Assembly (NCBI GenBank): GCA_031296405.1
Contig: JAVKKH010000013.1
Coordinates: 1-64,000, forward strand
DNA from: Candidatus Tepidifontimicrobium thermophilum
GTDB taxonomy: Bacteria; Sysuimicrobiota; Sysuimicrobiia; Sysuimicrobiales; Sysuimicrobiaceae
Direction of reading: 5' to 3'
Length of the DNA: 64,000 nucleotides
In this document: positions 1 through 64,000 of the stretch, one piece after another
Numbering within the stretch: position 1 is the first letter of the stretch
Layout: the number at the start of each line of letters is the position of its first letter
The notes under the pieces: model-generated
The model's input: the letters and a program-made list of their open reading frames with translations, nothing else
Databases searched by the model: none
Told to the model about the DNA's origin: nothing
Translations under genes and position numbers: made by a program

Positions 1-603
1 GGAGCACCTCTGACCAGCTCTCCACGGACTCCCGGTAGCCCGGTACGACCGCCACCACCTCCTTGCGGCCGTCCACCAAGCCCGCTATGGCCACCAGCAA
101 GGCCGCCCGCTCCCTCTGGTAGCCCCGCCTTCACGTACACCCCGTCCACCCACAGGTACACCACCTGCAGCCCCTCCAGCCGCCGCGTCCGCCAGGCCTC
201 CCACTCCCCCTGCCACCGCTCCTTCAGGCGCGCCACGGTGCGGGCGGAAAGCGGCGCCTCCTCGCCCAAAAGCCCCCGCAGGGCCAGGTCGAAGTCCCCC
301 TCCGCTCAATTCGTGCAGGTACAGCTCCGGCAGCAGCTCCGAGACTGCCTTGGTGCGCCGGGCGAACAGGGGGAGGATCCGGCTGCGACTCTACTCCTCC
401 AGGCCCCGTACCCGCGGCCGCCGCAGGGTCACACTCCCCACAGGGGTCAGCAACTTCCGGGGCCTCCCGTAGCCGCGCCATTACCCGGCCGGCCCGTCCA
501 CGGTCGCCCGCCGCTGGTACTTCACCCGGCCCAGCAGCTCACTCACCTCGGCCTCCAGAGCCGCCTGGAGCAGCTTCTGGATCGCCTCCCGGAGCTCATG
601 GGT
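1..603 (-). pseudogene. decayed IS256/Mutator-family transposase (5' part)
   Basis: Read on the minus strand, the region gives fragments typical of the N-terminal half of IS256-type transposases. In order these are ELREAIQKLLQAALEAEVSE, GYGRPRKLLTPVGSVTLRRP, DFDLALRGLLGEEAPLSART, VVYLWVDGVYVKAG and DGRKEVVAVVPGYRES, the last being the usual catalytic-domain stretch. The frame is broken by in-frame stops at 481-483 (TAA) and 391-393 (TAG), and by two frameshifts, near 297-303 in a G run and near 123-126. The element is therefore dead. The remaining C-terminal half lies beyond the left edge. It abuts a truncated DUF4143 gene on the other strand, which suggests that insertion removed the 5' end of that gene. 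Confidence 0.85.
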
Positions 604-750
604 GCAGCCCCTCCCAGGTGGGGCTTGACGTCAAGCTCCTTGACGTGGTCCGCTGGTGCATGGCGGTGGCTCTCCTCCTTTCCGGGCCTTCCAGCCCAGG
701 TTTTTCCTCTAGGAGGAGGGTACACCGCCCTCGCTTTTCCACACTTTTCG

Positions 751-1439
751 AGGGTACCTCCTACCAGGACTGGATGGACGCCTACTGGGCGAAGGATCTG
801 CAGGAGCTCTTCCGGCTGGAGCGCCGGGATTCCTTTCTGCAGTTCGTGGAGCCGCTGCTCGCCTGCAGCGGCAGCCTGTTCGAGGCCAGTCGCTACGCGC
901 GGGAGTGCGGCGTGAGCCACACCACGATCCGGAACTATCTGGCCGTTCTAGAGGCCACCTACGTGGCCCACCGGGTCCGGCCCTTTTCCCGGCGGGCGGC
1001 CACCGAGATCGTGGCCGCCCCGAAGGTCTATGGCTTCGACACAGGCTTCGTCCTCCACTTCCGCGGCTGGTCGGAGCTGCGCGAGGAAGACCTGGGTTGG
1101 CTGTGGGAACACTATGTGCTCAACGAGCTGCACGCCCGCCTCCAGACCCGACGGCTACACTACTGGCGGGACAAGCGGGGCCACGAGGTGGACTTTGTCC
1201 TGGCCCTCGGCCGGTCGGCTCCGGTAGCGGTGGAGTGCAAGTGGAAGGCGACGGCCTTCGAGCCGAGGAACCTCCTGGCCTTTCGCCGTCGCTACCCCGC
1301 CGGCCGCAACTTCGTGGTGGCGAGCGACGTGGACCGTCCCTGGGTCCAGCGGTTCGGAGACGTCACGGTGGAGTTCGTGGGCCTGGCGGATCTCCTGCGT
1401 GTGCTCGCCCGGCTGCCGGTGCAAGCAGACATTCCGTGA
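751..1439 (+). pseudogene. 5'-truncated DUF4143 (AAA_14-type ATPase) gene
   Basis: About 229 codons match the C-terminal DUF4143 half of the AAA_14/DUF4143 ATPases. Seen are YQDWMDAYWAKDLQELFRLE, a winged-helix-like stretch CGVSHTTIRNYLAVLEATYV, KVYGFDTGFV and the nuclease-like core HEVDFVLALG followed by VECKWK. Intact family members are about 380-450 residues with a Walker-A ATPase domain in front; none is present here. The frame stays open upstream to 618, but that part is antisense to the decayed transposase and has no family similarity, so I place the homologous start near 751. Direct repeats GAGGGTAC at 716-723 and 750-757 lie at the junction. The fragment is probably non-functional. 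Confidence 0.75.
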
Positions 1440-1530
1440 CGGACTGGTCCGGTCGCGGCGAAGGGAGCTCAGACGGGCCTGTAGAAGTCTCCGCAGGGAT
1501 GGCGGCGCCATCCACGAACGCGTCCCAGAG

Positions 1531-2322
1531 GTGAGGGCCTTGCACAATCTCGTCAAGCACCGACTGCAGGAGGGGGGCGTGGCGGTAGGTTACTGGCTGA
1601 CCCTGCCAAGCCCCTCTGTGGCGGAGATCCTGGGAGCGCTGCCGCTGGACTGGCTGCTGGTCGACCTGGAGCACAGCCCCATCGGCTGGGAGACCCTCGA
1701 GGACATGCTGCGGGCCCTGCGGGGAACCTCCGTGGTGCCGCTGGTGCGGGTCCCCTCGGGGGAAGCGCCTGTCCTGAAGCGTGCCCTGGACAGGGGCCCG
1801 TGGGGCGTGGTGGTGCCCCTGGTCGGCAGCGCGGAGGAGGCCCGACGGGTGGTGGCCGCCTGCCGGTACCCGCCGGACGGCATTCGGGGCGTTGCGGGGA
1901 CCCGCGCGAGCGGCTACGGTGCGACGTTGCCGGAGTACTTCTCCACGTGGAACCGCGAGGTGCTCATCGCCTGCCAGGTGGAGACGCTTCAGGCGGTGGA
2001 GTCCGTGCACGAGATCGCAGGGGTGGAAGGGGTGGACGTCCTGTTCGTGGGACCCAACGACCTGTCGGCGAACCTGCAGCGGTGGCGGGACCTGGAATCA
2101 GAGGAGTTCCGCCGCGCGGTGGACCGGGTCCTCGACGCGGCCCGCCGGCACGGGAAGGCCGCGGGGGTGATGTGCACGGGGCCCGAGGACGCCCTGGCGC
2201 GGGTGGACCAGGGCTTCCGCTTCATCGCCCTGGGGTCCGACGCCCGGCTGTTGAGCGGGGCGGCAGCCCGGGCCACCGAGGCGTTCCGGGCGGGCCTGCG
2301 GGAACGCGGCCTCGATGTCTGA
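1531..2322 (+). CDS. HpcH/HpaI family aldolase (2-keto-3-deoxy acid class II aldolase)
   Basis: A 263-residue class II pyruvate-dependent aldolase of the HpcH/HpaI, GarL and RhmA type. It would split a 2-oxo-3-deoxy sugar acid, or 4-hydroxy-2-oxo acid, into pyruvate and an aldehyde in the cytosol. Family residues are at the expected places: EH at 47-48 (catalytic His), R73, the metal-binding Glu of QVET at 151, and Asp of GPNDLS at 177. The GTG at 1531 gives the normal family length; a TTG at 1540 is an alternative, and the upstream open frame has no homology. It stands alone on the plus strand but near the sugar-acid operon at 3336-10951, whose kinase also handles 2-keto-3-deoxy acids. The exact substrate cannot be read from sequence. 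Confidence 0.85.
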   Translation: MRALHNLVKHRLQEGGVAVGYWLTLPSPSVAEILGALPLDWLLVDLEHSPIGWETLEDMLRALRGTSVVPLVRVPSGEAPVLKRALDRGPWGVVVPLVGSAEEARRVVAACRYPPDGIRGVAGTRASGYGATLPEYFSTWNREVLIACQVETLQAVESVHEIAGVEGVDVLFVGPNDLSANLQRWRDLESEEFRRAVDRVLDAARRHGKAAGVMCTGPEDALARVDQGFRFIALGSDARLLSGAAARATEAFRAGLRERGLDV

Positions 2323-2352
2323 CCCCGGGGACGCACATCCCGGTGGCGGCTT

Positions 2353-3153
2353 TCAGCGGGCCAGGAGATAGCCCATCCGCCGCTGAACGAGCCGCGCCGC
2401 GGCAAGGGGGCTCAGGCGGTACAGCAGGTCCATGGTGCGGGCGTCCCGGCCCACCAGCACCCGGAACGCGTCCCGTTCTACCGCGTCCAGGACGATCCGC
2501 GCGGCGTCCGCGGGCTCCAGGACAGGGACGTGGGCCCGGCCCACGGCCTTGGGGACCTCGACCCCAGAGTGCGCGGCGATGTCCGTGCGCATGGCGCCAG
2601 GCAGCACCAGGGTGACCCGCACGGGCGTGCCCTGCAGCTCCGCCCACAGGCCCTCCGTCAGCAGCTTCACGGCGGCTTTCGATGCCCCGTACACGGTCTG
2701 GCCCGGAACGGGCAGGAACCCGCCCATGCTGGCCACGTTCACCAGGTGCGCCTCCGGCCGGGCCAAAAGCCGCGGCAGGAAGGCGCGGGTCATGAAGAGG
2801 GTGCCGTAGAAATTCACCCGCATCACCCGCTCGATGGCCTCCTCGTCCAGATCCTTCAGGGGGAGGAAGGGCTGGATGACTCCCGCGTTGTTCACCAGGG
2901 CGTCCACCTGGCCGTGAGCCCTCTCCACCTCGTCCGGCAGGGTCTTTACCCGTCCCTGGTCGGTGATGTCTAAAGCGTGCAGGCTGAGGTGTTCAGCCAG
3001 ATCCCCGGCCTCGGCGCGTGTCTGCTCCAGTCCCTGCGGCCGCTTGTCCACCGCCGACACCCGGGCCCCGCGCCGCAGCAACTCCAGGGTCAGGGCGCGC
3101 CCGAGCCCGCTGCCGGCCCCGGTGACCACGAACACCTTCCCGGCGGTTCTCAT
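2353..3153 (-). CDS. SDR-family oxidoreductase
   Basis: A 266-residue classical short-chain dehydrogenase/reductase. The Rossmann nucleotide motif TGAGSGLG is at 11-18, NNAG at 88-91, and the catalytic Ser142-Tyr155-Lys159 set lies in NVASMGG and TVYGASK. The residue after beta-2 is Asp (AVDKRP), which usually favours NAD(H). The C-terminal 60 residues are extended and basic, as in SDRs annotated as ketoacyl reductase or steroid-type dehydrogenases. It is convergent with the aldolase (30-bp gap) and divergent from the sugar ABC operon. The substrate is unknown. Confidence 0.85.
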   Translation of the reverse strand: MRTAGKVFVVTGAGSGLGRALTLELLRRGARVSAVDKRPQGLEQTRAEAGDLAEHLSLHALDITDQGRVKTLPDEVERAHGQVDALVNNAGVIQPFLPLKDLDEEAIERVMRVNFYGTLFMTRAFLPRLLARPEAHLVNVASMGGFLPVPGQTVYGASKAAVKLLTEGLWAELQGTPVRVTLVLPGAMRTDIAAHSGVEVPKAVGRAHVPVLEPADAARIVLDAVERDAFRVLVGRDARTMDLLYRLSPLAAARLVQRRMGYLLAR

Positions 3154-3288
3154 CCGGCACCTCCGCCGCCACGTTCTCTCCGGCTGGGTTTCGCGCGGGG
3201 CTTAGACGCCCCTGCAGGACACGGCAGTCCCCCCTCGGACCCCGCGGAGCGCAGGAGGACGGAGCGGGCCCGGGGGTGTATAGTGTTC

Positions 3289-3322
3289 TTGCCAAGAGGA
3301 CAATATGTCCGTATAGCGGACA
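3289..3322 (+). promoter_or_regulatory. promoter with overlapping IclR-like operator
   Basis: A -35 TTGCCA (3289-3294), a 17-bp spacer and a -10 TATAGC (3312-3317) precede the binding-protein gene. The -10 lies inside a perfect inverted repeat TGTCCG-TATAG-CGGACA (3306-3322). A second palindrome, GGACA-ATA-TGTCC (3298-3310), shares its right half with it. The spacing resembles IclR-family operators, and an IclR gene lies within this operon (9201-10004). A strong Shine-Dalgarno, AGGAGGT (3322-3328), follows at once. Binding by that IclR protein is inferred. Confidence 0.7.
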
Positions 3323-3335
3323 GGAGGTGAGGGGC

Positions 3336-4637
3336 GTGAGGCGTTCGGGCGGTCGGCTGGCCGCGGTCGCCGTCGTGGCGGCCCTGGTGTGGACGCTCGC
3401 TCCCGCGATCCGCGCGGGCGAGGTGGTGACGTTGCGGTTCTCCAACTGGCACCTGGTGGAGACCGTGTGGGGCCGGTCGTTGCGGGAAGCCATCCGCATC
3501 TTCGAGAGCCGGAACCCCGGCATCCGCATCGTGCCGGAGCCCATCTCCTACGGGGAGAAGGAAGCCCGCTACCAAGCGGAGTGCGCGGCCCGGCGTATGC
3601 CGGACGTGGTCAAGCTGCACAACTTCTCCCTCGCCATGTTCTTCGAACTCGGATGCGCCGCGGACCTGACGCCCTTCGTCCAGAAGGAGGGTGCTGACTT
3701 CCTCAAGAGCTGGTACGAGTTCCCCATCAAGTCCCTCACGTATAAGGGGCGCCTCATGGCCATGCCCGGGGACTACATGTCCATGGTGCTGATCTACAAC
3801 CGGGAGCTGTTCCGGGCCGCGGGCCTGGACCCCAACCGGCCCCCCCGCACGTGGGAGGAATTCCGGGACTACGCCAGGCGCCTGACCCGCGACACCGACG
3901 GCGACGGACGCGTGGACCAGTGGGGGTTCAGCATGCCCGCCTCCAAAAACCCCGGGCTGCCCCTGCGGATCCTGCCCATGGTGTGGAGCTTCGGGGCGGA
4001 CTTCCTGACCCCCGACGGCCGGCGTTCGGCGATGAACACCCCGGAGTTCCGGGAGGCGTTCCGGTTCATCGTGGAGTTGGCAACCGTGGACCGGGTGACG
4101 CCACCCGGGGTCACCACCTTCGGACCGCAGGACGTGCGCATCCAGATGGCCCACCGCCGCATCGCCATGAAGATCGGCTCCGGGTGGACCTACCCCATCG
4201 TGAACGCCATCAACCCGCAGCTCAACGCCGCGGAGGTGCTGGAAGCGGCACCGGTCCCCGCGGGCCGACGGCGTATCACGGCCGCGTGGCTGTCGGGTTG
4301 GATCATGAGCCCGCACACCGCCCACCCGGAGGCCGCGTGGAGGTTCATCAAGTTCCTCACCAGCAAGGAGACCGAGAAGAAGTTCTTCGAGGACAACCGG
4401 GTGATCTCGTCCCGGAAGGACGTGAACCTCCTGCCCCTCGTCAAGATGGACAAGTTCTCCCGGGTGATCGTTCAGGAGCTGCAGCACGCCCGCCTGGAGC
4501 CCCAGCTGAAGGAGTGGCCGGAGATCTTCGACGCGTTCGCCACCGCCCTCCAGGAGGCCATCACGGGCGCGAAACCGTGGGAGCGGGCCCTGCTGGACGC
4601 CCACACCCGGGTGGAGGGGATCCTTGCACGGCGTTAG
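3336..4637 (+). CDS. sugar ABC transporter substrate-binding protein (family 1)
   Basis: A 433-residue family 1 extracellular solute-binding protein, presumably capturing a sugar, sugar acid or oligosaccharide outside the membrane for the two permeases that follow. The N-terminus has an RR start and a hydrophobic core, with probable signal peptidase I cleavage near PAIRA-GE. There is no lipobox cysteine, so it should be free rather than lipid-anchored. Family features include LRFSNWH after the signal, IYNRELFRAAGLDP, PRTWEEFRDYARRL and AWRFIKFLTS. The GTG at 3336 is chosen because AGGAGGT lies eight bases upstream; the open frame further upstream covers the promoter. It is the first gene of an operon and overlaps the next by 14 bp. 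Confidence 0.92.
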   Translation: MRRSGGRLAAVAVVAALVWTLAPAIRAGEVVTLRFSNWHLVETVWGRSLREAIRIFESRNPGIRIVPEPISYGEKEARYQAECAARRMPDVVKLHNFSLAMFFELGCAADLTPFVQKEGADFLKSWYEFPIKSLTYKGRLMAMPGDYMSMVLIYNRELFRAAGLDPNRPPRTWEEFRDYARRLTRDTDGDGRVDQWGFSMPASKNPGLPLRILPMVWSFGADFLTPDGRRSAMNTPEFREAFRFIVELATVDRVTPPGVTTFGPQDVRIQMAHRRIAMKIGSGWTYPIVNAINPQLNAAEVLEAAPVPAGRRRITAAWLSGWIMSPHTAHPEAAWRFIKFLTSKETEKKFFEDNRVISSRKDVNLLPLVKMDKFSRVIVQELQHARLEPQLKEWPEIFDAFATALQEAITGAKPWERALLDAHTRVEGILARR

Positions 4638-5526
4638 CCGTGCCGCCACTGGCTGGATCGGCCCACGGCGGGCCCTGAGGCTCCGGGAGCCCGCCGTGGG
4701 CTACCTGTTCGTGGCCCCCGCGGTGGTGCTGCTGATAGCGGTCCTGGTCTACCCCGCCCTGACCACCCTCCGGCTGAGCGTGACGCTGCCGGGGGGACAG
4801 CTGGGAGTGCAGCACTACGGGCAGCTGCTGTCCGACCCGTTGTTCTGGCAGGTGGTGCGGCAGACGGCGGCGTTCGTGGTGGCCAGCGTATCCGCCCACC
4901 TGCTTCTGGGGCTGGGGGCGGCCCTGGCGGTGGCGGGCACCGTCCCCGCCCGCGGGCTGTTCCGGGTGGTGGCGTTGCTCCCGTGGGTGGTGCCAGACGT
5001 GGTGGCGGGGATCGTGTGGAAGTGGATCCTCAACCCCCTGTACGGTGTGCTGAACGACCTGCTGATGGCTGGCCGCCTCGTCGACCAGCCGCTGGAGTGG
5101 CTCACTCACCCCTCCCTGGCTCCCCTGAGCCTGATCCTGGCCAACGTGTGGCGGGGTTTCCCCTTCGTCATGGTGATCCTGCTGGCGGGGCTCCAGAGCA
5201 TCCCCCAGGACCTGTACGAGGCCGCGAGCTTGGACGGAGCAGGGTCGTGGGCCCGGTTCCGGTTCGTGACCTTGCCAGGGCTACGGAAGGTCCTGGTAGT
5301 GGCCCTGGCCCTGGATACCATCTGGGAGGTCCGGCGCTTCGGCCTCGTGCAGGCCATGACGGGCGGAGGCCCCGGAACCCTCACGGAGGTCCTCAGCACT
5401 CAGGTGTTCAAGCAGTACTTCCAGTTCTACCGGTTCGAATACGCCTCGGCGATGGCCGTGGCCATGACCGTCCTGCTGCTCGCGGTGAGCTTGCCCTACG
5501 TGCGCATGATCATGCAGGAGGAGTGA
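4624..5526 (+). CDS. sugar ABC transporter permease (MalF/UgpA type)
   Basis: A 300-residue inner-membrane permease of the binding-protein-dependent sugar class with about six hydrophobic segments; VGYLFVAPAVVLLIAVLVYP is the first. The EAA loop that docks on the ATPase reads EAASLDGAGSWARFRFVTLP near residue 200. The TTG at 4624 is taken as start because GGAGGGG lies just before it; this makes a short overlap with the binding-protein gene. It pairs with the downstream permease. No ATPase gene is present in the operon, so the energy-coupling subunit must come from elsewhere, as with shared MsmX/UgpC-type ATPases. Confidence 0.9.
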   Translation: MHGVSRAATGWIGPRRALRLREPAVGYLFVAPAVVLLIAVLVYPALTTLRLSVTLPGGQLGVQHYGQLLSDPLFWQVVRQTAAFVVASVSAHLLLGLGAALAVAGTVPARGLFRVVALLPWVVPDVVAGIVWKWILNPLYGVLNDLLMAGRLVDQPLEWLTHPSLAPLSLILANVWRGFPFVMVILLAGLQSIPQDLYEAASLDGAGSWARFRFVTLPGLRKVLVVALALDTIWEVRRFGLVQAMTGGGPGTLTEVLSTQVFKQYFQFYRFEYASAMAVAMTVLLLAVSLPYVRMIMQEE

Positions 5527-5527
5527 C

Positions 5528-6355
5528 GTGCGGCGCAGGGCGGGAACGGTGCTGGCGACGGCGGCGCTCTTGCTGCTGTCCGTGTACGTCCTGTTCCCGT
5601 TCGGGTGGATGCTCGTTACCGCCCTGAAGACCGAGCAGGAGGCCCTGCGGATCCCGTCCACGTGGTGGCCACACCAGCCCACCCTGGACGCCTTCGTGGT
5701 GATGTGGACCCGGAAGAACTATGCTCTGTACTTCTTCAACAGCACCGTGATCTCCCTCAGCACAGCCGTGCTGTCCAGCGCGGTGGGCGCCCTGGCCGCG
5801 TACGGGTTCTCCCGCTTCCCCCTCCGGGCCGGGACCTTCCTGATGGGCTTCATCCTCACCACCCAGATGCTGCCGGGGGTGTTGCTGGTGGGCCCGTACT
5901 TCCGGATGCTGTCGGCCCTGGGCCTGTACGACACGCGGACCGGGCTCGTGATCGCCTTCCTCACCATCTGCCTGCCCTTCGCCACGTGGATGATGAAGGG
6001 CTTCATCGACTCCGTGCCCCGGGAGCTGGACGAGGCCGCCCGCGTGGACGGGTGCGGGTGGCTGGGGATCTTCCTCCGTGTGGTCCTGCCGCTGTCGTTG
6101 CCGGGACTGGTGGCCACCACCCTGTTCGCCTTCCTGCTGGCGTGGGGGGACCTCCTCTGGGTGTCCACCCTGACCCACAGCGAGTCGATGGTCACCGTCA
6201 CCCTGGCCATCGCCCGCACGGTACAGGAGTTCTACGTGAACTGGCCGGAGCTGATGGCGGGTGCCCTCATCGGCGGGCTGCCCAGCATCGTGCTGTACTT
6301 AGCGCTGCAGCGGTGGTTCGTCCAGGGGCTCACCGCGGGTGCGGTGAAGGGGTGA
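5528..6355 (+). CDS. sugar ABC transporter permease (MalG/UgpE type)
   Basis: A 275-residue second permease of the carbohydrate ABC class with about six membrane segments. It has the MalG-type N-terminus (VYVLFPFGWMLVTALKT) and an EAA loop DEAARVDGCGWLGIFLRVVL near residue 175. The start is GTG, placed directly after the previous stop and preceded by CAGGAGGAG. It forms a heterodimeric channel with the preceding permease. Confidence 0.9.
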   Translation: MRRRAGTVLATAALLLLSVYVLFPFGWMLVTALKTEQEALRIPSTWWPHQPTLDAFVVMWTRKNYALYFFNSTVISLSTAVLSSAVGALAAYGFSRFPLRAGTFLMGFILTTQMLPGVLLVGPYFRMLSALGLYDTRTGLVIAFLTICLPFATWMMKGFIDSVPRELDEAARVDGCGWLGIFLRVVLPLSLPGLVATTLFAFLLAWGDLLWVSTLTHSESMVTVTLAIARTVQEFYVNWPELMAGALIGGLPSIVLYLALQRWFVQGLTAGAVKG

Positions 6356-6360
6356 GAAAG

Positions 6361-7401
6361 GTGCGGGCGCTGGTGAAGACCGGAAGGGGCGAGGGACTGG
6401 TGGAGCTGCGGGAGGTCCCGGAGCCGCGGCCGGGTCCGGGAGAGGTCCTCATCGAGGTCCAAGCTGCCTCGGTGTGCGGCAGCGACGTGCACATCTACCA
6501 CGACCGGCACCCGTACTGGCCCCCCGTGGTCCTGGGGCACGAGTTCGCGGGGGTGGTGGCGGAGGTGGGGCCGGGTGTGGAGGGATACCGGCCCGGCGAC
6601 CGGGTGGTGTCGGAGACCAGCACGGGGGCCTGCGGCCGGTGCTTCCTGTGCCGGACCGGAAACCGCCAGATCTGCCCGGACAAGCGGGCACCCGGGATCG
6701 GCCGGAACGGGGCGTTCGCGCCGTACCTGGTCATGCCCGCAGAGCTCCTCCACCGGATCCCCGAGGGGCTCTCCTTCGAGGAGGCCGCGGCCACCGAGCC
6801 GACGGCGGTGGCGGTACACGCGGTGGCAGAGCGTGCCGCGGTCCGGCCAGGGGAGCGGGTGGTGGTCCTGGGGCCCGGGCCCATCGGGCTGCTGTGCCTG
6901 CAGGTGGCCAGGGCGTGCGGGGCCGCGTGGGTGGCCGTGGTGGGGACGCCCCGAAGCGCGCAACGCCGGCTGCCCGCGGCGAAGGAGCTGGGCGGGATTC
7001 CCATCGAGCTCGGCCGGGAGGATCCCGTGGCCCGGGTGGCGGAGCTCACCGAGGGCCAGGGTGCGGACGTGGTCCTGGAGACCTCGGGTTCCCCGGCCGC
7101 GGTGGCCCTGGCACCACACTTGGTGCGGCGGCTGGGGCGGGTGTGCGAGCTGGGGGTCACGGGCAAAGGTGAAGTGAGCTTCCCGTGGGACGTGGCCCTG
7201 TTCAAGGGCGTAGACGTACAGTTCTCCTTCAGCAGCCGCCACAGCAGCTGGGTGCTGGCCCTGCGGCTGCTAGCGGAAGGCCGCGTGCGCACCGCGCCGC
7301 TGCTGGACGTCCGGCTCCCCTTGAGCCGGTGGCGGGAGGCGTTTGAGGCGGTGGAGTCCGGGCAGGCCATCAAGGCGCTGCTGTACCCCCAGGAGGTGTA
7401 G
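6361..7401 (+). CDS. zinc-dependent MDR dehydrogenase (sorbitol/threonine dehydrogenase-like)
   Basis: A 346-residue medium-chain dehydrogenase. Catalytic zinc ligands are Cys39 (VCGSD) and His60-Glu61 (GHEF). The structural zinc has Cys91, Cys94, Cys97 and Cys105. A nucleotide-binding GPGPIG motif lies near 179. It probably oxidises a polyol or sugar-acid hydroxyl with NAD(P) in the cytosol, an early step for the substrate imported by the upstream transporter. The GTG at 6361 lies six bases after the permease stop; the open frame upstream is only overlap with the permease gene. The exact substrate is unknown. Confidence 0.88.
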   Translation: MRALVKTGRGEGLVELREVPEPRPGPGEVLIEVQAASVCGSDVHIYHDRHPYWPPVVLGHEFAGVVAEVGPGVEGYRPGDRVVSETSTGACGRCFLCRTGNRQICPDKRAPGIGRNGAFAPYLVMPAELLHRIPEGLSFEEAAATEPTAVAVHAVAERAAVRPGERVVVLGPGPIGLLCLQVARACGAAWVAVVGTPRSAQRRLPAAKELGGIPIELGREDPVARVAELTEGQGADVVLETSGSPAAVALAPHLVRRLGRVCELGVTGKGEVSFPWDVALFKGVDVQFSFSSRHSSWVLALRLLAEGRVRTAPLLDVRLPLSRWREAFEAVESGQAIKALLYPQEV

Positions 7402-7405
7402 GGAG

Positions 7406-8152
7406 GTGGAGCTGGAAGGGCGGACCGCGCTGGTGACGGGGGCAGGCCGCGGGATCGGTCGGGCCATCGCCCTGCGGCTGGCAGAGGCGGGCGCTCGGGT
7501 GGCGGTGAACGACGTGGACGCGGAGGCGGCCGAGCGCGTGGGGTCCGAGGTCCGGGCTCTGGGCCGTGAGGCGCTCGCGGTCCCCGCGGACATCACCCGC
7601 TGGGAGGCGGTGGAGGCCATGTGCCGGGCGGTGGCGGAGTCCCTGGGTGGCTTGCACGTGCTGGTGAACAACGCGGGGATCATCCGGCGGGGGACCCTGG
7701 AGACCATGCGGCTGGAAGACTGGCACGAGGTCCTGACCGTCAACCTCACGGGCGCCTTCTACTGCTGCCGCGCCGCGGTGCCCTACATGAAGGAGGCCCG
7801 GTGGGGTCGCATCGTGAACGTGTCCAGCATCGCGGGGAAGATGGGGGACATCGCCTCCGCGCCCGGCTACGGGCCGTCCAAGGCAGGCCTGCTGGCCTTG
7901 ACCCGCACCCTGGCGCGGGAGCTGGCGCCGTTCGGCATCACGGTGAACGCGGTGGCGCCGCACGCCATCGAGACCGAGATGAGCGCCCAGTGGACGCCCG
8001 AGCGGCGGGCACAGATCCTCGCGGGGATTCCCGTGGGGAGGCTGGGCAGGCCTGAAGAGGTGGCGGAGGCGGTGGCGTTCCTGGTCTCCCCCAAGTCGGG
8101 GTTCATCACGGGTGAGACTTTGGACGTGAACGGCGGCGCGTGGATGGACTGA
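7406..8152 (+). CDS. SDR-family oxidoreductase (FabG/gluconate dehydrogenase-like)
   Basis: A 248-residue classical SDR. It has TGAGRGIG near 11-18, NNAG, NVSSIAG with the catalytic Ser, YGPSK with Tyr and Lys, and the C-terminal GETLDVNGGAWMD usual for FabG-like enzymes. In this operon it most likely reduces or oxidises a sugar-acid intermediate rather than a fatty acyl chain; this is inferred from context. The GTG start at 7406 is preceded by AGGAGG at 7391-7396. It shares one base with the next start (TGATG). Confidence 0.88.
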   Translation: MELEGRTALVTGAGRGIGRAIALRLAEAGARVAVNDVDAEAAERVGSEVRALGREALAVPADITRWEAVEAMCRAVAESLGGLHVLVNNAGIIRRGTLETMRLEDWHEVLTVNLTGAFYCCRAAVPYMKEARWGRIVNVSSIAGKMGDIASAPGYGPSKAGLLALTRTLARELAPFGITVNAVAPHAIETEMSAQWTPERRAQILAGIPVGRLGRPEEVAEAVAFLVSPKSGFITGETLDVNGGAWMD

Positions 8153-9204
8153 TGTCGCGCTACAGACCCGAAGACCTCCGGCGGTTCGTGGCACGGGTCC
8201 TCGAGAGCGCCGGGGCGCTGGCGGAGGAGGCGGAAGTGGTGGCCGACGCCCTGGTGTGCGCGGACCTGAGGGGCGTGCACTCCCACGGGGTCGTGCGGGC
8301 GGGCATCTACCTGGACCGGCTGCGGGCCGGCTCGATCCGGCCGGGCGCGCAGCTGGCGGTGGTGCGGGACTCGGGGGCCGCGGTGCTGTGCGACGCGGGG
8401 AGTGGGTTCGGGGTCGTAGCCGCCTGCCGGGCCATGGACCTGGCGGTGGAGCGGGCACGCCGGTACGGCGTGGGCGCGGTGGGGGTGCGGAACAGCAACC
8501 ACTGTGGCATGCTGGCGTACTTCGTCCTGCGGGCGATCGCCCAGGGGGCCGTGGGCGTCGCGTTGTCCAACGCGGACGCCCAGGTGGCACCGTACGGCGC
8601 GCGGGCCCGGTACCTGGGGACCAACCCCTTGAGCGTGGGGATCCCCGCGGGGGAGGAACCTGCCATCGTCCTGGACATGGCGACCAGCGAGGTGGCGCAC
8701 GGCAGGGTCCAGGCCGCGGCGGTGCGGGGAGAGCGAATCCCGCCCACGTGGGCGCTGGGCCCGGACGGCCGACCCACCACTGACCCGCAGCAGGCTCTGC
8801 GGGGTGCCCTGGTCCCTTTCGGCGGGGCCAAGGGTTCCGGTCTGGCCCTGGTGGTAGACGTGCTGGCGGGTCTGGTCACGGGCGGCCGGTCGGGCCCAGA
8901 GGTCGTGCCCCTGTACGAGGAACTGCACCGGCCTCAGGGCGTGGGGCACCTCATGCTGGCGCTGTGGCCAGAGGCGTTCTGCGGTCTTCGGACGCTGCGG
9001 GACCGGGTGGACCGACTGGTGCGGGACATCCGGGCCCTGCCACCTGCGGAAGGGTTCGACCGCGTGTGGCTGCCGGGCGAACCGGAGTACCGGAGGCAGC
9101 TGGAGTACGCGCAGGCGGGGATCCCCCTGCCGGAGGAGGCGGTGGCGGTGCTGCAGCAGCTGGCGGAGAAGGCGGGGCTTGCGGCCCCGGAGGCGGTGCC
9201 GTGA
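8152..9204 (+). CDS. Ldh2/malate-lactate dehydrogenase family oxidoreductase
   Basis: A 350-residue member of the Ldh2/MdhII/YiaK family, NAD(P)-dependent 2-hydroxy acid or 2,3-diketo-L-gulonate reductases unrelated to Rossmann-fold dehydrogenases. Family marks are GVHSHGV at 41-47 with the presumed catalytic His, NSNHCGMLAYF, LGTNPLSVGIP and GGAKGSGLALVVDVLAG. The ATG at 8152 overlaps the previous stop and gives normal length. In a cluster with sugar-acid kinase and transporter genes, a role in sugar-acid redox chemistry is likely but not proven. Confidence 0.88.
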   Translation: MSRYRPEDLRRFVARVLESAGALAEEAEVVADALVCADLRGVHSHGVVRAGIYLDRLRAGSIRPGAQLAVVRDSGAAVLCDAGSGFGVVAACRAMDLAVERARRYGVGAVGVRNSNHCGMLAYFVLRAIAQGAVGVALSNADAQVAPYGARARYLGTNPLSVGIPAGEEPAIVLDMATSEVAHGRVQAAAVRGERIPPTWALGPDGRPTTDPQQALRGALVPFGGAKGSGLALVVDVLAGLVTGGRSGPEVVPLYEELHRPQGVGHLMLALWPEAFCGLRTLRDRVDRLVRDIRALPPAEGFDRVWLPGEPEYRRQLEYAQAGIPLPEEAVAVLQQLAEKAGLAAPEAVP

Positions 9205-10004
9205 CCGAGGCTCAACTGCGACTGGCCAAGGACAGCGTCCAGTCCGTGGAGCGGGCCGCGGCGCTCCTGCGCGCCCTGGGGGAGGCGGGCCGGCCTCTGT
9301 CCGCGGGGGAGCTGGCCGCGGCGGTGGGCCTGCCGCGGCCCACGGTGTACCGGCTGCTCCAGACGCTCTGTGCAGAGGGGCTCGCAGCTCAGAACGGCCG
9401 CTCCTTCGTCATCGGCTCCGGGGTGCTGTGGCTGGCGGCGCGGCGCCTGGAACAGCTGGAGCTGCGGACCGTGGGCCGTCCCGTGCTGGCGGAGCTGCGG
9501 GACCGGACAGGGGAGACGGTGCACCTGGGGGTGCTGGAGGGCGGCCGGGTGGTGTACGTGGAGAAGCTGGAGTCCCCGGGCCCCCTGCGCATGGCCTCCA
9601 TGGTGGGGCGGATCGTGCCTGCCCACAGTACCGCGTTGGGGAAGGCCATGCTGGCGTACCTGCCGCGGGAGCAGGTGGAGCAGATCGTGCGGCAGCACGG
9701 GCTGGCGCGCCGCACGCCCAACACCATCACGGAAGCCGGCCGGCTGTTCCAGGAACTGGCCACGGTCCGGAGCCGGGGGTTCTCCATCGACAACGTGGAG
9801 AACGAGGAGGGCATCCGCTGCGTGGGTGCGGCCATCTTCGACCACCGGGGGAGGGTGGCGGGGGCGCTCAGCGTGTCGGGTTCGGTGGCCAGCATCTCCC
9901 TGGAGCGCGCGCGGCGGGAGCTGGGGCCTCTGGTGCGGGAGGCCGCCCAGCGGATCTCCCAGGCCATGGGGTGGTCCGCCCGCGGAGTCCGACCGGGAGG
10001 CTGA
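9201..10004 (+). CDS. IclR-family transcriptional regulator
   Basis: A 267-residue IclR protein. The N-terminal winged helix-turn-helix (LSAGELAAAVGLPRPTVYRL) spans about residues 30-55. The C-terminal effector domain contains the conserved IVPAHSTALGKAMLAYLP and GGVAGALSVSG-like strands. The GTG start overlaps the upstream stop by four bases (GTGA), so translation is coupled. It is the likely controller of this operon through the palindromes at 3298-3322. IclR proteins act as repressors or activators depending on the effector, here probably a pathway sugar acid. Confidence 0.92.
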   Translation: MTEAQLRLAKDSVQSVERAAALLRALGEAGRPLSAGELAAAVGLPRPTVYRLLQTLCAEGLAAQNGRSFVIGSGVLWLAARRLEQLELRTVGRPVLAELRDRTGETVHLGVLEGGRVVYVEKLESPGPLRMASMVGRIVPAHSTALGKAMLAYLPREQVEQIVRQHGLARRTPNTITEAGRLFQELATVRSRGFSIDNVENEEGIRCVGAAIFDHRGRVAGALSVSGSVASISLERARRELGPLVREAAQRISQAMGWSARGVRPGG

Positions 10005-10009
10005 GGGCG

Positions 10010-10951
10010 TTGGCGGACCTGGTGTCCCTGGGTGAGGCGCTGGTGGAGTTCGCCGCGGTGGACGGCTCCCTGGAGGAGGCGGACACCTACCGCCGCGGGT
10101 TCGGGGGGGACACCTCCAACTTCGCGGTCGCCGCGGCACGCCTGGGCGCCCGTGTGGCCTACATCACGCGGGTCGGGGACGACGAGTTCGGTCGGTCCCT
10201 GCTGCGCATGTGGCAGCGCGAGGGGGTGGACACCGCCTACGTGCAGGTGGCGCCGGATGAGCCCACGGGGATCTACTTCCTGGCCCACGACCGGGAGGGC
10301 CGCGGTCGGTTCACGTACTACCGGGCGGGGTCCGCGGCCAGCCGTCTGTCCCGGGATGGATTGCCCGTGCAGGCGCTGGACGGAGCGCGGCTGCTGCACA
10401 CCAGCGGAATCAGCCAGGCCATCTCCGCATCTGCCCGGGAGGCGGTGCGTTGGGCGATGGAGCGGGCGCGCCGGCAGGGCGTGGTGGTGAGTTACGACCT
10501 CAACGTCCGGCCCAAGCTGCTGCCCCCCGACCGCTTCCGGGCGTTGGTCCTGGAGACCCTGCCGCTGGTGGAGCTGGCCTTCCTGAGCACGGAGGACGCG
10601 GAGTACGTGTTCGGAGGCTGCGACGAGCAGCAGACGCTCCAGGCGGTGATCGACGCCGGGGCGCGGGTGGCGGTCCTCAAGCGGGCGGAACAGGGCTGTG
10701 CCGTGGCCACCGCGGAAGGGGACCGGCTGTCGGTACCCGCGTGGCCCGTGGACGTGGTGGACTCCACGGGCGCCGGGGACGCCTTCGATGCCGCCTTCGC
10801 CGTGAAGTGGCTGGAGGGGCGTCCTCTGGAGGAAGCCGCCCGGTTCGCCAACGCGGTGGGTGCCCTGGCCACCACCGGCCTCGGCGCCACCGCGGCGCTC
10901 CCCACGAGGCGTCACGTGGAGGCGTTCCTGGCCGGGCGCGCCCGACTGTAG
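10010..10951 (+). CDS. kdgK: PfkB-family sugar kinase, probable 2-keto-3-deoxygluconate kinase
   Basis: A 313-residue ribokinase/PfkB kinase. The N-terminal signature GFGGDTSNFAVAAARLGARV and the C-terminal DSTGAGDAFDAAFAVKWLEG, with the catalytic Asp, are clear. The sequence YDLNVRPKLLP is typical of 2-keto-3-deoxygluconate kinases, which give KDPG for the Entner-Doudoroff route. The start is TTG at 10010, a few bases after GGGAGGCTGAGGG; GTG at 10022 is an alternative. It is the last gene of the operon. The kinase family is certain, the KDG assignment probable. Confidence 0.82.
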   Translation: MADLVSLGEALVEFAAVDGSLEEADTYRRGFGGDTSNFAVAAARLGARVAYITRVGDDEFGRSLLRMWQREGVDTAYVQVAPDEPTGIYFLAHDREGRGRFTYYRAGSAASRLSRDGLPVQALDGARLLHTSGISQAISASAREAVRWAMERARRQGVVVSYDLNVRPKLLPPDRFRALVLETLPLVELAFLSTEDAEYVFGGCDEQQTLQAVIDAGARVAVLKRAEQGCAVATAEGDRLSVPAWPVDVVDSTGAGDAFDAAFAVKWLEGRPLEEAARFANAVGALATTGLGATAALPTRRHVEAFLAGRARL

Positions 10952-11021
10952 CCCCACGTCCTCGACGCCGGGCCGCGCTTGGGGTAATCTGCTGACTAAA
11001 AACTCCGGTCCACCACTCGCC

Positions 11022-13751
11022 GTGCGGGTCCCCATCGAGCGTCTGCGGGAGGACGTCCGGCTGCTGGGCAGCCTGCTGGGGCAGGTGCTGCAGGAGCAGG
11101 AGGGGCCAGCTGTGCTGGAGCGCGTCGAGGGCATCCGGCGCCAGGCCATCGCGCGGAGGCTAGATCCGTCTCCGGAAAACGAGCGGGCCCTGCGGGACCT
11201 GGTCTGGGGTCTGGAGCCAGCGGATGCGGACCGGGTGGTGCGCGCCTTCGCGCTGTACTTCCACCTCATCAACCTGGCGGAAGAACACCACCGTCTGCGG
11301 ACCCTGTGGGAGCGGGAGGTGCGGGGCCAGCCCGCGCCCCGGCCGGAGTCGGTGGCCGCGGCGATCGCTCACCTGCGGTCGGAAGGCGTGTCCCCTGCCC
11401 GCCTGGCCTCCGTTCTCGAGCGGCTGGAGCTGCGGCCGGTGTTCACCGCCCACCCCACAGAGGCCCGGCGTGCGTCGATGCTGCTGCACCTGCGGGCGGT
11501 GGCGGACCTGCTGGCCGCCCTCAACGACCCACAGGCCACCCCGGAGACCCGGAGCCGCGCCACCCAGGCTCTCCTGGCGGAGATTACCGCGCTGTGGCAG
11601 ACGGACGAGCTGCGTCCCCGCCGCCCCACGCCCCTGGACGAGGTGGCCGGAGGCCTGTACTACCTGGAGCGCAGCGCGTGGGTGGTGGCCCCCGTGCTGT
11701 TCCGGGACCTGCAGGAAGCGGTCGAGCACTACGCGCCCGACGCCCGGCCGGCGGTGCGGCCGTTCCTTCGGTTCGGCTCGTGGATGGGCGGGGACCGGGA
11801 CGGGAACCCCCACGTGACGGTGGAGGTGACCGAGCAGACCCTGCAGCTGCACCGACAGCGCGTGCTCCGCCTGTACCTGGAGGAAGTGGCAGCGCTGGGC
11901 CGGGAGCTGAGCGTGTCCACCCGCCGCACGCGCGTCTCCGAGGAGCTGGCCACCTCCCTGCGGCGGGACCTGGCGGAGCTTCCGGAGCTGGAGGCTGACC
12001 CGGAGTTCCCGCCCGCCACGGAGCCGTACCGCCGGAAGCTAAGGGTGGTGGAAGAGCGGCTGCGGCGGGCTCTGGACGGCGGGACCGGCGGCTACGCGTC
12101 CCCGGGGAGTTTCGTGGAAGACCTGGAGCAGGTCCGACGCAGCCTGGAGGCGCACCGCGGGGGGCGCATCGCCCGGGGACGGCTGCAGGACCTCCTGGTG
12201 CGCGCGCACACCTTCGGGTTCCACTTCGCCGCCCTGGACCTGCGGCAGGAGAGCAGGGTGCATGAGCGGACGGTGGCGCACCTGCTGCGACGGGCAGGCA
12301 TCGTGGAGGACTACCTGAGCCTCCCGGAGCGGGAGCGGGTCAGCCTCCTGGCGCGGCTGCTGGAGACGGGCCCGGTGGAGGCGACCCCGGAGGACCCCGA
12401 GGTAGCGGAGGTGGTGAGACTTTTCAGCGCCATCCCCCGCTGGCAGGCGCGTTTCGGGCCGGAGGCGTGCCAGACGTACATCGTGAGCCTCACGGAGTCC
12501 GCCAGCGACGTCCTGGAAGTTCTGTGGTTGGCTGCCCAGGTGGGCCTGTACCGGAAAGACGGCGCCGGGGTAGCCAGCCAGCTGCACGTGGTCCCTCTGT
12601 TCGAGCGCATCGACGAGCTGCGGCGCTGCGGGGACGTGCTGGACCAGCTGCTCCGCCTCCCCCCTTACCGGGCCCACGTCCGCGCGTGGGGGGACCTGCA
12701 GGAGGTCATGCTGGGCTACTCGGACAGCAACAAGGACGGCGGTTACCTGGCGGCCAACTGGGCGCTGCACCGCGCGCAGAAGGCGCTGCCGGAGGTCGCC
12801 CGCCGACACGGCTGCGCGGTGCGGCTGTTCCACGGGCGGGGTGGGGCCATCGGCCGCGGCGGCGGGCCCACGGAGCGGGCCATCCTGGCGCAGCCCCGGG
12901 AGGCCGCGGACGGCCGGTTGAAGCTCACCGAGCAGGGGGAGGTGCTGGCCGCGCGGTACAGCAACCCCCGGATTGCCCGGCGCCACCTGGAGCAGCTCAC
13001 CAGCGCCCTGATACGCGCGTGCCTGGCCCCTGCCCCGGAGCCGGACGGGCGGACGCTGGAGCGGTGGGAAGCCATCCTGGACGACCTGGCGGAGCGCAGC
13101 CGCCGGGCCTACCGCGCCCTGGTGGACGACCCGGACTTCCCGCGCTACTTCGCGCAGGCCACCCCCATCGCGGAGATCGGACGCATGAACATGGCGTCGC
13201 GGCCCGTGGCCCGGGGCCGCCAGGCAGGTGTGGAGGAGTTGCGGGCCATCCCGTGGGTGTTCAGCTGGACGCAGACCCGCGCGAACCTGCCGGGGTGGTA
13301 CGGAGTCGGCAGCGCCCTGGACGGCTTTGCCCGGGAGGACCCGCACGCCCTGACGGAGCTGCGGGCCATGTACGCGGGCTGGCCGTTCTTCCGGTCCGTG
13401 GTGGACAACGCGCAGATCAGCCTGGGCACCGCGGACCTGGAGGTGACGCGCCTGTACGCGCAGCTAGTGGAGGAGGAATCGGTCCGCGAACGGATCTACC
13501 GCCGCATCCGGGACGAGTACGAGCGGACCGTCCGGATGGTCCTGGAGGTCACGGGCCAGCGGGAGCTCCTGGACAACTCCCCTGTCCTGCAGCGGTCGGT
13601 GCGGCTGCGCAACCCCTACGTGGACCCCATGAGCTACCTGCAGGTCCGGCTGCTGCGGGAACGCCGGGCGCGGCCGGACGACCCGATGGTCGCGGAGCTG
13701 GTGCAGCGGACCGTCAACGGGATCGCCGCCGGCCTGCAGACCACGGGCTAG
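11022..13751 (+). CDS. ppc: phosphoenolpyruvate carboxylase
   Basis: A 909-residue bacterial-type PEP carboxylase that carboxylates PEP to oxaloacetate to refill the TCA cycle. Catalytic signatures are all present: TAHPTEARR, GGDRDGNPHVT, GYSDSNKDGGYLAANW (catalytic His and Lys regions) and FHGRGGAIGRGGGPT. The chain ends QTTG, matching the usual C-terminal glycine that enters the active site. GTG at 11022 gives the expected N-terminus; there is no clear Shine-Dalgarno, and a TAATCT at 10985-10990 could serve as -10. Transcribed alone on the plus strand. Confidence 0.96.
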   Translation: MRVPIERLREDVRLLGSLLGQVLQEQEGPAVLERVEGIRRQAIARRLDPSPENERALRDLVWGLEPADADRVVRAFALYFHLINLAEEHHRLRTLWEREVRGQPAPRPESVAAAIAHLRSEGVSPARLASVLERLELRPVFTAHPTEARRASMLLHLRAVADLLAALNDPQATPETRSRATQALLAEITALWQTDELRPRRPTPLDEVAGGLYYLERSAWVVAPVLFRDLQEAVEHYAPDARPAVRPFLRFGSWMGGDRDGNPHVTVEVTEQTLQLHRQRVLRLYLEEVAALGRELSVSTRRTRVSEELATSLRRDLAELPELEADPEFPPATEPYRRKLRVVEERLRRALDGGTGGYASPGSFVEDLEQVRRSLEAHRGGRIARGRLQDLLVRAHTFGFHFAALDLRQESRVHERTVAHLLRRAGIVEDYLSLPERERVSLLARLLETGPVEATPEDPEVAEVVRLFSAIPRWQARFGPEACQTYIVSLTESASDVLEVLWLAAQVGLYRKDGAGVASQLHVVPLFERIDELRRCGDVLDQLLRLPPYRAHVRAWGDLQEVMLGYSDSNKDGGYLAANWALHRAQKALPEVARRHGCAVRLFHGRGGAIGRGGGPTERAILAQPREAADGRLKLTEQGEVLAARYSNPRIARRHLEQLTSALIRACLAPAPEPDGRTLERWEAILDDLAERSRRAYRALVDDPDFPRYFAQATPIAEIGRMNMASRPVARGRQAGVEELRAIPWVFSWTQTRANLPGWYGVGSALDGFAREDPHALTELRAMYAGWPFFRSVVDNAQISLGTADLEVTRLYAQLVEEESVRERIYRRIRDEYERTVRMVLEVTGQRELLDNSPVLQRSVRLRNPYVDPMSYLQVRLLRERRARPDDPMVAELVQRTVNGIAAGLQTTG

Positions 13752-13814
13752 TCACCACAGGACTGACGGTCGGCGGTGCAGAACTCCTCCACCACGCCGT
13801 GGTCGGGAGGCCGT

Positions 13815-14747
13815 ATGGGGCGGACGCTTCGAGGACGCCACCTGCTGAGCGTACGGGACCTGTCCCCGCAGGAGGTCCGCCAGGTGCTGGACCTGGCCCA
13901 CCACCTCAAACGCGAACACCGGGCGGGGATCCGTCACGAGGTCCTGACAGGTAAGGCCGTAGCGCTGCTGTTCGAGAAGCCTTCCCTGCGCACGCGGGTC
14001 ACCTTCGAGGTGGGCGTGCGGCAGCTGGGCGGCTACTCGGTCTACCTGGCCCCTCAGGACGTACAGCTGGGGGTCCGGGAGACCGTACCGGACGTGGCCC
14101 GCAACCTGTCCCGTTGGGTCGACGGCATCGTAGCCCGGGTCAACCGGCACGCGGCCCTGGTGGAGCTGGCCGAGGCGGCGGCGGTGCCCGTGATCAACGC
14201 GCTGTCGGATTTCGAGCACCCCTGCCAGGCCCTGGGCGACCTGTTGACCCTGGAGGAGCGCTTCGGCGGGTTTTCGGGGATCCGTGCCGCGTGGGTGGGC
14301 GACGGGAACAACGTGTGTCACTCGTTCCTGCTGGCGGCTTCCCGCGTGGGTCTTTCGGTGGCGGTGGCCACCCCGCCCGGCTACGCCCCGGACCCCGACG
14401 TGGTGGCCGAGGCTCAGGCGGAGGCACGGCGGTGGGGTGCGTCCGTCCAGGTCCTCACGGACCCCCACGAGGCGGTGGCCGGGGCGCACGTGGTGTACAC
14501 GGACGTGTGGGCCAGCATGGGCCAGGAGGCCCAACGGGAGGAGCGGCGCCGCGCCTTCCAGGGGTTTCAGGTGAACCGCCAGTTGCTGGACAGGGCGGAT
14601 CCCCAGGCGGTGGTGCTCCACTGCCTTCCGGCTCACCGGGGCGAGGAGATCACGGACGAGGTCCTGGACGGGCCGCAGTCCGCGGTGCTAGACCAGGCGG
14701 AAAACCGCCTGCACGCGCAGAAAGCGGTCTTGGCCCTCGTTCTCTAA
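13815..14747 (+). CDS. argF: ornithine carbamoyltransferase
   Basis: A 310-residue anabolic-type ornithine carbamoyltransferase, which makes citrulline from ornithine and carbamoyl phosphate. The carbamoyl-phosphate site is SLRTR (57-61), then HPCQ in SDFEHPCQALGDL, and the ornithine and catalytic loop HCLPAHRGEEITDEV. ATG at 13815 follows GGGAGG with good spacing; an upstream in-frame GTG at 13776 lacks a ribosome site. No other arginine gene is adjacent, so it appears as a detached arg gene. Confidence 0.94.
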   Translation: MGRTLRGRHLLSVRDLSPQEVRQVLDLAHHLKREHRAGIRHEVLTGKAVALLFEKPSLRTRVTFEVGVRQLGGYSVYLAPQDVQLGVRETVPDVARNLSRWVDGIVARVNRHAALVELAEAAAVPVINALSDFEHPCQALGDLLTLEERFGGFSGIRAAWVGDGNNVCHSFLLAASRVGLSVAVATPPGYAPDPDVVAEAQAEARRWGASVQVLTDPHEAVAGAHVVYTDVWASMGQEAQREERRRAFQGFQVNRQLLDRADPQAVVLHCLPAHRGEEITDEVLDGPQSAVLDQAENRLHAQKAVLALVL

Positions 14748-14848
14748 AGGGGACGTTTTCCGCGGGAGGGGTGACCTGTCGAGGAAGGCCCCCGATCCCC
14801 GGACCCGTGTCGGCCGTGGCTGGGGTTGTTTGAGCAGGAGGCGAGTCG

Positions 14849-15652
14849 GTGTCGCTGCCCGTGGTGGTCCGGCCCAACGACCTCATTGACATCGCCATCG
14901 TGGCGTTCGTGGTCTACCAACTCATGCTGCTGATCCGGGGGACACGGGCGGTGCAGCTGGTCCAGGGTATGGGGGTCCTGTTCGTGGTGTACGCGGCGGC
15001 CAGCGCCCTCGGGCTGCACACCCTGCAGGCCATCCTGGGCTACCTGGGTGCCATCATCCCGGTGGCCCTGCTGGTGCTGTTCCAGCCGGAGCTGCGGAGG
15101 ATCCTGGAGCAGATCGGCCGGGGCCGGTTGCTGTGGCCTCCCAGCGCCCTGGAGCGGGAGGTGGCCCTCCGGCTGGCCCACGACGTGGCCCGCGCCGCCC
15201 GGGTGCTGGCGGAGCGCCGGTACGGGGCCCTGATCGTGCTGGAGCGGCGGACGGGGCTGGCGGACTTCGCGGAGACGGGGATCCGCCTGGACGCCCTGCT
15301 CAGCGTCCCTCTGTTGCTGAACATCTTCCAGCCCAACACCCCCATGCACGACGGGGCGGTGATCGTGCGCGGCAACCGGGTCCTGGCCGCGGGCTGCGTG
15401 CTGCCCCTCAGCGAGAGTCCCTTGCTGAGCCGGGCCCTGGGCACCCGGCACCGGGCCGCGGTGGGTATCACGGAGGGTACGGACGCGGTGGCGGTGGTGG
15501 TCTCGGAGGAGACCGGGACGGTGTCTCTGGCCCGGGACGGTACGCTGAGCCGGGGGCTCGGGGAAGAGGAGCTGCGGGCGGAGCTGTTGCGGCTGTTCGC
15601 GCCCACGCCCGCGCGGCCCGCGCCTGGATGGCCGTGGCGGCGCGGGGGGTGA
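14849..15652 (+). CDS. cdaA: diadenylate cyclase CdaA
   Basis: A 267-residue membrane-bound diadenylate cyclase that makes c-di-AMP from two ATP. Three N-terminal membrane helices (about 12-80) are followed by the DAC domain, with DGA at 168-170 and RHR at 200-202, both catalytic. The GTG at 14849 follows GCAGGAGG. The c-di-AMP regulator gene and glmM follow, the conserved cdaA-cdaR-glmM order of Firmicutes, where c-di-AMP links potassium and cell-wall homeostasis. Confidence 0.95.
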   Translation: MSLPVVVRPNDLIDIAIVAFVVYQLMLLIRGTRAVQLVQGMGVLFVVYAAASALGLHTLQAILGYLGAIIPVALLVLFQPELRRILEQIGRGRLLWPPSALEREVALRLAHDVARAARVLAERRYGALIVLERRTGLADFAETGIRLDALLSVPLLLNIFQPNTPMHDGAVIVRGNRVLAAGCVLPLSESPLLSRALGTRHRAAVGITEGTDAVAVVVSEETGTVSLARDGTLSRGLGEEELRAELLRLFAPTPARPAPGWPWRRGG

Positions 15653-15662
15653 GGGTGGCGCG

Positions 15663-16847
15663 GTGCGGACGGCGGAGCGGAACCTGTACCGGGTCCTGTC
15701 GCTGGCGGTGGCGGTAGCGCTGTGGTACATGGTGGCTGCGGACCGCAACCCGCAGGTGGAGCGCGCGCTGACCGTGGAGCTGCGCGCCCGAGGGCTGGCG
15801 GCGGGCCTCGTTCTGGTGTCCATGCCCTCGCGGGTGGAGGTGAGGGTCCGGGGACCCCGGTCTGCGGTCGCGGAGCTGAACGCGGACGGTCTGGAGGCGT
15901 ACGTGGAGCTGGCGCAGGTCGCCGAGCCGGGTGAGTACCGCGTCCCGGTGCGCGTACGGGCCCCCCAAGGGCTGCGGCTGCTGGGCGTGCAGCCGGAAGA
16001 GGTTGTGGTGGGCGTGGACGCGGTCGCCCGCCGCCAGATGCCCGTGGAGGTGGTGCTCCAGGGAACGCCCGCACCCGGGGCGGTGTTGGGGCAGCCTTCG
16101 GTACAGCCGGCCCGGGTGACGGTGCAGGGCCCCAGGTCGCTGGTCCAACAGGTCCAGCGGGTGTGGGTGGCCGTGGACGTCACCGGGCTCCGCACCTCCC
16201 TCACGCAGAGCCTGCGCGTGCGGGTGGAGGACCAGAACGGCGCAGAGCTCCAGGGGGTGACCTCGCAGCCCCCGAACGTCCAGGTCAGCTTGCCGGTAGG
16301 GGAGGGCGCCCTGGCCAGAGCCGTGCCGGTGGTGCCCACCATCACCGGACGCCCCAGGCCAGGGCTTTCGGTGGCCCTGCTGGAGGCCAGTCCTGCCGTG
16401 GTCACGATCCGCGGGCCGCAAGAGGCGGTGCTGAACGCGTCGTTGCTGCTCACGGAGCCTGTAGACGTGAGTGCCGTCGAAGGAGAGGTCCGGCGCACCG
16501 TGCGGCTCCGCCTTCCGCCCCGGGTCCGGTCGGATAGCGGCCCTACGGTTTCGGTGCGGGTGGTGGTGCTGCCCACCCCCGTCTCCCGGGAGCTGGAGGT
16601 GGCGCTCACGGTGCGCGCAGAACCCGGCGTCGAGGTGCGGGTGGAGCCGGCCACGGTGCGCGTGGCCGTGGTAGGTCCCAAGGAAGCCGTGGAACGCCTG
16701 CAGCCGGACCAGGTGGAGGCCTTCGTGACCGTGCCGCCTCAGCCGCCGGCGGCCGGGCGGCTTCCCGTGCGGGTGAGCGTGCCCGAGGGCCTGGTGGTGG
16801 CGTGGGTGGACCCGCCCGAAGTTTCAGCCCGTGCGACCCGCAGGTAG
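15663..16847 (+). CDS. cdaR: CdaR-like YbbR-domain protein
   Basis: A 394-residue protein with one N-terminal membrane helix (LSLAVAVALWYMVAA) followed by about four repeated YbbR domains. Each repeat shows a pattern such as SRVEVRVRGPRSAVAEL, ARVTVQGPRSLVQQV or AVVTIRGPQEAV. The extracytoplasmic domains are expected to bind and modulate CdaA. It starts at a GTG 10 bases after the cdaA stop. Its end overlaps the most upstream possible glmM start. Confidence 0.9.
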   Translation: MRTAERNLYRVLSLAVAVALWYMVAADRNPQVERALTVELRARGLAAGLVLVSMPSRVEVRVRGPRSAVAELNADGLEAYVELAQVAEPGEYRVPVRVRAPQGLRLLGVQPEEVVVGVDAVARRQMPVEVVLQGTPAPGAVLGQPSVQPARVTVQGPRSLVQQVQRVWVAVDVTGLRTSLTQSLRVRVEDQNGAELQGVTSQPPNVQVSLPVGEGALARAVPVVPTITGRPRPGLSVALLEASPAVVTIRGPQEAVLNASLLLTEPVDVSAVEGEVRRTVRLRLPPRVRSDSGPTVSVRVVVLPTPVSRELEVALTVRAEPGVEVRVEPATVRVAVVGPKEAVERLQPDQVEAFVTVPPQPPAAGRLPVRVSVPEGLVVAWVDPPEVSARATRR

Positions 16848-18261
16848 GAGGGAGGAGGCCCTGGACCGTCCAGAGATCGCACAGACCGCATCCAGCGACG
16901 CCGGGGTCCCGAGCGGTCTGCCCACCAGCCACGGAAAGTTGTTCGGGACAGACGGGATACGCGGGGTCGCCAACGACACCCTCAGGCCGGAGCTCGCGCT
17001 GGCGGTGGGCCGTGCCGCGGCTCGGGTCCTGGGCGGCGGGACCTTTCTGCTGGGCCGGGACACCCGCGTGTCCGGACCTATGCTGGAAGGCGCCCTGGTG
17101 GCTGGCCTGTGCTCCGCCGGAGCTCGCGTGCTGCGGGCAGGGATCCTGCCGACTCCGGCGGTAGCCTACCTGGTCGGGGAGGTTCGGGCCAACGCAGGAG
17201 TGGTGGTTTCCGCCTCACACAACCCCATCGAGGACAACGGGATCAAGTTCTTCGGGCCGGACGGCCGTAAGCTCCCGGACTCGGTGGAGGCGAGGGTGGA
17301 GGCCGTGCTGGCGCACGACGGCCCGCGGCCTACCGGGGTGGACGTGGGAGAAGTGGAGGACTTTCCGGAAGCCCAGGAGCTGTACCTGCGCCACCTCCTG
17401 CGCTACGGTCCGCCCGTCCGGGGGCTGCGGGTGGTGGTGGACTGCGCGTTCGGAGCCGCGTACCGACTGGCTCCCCGGCTGTGGGAGGCCCTGGGGGCCA
17501 GTGTGGTGGCGCTGCACGCGGAGCCCGACGGCTCCAAGATCAACGTGGGCTGTGGCTCCACCCACCCCGCAGTCCTCCAGCAGGCTGTGGTCCAGCACCG
17601 GGCCCACGTGGGGTTCGCGCACGACGGGGACGCGGACCGGGTGGTGGCGGTGGACGAGTCCGGCGCGGTGGTGGACGGAGACCTGATCCTCGCCGCGTGC
17701 GCCCGTCACCTGCACGCCCGGGGGCAACTGGACCCGCCGGTGGTGGTGGTCACCGTCATGACCAACCTGGGCGTCGAGCGCGCTCTTCAGGGAGAGGGAA
17801 TCCGGGTGGAGCGGGCGCCCGTGGGCGACCGGTACGTGCTGGAGCGCATGGAGGAGTTGGGCGCGGTCCTGGGCGGGGAGCAGAGCGGCCACGTGATCTT
17901 CCGCCACCTCGCCACCACGGGGGACGGGCTGCTCACGGCGCTGCAGCTCGTGCGGGTGATGCAAGAGTCCGGTCGGTCGCTGGCGGAACTCGTCGCCGGA
18001 ATCCCCCGCTATCCTCAGGTCCTCGTGAACGTGCCGGTCCGCTCCCGCCAGCGGCTGCTGCAGGATCCGGCGGTGCGCCAGCGTGTCGACCTGGCGCACC
18101 GGGCCCTGGGGAACGACGGGAGGGTGCTGGTGAGGGCGTCCGGAACGGAGCCGGTGGTGCGGGTGATGGTGGAGCACGAGGACGCGGACCGGGCCAGGAC
18201 GATGGCAGAGGAGCTGGCTGCATTCCTGCGGGACAAGGACCAGGGACCCGGTGGGCGGTGA
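16831..18261 (+). CDS. glmM: phosphoglucosamine mutase
   Basis: A phosphohexomutase of 466-476 residues converting GlcN-6-P to GlcN-1-P for peptidoglycan precursors. The N-terminus KLFGTDGIRGVAND, the phosphoserine loop VSASHNPIEDNG (Ser about 129), the metal loop DGDADR and the C-terminal phosphate site RASGTEP are intact. The start is uncertain. GTG at 16831 is the first in-frame common start but lies inside cdaR without a ribosome site. An in-frame CTG at 16861 has AGGAGGG seven bases upstream and gives a better length. It completes the cdaA-cdaR-glmM operon. Confidence 0.93.
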   Translation: MRPAGRREEALDRPEIAQTASSDAGVPSGLPTSHGKLFGTDGIRGVANDTLRPELALAVGRAAARVLGGGTFLLGRDTRVSGPMLEGALVAGLCSAGARVLRAGILPTPAVAYLVGEVRANAGVVVSASHNPIEDNGIKFFGPDGRKLPDSVEARVEAVLAHDGPRPTGVDVGEVEDFPEAQELYLRHLLRYGPPVRGLRVVVDCAFGAAYRLAPRLWEALGASVVALHAEPDGSKINVGCGSTHPAVLQQAVVQHRAHVGFAHDGDADRVVAVDESGAVVDGDLILAACARHLHARGQLDPPVVVVTVMTNLGVERALQGEGIRVERAPVGDRYVLERMEELGAVLGGEQSGHVIFRHLATTGDGLLTALQLVRVMQESGRSLAELVAGIPRYPQVLVNVPVRSRQRLLQDPAVRQRVDLAHRALGNDGRVLVRASGTEPVVRVMVEHEDADRARTMAEELAAFLRDKDQGPGGR

Positions 18262-18611
18262 GCAGGTCCGACGGTGACCGATCGGACGACCTGTGGCGGG
18301 CCTGGACCTTCACGTGGATGGTCTCCGTCGGGGTCGGGGGCGTCCTGCCGCCCCTGGGGCCCCACGGGTTCCAGCCCGGGGGCCCCGCCTACCACCTGGT
18401 GGGCTTCTCGGTGCTAACGGTTCTCCTGTCCCGGAGGATGCCAGCCGTTCGCGCGGCGGCCCTGGCGTGGCTGTACGGGCTCCTCATGGAGGGGGTGCAG
18501 AGCTTCCTGCCCTACCGCGGCGCGGAGCTGGGGGATCTGGCGGTGAACCTGGTGGCCGTGGCCCTGGGGATGGTGGCGGTAGCCGTTCGGGGGCTGGCAC
18601 CGGGTCGCTAG
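18258..18611 (+). CDS. VanZ-like membrane protein
   Basis: A 117-residue VanZ-family small membrane protein with about four hydrophobic segments. The family pattern is visible: a conserved His in HLVGFSVLTVLL, a middle segment ending in LYGLLMEGVQSFLPYRGAEL, and GDLAVNLVAVALGMV. The Glu-x-x-Q and Asp positions are typical. The GTG start overlaps the glmM stop by four bases, so it is translationally coupled to the c-di-AMP/amino-sugar operon. The function of VanZ-like proteins outside glycopeptide resistance is not known. Confidence 0.75.
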   Translation: MSRSDGDRSDDLWRAWTFTWMVSVGVGGVLPPLGPHGFQPGGPAYHLVGFSVLTVLLSRRMPAVRAAALAWLYGLLMEGVQSFLPYRGAELGDLAVNLVAVALGMVAVAVRGLAPGR

Positions 18612-18704
18612 GGTGGCTGCGACAGGCTGACCGTGGTGCACTGCGTTAGCCCTGCGGTCGCGCGGATCCACCGTTCGGAGGGTGTGAATCCGCCGACCGG
18701 CCGG

Positions 18705-18733
18705 TTGCGCGGTAGCCCGGGGTCTGGTACACA
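18705..18733 (+). promoter_or_regulatory. possible promoter for ribozyme-fbp-glmS transcript
   Basis: A weak sigma70-like pair, TTGCGC (18705-18710) and TACACA (18728-18733) with 17-bp spacing, lies about 50 bp before the ribozyme cleavage site. Placement is sensible but the match is modest. Confidence 0.35.
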
Positions 18734-18779
18734 ACAGGCAGGGCTTGTCAGGGAGGTGAGAGGGGAACAGTTGGGTTGC

Positions 18780-18960
18780 AGCGCCAGGACCCGCAGCCTG
18801 TGTGGGCTGCGGGTTGACGAGGCGGGGGATCTCGACGGGAAGCTCTGGCTTCCTGCTCGGCGGGTGACCCCAGGCCCACCGGCGGGCCTCCGGAAACCCA
18901 TCCGGTGCGCAAAAGGTAGCTGACAAAGCCCGGGGGCGACCCCGGGACAAAAGGCTGCCG
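18780..18960 (+). ncRNA. glmS ribozyme: glmS self-cleaving ribozyme
   Basis: The core of the GlcN6P-activated ribozyme is clear. The cleavage site should be A18780|G18781, with GCGCCAGGAC at the 5' end. P1 is CCGCAGCC/GGCTGCGG. The conserved GTTGACGAGGCGGGGGATC core is followed by a P2a hairpin and the conserved CTCGGCGGGTGACCCC. Peripheral hairpins follow: AGGCCC/GGGCCT, CCGGA/TCCGG, and P4 GGTAGC/GCTGCC enclosing CCCGGGG-GCGA-CCCCGGG. Normally this ribozyme sits in the 5' leader of glmS. Here it sits in front of the FBP aldolase/phosphatase gene, with glmS second. Cleavage at high GlcN6P should lower expression of the whole transcript. Confidence 0.93.
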
Positions 18961-19044
18961 GCCGGCGCCGTCCTGAGCTGACCGTCGCGCTGGGCGTCCC
19001 ACCTGAGCGCGAGGGTCCCACGAGAAAGTCAACCGACCCCCGGC

Positions 19045-19059
19045 CCCGCTTTTTGCGGG
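19045..19059 (+). other. small leader hairpin before fbp
   Basis: CCCGC-TTTTT-GCGGG forms a five-base-pair hairpin in the leader between the ribozyme and the fbp start. The U run is in the loop, so it is not an intrinsic terminator. It may help processing or stability of the cleaved mRNA. Apart from this hairpin I see nothing recognisable in 18961-19097. Confidence 0.4.
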
Positions 19060-19097
19060 CTGACAGGAAATCCGTGTGCGCGAAAGGAGGGGAGCGT

Positions 19098-20228
19098 ATG
19101 CGCACCACCCTGAGCGTGATCAAGGCCGACATCGGCAGCGTGGGCGGACACACCCTGCCCAGCCAGCGGGTCCTAGAAGTGGTGCGGGAGCGTGTGTTTG
19201 CCGAGCGCGGCAAGCTGCTGGTAGACGCTTACGTGGCCCACACGGGGGATGACGTCTGCCTGATCCTGTCCCACCACCACGGGGTGGGACATCCGGACGT
19301 GCACGCCCTCGCCTGGGAGGCGTTCCGGGCAGGCGCGGAGGTGGCCAAACGGCAGGGGCTGTACGGCGCGGGCCAGGACTTGCTGAAGGACGCCTTTTCG
19401 GGCAACGTACGGGGCCTGGGGCCCGCCGCGGCGGAGATGGAGTTCGAAGAGCGCCCCAACGAAGCCGTGGTGGTATTCGCCGCGGACAAGACCGAGCCCG
19501 GCGCCTTCAACCTGCCCCTGTACCTCGCCTTCGCGGATCCCATGTACTCCTCCGGCCTGCTGCTGTCCCCGGACCTCCACCAGGGCTTCCGGTTCCGCAT
19601 CATGGACGTGGACTACACGGAGGGGGACCGGACCATCACCCTGGACGCGCCCGAGCGCCTGTACGACATCGCGGCGCTGCTCCGGGACACCCACCGCTAC
19701 GTCATCGAGTCCATCTGGTCCCGGAAGTACCCGCAGGAGCAGGCGGCCGCGGTGTCCACCACCCGGCTGCGCAACATCGCGGGCCGGTACGTGGGCAAGG
19801 ACGACCCCGTGGCGGTGGTCCGGGTGCAGAAGATCTTCCCGGCCACGGAGGAGTTCGGGCCACCCTTCGCCGTGGTGCCCTTCGTGGCCGGGGACACCCG
19901 CGGCAGCCACAACCTGCCGCTGATGCCGGTGCCCATCAACACCCCTGCCAGCACCTTCTTCTGCGTGCCCATGGTCTCGGGCCTCGCCTTCTCCGTACAC
20001 GAGGGGAAGTTCACCGAGCCGACGGACCTGTTCGCGGACCCCTTCTGGGCCCACGTGCGCGACCGCGCGGCGGCCAAGGCCCTGGAGATGCGCCGGCAGG
20101 GATTCTTCGGGCCGGCCATGCTGCCCATGTCGGAGCTGGAGTACGGAGGGATCGTGGCGCGTCTGGAGGCGCTGGAGAAGGAGTTCGTGGTGAGCCGCGA
20201 GGCGGAGCCCGCAGCCGCCGGCCAGTAG
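19098..20228 (+). CDS. fbp: fructose-1,6-bisphosphate aldolase/phosphatase (archaeal type)
   Basis: A 376-residue bifunctional FBP aldolase/phosphatase (class V FBPase). It condenses DHAP and GAP and dephosphorylates the product to fructose-6-phosphate, making gluconeogenesis one-way. Seen are the N-terminal TLSVIKADIGSVGGHTLPS with metal-binding Asp, LILSHHHGVG, the aldolase residues Tyr231 and Lys234 in RYVGKDDP (matching Y229/K232 of archaeal enzymes), and GDTRGSHNLPLMPV. ATG at 19098 follows AAAGGAGGGG. It lies between the glmS ribozyme and glmS, so its product F6P is made next to the enzyme that uses it. The family is common in archaea and deep-branching thermophilic bacteria. Confidence 0.95.
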   Translation: MRTTLSVIKADIGSVGGHTLPSQRVLEVVRERVFAERGKLLVDAYVAHTGDDVCLILSHHHGVGHPDVHALAWEAFRAGAEVAKRQGLYGAGQDLLKDAFSGNVRGLGPAAAEMEFEERPNEAVVVFAADKTEPGAFNLPLYLAFADPMYSSGLLLSPDLHQGFRFRIMDVDYTEGDRTITLDAPERLYDIAALLRDTHRYVIESIWSRKYPQEQAAAVSTTRLRNIAGRYVGKDDPVAVVRVQKIFPATEEFGPPFAVVPFVAGDTRGSHNLPLMPVPINTPASTFFCVPMVSGLAFSVHEGKFTEPTDLFADPFWAHVRDRAAAKALEMRRQGFFGPAMLPMSELEYGGIVARLEALEKEFVVSREAEPAAAGQ

Positions 20229-20239
20229 GCCGCGGCTAC

Positions 20240-20270
20240 GAGACCGGTTGCCCCGGCGGCCGTCGGTCTC
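20240..20270 (+). other. intercistronic hairpin between fbp and glmS
   Basis: GAGACCG (20240-20246) and CGGTCTC (20264-20270) form a perfect seven-base-pair stem in the 58-bp gap before glmS. There is no U tract. It may tune the relative expression of the two cistrons. Confidence 0.4.
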
Positions 20271-20286
20271 GGGGCGGGAGGCGTCT

Positions 20287-22113
<1,827 letters not shown>

Positions 22114-22153
22114 CGGGAATCCCAGAAGCCCGCGCCGAACCGTACCCTCTCGG

Positions 22154-22342
22154 ATGGACGGGCCGGGCTACCGCGTGGACCCTGCACTTCTGGAGCTGCT
22201 GGCCTGCCCCGCCTGCCACGGTGGGCTGCGGCAGGAGCAGGACCGCCTGGCGTGTGCGCGCTGCGGCCGCCGCTACCCCATCCGGGACGGCATTCCGGTC
22301 CTGCTGGTGGAGGAGGCGGAGGGTCCGGAGGGGGTAGCGTAG
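22154..22342 (+). CDS. Trm112-family zinc-ribbon protein
   Basis: A 62-residue Trm112/UPF0434-like protein. LLELLACPACHGGL and CARCGRRYPIRDGIPVLLVEEA give the two CxxC knuckles and the conserved IRDGIPVLL tail. Bacterial members are of unclear function; some associate with methyltransferases or lipid A genes. ATG at 22154 has no strong ribosome site. It ends directly at the acpS start and is probably cotranscribed with acpS-nnr-alr. Confidence 0.8.
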   Translation: MDGPGYRVDPALLELLACPACHGGLRQEQDRLACARCGRRYPIRDGIPVLLVEEAEGPEGVA

Positions 22343-22735
22343 GTGGTGCTGGGCGTCGGGGTGGACGCGGTGGAGGTGGCACGCATCCGGCGGGCGGTGG
22401 ACCGCTGGGGCGAGAGCTTCCTGAACCGGGTGTACACGCCCGTGGAGCTGGCGCGGGCGTCGGGCCGAGACGGCCCCGCGCGCCTGGCGGTTCGGTTCGC
22501 CGCCAAGGAGGCGGTCATGAAGGCCCTGGGCTACGGGTGGGGCCGGGTCCGGTTCCGGGACATCGAGGTCACCCGCGACCCGGGGGGCCGGCCACAGGCC
22601 AGGCTGTACGGCGCGGCGGCCCGGCTGGCAGAGCAGGCAGGCGTGGTGGCCGTACACCTGTCTCTGTCCCACACCCGCGGCTACGCGGTCGCTGTGGCGG
22701 TGGCGGAGGGGCGGCGTGAAGCTGGTGACCGCTAG
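22343..22735 (+). CDS. acpS: holo-[acyl-carrier-protein] synthase
   Basis: A 130-residue AcpS that transfers phosphopantetheine from CoA to acyl carrier protein. It has GVGVDAVEVARIRRAV with the metal-binding Asp, VRFAAKEAVMKALG with Glu and Lys, and HLSLSHTRGYAVAVAV. GTG at 22343 or 22346 may serve as start. It overlaps the following nnr gene by 20 bp. The order acpS-nnr-alr is the Firmicutes arrangement. Confidence 0.93.
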   Translation: MVLGVGVDAVEVARIRRAVDRWGESFLNRVYTPVELARASGRDGPARLAVRFAAKEAVMKALGYGWGRVRFRDIEVTRDPGGRPQARLYGAAARLAEQAGVVAVHLSLSHTRGYAVAVAVAEGRREAGDR

Positions 22736-24311
22736 CGAGATGCGGGAGCTGGAACGGCGGGCCGCGGACGAAGCGGGGCTGCCCACGCTGGTGTTGATGG
22801 AGCACGCGGGCCGCGCGGTGGCCCAGGTGACCTGGAAGCTTCTGCGGGAGCGGGGCGGGAACAGGGTCGTGGTGGTGTGCGGGAAGGGGAACAACGGAGG
22901 GGACGGCCTGTGCGCATCCCGCCACCTGGCCAACGCAGGGCTGTCGGTGCGGGTGTACCTGCTGGCCCGCGACCAGGACCTGGAGGGGGACGCGGCCACA
23001 AACCTGCGGGCGCTCCGCGCTGGGGGCGTCGAGGTGGACAACGTGGTGGGCGCGGTGGACACGGCCCTTCGCGCTGTGGGAGTGGGTGCGGACGTCATCG
23101 TAGACGCCATCTTCGGCACGGGTTTCCGCGGCAGCCCCATGGGCCTGGCGGCCCGTGCCATCGAGGCCATCAACGACAGCCGGCTGCCCGTGGTGGCAGT
23201 GGACGTGCCTTCTGGCCTGGACGCGGACACGGGCAGGGTGGAAGGCCCGTGCGTGCGGGCACAGGTCACGGTGACCATGGGCCTGCCCAAGGTGGGCCTC
23301 TTGCTGTACCCGGGTGCGGCGTACTGCGGGCAGGTGGTGGTGGCGGACCTGGGGCTCCCACGGCGCCTCGTCCTGGAGGGCTCCCTGCTCCCCACGGAAG
23401 TGGCCACCGCAGCGCAGGTGGCCAGGTTGCTGCCCCCCCGGGCGCCGGAGACCCACAAGGGCACCTACGGGCGGGTGCTGGTGGTGGCGGGTTCTTCCCG
23501 GTTCCCCGGTGCACCCAAGTTGGCCGCCCTGGGCGCGCTGCGGTGCGGCGCAGGGTTGGTGCGGCTGCTGGTACCGAGCTGCATCTTCCCCGCCGTGGCC
23601 GCCTCCGCCCTGGAGTTCATGCCCGCAGGTCTGCCGGACGCAGAAGGCGCCGTGGATCCCTCGGCCCTAGACCTCGTCATGGAATATGCCCAGGACGCAG
23701 ACGTGGTCGCCCTGGGGCCTGGCCTCACCACGGCGGAAGGGGTGAACCGGGTCGTCCGGGGCGTGCTGGAGACCTGCGACCGCCCCCTGGTGCTGGACGC
23801 CGACGCCCTCAACGTCCTGCGCGGCCACCACAGTGTCCTGCGCGCGGCCCGTGCGCCCGTGGTGATCACCCCGCACCCGGGAGAGCTGGGACGGCTCCTG
23901 GGTATTTCCACCTCCGAGGTGCAGCGCGCGCGCCTGGAGGTGGCGAGGTCCGCGGCCCGCCTTACGGGCGCGGTGACCCTGCTGAAGGGGGCTCGCACCG
24001 TGGTGGCATCCCCCGAGGGACGAGTGGTGGTGAATCCCACCGGCAACCCCGGGATGGCCTCCGGAGGAATGGGAGACGTGCTCACGGGCGCGGTGGCCGC
24101 TCTGCTGGGCCAGGGTCTGGTGCCGTTCGACGCCGCGTGGGTGGCCGCCTACCTGCATGGCCTTGCGGCGGACCTCCTGGCGGAGGAGTGGGGGGACCGG
24201 GGGTTGCTGGCCCACGACGTGGCGGAGCGGATCCCCGAGGCCATCTACCGGGTCCGCACCGGACAGGCCAGGGAACCGTTTAGCTACCTCCATGCGGCCA
24301 GCGTGGGTTGA
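22716..24311 (+). CDS. nnr: bifunctional NAD(P)H-hydrate epimerase/dehydratase
   Basis: A 531-residue fusion that repairs hydrated NAD(P)H. The N-terminal YjeF epimerase domain has GKGNNGGDG near residue 57, IFGTGFRG and AVDVPSGLDADTG. The C-terminal ADP-dependent dehydratase domain has GTYGRVLVVAGS, VVITPHPGELGRLLG and the nucleotide motif MASGGMGDVLTG. GTG at 22716 has GGAGGGG upstream and overlaps acpS; the gene overlaps alr by 20 bp at its 3' end. Confidence 0.95.
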   Translation: MKLVTASEMRELERRAADEAGLPTLVLMEHAGRAVAQVTWKLLRERGGNRVVVVCGKGNNGGDGLCASRHLANAGLSVRVYLLARDQDLEGDAATNLRALRAGGVEVDNVVGAVDTALRAVGVGADVIVDAIFGTGFRGSPMGLAARAIEAINDSRLPVVAVDVPSGLDADTGRVEGPCVRAQVTVTMGLPKVGLLLYPGAAYCGQVVVADLGLPRRLVLEGSLLPTEVATAAQVARLLPPRAPETHKGTYGRVLVVAGSSRFPGAPKLAALGALRCGAGLVRLLVPSCIFPAVAASALEFMPAGLPDAEGAVDPSALDLVMEYAQDADVVALGPGLTTAEGVNRVVRGVLETCDRPLVLDADALNVLRGHHSVLRAARAPVVITPHPGELGRLLGISTSEVQRARLEVARSAARLTGAVTLLKGARTVVASPEGRVVVNPTGNPGMASGGMGDVLTGAVAALLGQGLVPFDAAWVAAYLHGLAADLLAEEWGDRGLLAHDVAERIPEAIYRVRTGQAREPFSYLHAASVG

Positions 24312-25392
24312 GGTCGACCTGGACTCCGTCCGGTCCAACGTGCGCGCCACCCTGGGGGTGCTCCGCCGGTCCACTCAGCTGCTGGCCGTGGTCAAGGCGG
24401 ACGCGTACGGACACGGTGCCGTGCCCGTGGCCCGGGCGGCGGTGGAGGCGGGCGCCACGTGGCTGGGCGTGGCGCTGGCGGAGGAGGCCGTGCACCTGCG
24501 CGCCGCGGGGCTTCAGGTACCTGTGCTGGTTTTCGGCTACAGCTCGCCTGAAGCCGTCGTGGAAGGGGCCAGCCAGCGGGTGTCCTTCACGGTGTTCTCC
24601 GCCCAAAGCCTACAGGCTGCGGTGGAGGCCAGCGCCCGGTCCCCGGTGGGCGTGGCTGTCCACCTGAAGGTGGACACGGGCATGACGCGGGTCGGGTTCC
24701 CGCCGGAGGAAGCCGCCGAGGTGGCGGACCGGATCGCCCGCACACCCGGACTGCACCTGGAGGGCGTGTACACCCACTTCGCGTGCGCGGACACGGACCA
24801 GAGCTTCACCGTCTCCCAGCTACGGCGGTTCCTGGCGGTAGTGGAGGCCCTCCGGGCCCGGGGACACCACGTGCCGTTCGTGCACGCGGCCAACAGCGCG
24901 GCCACCTTCACGCTGCCAGCCAGCCACCTGGACCTGGTACGGGTCGGCATCGCCCTGTACGGTCTCTCCCCGGGCGTACCCGCCCCTGAGCTGCGGCCGG
25001 CGATGCGGGTGGTGGCCCGGGCGGTGCAGGTGCGCCGCGTGCCCGAGGGGACACCCGTGAGCTACGGCGCCAGCTACCGGACCCCGCGGCCGGCCACCAT
25101 CGTGACGGTCCCGGTAGGCTACGGGGACGGGATCCCCCGCAACCTCTCCAACCGAGGGTTCGCCAGCCTGCGGGGACACCGGGTGCGGTACGCGGGAGCC
25201 GTGTGCATGGATTTCCTCATGCTGGACGCGGGCGACCTGGAGGTCGAGGAAGGAGAAGAGGTGGAGCTGGTAGGCCCCGCGGCCCCTGCGGAGGAGCTGG
25301 CTTCCCTGTGCGGGACCATCCCGTACGAGATCGTCACGCGCCTGGGCCCGCGCCTGCCGCGGGTCTACAGAGGAGCGTCCCCGCGGGTCTGA
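24292..25392 (+). CDS. alr: alanine racemase
   Basis: A 366-residue PLP enzyme making D-alanine for peptidoglycan. The PLP lysine is Lys35 in AVVKADAYGHGA. The second catalytic base is the Tyr in VSYGASYRTP. The substrate loop GAVCMDFLMLDAGD is present; here Phe replaces the more usual Gln of CMDQ. ATG at 24292 is internal to the end of nnr. The stop shares a base with the next start (TGATG). Confidence 0.95.
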   Translation: MRPAWVEVDLDSVRSNVRATLGVLRRSTQLLAVVKADAYGHGAVPVARAAVEAGATWLGVALAEEAVHLRAAGLQVPVLVFGYSSPEAVVEGASQRVSFTVFSAQSLQAAVEASARSPVGVAVHLKVDTGMTRVGFPPEEAAEVADRIARTPGLHLEGVYTHFACADTDQSFTVSQLRRFLAVVEALRARGHHVPFVHAANSAATFTLPASHLDLVRVGIALYGLSPGVPAPELRPAMRVVARAVQVRRVPEGTPVSYGASYRTPRPATIVTVPVGYGDGIPRNLSNRGFASLRGHRVRYAGAVCMDFLMLDAGDLEVEEGEEVELVGPAAPAEELASLCGTIPYEIVTRLGPRLPRVYRGASPRV

Positions 25393-26912
25393 TGGACGTT
25401 TTGCCCTTCGGATCGCGGGCCCTCCTGGTGCGGCTGGGCACCGCAGTGGACCCCAGGCTGCTGGCCCAGGTGCTGCACGTGGACCGGTGGCTGCGGAAGG
25501 TTCCCGGAGTGGTGGAGACGGTGCCTGCCTACGCGTCCCTGCTGGTGCACTTCGACCCCCAGACGGTGGACGCGGAGGCGCTGGCGGAACGGGCACGCCA
25601 GGCTCCCGACAGCCCGGAGGCCCCGCTGGAAGGACGGCCGCACGAGGTGCCCGTGGTGTACGGGGGCGAGTTCGGCCCGGACTTGGCGGAGGTAGCCCGG
25701 TGGGCGGGACTCTCGGAGCGGGAGGTGGTGGAGCTGCACACGGGGACCGAGTACCTAGTCTACATGCTGGGCTTCTCGCCCGGCTTCCCGTACATGGGAA
25801 CGGTCCCTCAGCGCATCGCGGTCCCCCGGTTGCCCCAGCCGAGGCCCAGGGTTCCGTCCGGGTCGGTCGCGGTGGCAGGCCGGCAGACGGGCATCTACCC
25901 GTCTCCGAGCCCCGGCGGCTGGCGGATCCTCGGCCGCACGCCCTTGCAGGTGTTCGACCCCGCACGCCGACCACCCGCGCTGTTCGAGGTGGGAGACCGG
26001 GTGCGCTTCGTGGCCGTGGAGGAGGCGGACTGGCAGGCGGCCCCTCCCGTGCGGGAAAGGGAACCGGACGGCGTACCGGCCTTTGTGGTGCTGGATGGCG
26101 GCCTGCTGTGCAGCGTCCAGGACCTGGGCAGGTTCGGCTACAGACGCTTTGGGGTGCCGGTTTCAGGCGCCATGGACCCCGAAGCGTTGCGGCAGGCAAA
26201 CGCCGCGGTCGGAAACGCGCCGGAGTGTGCCGGACTGGAGTTCACCTGGCCTGGTCCGGCCCTGGAGGCGCTGGTGGACGTGGAGGTGGCCCTGGCGGGC
26301 GCGGACTTCGGCGCGGAGGTGGACCGTTCCCCTGTGCCCCTGGGCGAGGCCGTGAGGGTCCGCCGGGGCCAGGTCCTGCGTTTCCGCACGCCCCGGTGGG
26401 GTAGCTGGTGCTACCTGGCGGTGGCGGGCGGCGTGCAGGCCCCGGAAGTCCTCGGGAGCCGCAGCACGCACGTGCCGTCGGGGTTGGGCGGGAAGGTGTT
26501 GCGCCGCGGAGACCTGGTGCGTCGGGCCCGCAGGATCCCGGGCGTAACCAAGCCAGCTGCACCCAGGGGCTCCGGGCCCCTGAGGGTCGTTGCGGGTCCT
26601 CACCTCGCGGCCTTCGAGCCAGGGGCCCTGGACCGCTTCCTGGCCGACGAGTACGTGGTCACCGCCCGCAGCGACCGTTCCGGCTACCGACTGGAGGGCC
26701 CACGAGTTGCCCACGCGGGTGCCGGCGAGATCCTGTCGGAGGGGATGGTGGTGGGTGCGGTGCAGGTCCCGCCGTCCGGGCAGCCCATCGTGCTCATGCC
26801 GGACGGCCCCACCACAGGCGGCTACCCGGTCCTGGCGGTGGTGGTGGAGGAAGACCTTCCCCGGCTGGCCCAGAAGCGTCCTGGGGAACGCGTGCGTTTT
26901 CAGCTGGCCTAG
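25392..26912 (+). CDS. pxpBC: fused 5-oxoprolinase subunits PxpB-PxpC (KipI-KipA)
   Basis: A 506-residue fusion of the two ATP-dependent 5-oxoprolinase subunits, which cleave pyroglutamate to glutamate. The PxpB/allophanate hydrolase subunit 1 part (about 1-215) shows GFSPGFPYMG, RVPSGSVAVAGRQTGIYP and SPGGWRILGRT. The PxpC part (about 228-506) shows VQDLGRFGYRRFGVPVSGAMD, here given as two conserved blocks, and ILSEGMVVGAVQVPPSGQPI. The third subunit PxpA (LamB/YcsF) is not in the window. ATG at 25392 overlaps the alr stop, so it is translationally coupled to alr. Confidence 0.9.
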   Translation: MDVLPFGSRALLVRLGTAVDPRLLAQVLHVDRWLRKVPGVVETVPAYASLLVHFDPQTVDAEALAERARQAPDSPEAPLEGRPHEVPVVYGGEFGPDLAEVARWAGLSEREVVELHTGTEYLVYMLGFSPGFPYMGTVPQRIAVPRLPQPRPRVPSGSVAVAGRQTGIYPSPSPGGWRILGRTPLQVFDPARRPPALFEVGDRVRFVAVEEADWQAAPPVREREPDGVPAFVVLDGGLLCSVQDLGRFGYRRFGVPVSGAMDPEALRQANAAVGNAPECAGLEFTWPGPALEALVDVEVALAGADFGAEVDRSPVPLGEAVRVRRGQVLRFRTPRWGSWCYLAVAGGVQAPEVLGSRSTHVPSGLGGKVLRRGDLVRRARRIPGVTKPAAPRGSGPLRVVAGPHLAAFEPGALDRFLADEYVVTARSDRSGYRLEGPRVAHAGAGEILSEGMVVGAVQVPPSGQPIVLMPDGPTTGGYPVLAVVVEEDLPRLAQKRPGERVRFQLA

Positions 26913-26954
26913 GGCCTCACGACCTCAGGACCGCTCCAGCGGCTCGTAGCCCGC

Positions 26955-27386
26955 TCAGCCTCCAGCCGGAAGGCCCCTGAAGACTGCCTCCGTCCAGCTC
27001 ACCACCCGTTCCGCGTCCGCCAGGGCCCGCTCCGCGTCGGACTCCCCGTACAGGTCCTGCGGCGGCGTGTCCGTTTCCTCGTCCCCATAAAAGGCGAGCT
27101 CGCGCTCCCGCGCCAGGCGTCGGGAGATGGCGGCGAGTTCGGTGACCTCCTGCCTCAGTCGGTCTGGGAAACGGGCCGCGTGGGCGCGGAGGGTGGCTCC
27201 CACGTCGTGCAGTCGGGGGACTTCCACCCCGGCGGCGCGCAACGCCGCCTTCAGGCAGAGTTCCACGACCTCCTGACAGCGGCGGACCACTAGGTTCCAG
27301 GCTCCCCGCTGCCGCAGGGAGCGCGCCTCCTCCAGAACCACCGTGGCCTGGTTCAGGAGGGCGCGCGCCGCGGTCCGATTGGTCAC
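26955..27386 (-). CDS. HEPN-domain protein
   Basis: A 143-residue all-helical HEPN protein. It has the typical helix NLVVRRCQEVVELCLKAALR, then RLHDVGATL, and a C-terminal SDAERALADAERVVSWTEAV. HEPN proteins beside a minimal nucleotidyltransferase usually act as a toxin and antitoxin pair, often an RNase silenced by AMPylation. The canonical R-x4-6-H RNase motif of HepT is not clear here, so catalytic activity is uncertain. It overlaps the upstream nucleotidyltransferase by four bases and is convergent with pxpBC. Confidence 0.8.
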   Translation of the reverse strand: MTNRTAARALLNQATVVLEEARSLRQRGAWNLVVRRCQEVVELCLKAALRAAGVEVPRLHDVGATLRAHAARFPDRLRQEVTELAAISRRLARERELAFYGDEETDTPPQDLYGESDAERALADAERVVSWTEAVFRGLPAGG

Positions 27387-27892
27387 AGCTCGAACACCTC
27401 TCCCGGTCGGTAGTCGGGCTTGAGGTCCCAGTACTGAACACGGCCCATCCGGAGCCTGCGCGCCCCCAGCCGACGGAGCGACTCGCGCATGCGGTCCAGC
27501 ACGGAGCCGAAGAAGCCGTCGCGGTCGTAGAGGAGGACCGCGTCCTCCACCATGTCCAGGTACAGAAGCCGAGGTCGGCGGGCCTCGTCAGGCGTCTTGA
27601 GGATCGGGTGGACGTCCGTATGGATCCCGTCCCTGCGTAACGCCTCCAGAAGCGGTTCTACGGCCTCGTCCGCCGGGCCCAGCGCGTCGTGGCGGGCGAG
27701 CCGGGAGGCGGGAAGGCGCTCCACCACCAGGAGCAGGTCCACGTCGGAGGTCGGCCCGGCTTCGCCCCGGGCCACGGACCCGAAGAGCACCGCGGACACC
27801 AGGGAGGAGCCCAGGCTGCGGTGCAGGGCGCTCACGTACGCCTCCGCCAGCTCCCGCAGGCGCGCACTGACCGTCTTCGCGTCAGCACTCAC
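27383..27892 (-). CDS. MNT-type nucleotidyltransferase
   Basis: A 169-residue protein with the minimal Pol-beta nucleotidyltransferase fold. The signature GSVARGEAGPTSDVDLLLV carries the two metal-binding Asp residues, and a third acidic position is likely in the HTDVHPIL strand. It precedes and overlaps (ATGA) the HEPN gene, the usual antitoxin-toxin order. It may modify its HEPN partner. It is somewhat longer than the smallest MntA proteins. Confidence 0.85.
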   Translation of the reverse strand: MSADAKTVSARLRELAEAYVSALHRSLGSSLVSAVLFGSVARGEAGPTSDVDLLLVVERLPASRLARHDALGPADEAVEPLLEALRRDGIHTDVHPILKTPDEARRPRLLYLDMVEDAVLLYDRDGFFGSVLDRMRESLRRLGARRLRMGRVQYWDLKPDYRPGEVFEL

Positions 27893-27901
27893 GGTATCAG
27901 C

Positions 27902-29110
27902 CTAGCACCCCCTGCCACGGCGCACCGCCGAGGCGGCGGCGTACAGGCTCCACCCGGCCAGCAGGACGGTGGCCAGTGCGGCTCCGTAGGAAGCGGGTCC
28001 GGACAGTACCGGCCACAGGGCCGGCCAGGGCGGGGTGGCGTACTGCGGGAAGCTGGCCGCGTACGCGAACCCGTACGCGAGGTTGGCCAGCAGCACGACG
28101 GAGAGGGCGACCCAGAGTGCTGCGCCGCTGTAGCCGCGAGCCCAGGCGGCCAGGGCTAGGGGCAACGCCGGGAACAGGTACCGTTCGTGCATACGGGTGG
28201 CCACGGCGAAGACAACCACGCACACCGCGGAGGCGCCGAGGGCGGCCACGGCTGGGTCGCCACGGGCCGCCACACGCCAGGCCACCCACGCTATGGCCAC
28301 GGACGCCAGCACGAGGCCCCACACCGAGCTCGCAACGCCCAGGACCGGCAGCGTGTCCGGCTTCCAGTTCAGGCCGGTGAGGTACCACAGGTTGAGGGCG
28401 TTCACCGACCCGTAGGGGTAAGTGGTGGAGGCGGAAACGGCAAGGCGCGCGAGCCCCACGGGTGAGAGGCCGAACAGCAGCCCCCCTGCTGTCACGGTGA
28501 GCGCGCAGCTCCCCGCACTCCACGCCAGTGTCCGAAGCCCGGCCCGGCCGCGGACGAGGCCGAGCAGGAGCAGGGTCCCGGCAGCCGCGTACTGCGGCTT
28601 CGTGAGGGCCGCCCACCCGAACAGCACTCCCGCCCACCCTGGGTTACCTCGGTGCAGGGCGACGGCGCCGCCCAACAGCCACGCCACCGAGACGGACTCC
28701 GCCTGGCCCCACCAAGCCCCGGCCAGCAGGACCGCGGGGTTCCACAGGTAGGCCGCGGCCGCCGCCTGGCCCCGGGTTCCCCCCAGGCGCCACAGAAGTG
28801 CCGCCACCGCGAAGTCCGCAGAAGCGGGGACCGCTTTGAGGAGCGGGCCGGCTGCCCCCGGCCACGCGTGCACCAAGAACCCCAGGGGCCACAGGAGCGC
28901 TAGGTAGCCGGGCAGGTAGTCCGCGAACTGCCCCGGCGCGTAGAAACGCCAGGGCCCGACCTCCGCCAGCCGCAGTGCCCAGGCGTGGAAGGCCGCCAGA
29001 TCTGCGGGGTGGCCAGGCGCCCAGAGCAACGCGGCCCGCGCCGCCGCGGCGGCAGCCCACGCTACGGCCCACAGGACGCGTGAGGTTCCGGCCGGGGCCA
29101 AGGAGTTCAT
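27902..29110 (-). CDS. polytopic glycosyltransferase-like membrane protein (GT-C/GT87 type)
   Basis: A 402-residue membrane protein with about ten helices. Features resemble polyprenyl-phosphate-dependent mannosyl- or glucosyltransferases: an acidic loop near FHAWALRLAEVGPWRFY, GWAALTKPQYAAAG and the C-terminal RMHERYLFPALPLALAAWAR. It would glycosylate a lipid or surface glycan on the outer face of the membrane. ATG at 29110 is chosen because GGGAGGA lies upstream; the open frame before it is not conserved. It is followed at 9 bp by the nucleotidyltransferase gene and may share a transcript with it. Confidence 0.75.
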   Translation of the reverse strand: MNSLAPAGTSRVLWAVAWAAAAAARAALLWAPGHPADLAAFHAWALRLAEVGPWRFYAPGQFADYLPGYLALLWPLGFLVHAWPGAAGPLLKAVPASADFAVAALLWRLGGTRGQAAAAAYLWNPAVLLAGAWWGQAESVSVAWLLGGAVALHRGNPGWAGVLFGWAALTKPQYAAAGTLLLLGLVRGRAGLRTLAWSAGSCALTVTAGGLLFGLSPVGLARLAVSASTTYPYGSVNALNLWYLTGLNWKPDTLPVLGVASSVWGLVLASVAIAWVAWRVAARGDPAVAALGASAVCVVVFAVATRMHERYLFPALPLALAAWARGYSGAALWVALSVVLLANLAYGFAYAASFPQYATPPWPALWPVLSGPASYGAALATVLLAGWSLYAAASAVRRGRGC

Positions 29111-29192
29111 TTGGGTCCTCCCGCGGTCGGGGTCCGGCGCGATGGTACCACCAGGAGGCAAGCCGGCCTGCGTGGAAGCTTCAAAGGTGCCC

Positions 29193-30308
29193 ATGAGGGT
29201 GGGGGTGCCGAGGGAGCGCAAGGACGGCGAGTACCGGGTGGGCCTGACCCCGGCGGGCGTGATGCAGCTGGTGGAGGCCGGCTGTCAGGTGGTGGTGGAG
29301 TCTGGCGCGGGTGAAGGCAGCGGGTTCTCGGACGAGGAGTACGTGCGCCGGGGAGCCCGCATCACCCGGGACCCGGCGGAAGCGTGGGGCTGCGAGCTGG
29401 TGATGAAGGTCAAGGAGCCTCTGCCCGAGGAGTACGGGTACCTGCGCCGGGGGCTGGTGCTGTTCACCTACCTCCACCTAGCTGCGGACGAGGCGCTCAC
29501 CCACGCGCTGCTGCGTTCCGGGGCGGTGGGGCTGGCGTACGAGACCGTCCAGTTGCCGGACGGAGAGCTACCTCTGCTTACGCCCATGAGTGAGGTGGCG
29601 GGCAAGCTGGCGGTGCAGGAGGCCAGCTACTACCTCAAGCGCACGCAGGGCGGGAAGGGCACCCTGCTGGGAGGGGTCACGGGTGTGGCCCCCGGAACCG
29701 TGGTGGTGCTGGGCGGTGGGGTGGTGGGGACCAACGCGGCCAAGGTGGCCCTGGGGATGGGTGCCCAGGTCACCGTCCTCGAGCGGAACCCGCGGCGGAT
29801 GGCCCACCTGGACGACATCCTGCACGGTCGCATCCAGGTGCTGGCCAGCAACCCGTACACAGTGGAACAGGCGGTGGCCTACGCGGACGTGCTCATCGGT
29901 GCCGTGCTGGTCCCGGGCGCCCGCACCCCCAAGCTGGTACCCGCGGACTTGGTCCGTGCTATGAAGCCAGGGTCGGTGATCGTGGACGTGTCGGTAGACC
30001 AGGGCGGGTGCGTGGAGACCATCCGGCCGACCAGCCACAGCCAGCCCGTGTACGAGTGGGGCGGCGTGATCCACTACGGGGTTACCAACATGCCCGCGGC
30101 GGTCCCCCGTACGTCCACCGTGGCGCTCACCAACGCCACCGTGGGCTACGCCATCGCCCTGGCCCGGAAGGGTTGGCGGGAAGCGTGCCGGCAGGACCCG
30201 GCCCTGGCGCGCGGGCTGAACGTGGTCGACGGCCGGGTCACTCACCCGGGCGTGGCGGAAGCCCACGGCCTGGCCTTCACGCCCTTGGAGGAGGTCCTGC
30301 GGGCCTGA
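29193..30308 (+). CDS. ald: alanine dehydrogenase
   Basis: A 371-residue NAD-dependent L-alanine dehydrogenase interconverting alanine and pyruvate plus ammonia. The N-terminus [20 protein letters not shown] includes the pyruvate-binding Arg15. Lys74 (KVKEP), His95 (TYLHL) and the Asp in VDVSVDQGG complete the active site, and [20 protein letters not shown] binds NAD. ATG at 29193 gives family length. It is divergent from the glycosyltransferase gene, with an 82-bp gap. Confidence 0.95.
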
Positions 30309-30334
30309 ACCGACCGGCTCCAGGGTTTTCGAAG

Positions 30335-30565
30335 CTAGGGGGTGGGCAGGTTGGCGAAGATGGCCTCCACGGACTCCGGCATCTCCGGCCGGATCCGTCC
30401 CGCCGCGATCTCCTCCAGGGCCACGGTGACCGGGTTCTGCGAGTCCACGTCCACCAGGGGCAGCTGTCCGGACCTCAGCTCGCGGGCCCGCTTGGCGGCC
30501 AGCATCACCAGCAGGTACTTGTTAGGCACCCGTTCCAGCAGCGTCTCGATGGGCGGACGGATCAT
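30335..30565 (-). CDS. rpoZ: RNA polymerase omega subunit
   Basis: A 76-residue RpoZ that helps assemble RNA polymerase by clamping beta-prime. It has PPIETLLERVPNKYLLVMLA and KRARELRSG, then a VTVALEEIAAGRI stretch, all typical. A strong GGGAGGGAG precedes the ATG. The usual partner gmk is not adjacent. It is convergent with ald (26-bp gap) and divergent from the acyl-CoA synthetase, across a near-perfect palindrome. Confidence 0.93.
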   Translation of the reverse strand: MIRPPIETLLERVPNKYLLVMLAAKRARELRSGQLPLVDVDSQNPVTVALEEIAAGRIRPEMPESVEAIFANLPTP

Positions 30566-30581
30566 GGCGTCTCCCTCCCGA

Positions 30582-30610
30582 CCTCCACAGGGTATTCTAC
30601 CGTGTGGAGG
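30582..30610. promoter_or_regulatory. 29-bp near-perfect palindrome, probable operator
   Basis: The arms are CCTCCACA-G-GGTA and TACC-G-TGTGGAGG around a three-base TTC centre; 12 of 13 arm positions pair. It lies between the divergent rpoZ and acyl-CoA synthetase genes and contains a TATTCT that could be a -10. The size and symmetry suggest a site for a dimeric repressor such as a TetR- or GntR-type regulator of fatty acid genes. No regulator gene is adjacent. Confidence 0.6.
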
Positions 30611-30651
30611 AAATGCAAGCCGTCCCGGACGGCGGGTGGGGTGAGGCTGAG

Positions 30652-32469
30652 GTGGCGACCCTCGAACTCCAGCAGGTCACCACGGGTACTGTGCCGGAGC
30701 GCTTCCTGCGGGCGGTGCGGGAGCGGGGCCCGCGGGTGGCCCTGTGGCACAAGCGCAGGGGACTGTGGCACCCGGTCACGTGGGCGGAGTACGGTCGCGC
30801 GGCGCAGGAGGTGGCCTGCGGGCTGCTTGCCCTAGGCTTCCAGCCTGGCCAGGCCGCGGCCATCATCGGCAACAACCGGCCGGAATGGCTGTTCTGCGAC
30901 ATGGGGATCCTTCTGGCCGGGGGCCTCTCGGTGGCGGTGTACGCCACCAACCCGCCCGAGCAGTGTGCGTATATCCTGGGGCACAGCGAAGCCCGGGTGT
31001 TCTTCGTGGAGGACGAGGAACAGCTCGACAAGGCCCTGGAGGTCCGAGGCCAGCTCCCGCACCTGGAGCGCATCGTGGTCACGGACCCGGAGGGGCTAGC
31101 CGGGTTCTCTGACCCTCAGGTCCTGACCCTGGACGAGCTACGGGCCCTGGGCCGCGCCGCATGGGACCCCGAGGGCCTGGAGCGCCTCGCCCGCAGGGCG
31201 TCTGAGGATCAGGTGGCTATCCTGCTGTACACCTCGGGCACCACCGGCCCGCCGAAGGGGGCCATGCTGACGCACCGGAACCTCCTGTGGACCGCGCAGG
31301 CCCTGGGCGAGACCAACGCCCTGTACCCCACGGACACCGCGCTGTCCTTCCTGCCCCTGTCGCACATCGCGGAGCGCATGCTGAGCGTGTACCTGCCCCT
31401 CGTGTGGGGGTACGCGGTGTACTTCGCGGAGAGCCTCGACACCCTGTTCCAGAACCTGCAGGAGGTGCGTCCCACCGTCCTGTTCGCGGTCCCGCGGCTG
31501 TGGGAAAAGCTGCACTCGCAGCTCGCCCTGCACATGCGGGAGGTGGACGCGTTCAAGCGCGCCGCGTACGAGGCGGCCCTGCGGGTCGGGCGGCAGTACG
31601 CCCTGGCGCGGCTGGCGGGCGAGGCCGTCTCCCCCGCCCTGCGGGCCGCGCACGCGCTGGCGGAGCTGGCGGTGCTGCGCCCCCTCCGGCGCCGTCTGGG
31701 GCTGGACCGGGTGCGGTTCGCGGTGTCGGGGGCCGCCCCCATCGCTCCGGAGATCCTGGAGTTCTACCACGCCCTGGGGGTGCGGATCCGGGAGGTGTAC
31801 GGACAGACGGAAGGTAGCGGTCCGACTACCATCCACCAGGGGGACCGCATCCGGCTGGGTACCGTCGGCCAGCCCCTGCCCGGAGTGGAGGTCCGCATCG
31901 CCCCCGACGGCGAGATCCTGGTCCGCGGCCCCAACGTGTTCGCCGGCTACTTCAAGGACCCGGAGGCCACCGCGCAGGCGCTGCGGGACGGATGGCTGCA
32001 CTCCGGGGACGTGGGGGAGATGGACGAAGACGGCTTCTTGCGGATCACCGACCGTAAGAAGGACCTGATCGTGACCGCGTACGGGAAGAACATCGCGCCC
32101 GCGTACGTGGAGAACCTGCTGAAAACCAGTCCCTACATCCAGGACGCGGTGGTGGTCGGCGACCGGCGGCCCTACCTGGTGGCCCTGATCGTCATCGACG
32201 AGGACAACGTGGCGCGGTGGGCTCAGGACCGGCGGATTCCCTTCTCCACTTTCGCGGACCTGAGCGGCAACGAGCAGGTGCGGGAGCTGGTGGCCCAGGA
32301 GGTGGAGCGGGTGAACCGGTCGCTGAGCCACCCCGAGCAGGTGAAGCGGTTTGCCCTGCTGCCCAAGCGGCTGTACCAGGAGGACGGGGAGGTCACCCCC
32401 ACCCAGAAGGTGAAGCGCAAGGCCATCGTGGAGAAGTACCGCGACCTGGTCGAAAGCCTGTACCGCTGA
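30652..32469 (+). CDS. long-chain acyl-CoA synthetase (AMP-forming)
   Basis: A 605-residue AMP-forming fatty acid-CoA ligase. Motifs: P-loop YTSGTTGPPKGAMLTHRN, FLPLSHIAERM, FAVPRLWEKL, VYGQTEGSG, the GWLHSGDVG core, ITDRKKDLIVTAYGKNIAP and the C-terminal VTPTQKVKRK with catalytic Lys. GTG at 30652 is chosen because GGGGTGAGG precedes it and the palindrome at 30582-30610 makes upstream starts unlikely. GTG 30604 or ATG 30613 remain possible. It is convergent with the liv transporter cluster, which may import the acids it activates. Confidence 0.92.
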   Translation: MATLELQQVTTGTVPERFLRAVRERGPRVALWHKRRGLWHPVTWAEYGRAAQEVACGLLALGFQPGQAAAIIGNNRPEWLFCDMGILLAGGLSVAVYATNPPEQCAYILGHSEARVFFVEDEEQLDKALEVRGQLPHLERIVVTDPEGLAGFSDPQVLTLDELRALGRAAWDPEGLERLARRASEDQVAILLYTSGTTGPPKGAMLTHRNLLWTAQALGETNALYPTDTALSFLPLSHIAERMLSVYLPLVWGYAVYFAESLDTLFQNLQEVRPTVLFAVPRLWEKLHSQLALHMREVDAFKRAAYEAALRVGRQYALARLAGEAVSPALRAAHALAELAVLRPLRRRLGLDRVRFAVSGAAPIAPEILEFYHALGVRIREVYGQTEGSGPTTIHQGDRIRLGTVGQPLPGVEVRIAPDGEILVRGPNVFAGYFKDPEATAQALRDGWLHSGDVGEMDEDGFLRITDRKKDLIVTAYGKNIAPAYVENLLKTSPYIQDAVVVGDRRPYLVALIVIDEDNVARWAQDRRIPFSTFADLSGNEQVRELVAQEVERVNRSLSHPEQVKRFALLPKRLYQEDGEVTPTQKVKRKAIVEKYRDLVESLYR

Positions 32470-32494
32470 GGGCCGGTGTCCGACCGTCGCGGGT

Positions 32495-33268
32495 TCACGC
32501 CCACCGCCGGCGGGGCCGCCACCGCCGGAATCCCTTGGGGGAGGGCTCCCGCTGGATACCGAGGTAAAGCTCCTGCACGTTGGGGTCCTCCCGCAGCCGC
32601 TCCGCCGGCCCCTCCAGCACCAGGCGGCCCGCCTCCAGGACGTACCCGTAGTGGGCCACCTGGAGGGCCATGCGGGCGTTCTGCTCCACCAGGAGGATGG
32701 GGATCCCCTCCCGGTTCAACGACTCCAGGATGGAGAAGATCTGCGCCACCACCCGCGGCGCAAGGCCCAGGGACGGCTCGTCCAGCAACAACAGGGACGG
32801 CCGCAGCAGCAGGGCCCGGGCGATGGCCAGCATCTGCTGCTCGCCTCCCGAGAGGGTCCCCGCCTGTTGCCACAGTCGCTCCCGGAGCACGGGGAACCGA
32901 TCCAGCACCGCGTCGTACTCCGCCCGGCCGTACCGACGCGCGTAGCCCACCAGCTGCAGGTTCTCCTCCACCGTGAGTTCCGGAAACAGCCCCCGGCCCT
33001 CGGGGACGAGAGCCAGCCCCATGCGGGTGATCGCGTCCGGGTCTTTCCCGTTCAGGCGGACCCCGCGGAAAGTGACCTCGCCCTTCTCGGGCTGGTCGGG
33101 GATCAAGCCCATGACCGTCCGAAGCAGCGTACTCTTCCCCGCGCCGTTGCTACCCAGGAGGGCCACCACCTGGCCCTCCCGTACCTGCAGGGAAACCCCT
33201 CGCAGGACCACCAGCCCCTTACGGTAGCCTGCCTCCACGTTCCTGACGGACAGGACTTCTGCGGTCAC
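32495..33268 (-). CDS. livF: branched-chain amino acid-type ABC transporter ATPase LivF
   Basis: A 257-residue ABC ATPase. Walker A is GSNGAGKSTLLRT near 40, signature LSGGEQQMLAIARAL, Walker B LLLLDEPSLGLAP and the H-loop replaced by the LivF-type LVEQNARMAL. The C-terminus ends with a basic tail. The GTG start overlaps the livG stop by four bases. It is the last gene of the livMHKGF operon. Confidence 0.93.
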   Translation of the reverse strand: MTAEVLSVRNVEAGYRKGLVVLRGVSLQVREGQVVALLGSNGAGKSTLLRTVMGLIPDQPEKGEVTFRGVRLNGKDPDAITRMGLALVPEGRGLFPELTVEENLQLVGYARRYGRAEYDAVLDRFPVLRERLWQQAGTLSGGEQQMLAIARALLLRPSLLLLDEPSLGLAPRVVAQIFSILESLNREGIPILLVEQNARMALQVAHYGYVLEAGRLVLEGPAERLREDPNVQELYLGIQREPSPKGFRRWRPRRRWA

Positions 33269-34038
33269 GCCCCTACGCCCAGGTACGCCTCCACCACCTT
33301 CGGATCCCGCTGCACCACCTCGGGCGGCCCCTGCGCGATGACCTCCCCGTGGTCCAGGACGACCACGCGTTCCGAGAGGTCCATGACCATCCGGAGGTCG
33401 TGCTCCACCAGCACCACGGTGAGCCCGAAGACCCGCCGGGCGTCCTGCAGCCGGTACTTCAGCTCGTCCTTCTCCTCCGCCACGAGCCCCGCGGAGGGTT
33501 CGTCCAGGAGCAAAAGGCGTGGCTGGCTAGTGAGGGCCCGACCCAGCTCGACCACCTTCTGGACCCCGTGCGGAAGCGCGGCCACCGGGCGGTCCCGGTA
33601 GGCCTGGAGCTCCAGGAACTCCAGGATGGCCTCCGCCCGCTCCCGCTGCCGGATCTCCTCCTCCCGCGCGCGGCGGCTCCACACCGCCACCTCCCACACC
33701 GGGGTGCGGAAGTGGCGGTGACAGCCCAGCAGGAGGTTGTCGAGCACCGTCATCCCGCGGAACAGCTCCAGGTTCTGGAAGGTGCGGGCCACGCCCATCC
33801 GGGCGATGGCGTCGGGCGAGGCCCGGGTGATGTCCCGGCCGTCGAGCACCACACGCCCGCGCTGCGGTCGGTACAACCCGCAGATGCAGTTGAACAGGCT
33901 GGTCTTCCCGGCCCCGTTGGGCCCGATGACGCTTATTAGCTCCCCGGCCCGCACCTCCAGGCTGACGTCCTGCAGGGCGGCCACCCCTCCGAACCGGAGG
34001 GTCACACCCTCCACCTGGAGGAGTGGCCGCCCGCCCAC
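33265..34038 (-). CDS. livG: branched-chain amino acid-type ABC transporter ATPase LivG
   Basis: A 257-residue ABC ATPase partner of LivF. Walker A GPNGAGKTSLFNCICG, the LivG-specific ARTFQNLELFRGMTVLDN stretch, LLLLDEPSAGL and VEHDLRMVMDL are present. The signature is degenerate: LPHGVQKVVELGRAL replaces the usual LSYGQQR form, with His and Val at unusual sites. GTG at 34038 overlaps the end of livK and lacks a clear ribosome site, so translation is probably coupled. Confidence 0.92.
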   Translation of the reverse strand: MGGRPLLQVEGVTLRFGGVAALQDVSLEVRAGELISVIGPNGAGKTSLFNCICGLYRPQRGRVVLDGRDITRASPDAIARMGVARTFQNLELFRGMTVLDNLLLGCHRHFRTPVWEVAVWSRRAREEEIRQRERAEAILEFLELQAYRDRPVAALPHGVQKVVELGRALTSQPRLLLLDEPSAGLVAEEKDELKYRLQDARRVFGLTVVLVEHDLRMVMDLSERVVVLDHGEVIAQGPPEVVQRDPKVVEAYLGVGA

Positions 34039-34046
34039 GCCGGTGC

Positions 34047-35219
34047 TCAGAAGCCCGTGGGGTAGCTGATCCAGTCCGACAGGCGCGTGTACCGGCCGCC
34101 CTCCGCCCGGGTGAGGAAGACCCGGTTGGTGCCCTGCCGGCGGTCCGGCCCGAAGGTCACGCCCCGGATCACCTGGCCGTCCCAGTTCCGGATGCTCTCC
34201 ATGGCGGTGACGAACCGCTCCTTGGTGAGCTCCCGGCCTGCCCGGCGGAGGCCCTCCACGAACGGCTCCATGAACGCCCAGCCCGCCAGGGCGTTGAAGG
34301 GGTTGGTGCGCAGCGCCGGGTCCACGCGGGTGAGGATCGCCAGGGCCTCGTCCACCCGGCTGTCGCCGGTGCCCGGCAGGGGGAAGAAGCCGGTGGAGAT
34401 CACCCCGTTCCACGCCTCCCCCGCCAGGGCGAACATGATGGGGTCTCCCAGGGTGAACGAGCTCAGCAGCTTGGGCGTGTAGCCGATCTTGGCCATCTCC
34501 CGTACGATGAGGGCGCCGTGGCGCGGGGTGGCGTACAGCAGCACCGCGTCCGCCCGGGACTCCCGTAGCTTCACTGCCTCCGAGCTCACGTCCGCCTGGG
34601 TGACCTCGTAGGGGACCTGGGCGGTGATGCGGACCCGCGACCGCGCCGCCCCTTGCTTGGCGCCCAACAGCCCCTTCTGTCCGTAAAGGTCGTTCTGGTA
34701 GAAGACCGCGATGCTCTTGGCCCCCAGCTGCCGGGCTGCGTAGTCCACGAGGATCTTGGCCTCCTCCACGTAAGAGGGGTAGGTGACGAACAGGTACTTC
34801 TTGTCGCGGAACCCGTACCAGATCGTGGCGTCCGCGGTGGGGCTGATCCACACCACCTCGTTGCGCACGATGTAGTCGCGGACCGCGAACGCGTTGGCGG
34901 TCCCGATGAGGCCCACGATGGCGAACACCCCCACCCGTTCCACCAGCTCCCGCACGTTGGCCGCCGCCCTCGGAGGCAGGTAGCTGTCGTCCCGCACCAC
35001 CACCCGCAGCCGCCGGCCGTGGATCCCTCCCTGGTCGTTCAGGTACCGGGCGTACGCCTCCATGCCGCGGCCCACCGCGCCCCAGTACGCTGCGGGGCCG
35101 CTCAGAGGCATCGACGTCCCGATGACCACCTCGTCGGCGGTCACGCCCCGTTCCTGCGCGCCGGTGCTCAAGGGCAAAGCCAGCAGCACCACCGCACACA
35201 GCCACGCCGCCGTCCGCAT
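34047..35219 (-). CDS. livK: branched-chain amino acid-type ABC substrate-binding protein
   Basis: A 390-residue type I periplasmic-binding-fold protein of the LivK/AmiC class. The signal peptide has MRTAAWLCAVVLLALPLSTG and probable signal peptidase I cleavage before AQERG; no lipobox. Then VVIGTSMPLSGPAAYWG, RLRVVVRDDSYLPPRA and VGLIGTANAF form lobe 1. Ligands in this family range from leucine to aromatic acids, amides and urea, so specificity is open. It is placed between livH and livG, the third gene of the operon. Confidence 0.92.
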   Translation of the reverse strand: MRTAAWLCAVVLLALPLSTGAQERGVTADEVVIGTSMPLSGPAAYWGAVGRGMEAYARYLNDQGGIHGRRLRVVVRDDSYLPPRAAANVRELVERVGVFAIVGLIGTANAFAVRDYIVRNEVVWISPTADATIWYGFRDKKYLFVTYPSYVEEAKILVDYAARQLGAKSIAVFYQNDLYGQKGLLGAKQGAARSRVRITAQVPYEVTQADVSSEAVKLRESRADAVLLYATPRHGALIVREMAKIGYTPKLLSSFTLGDPIMFALAGEAWNGVISTGFFPLPGTGDSRVDEALAILTRVDPALRTNPFNALAGWAFMEPFVEGLRRAGRELTKERFVTAMESIRNWDGQVIRGVTFGPDRRQGTNRVFLTRAEGGRYTRLSDWISYPTGF

Positions 35220-35283
35220 GATCTCCCTCCCCCTTTTGGTCTCTGCTTTCTAGACTAACGGGCGCCGTGCCCGCCCGCGAGGG

Positions 35284-36159
35284 CTAAACCCGTCGGTGGA
35301 AGGGCCGGCCGAGCAGCCCCTCGGGTCGGACCAGCAGCACCGCCACGATCACCACGAAACTCAAGGTGGCCTTGTACTTCACCGAGACGTACCCGGCGAA
35401 CACACTCTCCGCTAGCCCCAAAATCAGGCCGCCCGCGACCGCCCCGGGCAGGCTGTCCATGCCCCCGAGGACCGCGGCGGCGAACCCCTTGAGGAACGGG
35501 TCCAGCATCATGAAGGGGTCCAGCAGCACCGCGGGTGCCAGCAACATCCCCGCGGCTGCGCCCAGAGCGCCGGCCACAGCCCACGTGGCCGCCAGTACCT
35601 GGCCTGCCGGCACTCCCAGCAGCTGCGCGGCCACCGGGTTCTGCGCCACCGCCCGCATGGCCAGGCCCAGCCGGGTCCTCTGCACCAGCGCCGAAAGTCC
35701 CGCCACCAGCACCAGGCCCACCGCCAGGGAGCCAGCGGTGAGCTCGCTCACCACGACCCCACCGAGACGAAACACGCGGACCTCGGACAGCGGGAAGGGA
35801 AACACCTTGGTGTCCGTGCCCCACACCCACACCATCACGCCACTGAGGAACAGGGCGAACCCCAGGGTCGTGATGACCAGGCTGAGGGCGGTGGCCTGCC
35901 GGACCGGCTTGATCAACAAACGGTAGAAGGCCGCGGACACCGCCGCGGCGCCTGCAAGACCGCCCAGGAGGGCCAGGCCGTAAGGCCAGCCGCGCGTTAG
36001 GCCGCTGAACGCGAAGAACACCCCCAGCGTGGCCAGGTCGCCGTGGGCGAAGTTGAGGACCCGCGAGCACCGGTACAGCAAGACGATCCCGAGCGCCACC
36101 AGGGCGTACAGGCTGCCCGCCGCCAGACCGTTCGCCACGTACTGGAGCAGCAGCGTCAC
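35284..36159 (-). CDS. livH: branched-chain amino acid-type ABC permease LivH
   Basis: A 291-residue permease with about eight membrane helices. It has GLAAGSLYALVALGIVLLY and VLNFAHGDLATLGVFFAF at the N-terminus, then the coupling loop RAVAQNPVAAQLLGV, and GFAAAVLGGMDSLPGAVAGG. GTG at 36159 is chosen because it overlaps the livM stop (GTGA); the open frame extends to 36198. The 64-bp gap to livK contains a GGGC/GCCC hairpin that may stabilise the binding-protein mRNA. Confidence 0.92.
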   Translation of the reverse strand: MTLLLQYVANGLAAGSLYALVALGIVLLYRCSRVLNFAHGDLATLGVFFAFSGLTRGWPYGLALLGGLAGAAAVSAAFYRLLIKPVRQATALSLVITTLGFALFLSGVMVWVWGTDTKVFPFPLSEVRVFRLGGVVVSELTAGSLAVGLVLVAGLSALVQRTRLGLAMRAVAQNPVAAQLLGVPAGQVLAATWAVAGALGAAAGMLLAPAVLLDPFMMLDPFLKGFAAAVLGGMDSLPGAVAGGLILGLAESVFAGYVSVKYKATLSFVVIVAVLLVRPEGLLGRPFHRRV

Positions 36160-37142
36160 AGGGGCCAGGTCCTCCAGTACCGCTGGATCCGCAACCACCG
36201 GGCGGCGAGCCCGCCCGGCTCGAACCGCAAAACGAGGATCACCGCGGCCCCGTACAGCACGTTGAGCACTTCCCCCATCCCCGACAGCGCCTGGGGGAGC
36301 AGGGTGAGGACGACCGCTCCCAGGATGCTGCCGCTGATGGAGGCGAGCCCGCCCACCACCACCATGGAGAAGAAGTACACGGACTCGAAGAGGGTGAACA
36401 GCTGGGGCTCCAGGAAGCCCACCACGTGCCCCATGAGGGCTCCCGCGACCCCCGTGTACGAGGCGCTGAGGGCGAAGGCCAGGGTCTTGTAGCGGGTGAG
36501 GTTCACCCCTGACACCTCCGCCGCCACATCACTGTCCCGGATGGCCACCCACGCACGGCCCACGTACGACCGGACCAGCCGCACCGCCACCCACACCAGC
36601 AAGCCGGCCACCGCCAGCACCGTCCAGTACAGCGCCCGCTCGTCCTTGAGGGAGACGCCGGCCAGCTGCACGTCGGGCAGGAACAGCCCTGACCGGCCGC
36701 CGGACAGCGCCTCCCAGTTGACCAGCACCTGGTGCACGGCCAGTCCGAAGGCCAGGGTAGCCACGGCCAGGTAGGGACCTGTAAGCCGGAGGGCCGGAAG
36801 GCCCACCGCGTATCCGAACAGGGCGCTCGTGACCGCGGCGCTAATCAGGGAGGGCAGAAAGCTCCATCCCAGGCGGGTCAGCAGCAACCCGTGGGTGTAG
36901 GCACCCACCGCGAAGAACCCGGCGTGACCCAGGGAGATCTGGCCCGTGTACCCCACCAACAAGTTCAGCCCCACCGCCACCACCGCGTGGACCGCGGCCA
37001 GGGTGACGACGTAAAGCGCGTAGCGCGGGGCGACCAGGGGCAGGAGGACAAGCCCGCCGCCTAACAGGAGCAACCCGGCCCAGCCCGTCCAGCCGGACAC
37101 CAGGCGCAGGTCCTGCGCGTAGGAGGTCCGCAGCTCTACCAC
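36156..37142 (-). CDS. livM: branched-chain amino acid-type ABC permease LivM
   Basis: A 328-residue second permease and first gene of the operon. Family marks: VGLNLLVGYTGQISLGHAGF, ALRLTGPYLAVATLAFG, the coupling loop WVAIRDSDVAAEVSGVNLTR and VVVGGLASISGSILGAV. About nine hydrophobic helices. The gap to the divergent gene at 37222 (79 bp) must hold both promoters; TACACT near 37154 is a possible plus-strand -10, but I do not see a confident pair. Confidence 0.92.
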   Translation of the reverse strand: MVELRTSYAQDLRLVSGWTGWAGLLLLGGGLVLLPLVAPRYALYVVTLAAVHAVVAVGLNLLVGYTGQISLGHAGFFAVGAYTHGLLLTRLGWSFLPSLISAAVTSALFGYAVGLPALRLTGPYLAVATLAFGLAVHQVLVNWEALSGGRSGLFLPDVQLAGVSLKDERALYWTVLAVAGLLVWVAVRLVRSYVGRAWVAIRDSDVAAEVSGVNLTRYKTLAFALSASYTGVAGALMGHVVGFLEPQLFTLFESVYFFSMVVVGGLASISGSILGAVVLTLLPQALSGMGEVLNVLYGAAVILVLRFEPGGLAARWLRIQRYWRTWPL

Positions 37143-37221
37143 TTGCTTAGGTTACACTTCGGTTCTGTCCGTCGCTTCCCTCCCGCAGGACCCTGCGCCG
37201 GGACCCGCGAAGCGGACTCCC

Positions 37222-39153
37222 GTGCGGCGTCTTGGGGTTGTCCTGTGGGTTACCGGGACGGCGCTGTCCTGGGCGTGGGCACAGTCCGGGCCCCCTGACC
37301 TGGCCGGCAGCTGGGCCGCGTCGCGGATCCAGGTGCTCTTGGAGCGCCGGGTGGTCGACACCGACCCGGACGGCCTGTTCCGACCCGAGTCCACCCTGAC
37401 GCGCGCGCGGTTCGTCCGGTGGCTGGTGACCGCGCGAGGGTTGCCTGCGGTCCGTCCGGACCGGCCCAGCTACCCCGACGTACAGGTTTCCAGCCCGGAG
37501 GCAGCCTTCGTGGAAGCCGCTGCCCGCTACGGGCTGCTGCCGGAGGAGAGCCGGTTCCGGCCGCACGAGCCCCTGCGACGGGCTGAGGCGGTGGACTGGG
37601 TGGTGCGGGCTCTGGGCTACACGTGGGAGGCCAGCTGGCTGGCCGTCCGGACCAATGCCGACCCCTCCAGTGCCCCCCTTCTCCTGGCCGCCCGGACCGA
37701 ACCGCCCCTGCTGCAGGAGCCCTGGGGTGCCCCGCAGCGTGACCGCTTCATCACCCGTGCGGAGGCCGCAAGCCTCCTGTGGGCGTACCTGAGGGCGGTG
37801 GAAGAGGGCGTGCGGCTGAGGTACGAGCAGGAGCTGGCGCCGGGGGTGTCGGTGGTGGTTGAAAAGCGGGGCGCGCTGCGCACGCTGCCCGTCTGGCGGG
37901 TGCAGGTAGGGGCCTTCGCGAACCCCGACAACGCCCGGCGGCTGGCGGACCGCATGCGGTCGGCTGGGCTCGTGGCGTTCGTGGACGAGGTGGACGGGCT
38001 GTACAAAGTCCGGGTAGGCTCCTTCGCTACGCGTCAGGAAGCGGGGGAGCTGGCACAGCGTCTGAAGATGGAGGGGCTGCCCACGTGGGTGCTGTCCACG
38101 GTGCGGGACCTCGAGCGACTTTCCGTGCCTCAGTGGGTCGCAGCCTTGCGGGTGGATCCCCGGAGGTTCGAGGTGCGCCCGGTGCTGGCCCGGGATCGGG
38201 TCCCGGGACGGGAGCGGACTTCGGACATGGCCAGGCGCGCGGGCGCGGTGGCGGCCACGAACGGCGGGTTCTTCGCTCCCGACGGCGACCCCCTGGGGGG
38301 GCTCGTCATTGATGGGGAGTGGGTCAGCGAGCCTACACCGGGACGGTCGTGCCTGGGGTTGGGGGACGGAGTCGCACTGGTGGACGCCCTGGACTGGTAC
38401 GGCGAGGTGCTGACCCCGGCTGGCGCGCTGCGGCTTTCCGGGTTGAACCGCAGGCGCAGAGCGGGCGAGGTGATCCTGTTCACGCCTCGCTACGGGGGTA
38501 CCACCCCTGCCGACCCTTCTGGAGTCGAAGTCTTGGTGGTAGGGGGAATCGTCCGCGAAGTCCGATCCGGCGGCAGCAGCCCGATCCCCTCCGACGGCTC
38601 CGTGCTTTCCGCCGGCGGCTCCGTGGCCGCCGCCCTGGAGGTCCTCCGCCCCGGGGATCCCGTGCGGGTGACCCTTTCCCTTCGGCCCGCCTCGGGCGAC
38701 CCACGGTGGCACAACGTCCGCCACGTGGTGTGCGGCGGGCCGCGTCTGGCCTCCGGAGGCGTGGCCGGCCCGTCCCACGAGGGCTTCCCGGAGGGTTTCC
38801 GGGACCGCCGGCACCCGCGTACCGCCGCGGGCGTGGCCGCGGACGGCAGCCTGCTGTTGGTGGTGGTGGACGGCCGGTGGCCGGAGCACAGCTTGGGCAT
38901 GACCCTGTCCGAGCTGGCCCGGGAGCTGGTGAGCCTGGGGGCCGTGGACGCCGTCAACCTGGACGGCGGTGGCTCCACGACCCTGGTGGTGGGCGGAGCG
39001 GTGCTGAACCGTCCCTCGGACGAGGGAGGCGAGCGTCCCGTGAGCGACGCTCTGGTGGTGCTGCCGAAGGGTCTGTCTATCCCGCCTTCGCGGCCAGCTG
39101 GAAGATGGGCAGGTACAGGGAGACAACCATGGCCCCCACCACCAGGCCCATGA
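37222..39153 (+). CDS. exported SLH-SPOR-NAGPA (phosphodiester glycosidase) protein
   Basis: A 643-residue secreted protein with a signal peptide (1-20, cleavage near AWAQ). The region 30-195 has S-layer homology-like repeats (DGLFRPESTLTRARFVRWLV and RFRPHEPLRRAEAVDWVVRA). A SPOR peptidoglycan-binding domain lies at about 223-295 (WRVQVGAFANPDNARRLADR). A phosphodiester glycosidase/NAGPA domain lies at about 360-625, with AATNGGFFAPDGDPLGG and the C-terminal VNLDGGGSTTLVV. It probably acts on cell-wall sugars or exopolysaccharide phosphodiesters. The last 26 residues run 77 bp into pilC on the other strand and look non-conserved. Confidence 0.85.
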   Translation: MRRLGVVLWVTGTALSWAWAQSGPPDLAGSWAASRIQVLLERRVVDTDPDGLFRPESTLTRARFVRWLVTARGLPAVRPDRPSYPDVQVSSPEAAFVEAAARYGLLPEESRFRPHEPLRRAEAVDWVVRALGYTWEASWLAVRTNADPSSAPLLLAARTEPPLLQEPWGAPQRDRFITRAEAASLLWAYLRAVEEGVRLRYEQELAPGVSVVVEKRGALRTLPVWRVQVGAFANPDNARRLADRMRSAGLVAFVDEVDGLYKVRVGSFATRQEAGELAQRLKMEGLPTWVLSTVRDLERLSVPQWVAALRVDPRRFEVRPVLARDRVPGRERTSDMARRAGAVAATNGGFFAPDGDPLGGLVIDGEWVSEPTPGRSCLGLGDGVALVDALDWYGEVLTPAGALRLSGLNRRRRAGEVILFTPRYGGTTPADPSGVEVLVVGGIVREVRSGGSSPIPSDGSVLSAGGSVAAALEVLRPGDPVRVTLSLRPASGDPRWHNVRHVVCGGPRLASGGVAGPSHEGFPEGFRDRRHPRTAAGVAADGSLLLVVVDGRWPEHSLGMTLSELARELVSLGAVDAVNLDGGGSTTLVVGGAVLNRPSDEGGERPVSDALVVLPKGLSIPPSRPAGRWAGTGRQPWPPPPGP

Positions 39154-40294
39154 ACACGATCATGGCGGGCTCCAGGGTGCTGGCCAGGGCGGCCACCGCG
39201 GCCTCCACCTCCGTGTCGTAGAAGTCCGCCACCTTCACCAGCATCTCGTCCAGGTTACCGGCCTCCTCCCCCACCTTCACCATCTGCACCACCATGGGAG
39301 GGAACAGCTCCACCTGGGACAGGGGGAGGGCGATGCTCTCGCCTTCCCGGATGCTGGCGCGGACCTTCCGGATGGCCTCCTCCACCACCACGTTGTCCAC
39401 GGCCTTGCTGGTCACGTCGAAGGACTGCAGCAACGGCACGCCCGCGCCCAGCAGGGTGCCGAGGGTTCGGGCGAACCGCGCCAGGACGGTCTTCTGGATC
39501 ACGGACCCGAACACCGGGAGGTGGAGCTTCGTCCGGTCCCACCACGCCTTGCCCACCGGCGTCCGCAGCCACCGCAGGAAGCCCCACACCGCCACCGCGA
39601 TCCCCGGGATCCACACGTACCAGAAGGTCCGGAGGACGTAGCTAATTGCCATGACGATCTTGGTGGGCACGGGCAGGTCGCCCACGTTCAGCTCCTGGAA
39701 GAAGACCACGAACTGCGGGATGATGACCATGGTCATAAAGAGCAAGGCTCCCGTGGCCGCCAGGGTCAGGATGACAGGGTACACCATGGCGGACTTGATC
39801 TTCTGCCGCAGGGCGAACTCCTTCTCCAGGAAGGTCGCTAGGCGCTGCAGGACGTCGTCCAGGACTCCGCCGGCCTCCCCTGCCCGGACCATGTTCACGT
39901 ACAGGGAGCTGAAGGCCTGCGGGTGCTTGGACAGCGCCTCCGCCAGGGTGCGGCCCTGCTCCACGTCCGCCCGTACCTTGCTCAGGACCTCCCGCAGGCG
40001 GTGGCTGGTGGTCTGCTGTTCCAGGATGGTCAAAGACCGCACCAGGGTCAGGCCGGAGTTCACCATGGTGGAGAACTGCCGGCTCATGAGGGCGAGGTCC
40101 CGCAGGGAGATCCCGCGGAACAGGTCGAAGAAGCTGCGGGCCTCCCCGGGGCCGGCCTTGGCCCGCTCGATGGCGGTGATGAAGAAGCCCATCTGGTGGA
40201 GCTTCTCCGCCACCTGGGCGTCGTTCTCCGCCTCCAGGGTTCCCGTCACCACCCGACCCATCTGGTCGCGGGCGGTGTACTGGTAGACCGCCAT
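39077..40294 (-). CDS. pilC: type IV pilus inner-membrane platform protein PilC
   Basis: A 405-residue GspF/PilC protein that anchors the pilus motor ATPases. It has two cytoplasmic T2SSF domains; the first contains FSTMVNSGLTLVRSLTILEQ and MVRAGEAGGVLDDVL, the second FARTLGTLLGAGVPLLQSFD and MVKVGEEAGNLDEMLVKVAD. About three membrane helices. ATG at 40294 follows CGGAGGAGGG. It is last in a minus-strand set dnaB-like, pilT, pilC. Confidence 0.95.
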   Translation of the reverse strand: MAVYQYTARDQMGRVVTGTLEAENDAQVAEKLHQMGFFITAIERAKAGPGEARSFFDLFRGISLRDLALMSRQFSTMVNSGLTLVRSLTILEQQTTSHRLREVLSKVRADVEQGRTLAEALSKHPQAFSSLYVNMVRAGEAGGVLDDVLQRLATFLEKEFALRQKIKSAMVYPVILTLAATGALLFMTMVIIPQFVVFFQELNVGDLPVPTKIVMAISYVLRTFWYVWIPGIAVAVWGFLRWLRTPVGKAWWDRTKLHLPVFGSVIQKTVLARFARTLGTLLGAGVPLLQSFDVTSKAVDNVVVEEAIRKVRASIREGESIALPLSQVELFPPMVVQMVKVGEEAGNLDEMLVKVADFYDTEVEAAVAALASTLEPAMIVFMGLVVGAMVVSLYLPIFQLAAKAG

Positions 40295-40311
40295 AACTAC
40301 CCTCCTCCGTT

Positions 40312-41460
40312 TCAGGCGATCATCTTGCGGAGCTCGTCCGGATGAATGGCCTTCCCGATGGCGTCCTCGAAGGAGATCAGGCCCCGCTGGTACAGGTCCC
40401 GCAGGGACTGGTCCATGGTCTGCATCCCCCACTCCGCACCCGTCTGGATGGCGGACTCGATCTGGTGGGTCTTCCCCTCCCGGATGAGGTTGCGGATGGC
40501 GGGGGTGGCGATCATGACCTCCACCGCGGGCACCCGGCCGATCTCCTCCAGGGTGGGCCACGTCCGCCGCAGGGTGGCCACCGCGCCGGCCCGGCGGGCC
40601 GCCGCGTAGCTCTCCTGGCTTCCGAAGCGCCGTAGGAACAGCTGGTTGGGCAGGAGGATCTGGCTGATGACGGCCTCCAGCACCGAGCTCAGCTGCACCC
40701 GCACCTGCTGCTGCTGGTGGGGCGGGAACACGTCGATGATGCGGTCCACGGACTGGGCGGCGTTGGCGGTGTGCAGGGTGGCGAACACCAGGTGGCCGGT
40801 CTCCGCGATGGTGAGCGCCGCCGCGATGGTCTCCAGGTCCCGCATCTCGCCGATGAGGACCACGTCCGGGTCCTCCCGGAGGGCGGCCCGCAGGGCGTTG
40901 GGAAAGGACTGGGTGTCGAAGCCCAGCTCCCGCTGGTTGATCACGCTGCGCTTGTGCTCGTGCAGGTACTCGATGGGGTCCTCGATGGTGACGATGTGGC
41001 AGCTGCGCTCTTCGTTGATCTGGTTGATCATGGCCGCCAGGGTGGTGGACTTGCCCTGGCCCGTGGGCCCCGTGACCAGGATCAACCCCCGGGGCTTGCG
41101 GGTGAGTTCCACCAGGACACTGGGGAGGTTCAGGTCCTCCAAGCGCGGGACCTCGTGGGGGATCACCCGGATGGCCACCCCCACCGCCCCCCGCTGCCGG
41201 TACACGTTCACCCGGAACCGCCCGAGCCCGGGCACCCCGTAGGACAGGTCCAGCTCCCAGTTCTTCTCGAACTTCTGCTTCTGCAGGGTGTTGAGCATGC
41301 TGTAGGCCAACTGGTAGGTGTCCTCCGGGGTCAGCACCGGGTAGCCCGCAAGGGGGGTCAGCTTGCCCCACACCCGCATGATAGGGGGGACCCCTGCCGT
41401 GAGGTGCAGGTCGGACCCCTGACGGTCCACCACTTCCTTCAGCAGCTGCTCGATGTTCAT
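40312..41460 (-). CDS. pilT: twitching motility/retraction ATPase PilT
   Basis: A 382-residue PilT ATPase that depolymerises the pilus. Walker A GPTGQGKSTT (131-140, Gln instead of the common Ser), the Asp box TIEDPIEYLHEHK, Walker B VVLIGEMRDLET, the His box GHLVFATLHTANA and the PilT-specific AIRNLIREGKTHQ near 321. Between SQILLPN and AVEVMIATP there is an unusual insert of roughly 30 residues (about 272-308), rich in Arg and Ala. It is 17 bp from pilC. Confidence 0.95.
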   Translation of the reverse strand: MNIEQLLKEVVDRQGSDLHLTAGVPPIMRVWGKLTPLAGYPVLTPEDTYQLAYSMLNTLQKQKFEKNWELDLSYGVPGLGRFRVNVYRQRGAVGVAIRVIPHEVPRLEDLNLPSVLVELTRKPRGLILVTGPTGQGKSTTLAAMINQINEERSCHIVTIEDPIEYLHEHKRSVINQRELGFDTQSFPNALRAALREDPDVVLIGEMRDLETIAAALTIAETGHLVFATLHTANAAQSVDRIIDVFPPHQQQQVRVQLSSVLEAVISQILLPNQLFLRRFGSQESYAAARRAGAVATLRRTWPTLEEIGRVPAVEVMIATPAIRNLIREGKTHQIESAIQTGAEWGMQTMDQSLRDLYQRGLISFEDAIGKAIHPDELRKMIA

Positions 41461-41484
41461 CCCTCAGACCTCCCCGTACACGGT

Positions 41485-43050
41485 CTAGCTGCCCGCCACC
41501 AGGGCTTCCGGAGGTGCGTGCAGCAACCCGGCCTCCTTGAGCTGGCTGTAGATCTCCACCACCTTCGAGAAGCCCCGGAAGTCGCCCCGGTACTCCTTCT
41601 CGTGCTTGTAGCCCAGCTCCACGAACTTGTTCAGGGTGATGAAGAAGGCGAACTGCACGATGTTGGACTCTGCTTCCGGGGCGTCCCGGTTCTTGTCGAT
41701 GAACAGGTTGAGGATGTCGATCCTGGGGAGTTCTTCGGGGTCCAGCCCCTCCTGCCGGGCCTTGGACTCCAGGTAATCCCGCAGGTCCCGGGTCGCCTTC
41801 CAGTCCTTGACCAGCACCATGGCCACGTCCAGGTCGTACTCCAGGTCGCCTGAGCCCACGCTGTGGTGCATGGTGGGCCGCTCGTACAGCTCCGACTCCC
41901 CGTCGTCCTCCGCAGGCCGCTCGTCCAGCCGGCAGCCCTCCTTGTCCAGGGGCGAGATAGCCAGAATCGGGGCCCGCAGCTCCAGGCTGAGTTCCGCCAG
42001 CTGTGAGGAGATCAGGTCCGTACGGGCCTTGTCGTCCGCGATGGGCTCGTCCAGGGGGATCTTCTGCAGGTAGTCCAGGCAGACGAGGATCCGGTCGGTG
42101 TCGTGCTCCTGCATCACGTTGTAGGCGTGGGCCTTGATCCGGTCCAGGGTGTCCCTCCGCCCGGCCTCCACCAGGTACAGGTAGGGCGCGAACCGGTACA
42201 CCTCTTCCTCCGCGGCCCGCAGCTTCGACAGGCTGAGCGGGGAACGGTCCACGGTCCCCGCCAGGATGTCCGCCGGGCTCACCAGCATCTCCTTGGCCAG
42301 AAGCCGTGCAGCCAACACCTTTGCCGTCTGCTCCCACGAGTAGAAGAGGACGGGGATGCGGTGATTGCGGGCCACGTAGCTGGCCAGCTGCAACGCCAGG
42401 TTGGTCTTGCCCCGCCGGGGAGCCCCGGCCAGCCCGTAGTAGAAGCCCGGCCGGAGCCCTGAGAGCACCCGGTTCAGCCGATCGAAGGGCGAGATGGAGT
42501 ACCCCAGCAGGCCTCCCGCGGAGGGATTCTGGACGTTCTCGATGAGCTCGGCCACCAGGTCCCCGACGGGGACCAGGCGCTGGCGCAGGCGCCGCTTCTG
42601 GACCTCGAACAGCTCCCCCACCACCTCGCCCACGAACCGGACCAGGTCCCGGGAGCCCGCGCGTTCCCCCTGACGGAGGAAGTCCTGGATCCGGCGCTGG
42701 ACCGCCTCCAGCCTGCGGCGGCTCTCCCGCGCCTTGAGCGCGTCCAGGTAGCTGGCCATCTGGCTAGCGGAGGGCGGACGGGTCATCCGCACCGCCTGCA
42801 GCAATCGCTCCATCTCGGGGGTCAGCAGTCCCCGCTCGTGCACCTCGTGACGGACGCTCACTTGGTCCAGGGGAGCCGCGCGGGCCATGGCCAGTTCCAG
42901 CACCACCTTGCTCAGGCGCTGGGCCACGGGGTTGTCCAGCATCTCTGGCGCGAACCCCTCGTTGAGGGCCAGGCTGATCAGGTGTCGGTCGGCCATCAGG
43001 CCCGCCACGACCGCCACGTCCAGCTCGTACCGTGCGTCCATGGGTGTCAA
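41485..43050 (-). CDS. DnaB-like helicase/RecA-fold ATPase in the pilus operon
   Basis: About 521 residues. An N-terminal helical domain resembling DnaB_N (about 10-115) is followed by a linker and a hexameric-helicase RecA domain. Walker A is GAPRRGKTNLALQLA in place of the usual G-x-SxGKT, Walker B ILVCLDYLQKI, then SVGSGDLEYDLDVAMVL and FIDKNRDAPEAESNIVQFAF, which align with DnaB motifs H3 and H4. A charged 30-residue segment is inserted before H4. The TTG at 43050 sits six bases after AGGAGG; ATG 43041 is an alternative. It precedes pilT and pilC by short gaps and may be a divergent second DnaB, or a motor recruited to DNA uptake. Confidence 0.8.
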   Translation of the reverse strand: MTPMDARYELDVAVVAGLMADRHLISLALNEGFAPEMLDNPVAQRLSKVVLELAMARAAPLDQVSVRHEVHERGLLTPEMERLLQAVRMTRPPSASQMASYLDALKARESRRRLEAVQRRIQDFLRQGERAGSRDLVRFVGEVVGELFEVQKRRLRQRLVPVGDLVAELIENVQNPSAGGLLGYSISPFDRLNRVLSGLRPGFYYGLAGAPRRGKTNLALQLASYVARNHRIPVLFYSWEQTAKVLAARLLAKEMLVSPADILAGTVDRSPLSLSKLRAAEEEVYRFAPYLYLVEAGRRDTLDRIKAHAYNVMQEHDTDRILVCLDYLQKIPLDEPIADDKARTDLISSQLAELSLELRAPILAISPLDKEGCRLDERPAEDDGESELYERPTMHHSVGSGDLEYDLDVAMVLVKDWKATRDLRDYLESKARQEGLDPEELPRIDILNLFIDKNRDAPEAESNIVQFAFFITLNKFVELGYKHEKEYRGDFRGFSKVVEIYSQLKEAGLLHAPPEALVAGS

Positions 43051-43197
43051 CACTTCCCTCCTGCCCCGGTGAGGTCCTTCAGGGGGCTGTTGGAGCAAGT
43101 TTCGTTCCAGGCTATCGGGTTGGCTTGCGGGCCCCGGGGACCTGTGCTACTTTCCGGTCAACCCCGGGCCCGCGGTCTGGGGCGGCTGGCGGCGGGG

Positions 43198-43203
43198 TAC
43201 AAT
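43198..43203 (+). promoter_or_regulatory. possible -10 box for pilB
   Basis: TACAAT lies 78 bp before the pilB start in the 230-bp divergent gap 43051-43280. I do not see a convincing -35 at 17-bp distance (GTCTGG is the best). I see nothing else recognisable in this gap. Confidence 0.25.
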
Positions 43204-43280
43204 ACTTGCTCTTCGCGTAGACTGGGAGCAAGGACGGCGGTGGCCGGGGGGCACCGGTGGCGAGGAGCCGGGAGAGGACC

Positions 43281-45722
43281 ATGAAGGCAAGCGGGACGAA
43301 GGCCGAGCAGGCGGAGGCCGAGCTGGCTGCCCTCCGGGAGTACAAGGCATCTTTGGGGATCCCTGCGGGCAACCAGACCCTGGAGTGCGCGTGGCGGTAC
43401 CACCAGGCCATCCGGCACGCCCACGCGGGCCGGCTGCAGGAGGCCATCGCGGAGTACAAAAAGCTCATCGAGCTGGCGCCGGAGGAGCCCATCCACTATC
43501 TGGATCTCGCGGACCTGTACCAGTCCGGGGGCTTCATGAAGGAAGCTGCGGTAGTCCTCCTGGCGCTGGGTGAGGTGTACGAGAGGCTGGGGCTTTCCCA
43601 GGAGGCAGTCAGCGTCCTGGAGCGCGCCGAAGCCCTGGAAGCGAGGGCGGACGGCCACCCGGCACCGGCCCGTGGGCTGGACGCCCAACCGTCCCCAGCG
43701 ACGGGAGAGCCGGGGCCGGCGCCCGAACCGGCTGAGGAGCAGCACGGGGAAGCCGCTCCGATCGTAGGGGAGGTCCCCCCGAGGCCGGAGGCGGCGCAGG
43801 CGCCCTTCGAGGCTGCCGCCGCACTCGAGCACCTAGCCCAGGGCCAGGCCGAGACCGCCCAACGGAGTTCCGCCGAAGTGCCGGCCCGCGAGACGTTCGA
43901 GCGGCCCGTGCAGCACGAGCCAGGCGCGCCGCCTTCTGCGGCCTCCCTGCCGGTGCCGGACCCGGCGGCTTCAACTCCCCCAGCACCTCCTTCCGGACCC
44001 CGAGCCGCCGCGCGTCCCGGTGCGCCCACCCTGGTCCGGCGGGAAGCCCTGGGCGGCATCCTGGTCCGCATGGGGCTGCTGAACGAAGCGCAGCTGCAGC
44101 AGGCCCTGGAGATCCAGGCCCGCACCGGCGAGCGGCTGGGCCGCATCCTGGTCCGCATGGGGCTGATCGCGGAGGAGGACCTGGCGAAGGCCATCGGGGT
44201 ACAGTGGGGCTACCCGTACGTGAGCCTGAGCAACACCCCCGTGGACCCGGAGGTGGTACGGCTGGTACCCCAGCACATCGCCTCGCGTCACAAGGTGCTG
44301 GCCTTCGGCCGGAACGGGGACCGCCTCCTGGTGGCCCTGGTGGATCCCCTGAACCTGCTGGCCTTGGACGACGTGCGGCTCGTCACCGGGATGGACGTGG
44401 AGGCCCGCATCACCACCGAGGACGAGCTGATGCAGGCGATCAACAAGTACTACCACGTGGGCTCCATCTTCGACCAGGCCGTGGTCACGGAGGAGGAGGC
44501 GGCGGCCGAGGAGGAGGTCAGCATCGACCGACTCCGGGAGATGGTGGACGAGGCCCCGGTGGTGAAGCTGGTCAACGTGATCCTGGACCAGGCCATCCGG
44601 GAGGGGGCTTCGGACATCCACATCGAGCCCCACCGCAACGGGCTGCACGTCCGCTACCGGATCGACGGGGTGCTCCACGACGTCATGTCGCCGCCGAAGA
44701 ACCTCAAGGCGGCCCTGGTGTCCCGCATCAAGATCGTGGCGAACCTGGACATCGCGGAGCGGCGCCGTCCTCAGGACGGCCGGATCCACCTGAAGGTGGA
44801 CGGCCGGGACATCGACCTCCGCGTCTCCACCCTCCCCACCATGTTCGGGGAGAAGGTGGTGATGCGCATCCTCGACCAGTCCAACGCCCTCATCAGCCTG
44901 AACCGGCTCGGCATGGCCAGCGACGTCCAGGCCCAGTGGGAGGAGCTGGCCAGCAAGCCCTACGGGATGATCCTGGTGACCGGACCCACCGGCAGCGGGA
45001 AGACCACGACCCTGTACGCCACGCTGAGCAAGATCAACACCCTCGACAAGAACATCATTACAGTGGAGGACCCCGTCGAGTACCAGCTCCCGCGCATCAA
45101 CCAGGTCCAGGTGAACCCCAAGGCGGGGCTCACCTTCGCCACGGGGCTGCGGAGTATCCTCCGGCAGGACCCGGACGTGATCATGGTGGGCGAGATCCGC
45201 GACCGGGAGACGGCGGAGATCGCGGTGCAGGCGGCCCTCACAGGCCACCTGGTGCTCAGCACCCTGCACACCAACGACGCCCCCAGCGCCTTCACCCGCC
45301 TGGTGGACATGGGCATCGAGCCGTTCCTCATCACGTCGTCGGTGATTGGGGTCCTGGCCCAGCGGCTCGCTCGGACCATCTGCCCGAAGTGCAAGGAGGC
45401 GTACCGACCGCCCCGCGAGGCGGTGCGGCGCCTGTCGGAGGAGCTGGCGGAGGAGAAGGACTTGGTGCTGTACCGGGGTGCCGGCTGCGACTTCTGTCGC
45501 CAGACGGGCTACAAGGGCCGGACCGGGGTCTACGAGCTGCTGGTGGTGAGCGACCGGATCCGGGAGCGGGTGGTCCGGCGCGCCTCCGCCAACGAGATCC
45601 GGGAGGTGGCCCGCTCGGAAGGCTTCCGGACCATGCGGGACGACGGGATCCGTAAGGTGCTGGAAGGGGTCACCACCATCGAGGAGATCCTGCGGGTGGT
45701 GTACGTGACGGAAGGCGCCTGA
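43281..45722 (+). CDS. pilB: type IV pilus assembly ATPase PilB/GspE with N-terminal TPR fusion
   Basis: An 813-residue extension ATPase. The N-terminus (about 25-115) is TPR-like (YHQAIRHAHAGRLQEAIAEY, VLLALGEVYERLGLSQEAVS). A disordered Pro/Ala/Glu linker follows (about 120-255), then an MshEN domain (GGILVRMGLLNEAQLQQALE and a second copy). The GspE ATPase has Walker A GPTGSGKTTTLYATLS, TVEDPVEYQLPRI, DVIMVGEIRDRETAEIAV and the zinc site CPKC...CDFC. MshEN domains bind c-di-GMP in several PilB proteins. ATG at 43281 follows GGGAGAGG; GTG 43257 is possible. It is divergent from the dnaB-like/pilT/pilC set. Confidence 0.93.
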   Translation: MKASGTKAEQAEAELAALREYKASLGIPAGNQTLECAWRYHQAIRHAHAGRLQEAIAEYKKLIELAPEEPIHYLDLADLYQSGGFMKEAAVVLLALGEVYERLGLSQEAVSVLERAEALEARADGHPAPARGLDAQPSPATGEPGPAPEPAEEQHGEAAPIVGEVPPRPEAAQAPFEAAAALEHLAQGQAETAQRSSAEVPARETFERPVQHEPGAPPSAASLPVPDPAASTPPAPPSGPRAAARPGAPTLVRREALGGILVRMGLLNEAQLQQALEIQARTGERLGRILVRMGLIAEEDLAKAIGVQWGYPYVSLSNTPVDPEVVRLVPQHIASRHKVLAFGRNGDRLLVALVDPLNLLALDDVRLVTGMDVEARITTEDELMQAINKYYHVGSIFDQAVVTEEEAAAEEEVSIDRLREMVDEAPVVKLVNVILDQAIREGASDIHIEPHRNGLHVRYRIDGVLHDVMSPPKNLKAALVSRIKIVANLDIAERRRPQDGRIHLKVDGRDIDLRVSTLPTMFGEKVVMRILDQSNALISLNRLGMASDVQAQWEELASKPYGMILVTGPTGSGKTTTLYATLSKINTLDKNIITVEDPVEYQLPRINQVQVNPKAGLTFATGLRSILRQDPDVIMVGEIRDRETAEIAVQAALTGHLVLSTLHTNDAPSAFTRLVDMGIEPFLITSSVIGVLAQRLARTICPKCKEAYRPPREAVRRLSEELAEEKDLVLYRGAGCDFCRQTGYKGRTGVYELLVVSDRIRERVVRRASANEIREVARSEGFRTMRDDGIRKVLEGVTTIEEILRVVYVTEGA

Positions 45723-45783
45723 CCCCGGGCGTCTGACGGAGCCGACCCGGCCGCGACTCCTTCAGGGTCTCGGGAGGTTCGAG

Positions 45784-46836
45784 GTGCAGGCGGCGGTCCT
45801 CGTGCAGTTCAGCGTCCCCCTGGAAGTGCGGGAGGTCGCGGAGCCCGCGTGCGGGCCCGCAGACGCGGTGGTGCGGGTGGAGGCGTGCGGGGTGTGCCGT
45901 AGCGACTGGCACGTGTGGCGCGGAGACTGGGGCTGGGTGGGGGTGCGGCCGAAGCTGCCCCTGGTGCTCGGGCACGAGTTCGCGGGGGTGGTGGAGGCGG
46001 TGGGGGACGCGGTGGAGGGTTTCCGCCCCGGCGACCGGGTGACTGTGCCCTTCCGGATCGCGTGCGGACGGTGCGAGCTGTGCCGTAGGGGCCGGTCCAA
46101 CCTCTGCCCCCGGCGCGGGGTGCTGGGGGTGGACTTGGACGGTGCCTTCGCACGGCGGGTTCGGGTCCCCGAGGCGGAAGCTAACCTCGTACGGCTGCCG
46201 GAACCGGTGGACTTCGTGTCCGCGGCGAGCCTGGGGTGTCGGTACACCACCGCGTACCACGCGGTGGCCAACCGCGCCGCGGTCCGTCCGGGCGAGTGGG
46301 TGGCGGTGTTCGGAGCCGGAGGGGTGGGGCTGTCGGCGGTGCAGATCGCTTCCGCCCTGGGGGCGCAGGTGGTGGCCGTGGACGTCCGGGAAGCGAACCT
46401 CCAGAGGGCCGCGCGGGAAGGTGCGGTGGTCTGCGTGGATGCTTCCGCCGAGGACCCCGTCCGACGTATCCGCGACCTGGCCGACGGGGAGGGGGCGCAC
46501 GTGGCGGTGGAGGCCGTGGGCCTGGCGCAGACGATCCAGCAGGCGGTGCGCTGCGTCCGACGCGGCGGCCGGGTGGTTCAGGTGGGGCTGACCGGCCGGG
46601 AGGACCAGGGCTCCGTGCCCATCCCCGTGGACCGGGCGGTGCTCCTGGAGCTCAGCTTGCTGGGCAGCGCGGGCTGTCCGGGATGGGCCTTCCGGGGCCT
46701 GCTGGCCCTGGTGGCCTCGGGCCGGCTGTCGCCTGCTAGGCTGGTGGCGCGCACCATACGCCTGGACGAGGTTAACGACGTCCTGGAGGCCATGAACCGG
46801 TTCGAGACCTCCGGCTTTCACGTGGTCACCTGGTAA
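45784..46836 (+). CDS. zinc-dependent alcohol dehydrogenase (MDR family)
   Basis: A 350-residue medium-chain dehydrogenase. Catalytic Zn ligands lie in GVCRSDWH and GHEFAG. The structural zinc cysteines are in CGRCELCRRGRSNLC. The nucleotide motif is GAGGVGLSAVQIA. The spacing resembles the AdhT/AdhA class of NAD-dependent alcohol dehydrogenases. GTG at 45784 follows GGGAGG. It precedes nagA by eight bases and may be cotranscribed; the substrate is unknown. Confidence 0.88.
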   Translation: MQAAVLVQFSVPLEVREVAEPACGPADAVVRVEACGVCRSDWHVWRGDWGWVGVRPKLPLVLGHEFAGVVEAVGDAVEGFRPGDRVTVPFRIACGRCELCRRGRSNLCPRRGVLGVDLDGAFARRVRVPEAEANLVRLPEPVDFVSAASLGCRYTTAYHAVANRAAVRPGEWVAVFGAGGVGLSAVQIASALGAQVVAVDVREANLQRAAREGAVVCVDASAEDPVRRIRDLADGEGAHVAVEAVGLAQTIQQAVRCVRRGGRVVQVGLTGREDQGSVPIPVDRAVLLELSLLGSAGCPGWAFRGLLALVASGRLSPARLVARTIRLDEVNDVLEAMNRFETSGFHVVTW

Positions 46837-46844
46837 CAGACGCC

Positions 46845-47984
46845 GTGATCAGCCGCCTCGTTCTCGCGGCGGGCGTGGTGGTGGCCCCGGACCGGGACCT
46901 AGTACCGGGCTACGTGGTGGTGGAGGACGGGCTCATCGCAGAGGTCAGGGAGGGCACACCACGCCGTGCCGACCGGGAGTTCCCGCACGGGGTGTTGGTC
47001 CCTGGCTTTGTGGACCTGCAGGTGAACGGGGCCGCCGGCGCGGACTTCCTTTCCTGCACCCCCGAACAGTTCGCCGCGGCACGGCGGTACCTGGCGTCCA
47101 CGGGCACTACCAGCTTCCTGCCCACGTTGATCACCGCGCCCCCGGAGGTTGTCCGGGCAGCCGCGCAGGTGGTGGCCGTGGGCGCGGGAGGCGGTGCCCA
47201 GCCGGTGGGGCTGCACCTGGAGGGACCGGCCATCAGCCCGAAGCGGGCCGGGGCGCACGATCCGCGGTGGATCGTGCCTCCGGGCGATCCGAGCGTCAGG
47301 CGGCTGGTGGCTGACCTCGGCGGTCTTGTGCGCGCCGTCACCGTGGCTCCGGAACAGCCGGGCGGGCTGGAGCTGGTGCGGTGGCTTGCGGGCGCGGGGG
47401 TCGTCGCCTCGGTGGGCCACTCGGACGCCACCTACCAGCAGGCCCGGGAGGCCTTCGAGGCCGGTGCCGGCATGGTCACCCACCTCTTCAACGCCATGCG
47501 GGGGTTGCACCACCGGGAACCGGGAGTCGTAGGTGCCGCGCTGGAGGACGGCGCCTGGGTGTGCGGGTTGGTGGCAGACGGGGTGCACGTGCACCCGGCG
47601 GCCTTCCGCCTGGCCTACCGGCTGCTGGGATCGGAACGGATGGCGCTCGTGACCGACGCCATGGCCGCTGCGGGGGCTGCGCCGGGTCGGTACCGCCTGG
47701 GCGGAGCCCTGGCGACGGTCCTGCCCGGTGAGGCTCCACGTTTGGCGGACGGGACCCTTGCGGGCACCGTCCTGCGGATGGACGAAGCGGTAGACAACGC
47801 GACCCGGTGGGGCGTGCCCCTGCGGGACGCCGTCCGCATGGCCACCACCACTCCCGCGCGGGTCCTACGCCTCGAGGATCGCGGGCTGCTGCGACCGGGG
47901 CTGCGCGCGGACCTTTGCGTGCTGGTGGAGGGTCGGGCAGCCCTCACGGTCGTGGCGGGGGAGGTGGTGTGGGACTCGTTTTGA
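46845..47984 (+). CDS. nagA: N-acetylglucosamine-6-phosphate deacetylase
   Basis: A 379-residue NagA that deacetylates GlcNAc-6-P from recycled or imported amino sugar to GlcN-6-P, the effector of the glmS ribozyme. Motifs: GFVDLQVNGAAGADF, HLEGPAISPKRAGAHD with metal-binding Glu, VGHSDATY, THLFNAMRGLHHREPG and LVTDAMAAAG with catalytic Asp. The first metal site is the QxN form as in E. coli. GTG at 46845 has no strong ribosome site, so coupling to the upstream dehydrogenase is likely. No nagB is nearby. Confidence 0.93.
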   Translation: MISRLVLAAGVVVAPDRDLVPGYVVVEDGLIAEVREGTPRRADREFPHGVLVPGFVDLQVNGAAGADFLSCTPEQFAAARRYLASTGTTSFLPTLITAPPEVVRAAAQVVAVGAGGGAQPVGLHLEGPAISPKRAGAHDPRWIVPPGDPSVRRLVADLGGLVRAVTVAPEQPGGLELVRWLAGAGVVASVGHSDATYQQAREAFEAGAGMVTHLFNAMRGLHHREPGVVGAALEDGAWVCGLVADGVHVHPAAFRLAYRLLGSERMALVTDAMAAAGAAPGRYRLGGALATVLPGEAPRLADGTLAGTVLRMDEAVDNATRWGVPLRDAVRMATTTPARVLRLEDRGLLRPGLRADLCVLVEGRAALTVVAGEVVWDSF

Positions 47985-48027
47985 ACCGCGGCACGGAACT
48001 TGCTTGAGGTTGCCGCGGAGGTGCGAG

Positions 48028-48831
48028 GTGGCCGAGACCCGAGTCGTGGTGGTGGGGGTGGAGGCATCCGGCTTGGTGGTGGCCAGCTGTCTCGCGGGGC
48101 CCAGCCGTCCCGTGCTGGCGGTGGAGCCTGACCGCGCCCGGCTTGCGGCGCTACGCCAGGGGCGCCTGCCGTTCTTCGAACCCGGGTTGGAGCCCTTGTT
48201 CCGCGAAGCCCTGGGCTGCGGGTGGCTAGAGCTGGTGGCGGATCCGCCTCTAGAGGCGGCGCTGTGGTGCGTGGCCACGGACCCGCGGCGGCAGCCGTGG
48301 GCGGACAGCCTCGTGGCTAGACTGGCGCCGGGCAGCGTGCTGGCCTTGCAGGCCCCCGTACCCGTGGGGACTGCCCAGTGGCTGCAGGACCGGCTGCGGG
48401 AGCGTCGGGGCGAAGGCTTTCCTGCAGGCGTGGTCTCCAACCCCCTGCTGCTCCGCCGGGGCCAGGCGGTGCGGGACTTCCTGCGGCCCCGGTGGGTGCT
48501 GTTGGGCGGAGACCAGCGCTGGGCCGTGGACGCGGTGGCGGAGCTCTACCGCGGTACGGGGGCGTTGCTGGTGCGGACCGACCACCGCACCGCGGAGGCC
48601 GCGGCCCAGATGGCGGACGCGCTGCCCGGCGTTTTCGCTTCCCTGCTGGAAGCTGCTCGGGAGCGCGCGGAGGCCTGGGGGGCGGACTTCGAGCTGTTGA
48701 GTCGGTTGGTGCTCTCGGAGGCCGTCGAGGGAGCGTTCCGCCGGTACGTGCACGGCCTCGGGCACGGGCCGGCCAGGGCCCGGGACCGTGCCCTGACCCG
48801 TGACGGGCAGGTGGCGTCTGGAACGCGCTGA
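48028..48831 (+). CDS. truncated, degenerate UDP-glucose/GDP-mannose dehydrogenase homologue
   Basis: A 267-residue relative of UDP-sugar dehydrogenases; intact ones are about 430 residues. Recognisable are RLAALRQGRLPFFEPGLEPL, CVATDP, ELYRGTGALLVRTDHRTAEA and an LLEAARERAEAWGADFELLS helix that matches the central dimerisation domain. The catalytic Cys and the whole C-terminal UDP-binding domain are missing, and the nucleotide loop reads VGVEASG instead of GxGYVG. GTG at 48028 has GGAGG upstream. It is either a pseudogene or a repurposed protein. The antisense c-di-GMP riboswitch unit at 48957-49152 points into it. Confidence 0.65.
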   Translation: MAETRVVVVGVEASGLVVASCLAGPSRPVLAVEPDRARLAALRQGRLPFFEPGLEPLFREALGCGWLELVADPPLEAALWCVATDPRRQPWADSLVARLAPGSVLALQAPVPVGTAQWLQDRLRERRGEGFPAGVVSNPLLLRRGQAVRDFLRPRWVLLGGDQRWAVDAVAELYRGTGALLVRTDHRTAEAAAQMADALPGVFASLLEAARERAEAWGADFELLSRLVLSEAVEGAFRRYVHGLGHGPARARDRALTRDGQVASGTR

Positions 48832-48880
48832 CCCGCGAGGAGAGTCCGCGTTGTAGGCTCGGACGATACCGACGGACACA

Positions 48881-48949
48881 CACCGGGTGGAAGCGCGCCG
48901 CGCGGACCTCGGGGGGTAGGGTCCGCACGCGCGCGCTTCCTGCCCGGTG
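48881..48949. repeat. long imperfect inverted repeat (about 28-bp arms)
   Basis: The left arm runs from CACCGGGTGGAAGCGCGC to CGGACC (48881-48908) and the right arm from GGTCCGC to GCTTCCTGCCCGGTG (48920-48949), with an 11-base loop. Pairing is nearly complete, with two clusters of mismatch. It lies 50 bp after the dehydrogenase-like gene and beside the minus-strand terminator. It could terminate plus-strand transcripts or be a remnant of a repeat element. Confidence 0.75.
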
Positions 48950-48956
48950 CCCTCTG

Positions 48957-48998
48957 CAGAACAAACAGAAGGCCCGTGCGCACCGCGCGAACGGGCCC
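48957..48998 (-). terminator. intrinsic terminator behind the c-di-GMP riboswitch
   Basis: On the minus strand GGGCCCGT pairs with ACGGGCC around an inner GCGC-GGT-GCGC stem. The tail is TTCTGTTTGTT. It begins 12 bases after the riboswitch P1 stem, the usual place for an expression-platform terminator. Confidence 0.75.
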
Positions 48999-49009
48999 AA
49001 AAACGAAAC

Positions 49010-49101
49010 CACCGTTTTCGGCAACCCGGCCGACCTGCTCCTCGCAGGCCCCGTTGGCTTTGCGTCCCCGCGTTACCGCGGGTTTGCCCTTTCGAACGGT
49101 G
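49010..49101 (-). ncRNA. c-di-GMP-I (GEMM-I) riboswitch aptamer
   Basis: Read on the minus strand, P1 is CACCGTT/AACGGTG. The conserved GGGCAAACC is followed by a P2 hairpin CCGCG-GTAA-CGCGG with a GNRA tetraloop, then GGGACGCAAAGCC and the P3 helix ending GGGTTGCCG. These match the c-di-GMP-I aptamer, including the J1/2 and J2/3 bases around the ligand pocket. It has its own promoter and a terminator, but no recognisable gene lies downstream on the minus strand. Confidence 0.9.
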
Positions 49102-49123
49102 CGCGGTTCAGTTTTGTACCGGC

Positions 49124-49152
49124 ACAATAGCGCCGGCCAACCGGGCTGTCAA
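49124..49152 (-). promoter_or_regulatory. sigma70-type promoter of the riboswitch RNA
   Basis: On the minus strand TTGACA (49147-49152), a 17-bp spacer and TATTGT (49124-49129). It is one of the best promoter matches in the window. The start of transcription would fall near 49117, just before the aptamer. Confidence 0.8.
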
Positions 49153-49239
49153 TCCCCCGACCGGGCGAAATTCCACAAAGGACTGCGTTGCATCCGCGGG
49201 ACGGTCCGTCTAGTCTGGAGGCGCCGCAGGAGGTGGGCG

Positions 49240-50880
49240 TTGGCGCGCTGGGCGGAGTTCGCGGCCACCCTGGACGCGGTGTCCCGTACGCCGTCGAAAC
49301 GCGAGAAGGTCACCCTGCTGGCGGCCTACCTGCGCCGGCTCCCGGAAGAGGCGTTGCGGGTCGCGTGCACGTACCTGACCGGTCGCGTGCTGCCACCCGG
49401 AGATCCCGACAAACTGCAGATCGGCTGGTCCACCATCGTGGAGGTGCTGAAGGAGCTGTCCGGGGCTACCGACCGGGAGGTCTCGGAGCTGTACCTGCGG
49501 TGGGGGGACCTGGGAGACGTGGCCGCGGAGCTGGTGGCCCGGCGCCGCGCGGTACCCCTCTTCCGCGAGCCCCTGACCCTTGAGGGGGCCCACGCGCAGC
49601 TGCGGCGCGCGGCGGCCGCGCGCGGGAAGGGAGCCGCAGAGTTCCGGGCCGCGGTCCTGCGGGCGCTGCTGGAGCAAGCGCAGCCTATGGAGGCCAAGTT
49701 CCTGGTCCGGGTGCTCACCGGTGACCTGCGGATCGGGCTCAAGGAAGGGTTGCTGCAGGAGGCGGTGGCCGAGGCCTTCGGCGCTCGGCCGGGAGCGGTA
49801 CGCCGCGCGGACCTGCTGTCCTCCGACCTGGGAGAGGTGGCGTGTCAGGCACGGCGGGGCGAGCTGGCGGCCGCCTCCCTCCGTTACTTCCGCCCGTTCC
49901 GCTTCATGCTGGCTGGCACCCTCGCGGACCCCGCGGAGCCCTTCCACGACGGCCCACAGGAGGTGCTGGCGGAGGACAAGTACGACGGGGTACGCGTGCA
50001 GGTGCACCGCCTGGGCGACCGGGTGACTCTGTACTCGCGCACCCTGGACGACGTGACGGACAGCTTCCCAGAGCTCCGACAGCCCCTGCTGCAACTGGGT
50101 CCCGCGTACATCGCGGACGGCGAGCTGGTGGCGTGGGCCGGGCAGCGGCCGGCGCCCTTCCAACGGTTGCAGCAGCGCCTGCGCCGGCTGGATCCTTTCC
50201 AGGTGGCGGAGCAGGTCCCCGTGGCCCTCTTCCTCTTCGACGTGCTGAAGCTCGGGGAGCAGGATCTGATGGATTTGCCCCTGGCCGAACGCCGCCAGCG
50301 CCTCCAGGCCATGGAGTTCTCCGGACCGGTCCGCCTGGCGAGCGCCCGACCGGTGCGGGACGTGGCCTCCTTACGGGAGGCCTTCCGCGACGCCCGGGAA
50401 CGTGGCAACGAGGGCCTGGTGGTGAAACGCCTGGACGCACCCTACCGGCCGGGGCGGCGGGGCGGGCTGTGGCTGAAGTGGAAGGAGCCGCTGGCAACCC
50501 TGGACGTGGTCGTGGTGGGTGCGGAGTACGGCCACGGCAAACGGGCGGGGTGGCTCAGCGATTACACCTTCGCCGTCTGGGACGGCGACCGCCTGCGGGT
50601 GGTGGGCAAGGCGTACTCAGGCCTGCAGGACGCGGAAATAGCGGAGCTCACGCAGTTCTTCCTCCACCACACGGTGCGGGACTTCGGGCATTTCAAGGCG
50701 GTGGAGCCGAAGGTGGTGCTGGAGGTGGCGTTCGACGCCGTGACCCGTAGCGACCGGCACGACTCCGGCTACGCGCTGCGCTTTCCCCGCATCGTCCGGG
50801 TGCGCGCCGACAAAACGCCCCGGGAGGCCAGCACCCTGGAAGAGGTGGAAGCCCTGTACCGCCAACAGCGGGAGGGCTAG
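49240..50880 (+). CDS. lig: ATP-dependent DNA ligase (archaeal LigA-type)
   Basis: A 546-residue ATP-dependent DNA ligase with the three-domain archaeal layout: an N-terminal DNA-binding domain (about 1-220, with TGRVLPPGDPDKLQIGWSTI and VRVLTGDLRIGLKEGL), an adenylation domain and an OB domain. The nucleotidyl lysine is Lys247 in EDKYDGVRVQ. Motif III is FLFDVLKLG, motif IV NEGLVVKRLD and motif V WLKWK. TTG at 49240 is fixed by AGGAGG at 49228-49233. Most bacteria use an NAD-dependent ligase for replication, so this is probably an extra repair ligase, plausibly of archaeal origin. Confidence 0.93.
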   Translation: MARWAEFAATLDAVSRTPSKREKVTLLAAYLRRLPEEALRVACTYLTGRVLPPGDPDKLQIGWSTIVEVLKELSGATDREVSELYLRWGDLGDVAAELVARRRAVPLFREPLTLEGAHAQLRRAAAARGKGAAEFRAAVLRALLEQAQPMEAKFLVRVLTGDLRIGLKEGLLQEAVAEAFGARPGAVRRADLLSSDLGEVACQARRGELAAASLRYFRPFRFMLAGTLADPAEPFHDGPQEVLAEDKYDGVRVQVHRLGDRVTLYSRTLDDVTDSFPELRQPLLQLGPAYIADGELVAWAGQRPAPFQRLQQRLRRLDPFQVAEQVPVALFLFDVLKLGEQDLMDLPLAERRQRLQAMEFSGPVRLASARPVRDVASLREAFRDARERGNEGLVVKRLDAPYRPGRRGGLWLKWKEPLATLDVVVVGAEYGHGKRAGWLSDYTFAVWDGDRLRVVGKAYSGLQDAEIAELTQFFLHHTVRDFGHFKAVEPKVVLEVAFDAVTRSDRHDSGYALRFPRIVRVRADKTPREASTLEEVEALYRQQREG

Positions 50881-50939
50881 GGCCGTCGGTGTCTTTCCCG
50901 GCAGCGCACGGGTAGGGTACCGTAGGGGTGGAGGTCCTG

Positions 50940-52235
50940 GTGGTCTACCGGCTGCTCCTCCTGCTGCTCCTCGTCCTCGGGTCCGGCCTGGGCCTGGCCG
51001 CCCCGCAGGGGCCCGTGGTGTACCGGATCCGGGTAGAGGGGGTTATCTCCCCCGCCTCCGCCATGTACATCAGCCGCGGGATCCGGGAGGCGCACGCCGC
51101 GGGCGCGGTTGCTCTGGTGGTGGAGCTCGACACACCGGGGGGCCTGTTGAAGTCCACGGACGACATCACCAAGGCGATCCTGGCCTCGCCCGTCCCGGTG
51201 ATCGTGTACGTGGCGCCTCCTGGTGCCCGTGCGGCCTCCGCGGGGGTGTTCGTGGTGTACGCAGCCCACGTGGCGGCCATGGCACCCACCACCAACCTGG
51301 GGGCGGCAACTCCGGTAACGGTGGGCGGGGGAGAGCAGGAGACGGAAAGCCAGAGGACCATGATCCGCAAGGCCACGGAGGACGCGGTGGCCAAGATCCG
51401 CACCCTCGCCCGCCGACGCGGGAGGAACGCGGAGTGGGGCGAGCGCGCGGTGCGTCAGGCGGCCGCGCTGCCCAGCGAGGAGGCGGTGCGGATGGACGTG
51501 GTGGACCTGTTGGCCGCGGACGTGCACGAGTTGCTGGCCCGCGTGGACGGGCGCACGGTCGAGGTCCTGGGCGGTGCCCAGGTGCTGCGGACCCGAGGTG
51601 CCCGCGTGGTGGACCTGGACATGGACCTCCGGGAGCGCTTCCTGGACCTGCTGGCGGAGCCCAACGTGGGGCTGATCCTCATGACGGTGGCCATCTACGG
51701 CATCCTGTTCGAGCTGAACAACCCGGGAGCGGTGGTGCCGGGTGTGGTGGGGGCCATCGCGCTGATCCTCGCGCTGGCGTCGTTCGCCATCCTGCAGGTG
51801 AACTACGCGGGCCTGGCGCTCATGGCCCTAGGGATCGCCCTGCTCATGGCGGAGCTGTTCGTCCCCGGATTCGGCGTGCTGGGGGTGGGCGGCATCGTGG
51901 CGTTCATCCTCGGCGGTATTCTGCTCACCAGCAACCAGGAGCCGTACCTCCGGGCCTCGGTGCCCCTAGTGGTGGCGTTGGGGCTGATGACCGGGGGCTT
52001 CTTCCTCTTCGCCCTGGGGGCGGGGATCCGCGCGCAGCGCAGGCGGCCCGTGTCGGGCCGGGAGGCGCTCGTGGGGCGCGTGGGCGTGGCGAAGACCGAC
52101 CTGGACGGACAGGGCCTGGTCCTGGTGGCGGGAGAGGACTGGACCGCGGAGTCGGACGAGCCGGTACGGGCGGGCGAGCGCGTGCGGGTGGTGGCTGTCG
52201 AAGGGCTGCGGCTGCGGGTCCGCAGGGAGGGATGA
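50940..52235 (+). CDS. nfeD: NfeD-family membrane serine protease
   Basis: A 431-residue NfeD1b protein. Order: signal/membrane anchor (1-25), ClpP-like protease domain with VVELDTPGGLLKST and the catalytic Ser in GARAASAGVF, and a catalytic Lys likely in ATEDAVAKIRTLA. Four or five membrane helices follow (about 240-365), then a C-terminal OB fold NfeD domain. Such proteins act in membrane quality control, often with a stomatin partner, which is not adjacent. GTG at 50940 is chosen because GGAGGT precedes it by five bases; GTG 50928 is possible. It overlaps tsaE (ATGA). Confidence 0.9.
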   Translation: MVYRLLLLLLLVLGSGLGLAAPQGPVVYRIRVEGVISPASAMYISRGIREAHAAGAVALVVELDTPGGLLKSTDDITKAILASPVPVIVYVAPPGARAASAGVFVVYAAHVAAMAPTTNLGAATPVTVGGGEQETESQRTMIRKATEDAVAKIRTLARRRGRNAEWGERAVRQAAALPSEEAVRMDVVDLLAADVHELLARVDGRTVEVLGGAQVLRTRGARVVDLDMDLRERFLDLLAEPNVGLILMTVAIYGILFELNNPGAVVPGVVGAIALILALASFAILQVNYAGLALMALGIALLMAELFVPGFGVLGVGGIVAFILGGILLTSNQEPYLRASVPLVVALGLMTGGFFLFALGAGIRAQRRRPVSGREALVGRVGVAKTDLDGQGLVLVAGEDWTAESDEPVRAGERVRVVAVEGLRLRVRREG

Positions 52236-52741
52236 AGGCCGCGGAGGCGGCCGCGGGCCGCGAGTGGACGAGCTCCAGCGAAGCCCGGACCCGCGGGCTG
52301 GGCGAGGCCCTGGGACAGGTGCTGCGGCCGGGCGACGTGGTCGCCTTGGTGGGCGAGCTGGGCGCCGGAAAGACCACCTTCGTGCAGGGCGTGGCCCGCG
52401 GGCTGGGGGTGTCCGGCTACGTGGCCAGTCCGACCTTTACCCTCGTGCGGGAGTACCGCGGCAGGGTGTACCTGTACCACGTGGACCTGTTCCGGATCGG
52501 GCCTGAAGACCTGGACGGCATCGGGTTCGACGAGCTGCTGGACTCCGGGGCCGCGGTGGTGGTGGAGTGGGCCGACCGCGCATCCGACCGCATGCCTGCG
52601 GACTGCCTGTGGGTTTACATCCACGGGACCGGCTCCCGGGTCCGCCGTCTTGACGTGCGGGCCACGGGGAATTCCAGCTGCCAGCTACTCCGATTGTGGG
52701 AACGGGAGGCGGAGGCCGAGCGTGCGGGTGTTGGGAGTTGA
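52232..52741 (+). CDS. tsaE: tRNA t6A synthesis ATPase TsaE
   Basis: A 169-residue P-loop protein needed with TsaB and TsaD to form t6A37 in tRNA. Walker A GELGAGKTTFVQGVA, SPTFTLVREY, YHVDLFRI and VVEWADR are family marks. ATG at 52232 overlaps the nfeD stop. The 3' end overlaps tsaB by 20 bp. Confidence 0.94.
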   Translation: MKAAEAAAGREWTSSSEARTRGLGEALGQVLRPGDVVALVGELGAGKTTFVQGVARGLGVSGYVASPTFTLVREYRGRVYLYHVDLFRIGPEDLDGIGFDELLDSGAAVVVEWADRASDRMPADCLWVYIHGTGSRVRRLDVRATGNSSCQLLRLWEREAEAERAGVGS

Positions 52742-53414
52742 GACGGCCACCGGCACGGCCAGCGTGGCCCTGGTGGACGGTTCCGGTCTCGTGGCGGAGC
52801 GCACCGTGCGGGCGCCTGGAAGGTCCCTGGAGTGGTTGGCCCCGGCCATCTGGGGCCTCCTGCAGGACACGGGCTGGGGTCCAGAGGTCGTGGAGGGGGT
52901 GGCGGTGTCCGTGGGCCCGGGGTCGTTCACAGGCCTGCGGGTGGGGATCGCCACCGCGGTGGGGTGGGCGCGGGCACGGGACCTGCCCGCCTGCGGGGTT
53001 CCGACCCTGGAAGCTGTCGCTGCGGCCGTGGAGGCTCCCACCGTGGGAGTGGTGGTGGACGCCAGGCGCGGCGAGGTGGCGGCAGCTCTGTTCCAGCGGC
53101 GCGACGGCGGGCTAGTCCGGCTGGTGGAAGAGGTGGTGGCACCGCCGGAGGAGGTGGCGAACGCGTTCCGGGCGGCGGGTGACGCCGCGAGGGGCTGCGT
53201 GCTGGTCGGCGACGGGCTGGCGCGGTGGGCCGGGGTGTTCGCGCGGGCGCTGCCGGACAGCCGCCTGGCGGAGGCGGTGTCCTGGACCCCGCGTGCGGCT
53301 TCGGTGGCCTGGCTCGGCCGGCAGCGTCTCATGGAAGGCCGGGCGCAGCCGCTGGTACACATCCAGCCGTGGTATGGCCGCACGCCCGCGTTCCGGCAGG
53401 TGGGGCCAGGATGA
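52722..53414 (+). CDS. tsaB: tRNA t6A synthesis protein TsaB
   Basis: A 230-residue ASKHA-fold partner of TsaD. It has LGVETATGTASVALVD, VSVGPGSFTGLRVGIATAVG and VVVDARRGEVAAALF. It is a non-catalytic paralogue that scaffolds TsaD and TsaE. GTG at 52722 follows GGAGG by six bases. It is coupled to rimI by ATGA. Confidence 0.94.
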   Translation: MRVLGVETATGTASVALVDGSGLVAERTVRAPGRSLEWLAPAIWGLLQDTGWGPEVVEGVAVSVGPGSFTGLRVGIATAVGWARARDLPACGVPTLEAVAAAVEAPTVGVVVDARRGEVAAALFQRRDGGLVRLVEEVVAPPEEVANAFRAAGDAARGCVLVGDGLARWAGVFARALPDSRLAEAVSWTPRAASVAWLGRQRLMEGRAQPLVHIQPWYGRTPAFRQVGPG

Positions 53415-53923
53415 AGGCGGTGGCGTCGGTTCAGATCGAGCCCATGCGGCTGGAGGACATCCCGCGGGTCCTGGAGATCGAGCGCCAGTGCTTTTCCACC
53501 CCGTGGCCGCGGGACGCCTACCGCCGGGAGCTGCAGGAGAACCGCAGCGCCTGCTACCTGGTGGCGCGGCAGAACGGAGTGGTGGTGGGCTACGCGGGCA
53601 TGTGGGTGATCCTGGAGGAAGCCCACGTGACCACCCTCGCGGTGGAGCCCCGCTACCGGAGGCGGAAAGTCGGGGAACGGTTGCTGGTCGCCCTCATCGA
53701 GGAGGCCCGGGCGCGCGGGGCGCGGTGGGTGACCCTGGAGGTCCGGCGGTCCAACCACGCGGCCCAGGCCCTGTACCGCAAGTACGGCTTCCGGGAGGTC
53801 CACGTGCGGCCGCGCTACTACAGCGACAACGGAGAGGACGCCCTCATCATGTGGACCGGGAACATCTGGGAGGAGCCGTTCCGGTCGCAGTTCGAGGCCC
53901 TGAAGGCGGCCCTGCCCCGGTGA
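53411..53923 (+). CDS. rimI: ribosomal protein S18-alanine N-acetyltransferase RimI
   Basis: A 170-residue GNAT acetyltransferase. The acetyl-CoA loop is RRRKVGERLLVAL, with the strand TLAVEPRYR before it and ALYRKYGFREVHVRPRYYSDNGEDALIM at the C-terminus (YYSDN being RimI-specific), given here as family marks. It would acetylate ribosomal protein S18 at its N-terminus. It lies between tsaB and tsaD with four-base overlaps, the classic order. Confidence 0.93.
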   Translation: MKAVASVQIEPMRLEDIPRVLEIERQCFSTPWPRDAYRRELQENRSACYLVARQNGVVVGYAGMWVILEEAHVTTLAVEPRYRRRKVGERLLVALIEEARARGARWVTLEVRRSNHAAQALYRKYGFREVHVRPRYYSDNGEDALIMWTGNIWEEPFRSQFEALKAALPR

Positions 53924-54972
53924 GGTCGGGGGCAGACGCGCAACGTCCTGCGGTGTACGGGCAGCCGGTTCTGGGGATCGAGACCTCCTGCGACGAGACC
54001 GCGGCCGCGGTGGTCCAGGGGACGCAAGTGCGGTCCAGCGTGGTGGCCTCGCAGGTGGACCTGCACCACCGCTACGGCGGAGTCGTGCCCGAGCTGGCGG
54101 CGCGCCGCCACGTGGAGCGTCTGGTGGCGGTGGTGGACGAGGCCCTGGAGCGCGCCGGGGTGGAGGTCGCAGACCTGGGTGGCGTGGCGGTAACGTGCGG
54201 GCCGGGTTTGGTGGGCGCACTTGCCGTGGGCGTGGCCTTCGCCAAGGCCCTGAGCCTGGCCGCGGGCAAGCCCCTCGTGGGCGTGAACCACCTGGAGGGG
54301 CACATCTACGCCAACGTGCTGGTGCACGGGCCTTTCCCCACGCCTGCTCTGGCCCTGGTGGTGTCCGGCGCGCACACCGACCTGTTGTGGATCCCCGAGT
54401 ACGGCCGCTACCGGGTGCTCGGACGAACCCGGGACGACGCCGCGGGGGAGGCCTTCGATAAGGCGGCCCGGGCTATGGGCCTGGGCTACCCGGGCGGACC
54501 GGAGATCGACCGGCTGAGCCAGGAGGGAGACCCTTCACGCGTCCCCATGCCGGTGCCGCTGGCGACCGAGGACGGGTACGACTTCAGCTTCAGCGGGCTG
54601 AAGACCGCGGTCCTGCGGGCGCTGCAGCAGAGCCCGCCTCCGGAGGTCGCGGATGTGGCCGCGGCGTTCCAGAACGCGGTGGTCTCCCACCTGGTGCGCA
54701 GGACCGTACGGGCTGCGCGGGACCTGCGGCCGGCCTGCCTGCTCCTGGGCGGCGGGGTGGCGGCCAACCGGGCCCTGCGGGAGCGGCTTTCCTCGGAGGC
54801 GGACCGCCTGGGAATCCCTCTGTGGTTGCCGCCGCCGTGGCTGTGCACCGACAACGCGGCTATGATCGCGTGCGCGGGTGCGTTCCGGCTGGCTCGCGGT
54901 GAGCGGGCGGGCCTGGAAATGGGGGCCTGGGCCGATCTCCCCTGGCAAGACGGCGCAGGTGAGCCGCGGTAG
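53920..54972 (+). CDS. tsaD: tRNA N6-threonylcarbamoyltransferase TsaD
   Basis: A 350-residue Kae1/TsaD catalytic subunit of t6A synthesis. It has LGIETSCDETAAAVV, VPELAARRHVE, the metal-binding HLEGH, VSGAHTDLL, FDKAARAMGLGYPGGPEID and LLGGGVAANRALRERL. GTG at 53920 overlaps rimI (GTGA); GTG 53953 is an alternative. It is last in nfeD-tsaE-tsaB-rimI-tsaD and convergent with the metal ATPase. Confidence 0.95.
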   Translation: MRSGADAQRPAVYGQPVLGIETSCDETAAAVVQGTQVRSSVVASQVDLHHRYGGVVPELAARRHVERLVAVVDEALERAGVEVADLGGVAVTCGPGLVGALAVGVAFAKALSLAAGKPLVGVNHLEGHIYANVLVHGPFPTPALALVVSGAHTDLLWIPEYGRYRVLGRTRDDAAGEAFDKAARAMGLGYPGGPEIDRLSQEGDPSRVPMPVPLATEDGYDFSFSGLKTAVLRALQQSPPPEVADVAAAFQNAVVSHLVRRTVRAARDLRPACLLLGGGVAANRALRERLSSEADRLGIPLWLPPPWLCTDNAAMIACAGAFRLARGERAGLEMGAWADLPWQDGAGEPR

Positions 54973-54995
54973 CGGGGCGTGGCCGGGTTGGCCCC

Positions 54996-57059
54996 TCACA
55001 TCCGTCGCAGCAGCCGGGACGAGTTCCCCAGGATGAACACGTCCGGCAGGGACTGAGCCGCGGCCGCCAGGGGCGGGGACAGCACGCCCGCTGCGGCCAG
55101 GGACAGTCCCGCGACGTTGTACGCGGCCGTGAACAGCAGGTTCAGCCACACGGTCCCCATGAACCGGCGCGCCAGGCGAAACAGCTGGGGGACCAGGGAC
55201 CAGTCCTCTCGCAGCAGGACCACGTGGGCCGCCTCCGCGGCCACCGCGGTGCCCGCAGAGCCCATGGCCACCCCCACGTGCGCCTGCGCGAGGGCTGGAG
55301 CGTCGTTGACCCCATCCCCCACCATGACCACCACGTGCCCCTCCTCCTGATAGCGGCGGACCACCTCGATCTTGTCCTCCGGCAGCAGGCGCGCGCGCCA
55401 GGCGATGCCGAGCCGTTCCGCAAGCTCCCGTGCGGCGGCCTCGCTGTCCCCCGTGAGGAGTTCCACACGTTTCACTCCCAGGGCCGCCAGCTGCTGCAGG
55501 GACTGTGCCACTCCCGGACGCGGCCGGTCGGCCAGGGCCAGAAGGCCTGCCGCCCGGCCGTCCACGGTCACCAGCACCACGGTCCTGCCCTGCTGCTCGA
55601 GCTGACCTGCTGGGCCGTCGGGCGCTGTTCTCTCCGGCTTGCCCACGGTGACCTGCCGACCGGAGACGCGGGCCCGTACTCCGACCCCCGGCAGGGCCTC
55701 GAACGTTTCGGGAGGGATCACGTCCAGCTGGCGGGCCTGCGCGGCGCGCCGGACGGCCTGCCCGAGGGGGTGCTCGGAGTACCATTCGGCGGAAGCTGCA
55801 AGGGCGAGGACCTCGTCCGGCCGCCGTCCGTCCAGGGCCACCACGTCCACCACCTCCGGCCGGCCCACGGTGAGGGTGCCGGTCTTGTCCACCAGCACCA
55901 CGTCCGCCCGTGCCAGCAGCTCCAGGTAGCGGCCTCCCTTCACCAGCACCCCCCTGCGGGCCGCGGCGCCCACGCTGGCCAGCACCGCCACGGGGGTGGC
56001 GAGGGCGAAGGAGCACGAGCAGGCCACCACCAGCACCGCGGCGGCGGCCAGGAGGTCCTTCCGCAGGAGGAACGTCAGCAGTGCCACCCCTGCCACTACG
56101 GGCAGGTACCAGCTGGAGAACCGGTCCGCGGCCAACTGCACGGGTCCCCGGTCGCGCTCGGCTTCCTGGACCATGCGGACCACGCGGCCGAAGGTGCTCT
56201 GCGGCCCCACGGCGGTGGCACGAATGCGAAGGTAGCCGGCCCGCACCACGCTGGCAGCGAAGACCTCGCTGCCGGGGTGCACATCCACGGGCATGGGTTC
56301 TCCTGTGATGGCCGCCTGGTCCACCGTGGCGGTCCCCTCAACCACCCGACCGTCCACGGGTACCGCCTCGCCGGGCCGCACCACCACCACTTCCCCTGTC
56401 TGCACCGCGTCCGCAGGGACCACCACCTCTGCGCCGTCCCGCTCCACCCGGGCCGTCTGGGGGCTCAGGCGCGCGAGGTGCGCCACCGCCTCCCGCGCCC
56501 GCTCCGTGGTGAAACGTTCCACGAACTCGCCCACCCGCATGAAGAACACCACCACCGCGGCAGCAGCCCACTCCCCCACCGCCGCCGCGGCCACCAGCCC
56601 CACGGTCATGAGGGTGTGGGCGACCACCTGGCCGCGCAGGGCCGCGCGGAGGACGTTGCGGAACACCGGCCATCCACCCGCCAGGACGACCACGAGCCAT
56701 GTCGCGGTGGGAACGCGCCGAGTGAGTGCTTGAAGGAGCCCGGCCCGTTCTCCCAGGACGACCAGCACCAGCACTGCCCCGAACACCGCGCCCAGCAGCC
56801 GCATCAGAGAGCGTCCGTAGGCCGGTGAAGGGGTGGGGCGGGCCGGGCCGACCTCGTAGCCCGCGCGGCGGACGGCCTCCTGCAGCTGCCCGATCCCCGT
56901 GCGGGAAGGGTCGAAGCGCACCACGGCCAGACCGGAGGCCAACAGAACCTCTACCTCCTTCACCCCCGGCACCCCGGACAGAGCCCGCTGCACGTGGCGC
57001 GCGCAGTCCGCGCAGTCCATGCCGCGCACGGAGAGCTCCGCTGTGGAGGGTTCCGTCAT
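54996..57059 (-). CDS. P1B-type heavy-metal translocating ATPase with CSC motif
   Basis: A 687-residue metal efflux ATPase. One N-terminal HMA domain (GMDCADC, about 12-18) is followed by membrane helices, the actuator TGEPMPV, phosphorylation site DKTGTLTVGRP, the SEHPLGQAV nucleotide-domain His-Pro and the hinge GDGVNDAPAL. The transmembrane metal motif reads CSCSFALATP: the canonical CPC proline is replaced by Ser, giving CSC, so ion choice may differ from ordinary Zn/Cd/Cu pumps. ATG at 57059 overlaps the regulator stop (ATGA), so both are one operon controlled by the palindrome at 57425-57442. Confidence 0.92.
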   Translation of the reverse strand: MTEPSTAELSVRGMDCADCARHVQRALSGVPGVKEVEVLLASGLAVVRFDPSRTGIGQLQEAVRRAGYEVGPARPTPSPAYGRSLMRLLGAVFGAVLVLVVLGERAGLLQALTRRVPTATWLVVVLAGGWPVFRNVLRAALRGQVVAHTLMTVGLVAAAAVGEWAAAAVVVFFMRVGEFVERFTTERAREAVAHLARLSPQTARVERDGAEVVVPADAVQTGEVVVVRPGEAVPVDGRVVEGTATVDQAAITGEPMPVDVHPGSEVFAASVVRAGYLRIRATAVGPQSTFGRVVRMVQEAERDRGPVQLAADRFSSWYLPVVAGVALLTFLLRKDLLAAAAVLVVACSCSFALATPVAVLASVGAAARRGVLVKGGRYLELLARADVVLVDKTGTLTVGRPEVVDVVALDGRRPDEVLALAASAEWYSEHPLGQAVRRAAQARQLDVIPPETFEALPGVGVRARVSGRQVTVGKPERTAPDGPAGQLEQQGRTVVLVTVDGRAAGLLALADRPRPGVAQSLQQLAALGVKRVELLTGDSEAAARELAERLGIAWRARLLPEDKIEVVRRYQEEGHVVVMVGDGVNDAPALAQAHVGVAMGSAGTAVAAEAAHVVLLREDWSLVPQLFRLARRFMGTVWLNLLFTAAYNVAGLSLAAAGVLSPPLAAAAQSLPDVFILGNSSRLLRRM

Positions 57060-57409
57060 GGGGCGTCCTCCTGCTCCGCGTAGCGGGTGCACTGGTACAC
57101 CCCGCGCGCCACCTCCGCCAGGATCCGGTCCGCCAGGCCCAGCAGGGCGTCCACCCGGGGGTCAGTCAGCCGGTAGCGGACGAACCGGCCGTCCCGCTCC
57201 CGCTGTACGAGGCCGCAGTCCCAGAGGCACTGCAGGTGGTTGGACACGTTGGGCTGGCTCAGCCCGGTGGCCTGGACGATCTCCCCGACGGTCCGCGGCC
57301 CTTCCCGTAGGGACTCCAGGATGGCCAGGCGGGACCGGTCCGCGAACCCCCGGAACAGCTTGGCCTTGAGGGCTAGGGCAGTGGGGTTTGCCTGGATCAA
57401 AGCGGCCAT
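57056..57409 (-). CDS. ArsR/SmtB-family metal sensor, CmtR-like
   Basis: A 117-residue winged-helix repressor. The recognition helix region is TGLSQPNVSNHLQCLWDCGL. Cys61 and Cys65 flank that helix and Cys107 lies near the C-terminus; this matches the Cys57-Cys61-Cys102 Cd/Pb site of mycobacterial CmtR in spacing. It likely releases DNA when Cd(II) or Pb(II) binds. It is the first gene of a two-gene operon with the P1B ATPase. Confidence 0.92.
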   Translation of the reverse strand: MAALIQANPTALALKAKLFRGFADRSRLAILESLREGPRTVGEIVQATGLSQPNVSNHLQCLWDCGLVQRERDGRFVRYRLTDPRVDALLGLADRILAEVARGVYQCTRYAEQEDAP

Positions 57410-57424
57410 GACACCACCTCAGCA

Positions 57425-57469
57425 TATCAGTACCTACTGATACGATACCCGGACTTGTTGCGGCGTCAA
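57425..57469 (-). promoter_or_regulatory. promoter and ArsR-type operator of the metal-resistance operon
   Basis: A perfect 18-bp palindrome TATCAGTA-CC-TACTGATA (57425-57442) lies 16 bp before the regulator start. On the minus strand TTGACG (57464-57469) and TATCGT (57442-57447) with a 16-bp spacer form a promoter whose -10 touches the palindrome, suited to autorepression. Confidence 0.75.
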
Positions 57470-57477
57470 GGGAGGGC

Positions 57478-57506
57478 TTGCAGGGACCCAGCCGCCCGCC
57501 TACACT
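57478..57506 (+). promoter_or_regulatory. promoter of groES-groEL
   Basis: TTGCAG (57478-57483), 17-bp spacer, TACACT (57501-57506). Transcription would start about 57513, just before the CIRCE element. Confidence 0.7.
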
Positions 57507-57517
57507 TAGGGCTTGGA

Positions 57518-57544
57518 TTAGCACTCTCCTGGTGCGAGTGCTAA
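57518..57544 (+). promoter_or_regulatory. CIRCE element (HrcA operator)
   Basis: A perfect inverted repeat TTAGCACTC-N9-GAGTGCTAA, identical to the consensus. It is 42 bp before groES and just after the promoter, so HrcA should repress the operon. hrcA is not in the window. Confidence 0.97.
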
Positions 57545-57586
57545 TCCCGCACGCCCAAATTCCACGGCCAAGGAGGGAGGCTCGCC

Positions 57587-59507
<1,921 letters not shown>

Positions 59508-59525
59508 TGCGCACGGCGGACAGCC

Positions 59526-59560
59526 GGGGGAGGGCCGCAAGGCCCTCCCCCGCGTCTTTT
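59526..59560 (+). terminator. intrinsic terminator of groES-groEL
   Basis: GGGGGAGGGCC pairs with GGCCCTCCCCC around a GCAA tetraloop, an 11-base-pair stem, followed by GCGTCTTTT. Confidence 0.9.
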
Positions 59561-59597
59561 CTGGAGGAGTGGGGCGCCGGGCGCCGAACTCCGCGGT

Positions 59598-59993
59598 GTG
59601 GCTTCAGCGGTGCACGCCTTCCGGACCCTCCTGTGGGCCGCGGTAGCAATTCACGCCGCGGTGTTCCTCGCGGCGTTCGCGCTGGACCTCGCCCGGCGGC
59701 GGCTGCCCGGCTGGCTGTGGGGCGTCTACCTGCCCGCGGCGGCGATGGTGGTGGTCCAGGGCCTGTCGGGCGTCGCCCTTTACGTGTCGGGTTCTAGACC
59801 GCCGGACAGTCTCCACTTGGTCTACGGGCTTTTGTCCCTGGCGGGGGGTGTAGCGGCTTTCGGCCTGCGGCCCGGCGGCTTCCTTCGTGCGTCGATCCCG
59901 GCAGGCCGGGAGGCCCGGGCGGTGGCCCTGGTCTCCCTCACGGTGGCGGCCCTGATGCTGCGGGCGTATCAGACGGGGACGCTGGACCGGTAG
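59598..59993 (+). CDS. small membrane protein of unknown function
   Basis: A 131-residue protein with four predicted membrane helices, about 10-28, 42-62, 75-92 and 105-122. I do not recognise the family. A His-Leu-Val-Tyr in the third helix and a loop rich in Arg and Gly are the only notable points. The GTG at 59598 lacks an obvious ribosome site. It is isolated between the groEL terminator and the amine oxidase gene, so no functional link can be drawn. Confidence 0.6.
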   Translation: MASAVHAFRTLLWAAVAIHAAVFLAAFALDLARRRLPGWLWGVYLPAAAMVVVQGLSGVALYVSGSRPPDSLHLVYGLLSLAGGVAAFGLRPGGFLRASIPAGREARAVALVSLTVAALMLRAYQTGTLDR

Positions 59994-60025
59994 GAGGCCG
60001 CGGAGGCGAGACGTCCCCACCCCGG

Positions 60026-60043
60026 CGTTAAGCTCCCGTTAAG
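60026..60043 (+). promoter_or_regulatory. tandem CGTTAAG repeats, possible response-regulator site
   Basis: CGTTAAG occurs twice with a four-base spacer (60026-60032 and 60037-60043), an 11-bp period as used by OmpR/PhoB-type regulators. It precedes a TTGACT (60055-60060) in the 126-bp gap before the amine oxidase gene. Confidence 0.4.
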
Positions 60044-60119
60044 GCGATTCCGTGTTGACTTGGAGCCGACCCTGCTTCGCACGGGCGGGCGATCCCACCT
60101 TCTTTACAGGGAGGGGACC

Positions 60120-61706
60120 ATGCGTGGAAAGGGCGGTGCCCGGACAGTCACGTTCTCCTGGGTACGGCACTGGCTGCGGCTTGCGGACCTCGCGAACCAG
60201 CCTGGAGCTCCAGGTGTGGAGGAGCTGGTGGAGTCCACCTGGGAGCGGCGGGTCAGGCGCAGGGAGTTCCTACGGGCTGCGGGTGGGGCGGCCCTGGCAG
60301 CTGTTGCGGAGCTGCTGCGCCCTACAGAAGCCCTAGCAGGACCCCAGGCACCGCGGGTGGTCATCGTGGGCGCCGGGATCGCCGGACTGGTCGCCGGCTA
60401 CTCCCTGCGCCAAGCCGGGATCCGGCCCCGGATCTACGAGGCCAGCACCCGCACAGGGGGCCGCATGTTCTCCGTGGCGGGAGCCGTGGTCCCGGGCCTG
60501 GTGACCGAATTCGGCGGGGAGTTCATCGACACAGGCCACGAGGACATGCACCGTCTGGTACGCTCCCTGGGTCTGGAGCTGATCGACCTCCAGCACGGTT
60601 CGGAAGCCAGGCTGCGTCCCACCTTCTACTTCGACGGCCGTCGGATCTCCGAGTCGGAGGTCGTGCGCAACTTTCAGCCCCTCGCCCGACGGATCCGGCA
60701 GGACCAGGACGCCTTGGGCGACGTCGTCACCTACCGCCGGCACACCCCGCGGGCCCGGGAGCTGGATCGCATGTCCGTGTCCGAGTACCTGGACCGCGTG
60801 GGAGCTTCCGGATGGGTGAAGGAGCTGCTGGAAGTCGCGTACGTCGCGGAGTACGGGCTGGACGCGGGCGAACAGTCCGCTCTCAACCTCGTCCTCCTGA
60901 TCGGCACGGAGCCGAGCACCACGTTTGAGGTCTACGGGGACAGCGACGAGCGCTACAGCGTGCGGGGTGGGAACCAGCAGGTCTGCGACCGGCTGGCCCT
61001 TCTCCTGCAATCCTCCCTGCACCTGGGTCACCGTCTGGTGGCGGTCCGGCCGCGGGGCGGCGGTTACCGTCTGGTTTTCGAGCGGCGGGGAGCGGGGGTG
61101 GTGGAGGCGGACGCGGACTTCGTGATCCTCACCGTCCCCTTCACCCTCCTGCGGGAGGTGGAACTGCAGGTTGACCTCCCGCCGGTCAAGCGGCGCGCCA
61201 TCCAGGAGCTGGGGTACGGCACGAACAGCAAACTGATCCTCGGGTTCCGGGAGCGGGCGTGGCGCAAGGCAGATTCGTCAGGCGAGCTGTTCACCGACCT
61301 CCCGCTCCAGACCGGGTGGGACAGCAGCCGGGGAAGGCCGGGGACGGCGGGCACGTACACCGTGTTCCTCGGCGGCCGGGCGGGCGTGGATGTGGGCGAG
61401 GGGCTGGCGCGCGAGCAGGCGCAGAGGGTGCTCCCGGACCTGGAGCGGGTCTTCCCGGGAGTTCGCGGGGCCTACACCGGCCGGGTCGCGCGGTGGCACT
61501 GGCCCTCGGACCCCTTCGTGCGGGGCAGTTACGCGTGCTGGAAGGTGGGGCAGTACACCACCATCGCGGGTGCAGAGTTCGAGCCCGTGGGCAGGCTCCT
61601 GTTCGCGGGCGAGCACACCAGCCTCGACTACCAGGGCTACATGAACGGAGCCGCACAGACGGGAAGACGGGCCGCGCAGCTGGTCCGCAGGCTCGTAAGG
61701 AGGTAG
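60120..61706 (+). CDS. Tat-exported flavin-containing amine oxidase
   Basis: A 528-residue flavoprotein of the monoamine oxidase/phytoene-desaturase superfamily. A twin-arginine signal begins about residue 45 (RRREFLRAAGGAALAAVAEL). The FAD-binding motif is VVIVGAGIAGLVAGYSLRQA, with EASTRTGGRMFS following, and the C-terminal LLFAGEHTSLDYQGYMNGAA completes the FAD site. The unusually long pre-signal segment (about 44 residues) is seen in some relatives. ATG at 60120 follows GGGAGGGG; TTG 60060 is open but weak. It probably oxidises an amine outside the cytoplasmic membrane; the substrate is unknown. Confidence 0.88.
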   Translation: MRGKGGARTVTFSWVRHWLRLADLANQPGAPGVEELVESTWERRVRRREFLRAAGGAALAAVAELLRPTEALAGPQAPRVVIVGAGIAGLVAGYSLRQAGIRPRIYEASTRTGGRMFSVAGAVVPGLVTEFGGEFIDTGHEDMHRLVRSLGLELIDLQHGSEARLRPTFYFDGRRISESEVVRNFQPLARRIRQDQDALGDVVTYRRHTPRARELDRMSVSEYLDRVGASGWVKELLEVAYVAEYGLDAGEQSALNLVLLIGTEPSTTFEVYGDSDERYSVRGGNQQVCDRLALLLQSSLHLGHRLVAVRPRGGGYRLVFERRGAGVVEADADFVILTVPFTLLREVELQVDLPPVKRRAIQELGYGTNSKLILGFRERAWRKADSSGELFTDLPLQTGWDSSRGRPGTAGTYTVFLGGRAGVDVGEGLAREQAQRVLPDLERVFPGVRGAYTGRVARWHWPSDPFVRGSYACWKVGQYTTIAGAEFEPVGRLLFAGEHTSLDYQGYMNGAAQTGRRAAQLVRRLVRR

Positions 61707-61711
61707 ACCCG

Positions 61712-63586
61712 TCAGCGGAGAAAGAGCCGGTTCCACAGGGCCCACAGCAGCGCCGCACCGGCCCAGCCCGCGCGGCCGAGGACCGCGAAGGCCGCTCCGG
61801 CCAGGGCGGCTCCCAACCAGGCCACCAGCTGGGCCCAGCTCAGCCACTCGGTAGCCTGCACTGCCCCAAGCCTCCGGATGAGCGCATCGGTCCAAGGAGC
61901 GAAGGGTACCGGCACGGGCAGGGGCTCGTAGAAAAACGCCAGCGTCCCGCTCGCCAGCAAGATCCCGGAAGCCGCGCGCAGGCCGAGGGAGTCACCCCGT
62001 GGCCGGCCACTGACGCGCAGGGCCAGCGGCCACAGGAGCACCGCCAGCGCCGGTGCTCCGCTCCGGAGGTCCGGGAAGACGAGGGCCGCCGGCAGGGCCG
62101 AGGAGTAGCCCACCAGGAACAGGCGAACCGACTGGACCTGCGCGTTCCACCCAGCCACCAGCCTGACCAGGAGGTGTGGAAGCCCCCACAGCACCATTCC
62201 GAGAAAGGGGTAGAGGGTGGTGTCCCGCACAGCCTCGCGCGGGTCCGAGACGAACTGGAACGCGGTGGCAGCGATCCCCAGGAGGGCCACCGCCACCACC
62301 ATCAGGGCTGCAGCCGCAGGGCCTTCCCTCACCCCCTTGGCCGTCTGTTTGAACTCCTCCAGCAGCACGGGCGCCGACGCCAGCACGAGCGGCCACCAGC
62401 CCGACGGCTCCTCCACTTCCGACAGCCCGGCCCACGCCTGTGTCCCGGCCCAGTAGACGAGAACGAGGACGACTCCGGAGGCCAGGCCGTCCGCGGCTGC
62501 GTCCGCGGGATCCCGGGTCCCCCGCAGCCATGTCGCGGCCCCCGTGAACACCATCAAAGCACCGCACACCGCCAGCCCGTCCGTCCAGGCGCTCTGGAGG
62601 AACCTCGCCACCAGCCGGAGGACGGGTAGCGGCAGGGCCTCCAGTACGACCCGCGGCAGCAGGGCCGCCAACAGGGATGTGCCTCCCACAAGCGCCAGAG
62701 CCCCGCTGACCCCGTAGCGTCCCCACCGGCCTCCCAGCAGCCTCCGCAGCCGGCCCACCGCCCGCTCGGCGAGCTCCGAGGCGTCGTCCACCAGGTCCGC
62801 GGCCAGCCACATCCAGAACAGCCCGAGGAAGGTGAACAGGGCCGAGTAGCCCATGTGCAGGGCTTCGCCGAACCGACCGGGGCTCTGGAGAATACCCCAG
62901 GCGTAGACTCCCGCCATGCTCCAGAACAGCACCGTACGCTCCGGAGGAGGGCGACGTACCGTCCGGAAGAGAATGGTGCCGACCGCCAAGTACAGAAGGG
63001 CCCAGGCCGTCACGGAAGCCCACACCTGCCGCGTCAGCGGTGGGCTGAGACGTCCCAGCAGCAGAGCCCAGGGGATCAGCCAGAGGGGTGTTTTCCGGTC
63101 GGCCGCCAGGCGGGCTGCTTCGACCGCGTACAGAGCCCAGGCGGGCAGGAGCGCCACCCACCGAGGGAGAGCCAGCACCGGGGGCAGGAGGAGATACCAG
63201 AGGCCGTACAGTCCGGCCACGAAGCGGACCGAGGGATGGGCGGAGCGGATCCCGGACAGGAGAAGAGAGAACGAGACAGCGGCGATGCAGCCGAGCAACG
63301 CGAGGCCGGCGGGCGTCCCCAGCGGCTGAGCCCGCTGCGCGGGAGGCTCCCGTAGCACCGCCGCGAACCCGGCCAGGGTCGCCAGGAAAAGGGCCAGGGC
63401 CAGGGCGCCCCAGGGACCCAGCCGAAGAAGGCCCAGGAGGCCTTCTGCCGCCTGCCGGAGGTCTTTCCACTTGACGGGCACCCCGAGGTGCTGGCCCACG
63501 GCGTCCAGCGCCTGCACCCCGCGTGCGCTGACCCTCCGGAGGGCTCTCAACGCCTGCGCCGCAACGCCGCCACGCGATCCCGCCAA
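61712..63586 (-). CDS. large polytopic membrane protein of unknown function
   Basis: A 624-residue protein with roughly 14-16 hydrophobic segments and short basic loops. I recognise no family. Notable points are a basic amphipathic N-terminus before the first helix near 55, an acidic loop ADLVDDASELAERAV near 270, and a C-terminal half with LLEEFKQTAKGVREG. The chosen GTG overlaps the upstream gene by 40 bp, so the two are likely cotranscribed. It is convergent with the amine oxidase (5-bp gap). Transport or polymer assembly would be a guess. Confidence 0.6.
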   Translation of the reverse strand: MAGSRGGVAAQALRALRRVSARGVQALDAVGQHLGVPVKWKDLRQAAEGLLGLLRLGPWGALALALFLATLAGFAAVLREPPAQRAQPLGTPAGLALLGCIAAVSFSLLLSGIRSAHPSVRFVAGLYGLWYLLLPPVLALPRWVALLPAWALYAVEAARLAADRKTPLWLIPWALLLGRLSPPLTRQVWASVTAWALLYLAVGTILFRTVRRPPPERTVLFWSMAGVYAWGILQSPGRFGEALHMGYSALFTFLGLFWMWLAADLVDDASELAERAVGRLRRLLGGRWGRYGVSGALALVGGTSLLAALLPRVVLEALPLPVLRLVARFLQSAWTDGLAVCGALMVFTGAATWLRGTRDPADAAADGLASGVVLVLVYWAGTQAWAGLSEVEEPSGWWPLVLASAPVLLEEFKQTAKGVREGPAAAALMVVAVALLGIAATAFQFVSDPREAVRDTTLYPFLGMVLWGLPHLLVRLVAGWNAQVQSVRLFLVGYSSALPAALVFPDLRSGAPALAVLLWPLALRVSGRPRGDSLGLRAASGILLASGTLAFFYEPLPVPVPFAPWTDALIRRLGAVQATEWLSWAQLVAWLGAALAGAAFAVLGRAGWAGAALLWALWNRLFLR

Positions 63587-64000
63587 GCCTGGACCTCCTC
63601 TTCTCGGCCCTCCCCCCGCACGAGCCTTCGCTTGGCGAGGGCGAGCTGCACGAGCGCCGACCTCAGGGGTCCCCCAAGCCGGCTCCCATCGCGGATCACC
63701 GCATGGAACTCGTCGTCAGTGAGGGTCCCCAGGGCGACCTCTCCCCATAGATAGCTGGCCAGCAGCGCCCGCTGTCGGCGTGCACCCCAGACCCACACAA
63801 CCACAAGCACCGCGGCCCCGCCCCACTCCAAGGCCAGAAGGCCGGCGACCGCCATCCCCGAGGGCTCCTGCCCAGGCCGGAAGGCCTGGGCCAACCCCAG
63901 GTACAGAGCGTGGCCCGCCGCCGCGCCCAGGACTCCGCCCAGCGCCCGGAGGACACGCGCCCGCTTGCCGCGGTCGGCCGGAGTCCATCCCAGTGCGGCG
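63547..64000 (-). CDS. partial membrane protein, possible PrsW-family C-terminus
   Basis: The frame is open from the right window edge, so only the C-terminal 150 residues or so are present. Two helices are visible (GHALYLGL region and GLLALEWGGAAVLVVVWVWG), followed by a cytosolic tail with LLASYLWGEVALGTLTDDEF. The tail and a helix-borne GHALY recall PrsW-type intramembrane metalloproteases, but the catalytic Glu residues would lie outside the window, so this is tentative. A TTG at 63894 could be an internal start, but the homologous frame continues upstream. Confidence 0.45.
   Translation of the reverse strand, partial: AALGWTPADRGKRARVLRALGGVLGAAAGHALYLGLAQAFRPGQEPSGMAVAGLLALEWGGAAVLVVVWVWGARRQRALLASYLWGEVALGTLTDDEFHAVIRDGSRLGGPLRSALVQLALAKRRLVRGEGREEEVQAWRDRVAALRRRR

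Follow-up and report, generated by a model that had tools for sequence, protein, structure and literature searches.

DnaB2, encoded by the first gene of a type IV pilus (T4P) operon in Candidatus Tepidifontimicrobium thermophilum, has the fold of the replicative helicase DnaB and keeps its ATPase residues, but residues that contact single-stranded DNA in canonical DnaB are replaced. Comparison of the sequences leads us to propose, with a probability of about 0.42, that it is a DnaB-derived, probably hexameric ATPase ring which acts on protein and which was recruited as an accessory to the T4P motor in the order Sysuimicrobiales (hereafter the order). The window, i.e., the whole stretch of DNA analysed, has 64,000 nucleotides.

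The dnaB2 gene and its surroundings

The gene and its T4P neighbours are located as follows in the window:

41485-43050, minus strand: dnaB2, a divergent DnaB paralogue of 521 aa (Pfam, NCBIfam and profile match)
40312-41460, minus strand: pilT, with a GPTGQGKS Walker A motif and an insertion of about 30 aa (TIGR01420, 491 bits)
39077-40294, minus strand: pilC (T2SSF, E 1.4e-64, Pfam)
43257-45722, plus strand: pilB, with N-terminal TPR and MshEN domains, divergent from dnaB2 (Pfam/NCBIfam)

The stop codon of dnaB2 is a TAG (41485-41487) and its start a TTG at 43050, with AGGAGG upstream; an ATG at 43041 is an alternative start. The coordinates given in the initial annotation are thus right, and so is its description of a tight operon in which dnaB2 comes first: the gene lies 24 bp upstream of pilT, a gap of 17 bp separates pilT from pilC, and both downstream genes are recognised by Pfam and NCBIfam. 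Beyond pilC, and convergent with the operon, a gene encodes a protein in which a phosphodiester glycosidase is joined to SPOR and SLH domains (37222-39153, plus strand, Pfam). The window also encodes an ATP-dependent DNA ligase in which all three domains are present (48976-50880, plus strand), of a kind that we take to be typical of archaea.

The dN/dS ratio of dnaB2, calculated against two close relatives, is 0.14 and 0.11, which indicates that the gene is under purifying constraint. There is no PADLOC match that would suggest a defence role, and a search of viral contigs with the profile of the family gave no relatives. A phage origin was considered and rejected, since the families matched in PHROG are generic ones of DnaB or primase/helicase type, plus one of unknown function.

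Fold and family of DnaB2

DnaB2 matches the Pfam family DnaB_C with an E value of 2.1e-25, and the sole other Pfam match is AAA_25. With the NCBIfam model of replicative DnaB (TIGR00665) it scores 123.5 bits, far below the equivalog cut-off of 385.25. A profile built from 13 relatives matches the Geobacillus-type DnaB chains 2r6a and 4esv over almost the full length, including the N- and C-domains.

The AlphaFold model in use (pLDDT 84, pTM 0.73) was obtained with an alignment consisting mostly of phage DnaBs (55 rows), which biases it towards DnaB, so that independent support comes from the sequence profile search; a model based on five close relatives alone had a pLDDT of 47 and was not used. 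The best PDB matches of the model are full-length DnaB chains (Foldseek E 1e-24). In the comparison by VIA, DnaB chains reach a Z of about 32 with 372-435 residues aligned, and the rmsd exceeds 13 in several rows owing to a different placement of the two domains. T7 gp4, RadA and KaiC rank after DnaB as RecA-fold neighbours. From the profile match and the best structural matches, DnaB2 keeps the two-tier fold of DnaB, with the N- and C-domain architecture first read from the gene.

Residues of the ATPase site and of the DNA contacts

The residue comparison covers 40 DnaB2 rows (32 from the order and 8 from elsewhere), after removal of duplicates and of the partial proteins G002, G037, G039 and G041, and 24 canonical DnaB rows, from which the divergent DnaB-like L067 was left out. 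The functional labels of the residues, other than the equivalents of R381 and E382, are those that we presume to apply. The motifs of the window's protein are encoded at the following positions:

42403-42426, minus strand: Walker A GAPRRGKT, residues 209-216 (GAPRRGK in 40/40 DnaB2 rows)
42331-42336, minus strand: motif H1a W-E, residues 239-240, with the catalytic Glu240 kept (40/40 rows; alignment)
42073-42075, minus strand: Walker B Asp326 (40/40 DnaB2 rows)
41950-41952, minus strand: motif H3 position, with Pro367 replacing the canonical Gln (alignment)
41881-41940, minus strand: acidic insert before H4, about residues 371-390 (alignment)
41854-41859, minus strand: H4 loop, with V398-G399 at the position of the canonical ssDNA-contacting Arg-Glu (alignment)
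41686-41694, minus strand: Lys453-Asn-Arg455 finger, kept (40/40 DnaB2 rows)

The unusual Walker A sequence singled out in the initial annotation is general in DnaB2, and its Ala position is occupied by Arg in 24/24 canonical rows. The Walker A Lys is found in all 40 rows, and the following Thr is replaced by Ser in two.

The motif H3 position and the DNA-contacting positions, in contrast, have changed. The Gln of motif H3, present in 24/24 canonical rows, is lost in 40/40 DnaB2 rows, being Pro in 32/32 rows of the order and Ser in the 8/8 others. In G. stearothermophilus DnaB, R381 and E382 are ssDNA contacts, according to PMC6391071. The equivalent of R381 is Val or Met in 32 rows, Thr in 5 and Lys in 3, and that of E382 is Gly in 40/40; where Lys is present, some phosphate contact may remain. 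Three conserved basic positions of canonical DnaB (305, 344 and 348 in the numbering of the protein from the window's genome) become Asn (31/32), Ala or Ser (32/32) and Leu (32/32), respectively, in the DnaB2s of the order. The net charge of the RecA domain ranges from -15 to -4 in the 32 rows of the order and from -12 to -3 in the 8 others, compared to -3 to +8 in the 24 canonical rows. The charged insert before H4, also noticed at first, is real and amounts to about 12 residues; the protein also has another insert at about 417-442 and is extended at its C-terminus (about 479-521). Since the ATPase residues are kept and the DNA contacts are lost, the ring should, judging from these alignments, still burn ATP but not couple ATP to DNA in the known way.

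Linkage to type IV pilus loci

T4P genes directly adjoin dnaB2 in all the genomes that carry it in three families of the order: 7/7 in f1, 11/11 in f5 and 9/9 in f7. The arrangement differs between families: dnaB2 precedes pilT-pilC in f1, is found with MerR-DUF6812-pilB2-pilT-pilC and a divergent pilB in f5, and lies between two pilB genes in f7. In G036, it precedes pilD, pilins and pilMNOQ. Genes in the flanks were called with a simple script, which missed some of them, and the names PilN, PilO, PilQ and PilD at these loci are presumed from the sequences. The DnaB-fold protein in a pilus locus that drew attention in the window thus occupies a conserved place in these three families (27/27 genomes). 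Some T4P operons of the order start with genes for a sigma-70-type factor, a MerR regulator and small roadblock/LC7-like proteins (L098 2674-4563).

The linkage is not universal. No T4P gene was found near dnaB2 in the 9 genomes of family f2 (several of whose flanks are short on one side), which brings the linkage to 27/36 over the order, and in two f2 genomes where the T4P locus was read, it lies elsewhere and does not include dnaB2. In the tree, f2, which is unlinked, stands next to the linked families, so that the linkage may have been either gained once or lost in f2. Outside the order, among the 8 genomes sampled first, a T4P ATPase gene is close to dnaB2 in one (a PilB gene 2.7 kb away) and an MshEN-domain protein is encoded nearby in two; ten further loci, two of them on short contigs, have no T4P gene within five genes on either side. 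The neighbours found outside f1, f5 and f7 include, in f2, tRNA_edit and S9 peptidase genes and, in others, genes of the Germane and amidohydrolase types, nusB, serS, and genes that we take to be accBC/efp. In L214 and L220, from family f254 of another phylum, dnaB2 comes after a gene for a Germane-domain protein and is divergent from dnaA, and the genes that come next resemble dnaN and recF.

Distribution of DnaB2 and PilT

DnaB2 is present in 36 of the 43 genomes of the order, in 34 of the 54 genomes of the phylum of G055 (three families there) and in 8 more genomes, from five families, among a wider sample of 386; outside the order, it occurs in seven families altogether.

The PilT of the operon is unlike other PilTs of the genome: its Walker A reads GPTGQGKS and an insertion of some 30 residues precedes the IRNLIRE motif, features which are shared throughout the order. 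This PilT subtype (GPTG[QHN]GKS and the insertion) occurs with DnaB2 in 32 genomes of the order, while 4 have only DnaB2 (assemblies 64-93% complete), 2 only the PilT subtype and 5 neither (Fisher p 0.002, ignoring relatedness); these counts were read by hand, and partial matches in G030, G033, G034 and G040 were scored as present. For the phylum of G055, the corresponding numbers for DnaB2 and PilT are 26, 8, 8 and 12 (p 0.01, also ignoring relatedness), and four of the eight DnaB2 genomes without visible PilT are at least 90% complete. The 8 DnaB2 genomes outside the order in the 386-genome set all have PilT, but this co-occurrence says little because 316 of the 386 have it. Six T4P-bearing genomes of the order (G009, G011, G018, G022, G024 and G027) have PilB and no DnaB2, which argues against a strict need for DnaB2 in T4P.

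These six genomes, the absence of linkage in f2 and its rarity in other phyla all weigh against a T4P role. The main alternative is that DnaB2 is a general ATPase with an older cellular role outside the pilus, such as a signalling or remodelling function exerted at the membrane or on RNA or protein, the pil operon being a shared transcription unit and not a mechanism. This proposal, plausible if somewhat short of even odds, accounts for the fact that most members outside f1, f5 and f7 sit beside other genes and that T4P-bearing genomes can do without DnaB2. It sits less well with the complete linkage that has withstood rearrangement of the locus in three families, and with the co-distribution of DnaB2 and PilT in two phyla.

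Canonical DnaB and the DnaB2 clade

The genome of the window (assembly G000, 2.44 Mb in 38 contigs, 95% complete) encodes a canonical DnaB on a separate contig (L041 7905-10280, G000 contig 13). Thus DnaB2 is not the only DnaB of the genome; had it been, the initial annotation, which advised looking for a canonical dnaB elsewhere, would have considered its location incidental. The canonical protein is split by an intein at the junction between the Lys and Thr of Walker A (GK/T); the intein begins with a Cys and finishes with His-Asn. Many relatives have long open frames for the canonical dnaB, of about 730-1490 codons, which points to an intein there as well; G009, G018, G027 and G030 have plain canonical dnaB genes coding for 449-450 aa.

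The 15 DnaB2 genomes of other lineages that were tested all have another DnaB, which scores over the curated cut-off in 13 of them and at 304-311 bits in two. In the tree, one branch with a support of 100/100 separates the 40 DnaB2s (32 of the order and the 8 others) from 25 further DnaBs; only this split is relied on, because long branches meet (as the program warned). On this basis, DnaB2 is a paralogue clade apart from canonical DnaB.

DnaB2 could also be a backup or specialised helicase, for replication or repair, which still moves on DNA with altered contacts. The full DnaB fold, the complete ATPase site, the Lys at the H4 Arg position in 3 rows and the proximity of dnaA in f254 would suit such an enzyme, but it appears improbable considering that the window's genome has a canonical DnaB and the 15/15 others another DnaB, that the H3 Gln and the H4 Glu are lost in 40/40 rows, and that the score is 123.5 bits for a cut-off of 385.

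DNA uptake

ComEC (PF03772) was found in none of the 12 genomes of f7, 9 of which carry DnaB2 in the pil operon; six of these 9 are at least 94% complete. Over the order, 24 genomes have both DnaB2 and ComEC, 12 only DnaB2, 3 only ComEC and 4 neither (p 0.39, no association). DnaB2 has therefore survived without detectable ComEC in 12/36 genomes, including 9/9 of f7, which argues against the role in DNA uptake initially suggested. A motor that pulls or processes incoming ssDNA during transformation via the pilus system, an idea that the DnaB fold adjoining pilT and pilC may bring to mind and for which PMC5512693 and PMC11612176 offer a precedent in RadA, a known DnaB-type helicase acting in transformation, is unlikely given these genomes and the loss of the DNA-contacting Arg/Glu and of the H3 Gln.

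Proposed role of DnaB2

The initial annotation had also suggested an accessory motor, and this part of it fits the conservation of the ATPase residues and the loss of the DNA contacts; it is the generality of the pilus link that fails, in f2 (0/9), in most members from other phyla and in the six T4P-bearing genomes that lack DnaB2. DnaB2 keeps a complete ATPase site, acting in trans, and has lost the residues which grip the ssDNA phosphate and those through which ATP is coupled to DNA. It is likely to assemble into a hexameric ATPase ring, whose substrate would be a protein. In the order, this ring may have been recruited to a T4P system with a distinctive PilT, where it would most likely be an accessory ring that docks on the PilT or PilB hexamer and modulates or switches the motor. 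This model follows that of the archaeal ArlH, a ring of RecA/KaiC fold which is thought to act likewise on ArlI, next to ArlJ. A broader version, in which DnaB2 is a protein-acting ring that stacks on bacterial T4P motors and switches them between extension and retraction, as an independently arisen, DnaB-derived counterpart of ArlH, is rather doubtful.

If the accessory role is correct, a DNA helicase ring has come to regulate a pilus motor, and a double ring of the design suggested for the archaellum has evolved independently in bacteria. Should DnaB2 have no role in the pilus, it would still be a widespread DnaB clade with a conserved ATPase site and lost DNA contacts, whose members would tend to be misleadingly annotated as replicative helicases. 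In the literature searched, with most subscription journals outside its scope, no paper was evidently devoted to a DnaB paralogue in a T4P operon, judging by the listings.

Comparison with known systems

DnaB2 shares with replicative DnaB (TIGR00665; PF03796) the two-domain fold, the Walker A and B motifs, the catalytic Glu and the Lys/Arg finger. It differs from it in being 18-25% identical in the alignments used and below the equivalog cut-off, in the absence of the H3 Gln and of the H4 Arg/Glu, in its inserts and C-terminal extension, and in coexisting with a canonical DnaB.

The hallmarks of RadA/Sms are, we assume, a zinc finger and a Lon-like domain. DnaB2 has the DnaB-type RecA core of this protein (PDB 8rxc, Z 25.3, rmsd 1.9 over 206 residues), but neither of these domains nor any other RadA-specific one was found by Pfam, which detects only DnaB_C and AAA_25, and it has the DnaB N-domain instead. 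The motor ATPases PilT/PilU and PilB are encoded in the same operon but belong to the T2SSE family, for which DnaB2 has no Pfam match.

A close parallel in organisation would be the ArlH-ArlI-ArlJ system. PMC8978795 describes ArlH as a RecA-fold protein which assembles into a hexamer, interacts with ArlI and is required for the biogenesis of the archaellum; it is presented there as KaiC-like and devoid of ATP hydrolysis. DnaB2 differs from ArlH by its DnaB N-domain and by the conservation of the hydrolysis residues, and its resemblance to KaiC is limited to the fold (Z 21.5), no match to the KaiC Pfam family being found at E<=0.001. The analogy is thus one of arrangement and fold and not of family, with no sequence tie beyond the shared RecA fold. 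In both systems, a RecA-superfamily ATP-binding protein would partner a PilT/PilB-type ATPase and a PilC-type platform protein, and the order of the genes, in which the RecA-fold one comes before those of T2SSE and T2SSF, is that of dnaB2-pilT-pilC in the window.

Follow-up and report, generated by a model that had tools for sequence, protein, structure and literature searches.

A free-standing c-di-GMP-I riboswitch unit and a conserved hairpin behind its terminator in the Sysuimicrobiota

In many bacteria c-di-GMP governs the choice between moving and settling, and c-di-GMP riboswitches are nearly always taken to control the gene that follows them. Riboswitches can also control non-coding RNAs, as is the case for Rli55 and AspocR, and SreA acts in trans (PMC8079631). 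Here we describe a c-di-GMP-I unit on the minus strand of a 64,000-nucleotide stretch of DNA (the window) from a lineage of little-known hot-spring bacteria; the unit is small and could be tested in vitro. Judged from its letters, it holds a promoter, an aptamer, a terminator, mutually exclusive pairings and an invariant hairpin, with no conserved gene behind them. The phylum Sysuimicrobiota (CSP1-3) has been described as comprising a single class and a single order (PMC11604079), and the 43 genomes of our sample of the phylum all belong to one order.

The minus-strand unit and its neighbours

The first-pass annotation had placed a promoter, a complete aptamer and a terminator on the minus strand, and cmscan, a promoter scan and folding confirmed all three (Table 1). 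The covariance search with the c-di-GMP-I model that it had proposed gave a full-length alignment (RF03168 model positions 1-81 of 81), so that both the aptamer fold and the conserved core by which membership of the Rfam clan CL00126 is judged were matched over the whole model. The RF03168 cut-off was exceeded by just 0.2 bits and the best-scoring model for the orthologues was GGC or the general c-di-GMP-I model, not UAU; the UAU subtype is therefore borderline and c-di-GMP-I is the safe name. The Rfam scan at the unit returned no family besides c-di-GMP-I.

The promoter was the one sigma-70-like site found in 2 kb (49152-49124), where 0.1 would be expected by chance. Its -35 box is unchanged across the four species of the genus that were compared, and the -10 box reads TATTGT, TATCTT, TATTTT and TATGCT. 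The outer stem of the terminator is preserved through compensatory changes (two, in one species), and its inner four pairs are only partly kept. A terminator-like site of 9 pairs at 49027-49006 was set aside, as it is AT-rich and overlaps P1, and the GC stem is the likelier terminator. The fold of the whole unit has a z of -4.1.

Table 1. Features of the unit and its surroundings, with the gene-less units of genus g9
Feature	Position	Strand	Evidence or remark
Promoter TTGACA-17-TATTGT	49124-49152	(-)	10/12 consensus matches
Leader strand GCGCACCGTTCGAAAGGGC	49086-49104	(-)	Antiterminator arm and 5' strand of P1
c-di-GMP-I aptamer	49016-49097	(-)	cmscan RF03168 (c-di-GMP-I-UAU), 66.1 bits, E 4.4e-12
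P1 3' strand AACGGTG	49010-49016	(-)	Pairs with CACCGTT at 49095-49101; one mismatch in G002
Intrinsic terminator, GC-rich	48958-48997	(-)	Stem 48971-48997; tail 48958-48970, TTCTGTTTGTTCT
Conserved hairpin, 69 nt, proposed RNA payload	48881-48949	(-)	z -6.6, -58.6 kcal/mol
UDPG-dehydrogenase-like gene, convergent, 275 aa	48004-48831	(+)	PF03721
nagA	46845-47984	(+)	
ADH-type (alcohol-dehydrogenase-type) gene	45784-46836	(+)	
pilB, PilB-type ATPase with MshEN domain	43257-45722	(+)	NF053729
DnaB_C protein, first minus-strand gene downstream	41485-43098	(-)	
g9 gene-less units	L065-L068 (G041, G039, G012, G015)		Conserved C-rich tail CACCTCCCCCCC

Comparison of the locus in relatives, another check that had been suggested, found the unit in place in four of four species of the genus, between the dehydrogenase-like gene and an ATP-dependent DNA ligase. 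In G006, from a sister genus of the same family, nagA directly adjoins the ligase, and both the dehydrogenase-like gene and the riboswitch are missing from between them; this points to a gain of the segment in this genus or to its loss in G006.

The first-pass annotation had held that every recognisable gene for more than 5 kb downstream is on the other strand, and the next same-strand gene indeed ends 5.9 kb from the unit. It had also named a conserved minus-strand ORF just downstream as a finding that would overturn its reading; none appeared in the four-species ORF comparison. The candidates for a hidden gene, minus-strand ORFs of 193, 235 and 209 aa over or below the unit, were rejected, as they vary in length and frame among the species, and a Pfam search of two of them matched no family. 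A GTG frame within the hairpin was rejected as a gene as well, its C-termini differing among the four species. Cis control of an adjacent downstream protein gene, which is usual for clan CL00126 without strictly defining it, was not found here. The proposal that the nearby pilB carries MshEN domains of the c-di-GMP-binding type gained support from its match to NF053729, an NCBIfam MshE-related c-di-GMP motif (60.8 bits, cut-off 38).

Elsewhere in the window we observed a glmS ribozyme/riboswitch match (18769-18969, plus strand, 46.5 bits, cut-off 37), followed by an ORF at 19053-20228 (plus strand) that by eye looks to be of fructose-bisphosphatase type and by a glmS-like ORF behind it at 20248-22113. 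Since the former ORF precedes the latter, the ribozyme may be separated from the downstream glmS by one gene.

Competing folds and the hairpin past the terminator

The leader strand is complementary to the terminator region at 48978-48996 (a 19-nt inverted repeat, 84%), and two folds were computed, both predicted for 37°C with kinetics ignored. Fold (a), P1 (CACCGUU/AACGGUG) together with the terminator, reached -69.6 kcal/mol, and fold (b), the leader paired with the inner arm of the terminator, -78.4 kcal/mol. The two are mutually exclusive: fold (b) consumes P1 and the GGGC of the aptamer, and a bound aptamer thus excludes it. All 8 pairs of the antiterminator core are preserved in the four species, one of them as G-U, and the leader strand lies within a 40-nt invariant run. 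Computed folds and conserved pairs in the four species thus agree on a mutually exclusive terminator/antiterminator platform, the second feature by which membership of the clan was judged. In the folding model the antiterminator is favoured without ligand, and binding of c-di-GMP could bridge the energy gap between the two folds and tip the balance to termination. Because the conserved antiterminator excludes P1, c-di-GMP most likely terminates transcription, and the predicted switch is an OFF switch.

A GC hairpin of 28 pairs begins 8 nt beyond the terminator tail, outside the end coordinate of the first-pass annotation (48957). Its 51-nt core (48890-48940) is letter-for-letter the same in four of four species, the C-rich loop CUACCCCCCGA included, and is the longest invariant run of a 4.15-kb alignment that contains two genes; the longest invariant run outside the unit measures 23 nt and lies in the ligase. 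Of the alignment columns, a fraction of 0.88 is invariant within the aptamer and 0.90 within the hairpin; past the hairpin it drops to 0.14. The interval between aptamer and hairpin is near constant, at 72-76 nt in the four species. A conserved non-coding element behind the terminator of a switch, of the Rli55/EutX kind, is therefore present in the form of this core. The outer stem carries one compensatory A-T to G-C change; this is the only pair that covaries and the core has no base changes among the four species, so that covariation falls short of proving that the hairpin acts as RNA.

The core is single-copy in each genome, and matches with up to three mismatches were confined to the genus except for one in G016, whose letters disrupt the stem. 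A mobile repeat was ruled out, as the core is single-copy, genus-specific and absent from IMG/VR viral contigs, and a known RNA was ruled out, as the hairpin matches no Rfam family. There is no T tract after the hairpin on either strand, and no other terminator behind it. A pattern search of the genus gave no excess of sites complementary to the loop (in the genome itself, 107 matches to the loop complement vs 149 for the reversed control pattern), and we therefore propose no target.

c-di-GMP-I units elsewhere in the order

Class-I c-di-GMP aptamers are abundant in the order, with several per genome in many genomes, and by a rough measure a coding-like same-strand ORF lies behind 74 of the 99 aptamers sampled. 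The second aptamer copy in this genome, which counts among these 74, has its own terminator and then genes that read as type IV pilin-like. Long P3 insertions made of inverted TTCAACCTTCAAC-type repeats were seen in the c-di-GMP-I aptamers of three loci of G007 (L050, L059 and L063). In G009 (L044, ~1500-1780) a small ORF that encodes a short hydrophobic peptide (MRWKAKVFHLVVSLLALASLLIASGAGGKWS) lies behind an aptamer and terminator, and a terminator-like hairpin comes next.

Gene-less c-di-GMP-I units also occur in other genera of the order, each with different non-coding tails. The aptamer of G005, from a sister genus of the same family, is 85% identical to the present aptamer over 85 nt, and it is followed on its own strand by a terminator and then a 13-pair hairpin with a C7 loop, at a different genomic place and with no convergent dehydrogenase gene. 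Three c-di-GMP-I aptamers lie there within ~500 bp (L034, 6055-6569); the terminator and the C7-loop hairpin belong to the first, and the other two lead into a same-strand gene. Since it stands upstream of two aptamers and a gene, the C-loop hairpin could be a cis leader element in G005.

Genus g9 belongs to another family; in four of its species a gene-less aptamer precedes GAGCTNGNGCACCTCCCCCCC and a terminator hairpin with the loop GAACCCCTCC. The C-rich unit of g9 resembles a small RNA that blocks ribosome-binding sites. For one member a pairing is predicted between the CACCTCCCCCCC tail and a G-rich stretch just behind the aptamer, and ligand binding might thus expose the tail. In a third family (f5) a gene-less aptamer with terminator is common to five species of four genera (L049, L071, L088, L122 and L130), and the ~200-nt partly conserved non-coding region that follows the terminator is unrelated to the other tails. 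We do not claim common descent for the tails of gene-less units across the order.

Order-wide, C runs were not enriched after aptamers (18 C6 vs 18 G6), and C runs within the loop of a strong stem were rare. A pattern scan of GTDB for an aptamer 3' end with a C6 run gave chance matches for the most part, and real aptamers turned up only in members of the genus. It is conceivable, though on balance doubtful, that the order uses free-standing c-di-GMP-I riboswitches that drive non-coding RNAs, several of which would carry a C-rich loop or tail fit to block ribosome-binding sites.

What the unit may control, and comparison with known systems

We prefer the reading that a free-standing c-di-GMP riboswitch governs a non-coding hairpin RNA as its payload, and put its chances at about even. 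RNA polymerase would start at the minus-strand promoter. When c-di-GMP is bound, the aptamer would hold P1, the terminator would form and only a short transcript of ~160 nt would be released; when it is not, the leader would pair with the inner arm of the terminator, excluding P1 and the 5' edge of the aptamer, and transcription would run on into the 69-nt hairpin. This RNA could then act, by the stem or the C-rich loop of the hairpin, on some RNA or protein partner. A single mutation of GCGCACCG or CGGTGCGC would be expected to abolish the response to c-di-GMP, and the double mutant to restore it. Three points of this scheme are inferred: synthesis of the RNA, its response to c-di-GMP with OFF polarity, and the role of the hairpin as functional product.

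Between the two possibilities that the first-pass annotation had left standing, a lost gene or a c-di-GMP-responsive small RNA, the evidence favours the small RNA because the unit is conserved in place, the switching platform is kept with compensatory changes and the hairpin holds 51 invariant nucleotides; the decay expected after a loss is not seen. The terminator and C7-loop hairpin on the aptamer strand of G005 count in the same direction. Against the hairpin RNA we count the missing T tract, the lack of an excess of loop-complementary sites and the lack of order-wide enrichment of C runs.

Read-through RNA might at low c-di-GMP repress the convergent dehydrogenase-like gene, through collision or a duplex, with the hairpin acting as a pause or stability element. 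The layout is convergent in all four species, and AspocR, with a B12 riboswitch, is a tested precedent (PMC8079631). Antisense RNA against this gene, as the first-pass annotation had predicted, is possible, since c-di-GMP riboswitches show the strongest antisense tendency (152 of ~2,700 are antisense; PMC9943018), but conservation stops at the hairpin and the sequence from there to the gene is hardly conserved, the intervening 28-pair GC hairpin would hinder read-through, and the related G005 unit faces no such gene. The target itself is truncated: the protein aligns with solved enzymes only to residue ~251 of a ~446-residue family and stops a little short of the family's catalytic region, which we place by the presumed position of the catalytic cysteine. 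The gene is kept in the four species, with identities of 89, 69 and 53%. Taken together, we consider antisense repression unlikely.

That the aptamer transcript is itself the product, storing or titrating c-di-GMP, with both hairpins merely ending and protecting the RNA, seems rather unlikely to us. Bdellovibrio has a c-di-GMP riboswitch RNA without a gene, merRNA (PMC3627812), and a strong promoter and the absence of a gene are common to it and the present unit; a sink requires no antiterminator, yet the antiterminator is conserved here, and the invariant core with its loop would be left unexplained.

It is likewise rather unlikely that the hairpin has nothing to do with the riboswitch and instead serves the dehydrogenase-like gene as a plus-strand 3' end element or is a protein-bound DNA palindrome. 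The distance to the stop codon of that gene (58, 58, 59 and 108 nt) is near constant in three species, neither strand has a T tract, and the invariance of the core makes strand and type of nucleic acid indistinguishable. Terminators, however, conserve pairing and not each letter of a loop; the interval on the aptamer side is conserved, whereas that on the gene side is not conserved in sequence; and G005 has a C-loop hairpin beside its aptamer where there is no dehydrogenase gene. Finally, a relic left over after its controlled gene was lost or rearranged would agree with the 5.9 kb without a same-strand gene and with the segment missing in the sister genus, but is highly improbable given the constraint across four species on the aptamer, the -35 box, the switch pairings and the hairpin, while the neighbouring protein diverged to 53% identity.

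If the hairpin RNA is the output, c-di-GMP would be tied directly to RNA regulation through a conserved non-coding product, and this would hint that some of the surveyed c-di-GMP riboswitches labelled antisense-acting or gene-less in truth control non-coding RNAs. If the order-wide reading also holds, c-di-GMP would reach a regulon of trans-acting RNA directly, without a protein receptor.

A literature search covering part of the journals found no c-di-GMP-I switch that combines an antiterminator with a separate, invariant hairpin as output; several described systems share parts of this arrangement. LhrC-type small RNAs of Listeria present C-rich UCCC loops on hairpins (PMC8079631), but LhrC has no riboswitch, and the present loop has no excess of complementary sites. 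In the Bc1 c-di-GMP-I riboswitch of Bacillus thuringiensis the aptamer is likewise followed by two successive hairpins (PMC11218506); there both are terminators and protein genes follow, whereas here there is no gene and the second hairpin lacks a T tract. The c-di-GMP-I riboswitches of an in silico survey are, like this one, oriented against the adjacent gene (PMC9943018), with control inferred from position alone, whereas here the comparison of species favours a non-coding hairpin. AspocR, a B12 riboswitch antisense to pocR, also faces a convergent gene and gives antisense RNA by read-through (PMC8079631), but in our locus a conserved hairpin stands between switch and gene and conservation ends there. 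The merRNA of Bdellovibrio bacteriovorus is a c-di-GMP riboswitch RNA with no downstream ORF (PMC3627812) and has been proposed to be a c-di-GMP reservoir, whereas the antiterminator and the second, invariant hairpin suggest a switched output here. In Rli55/EutX, where the RNA sequesters EutV, a riboswitch and terminator are followed by a non-coding payload and the ligand causes early termination (PMC8079631), as we propose for this unit. There the ligand is B12 and the payload an ANTAR element whose partner is known, whereas the payload proposed here is a single invariant hairpin.
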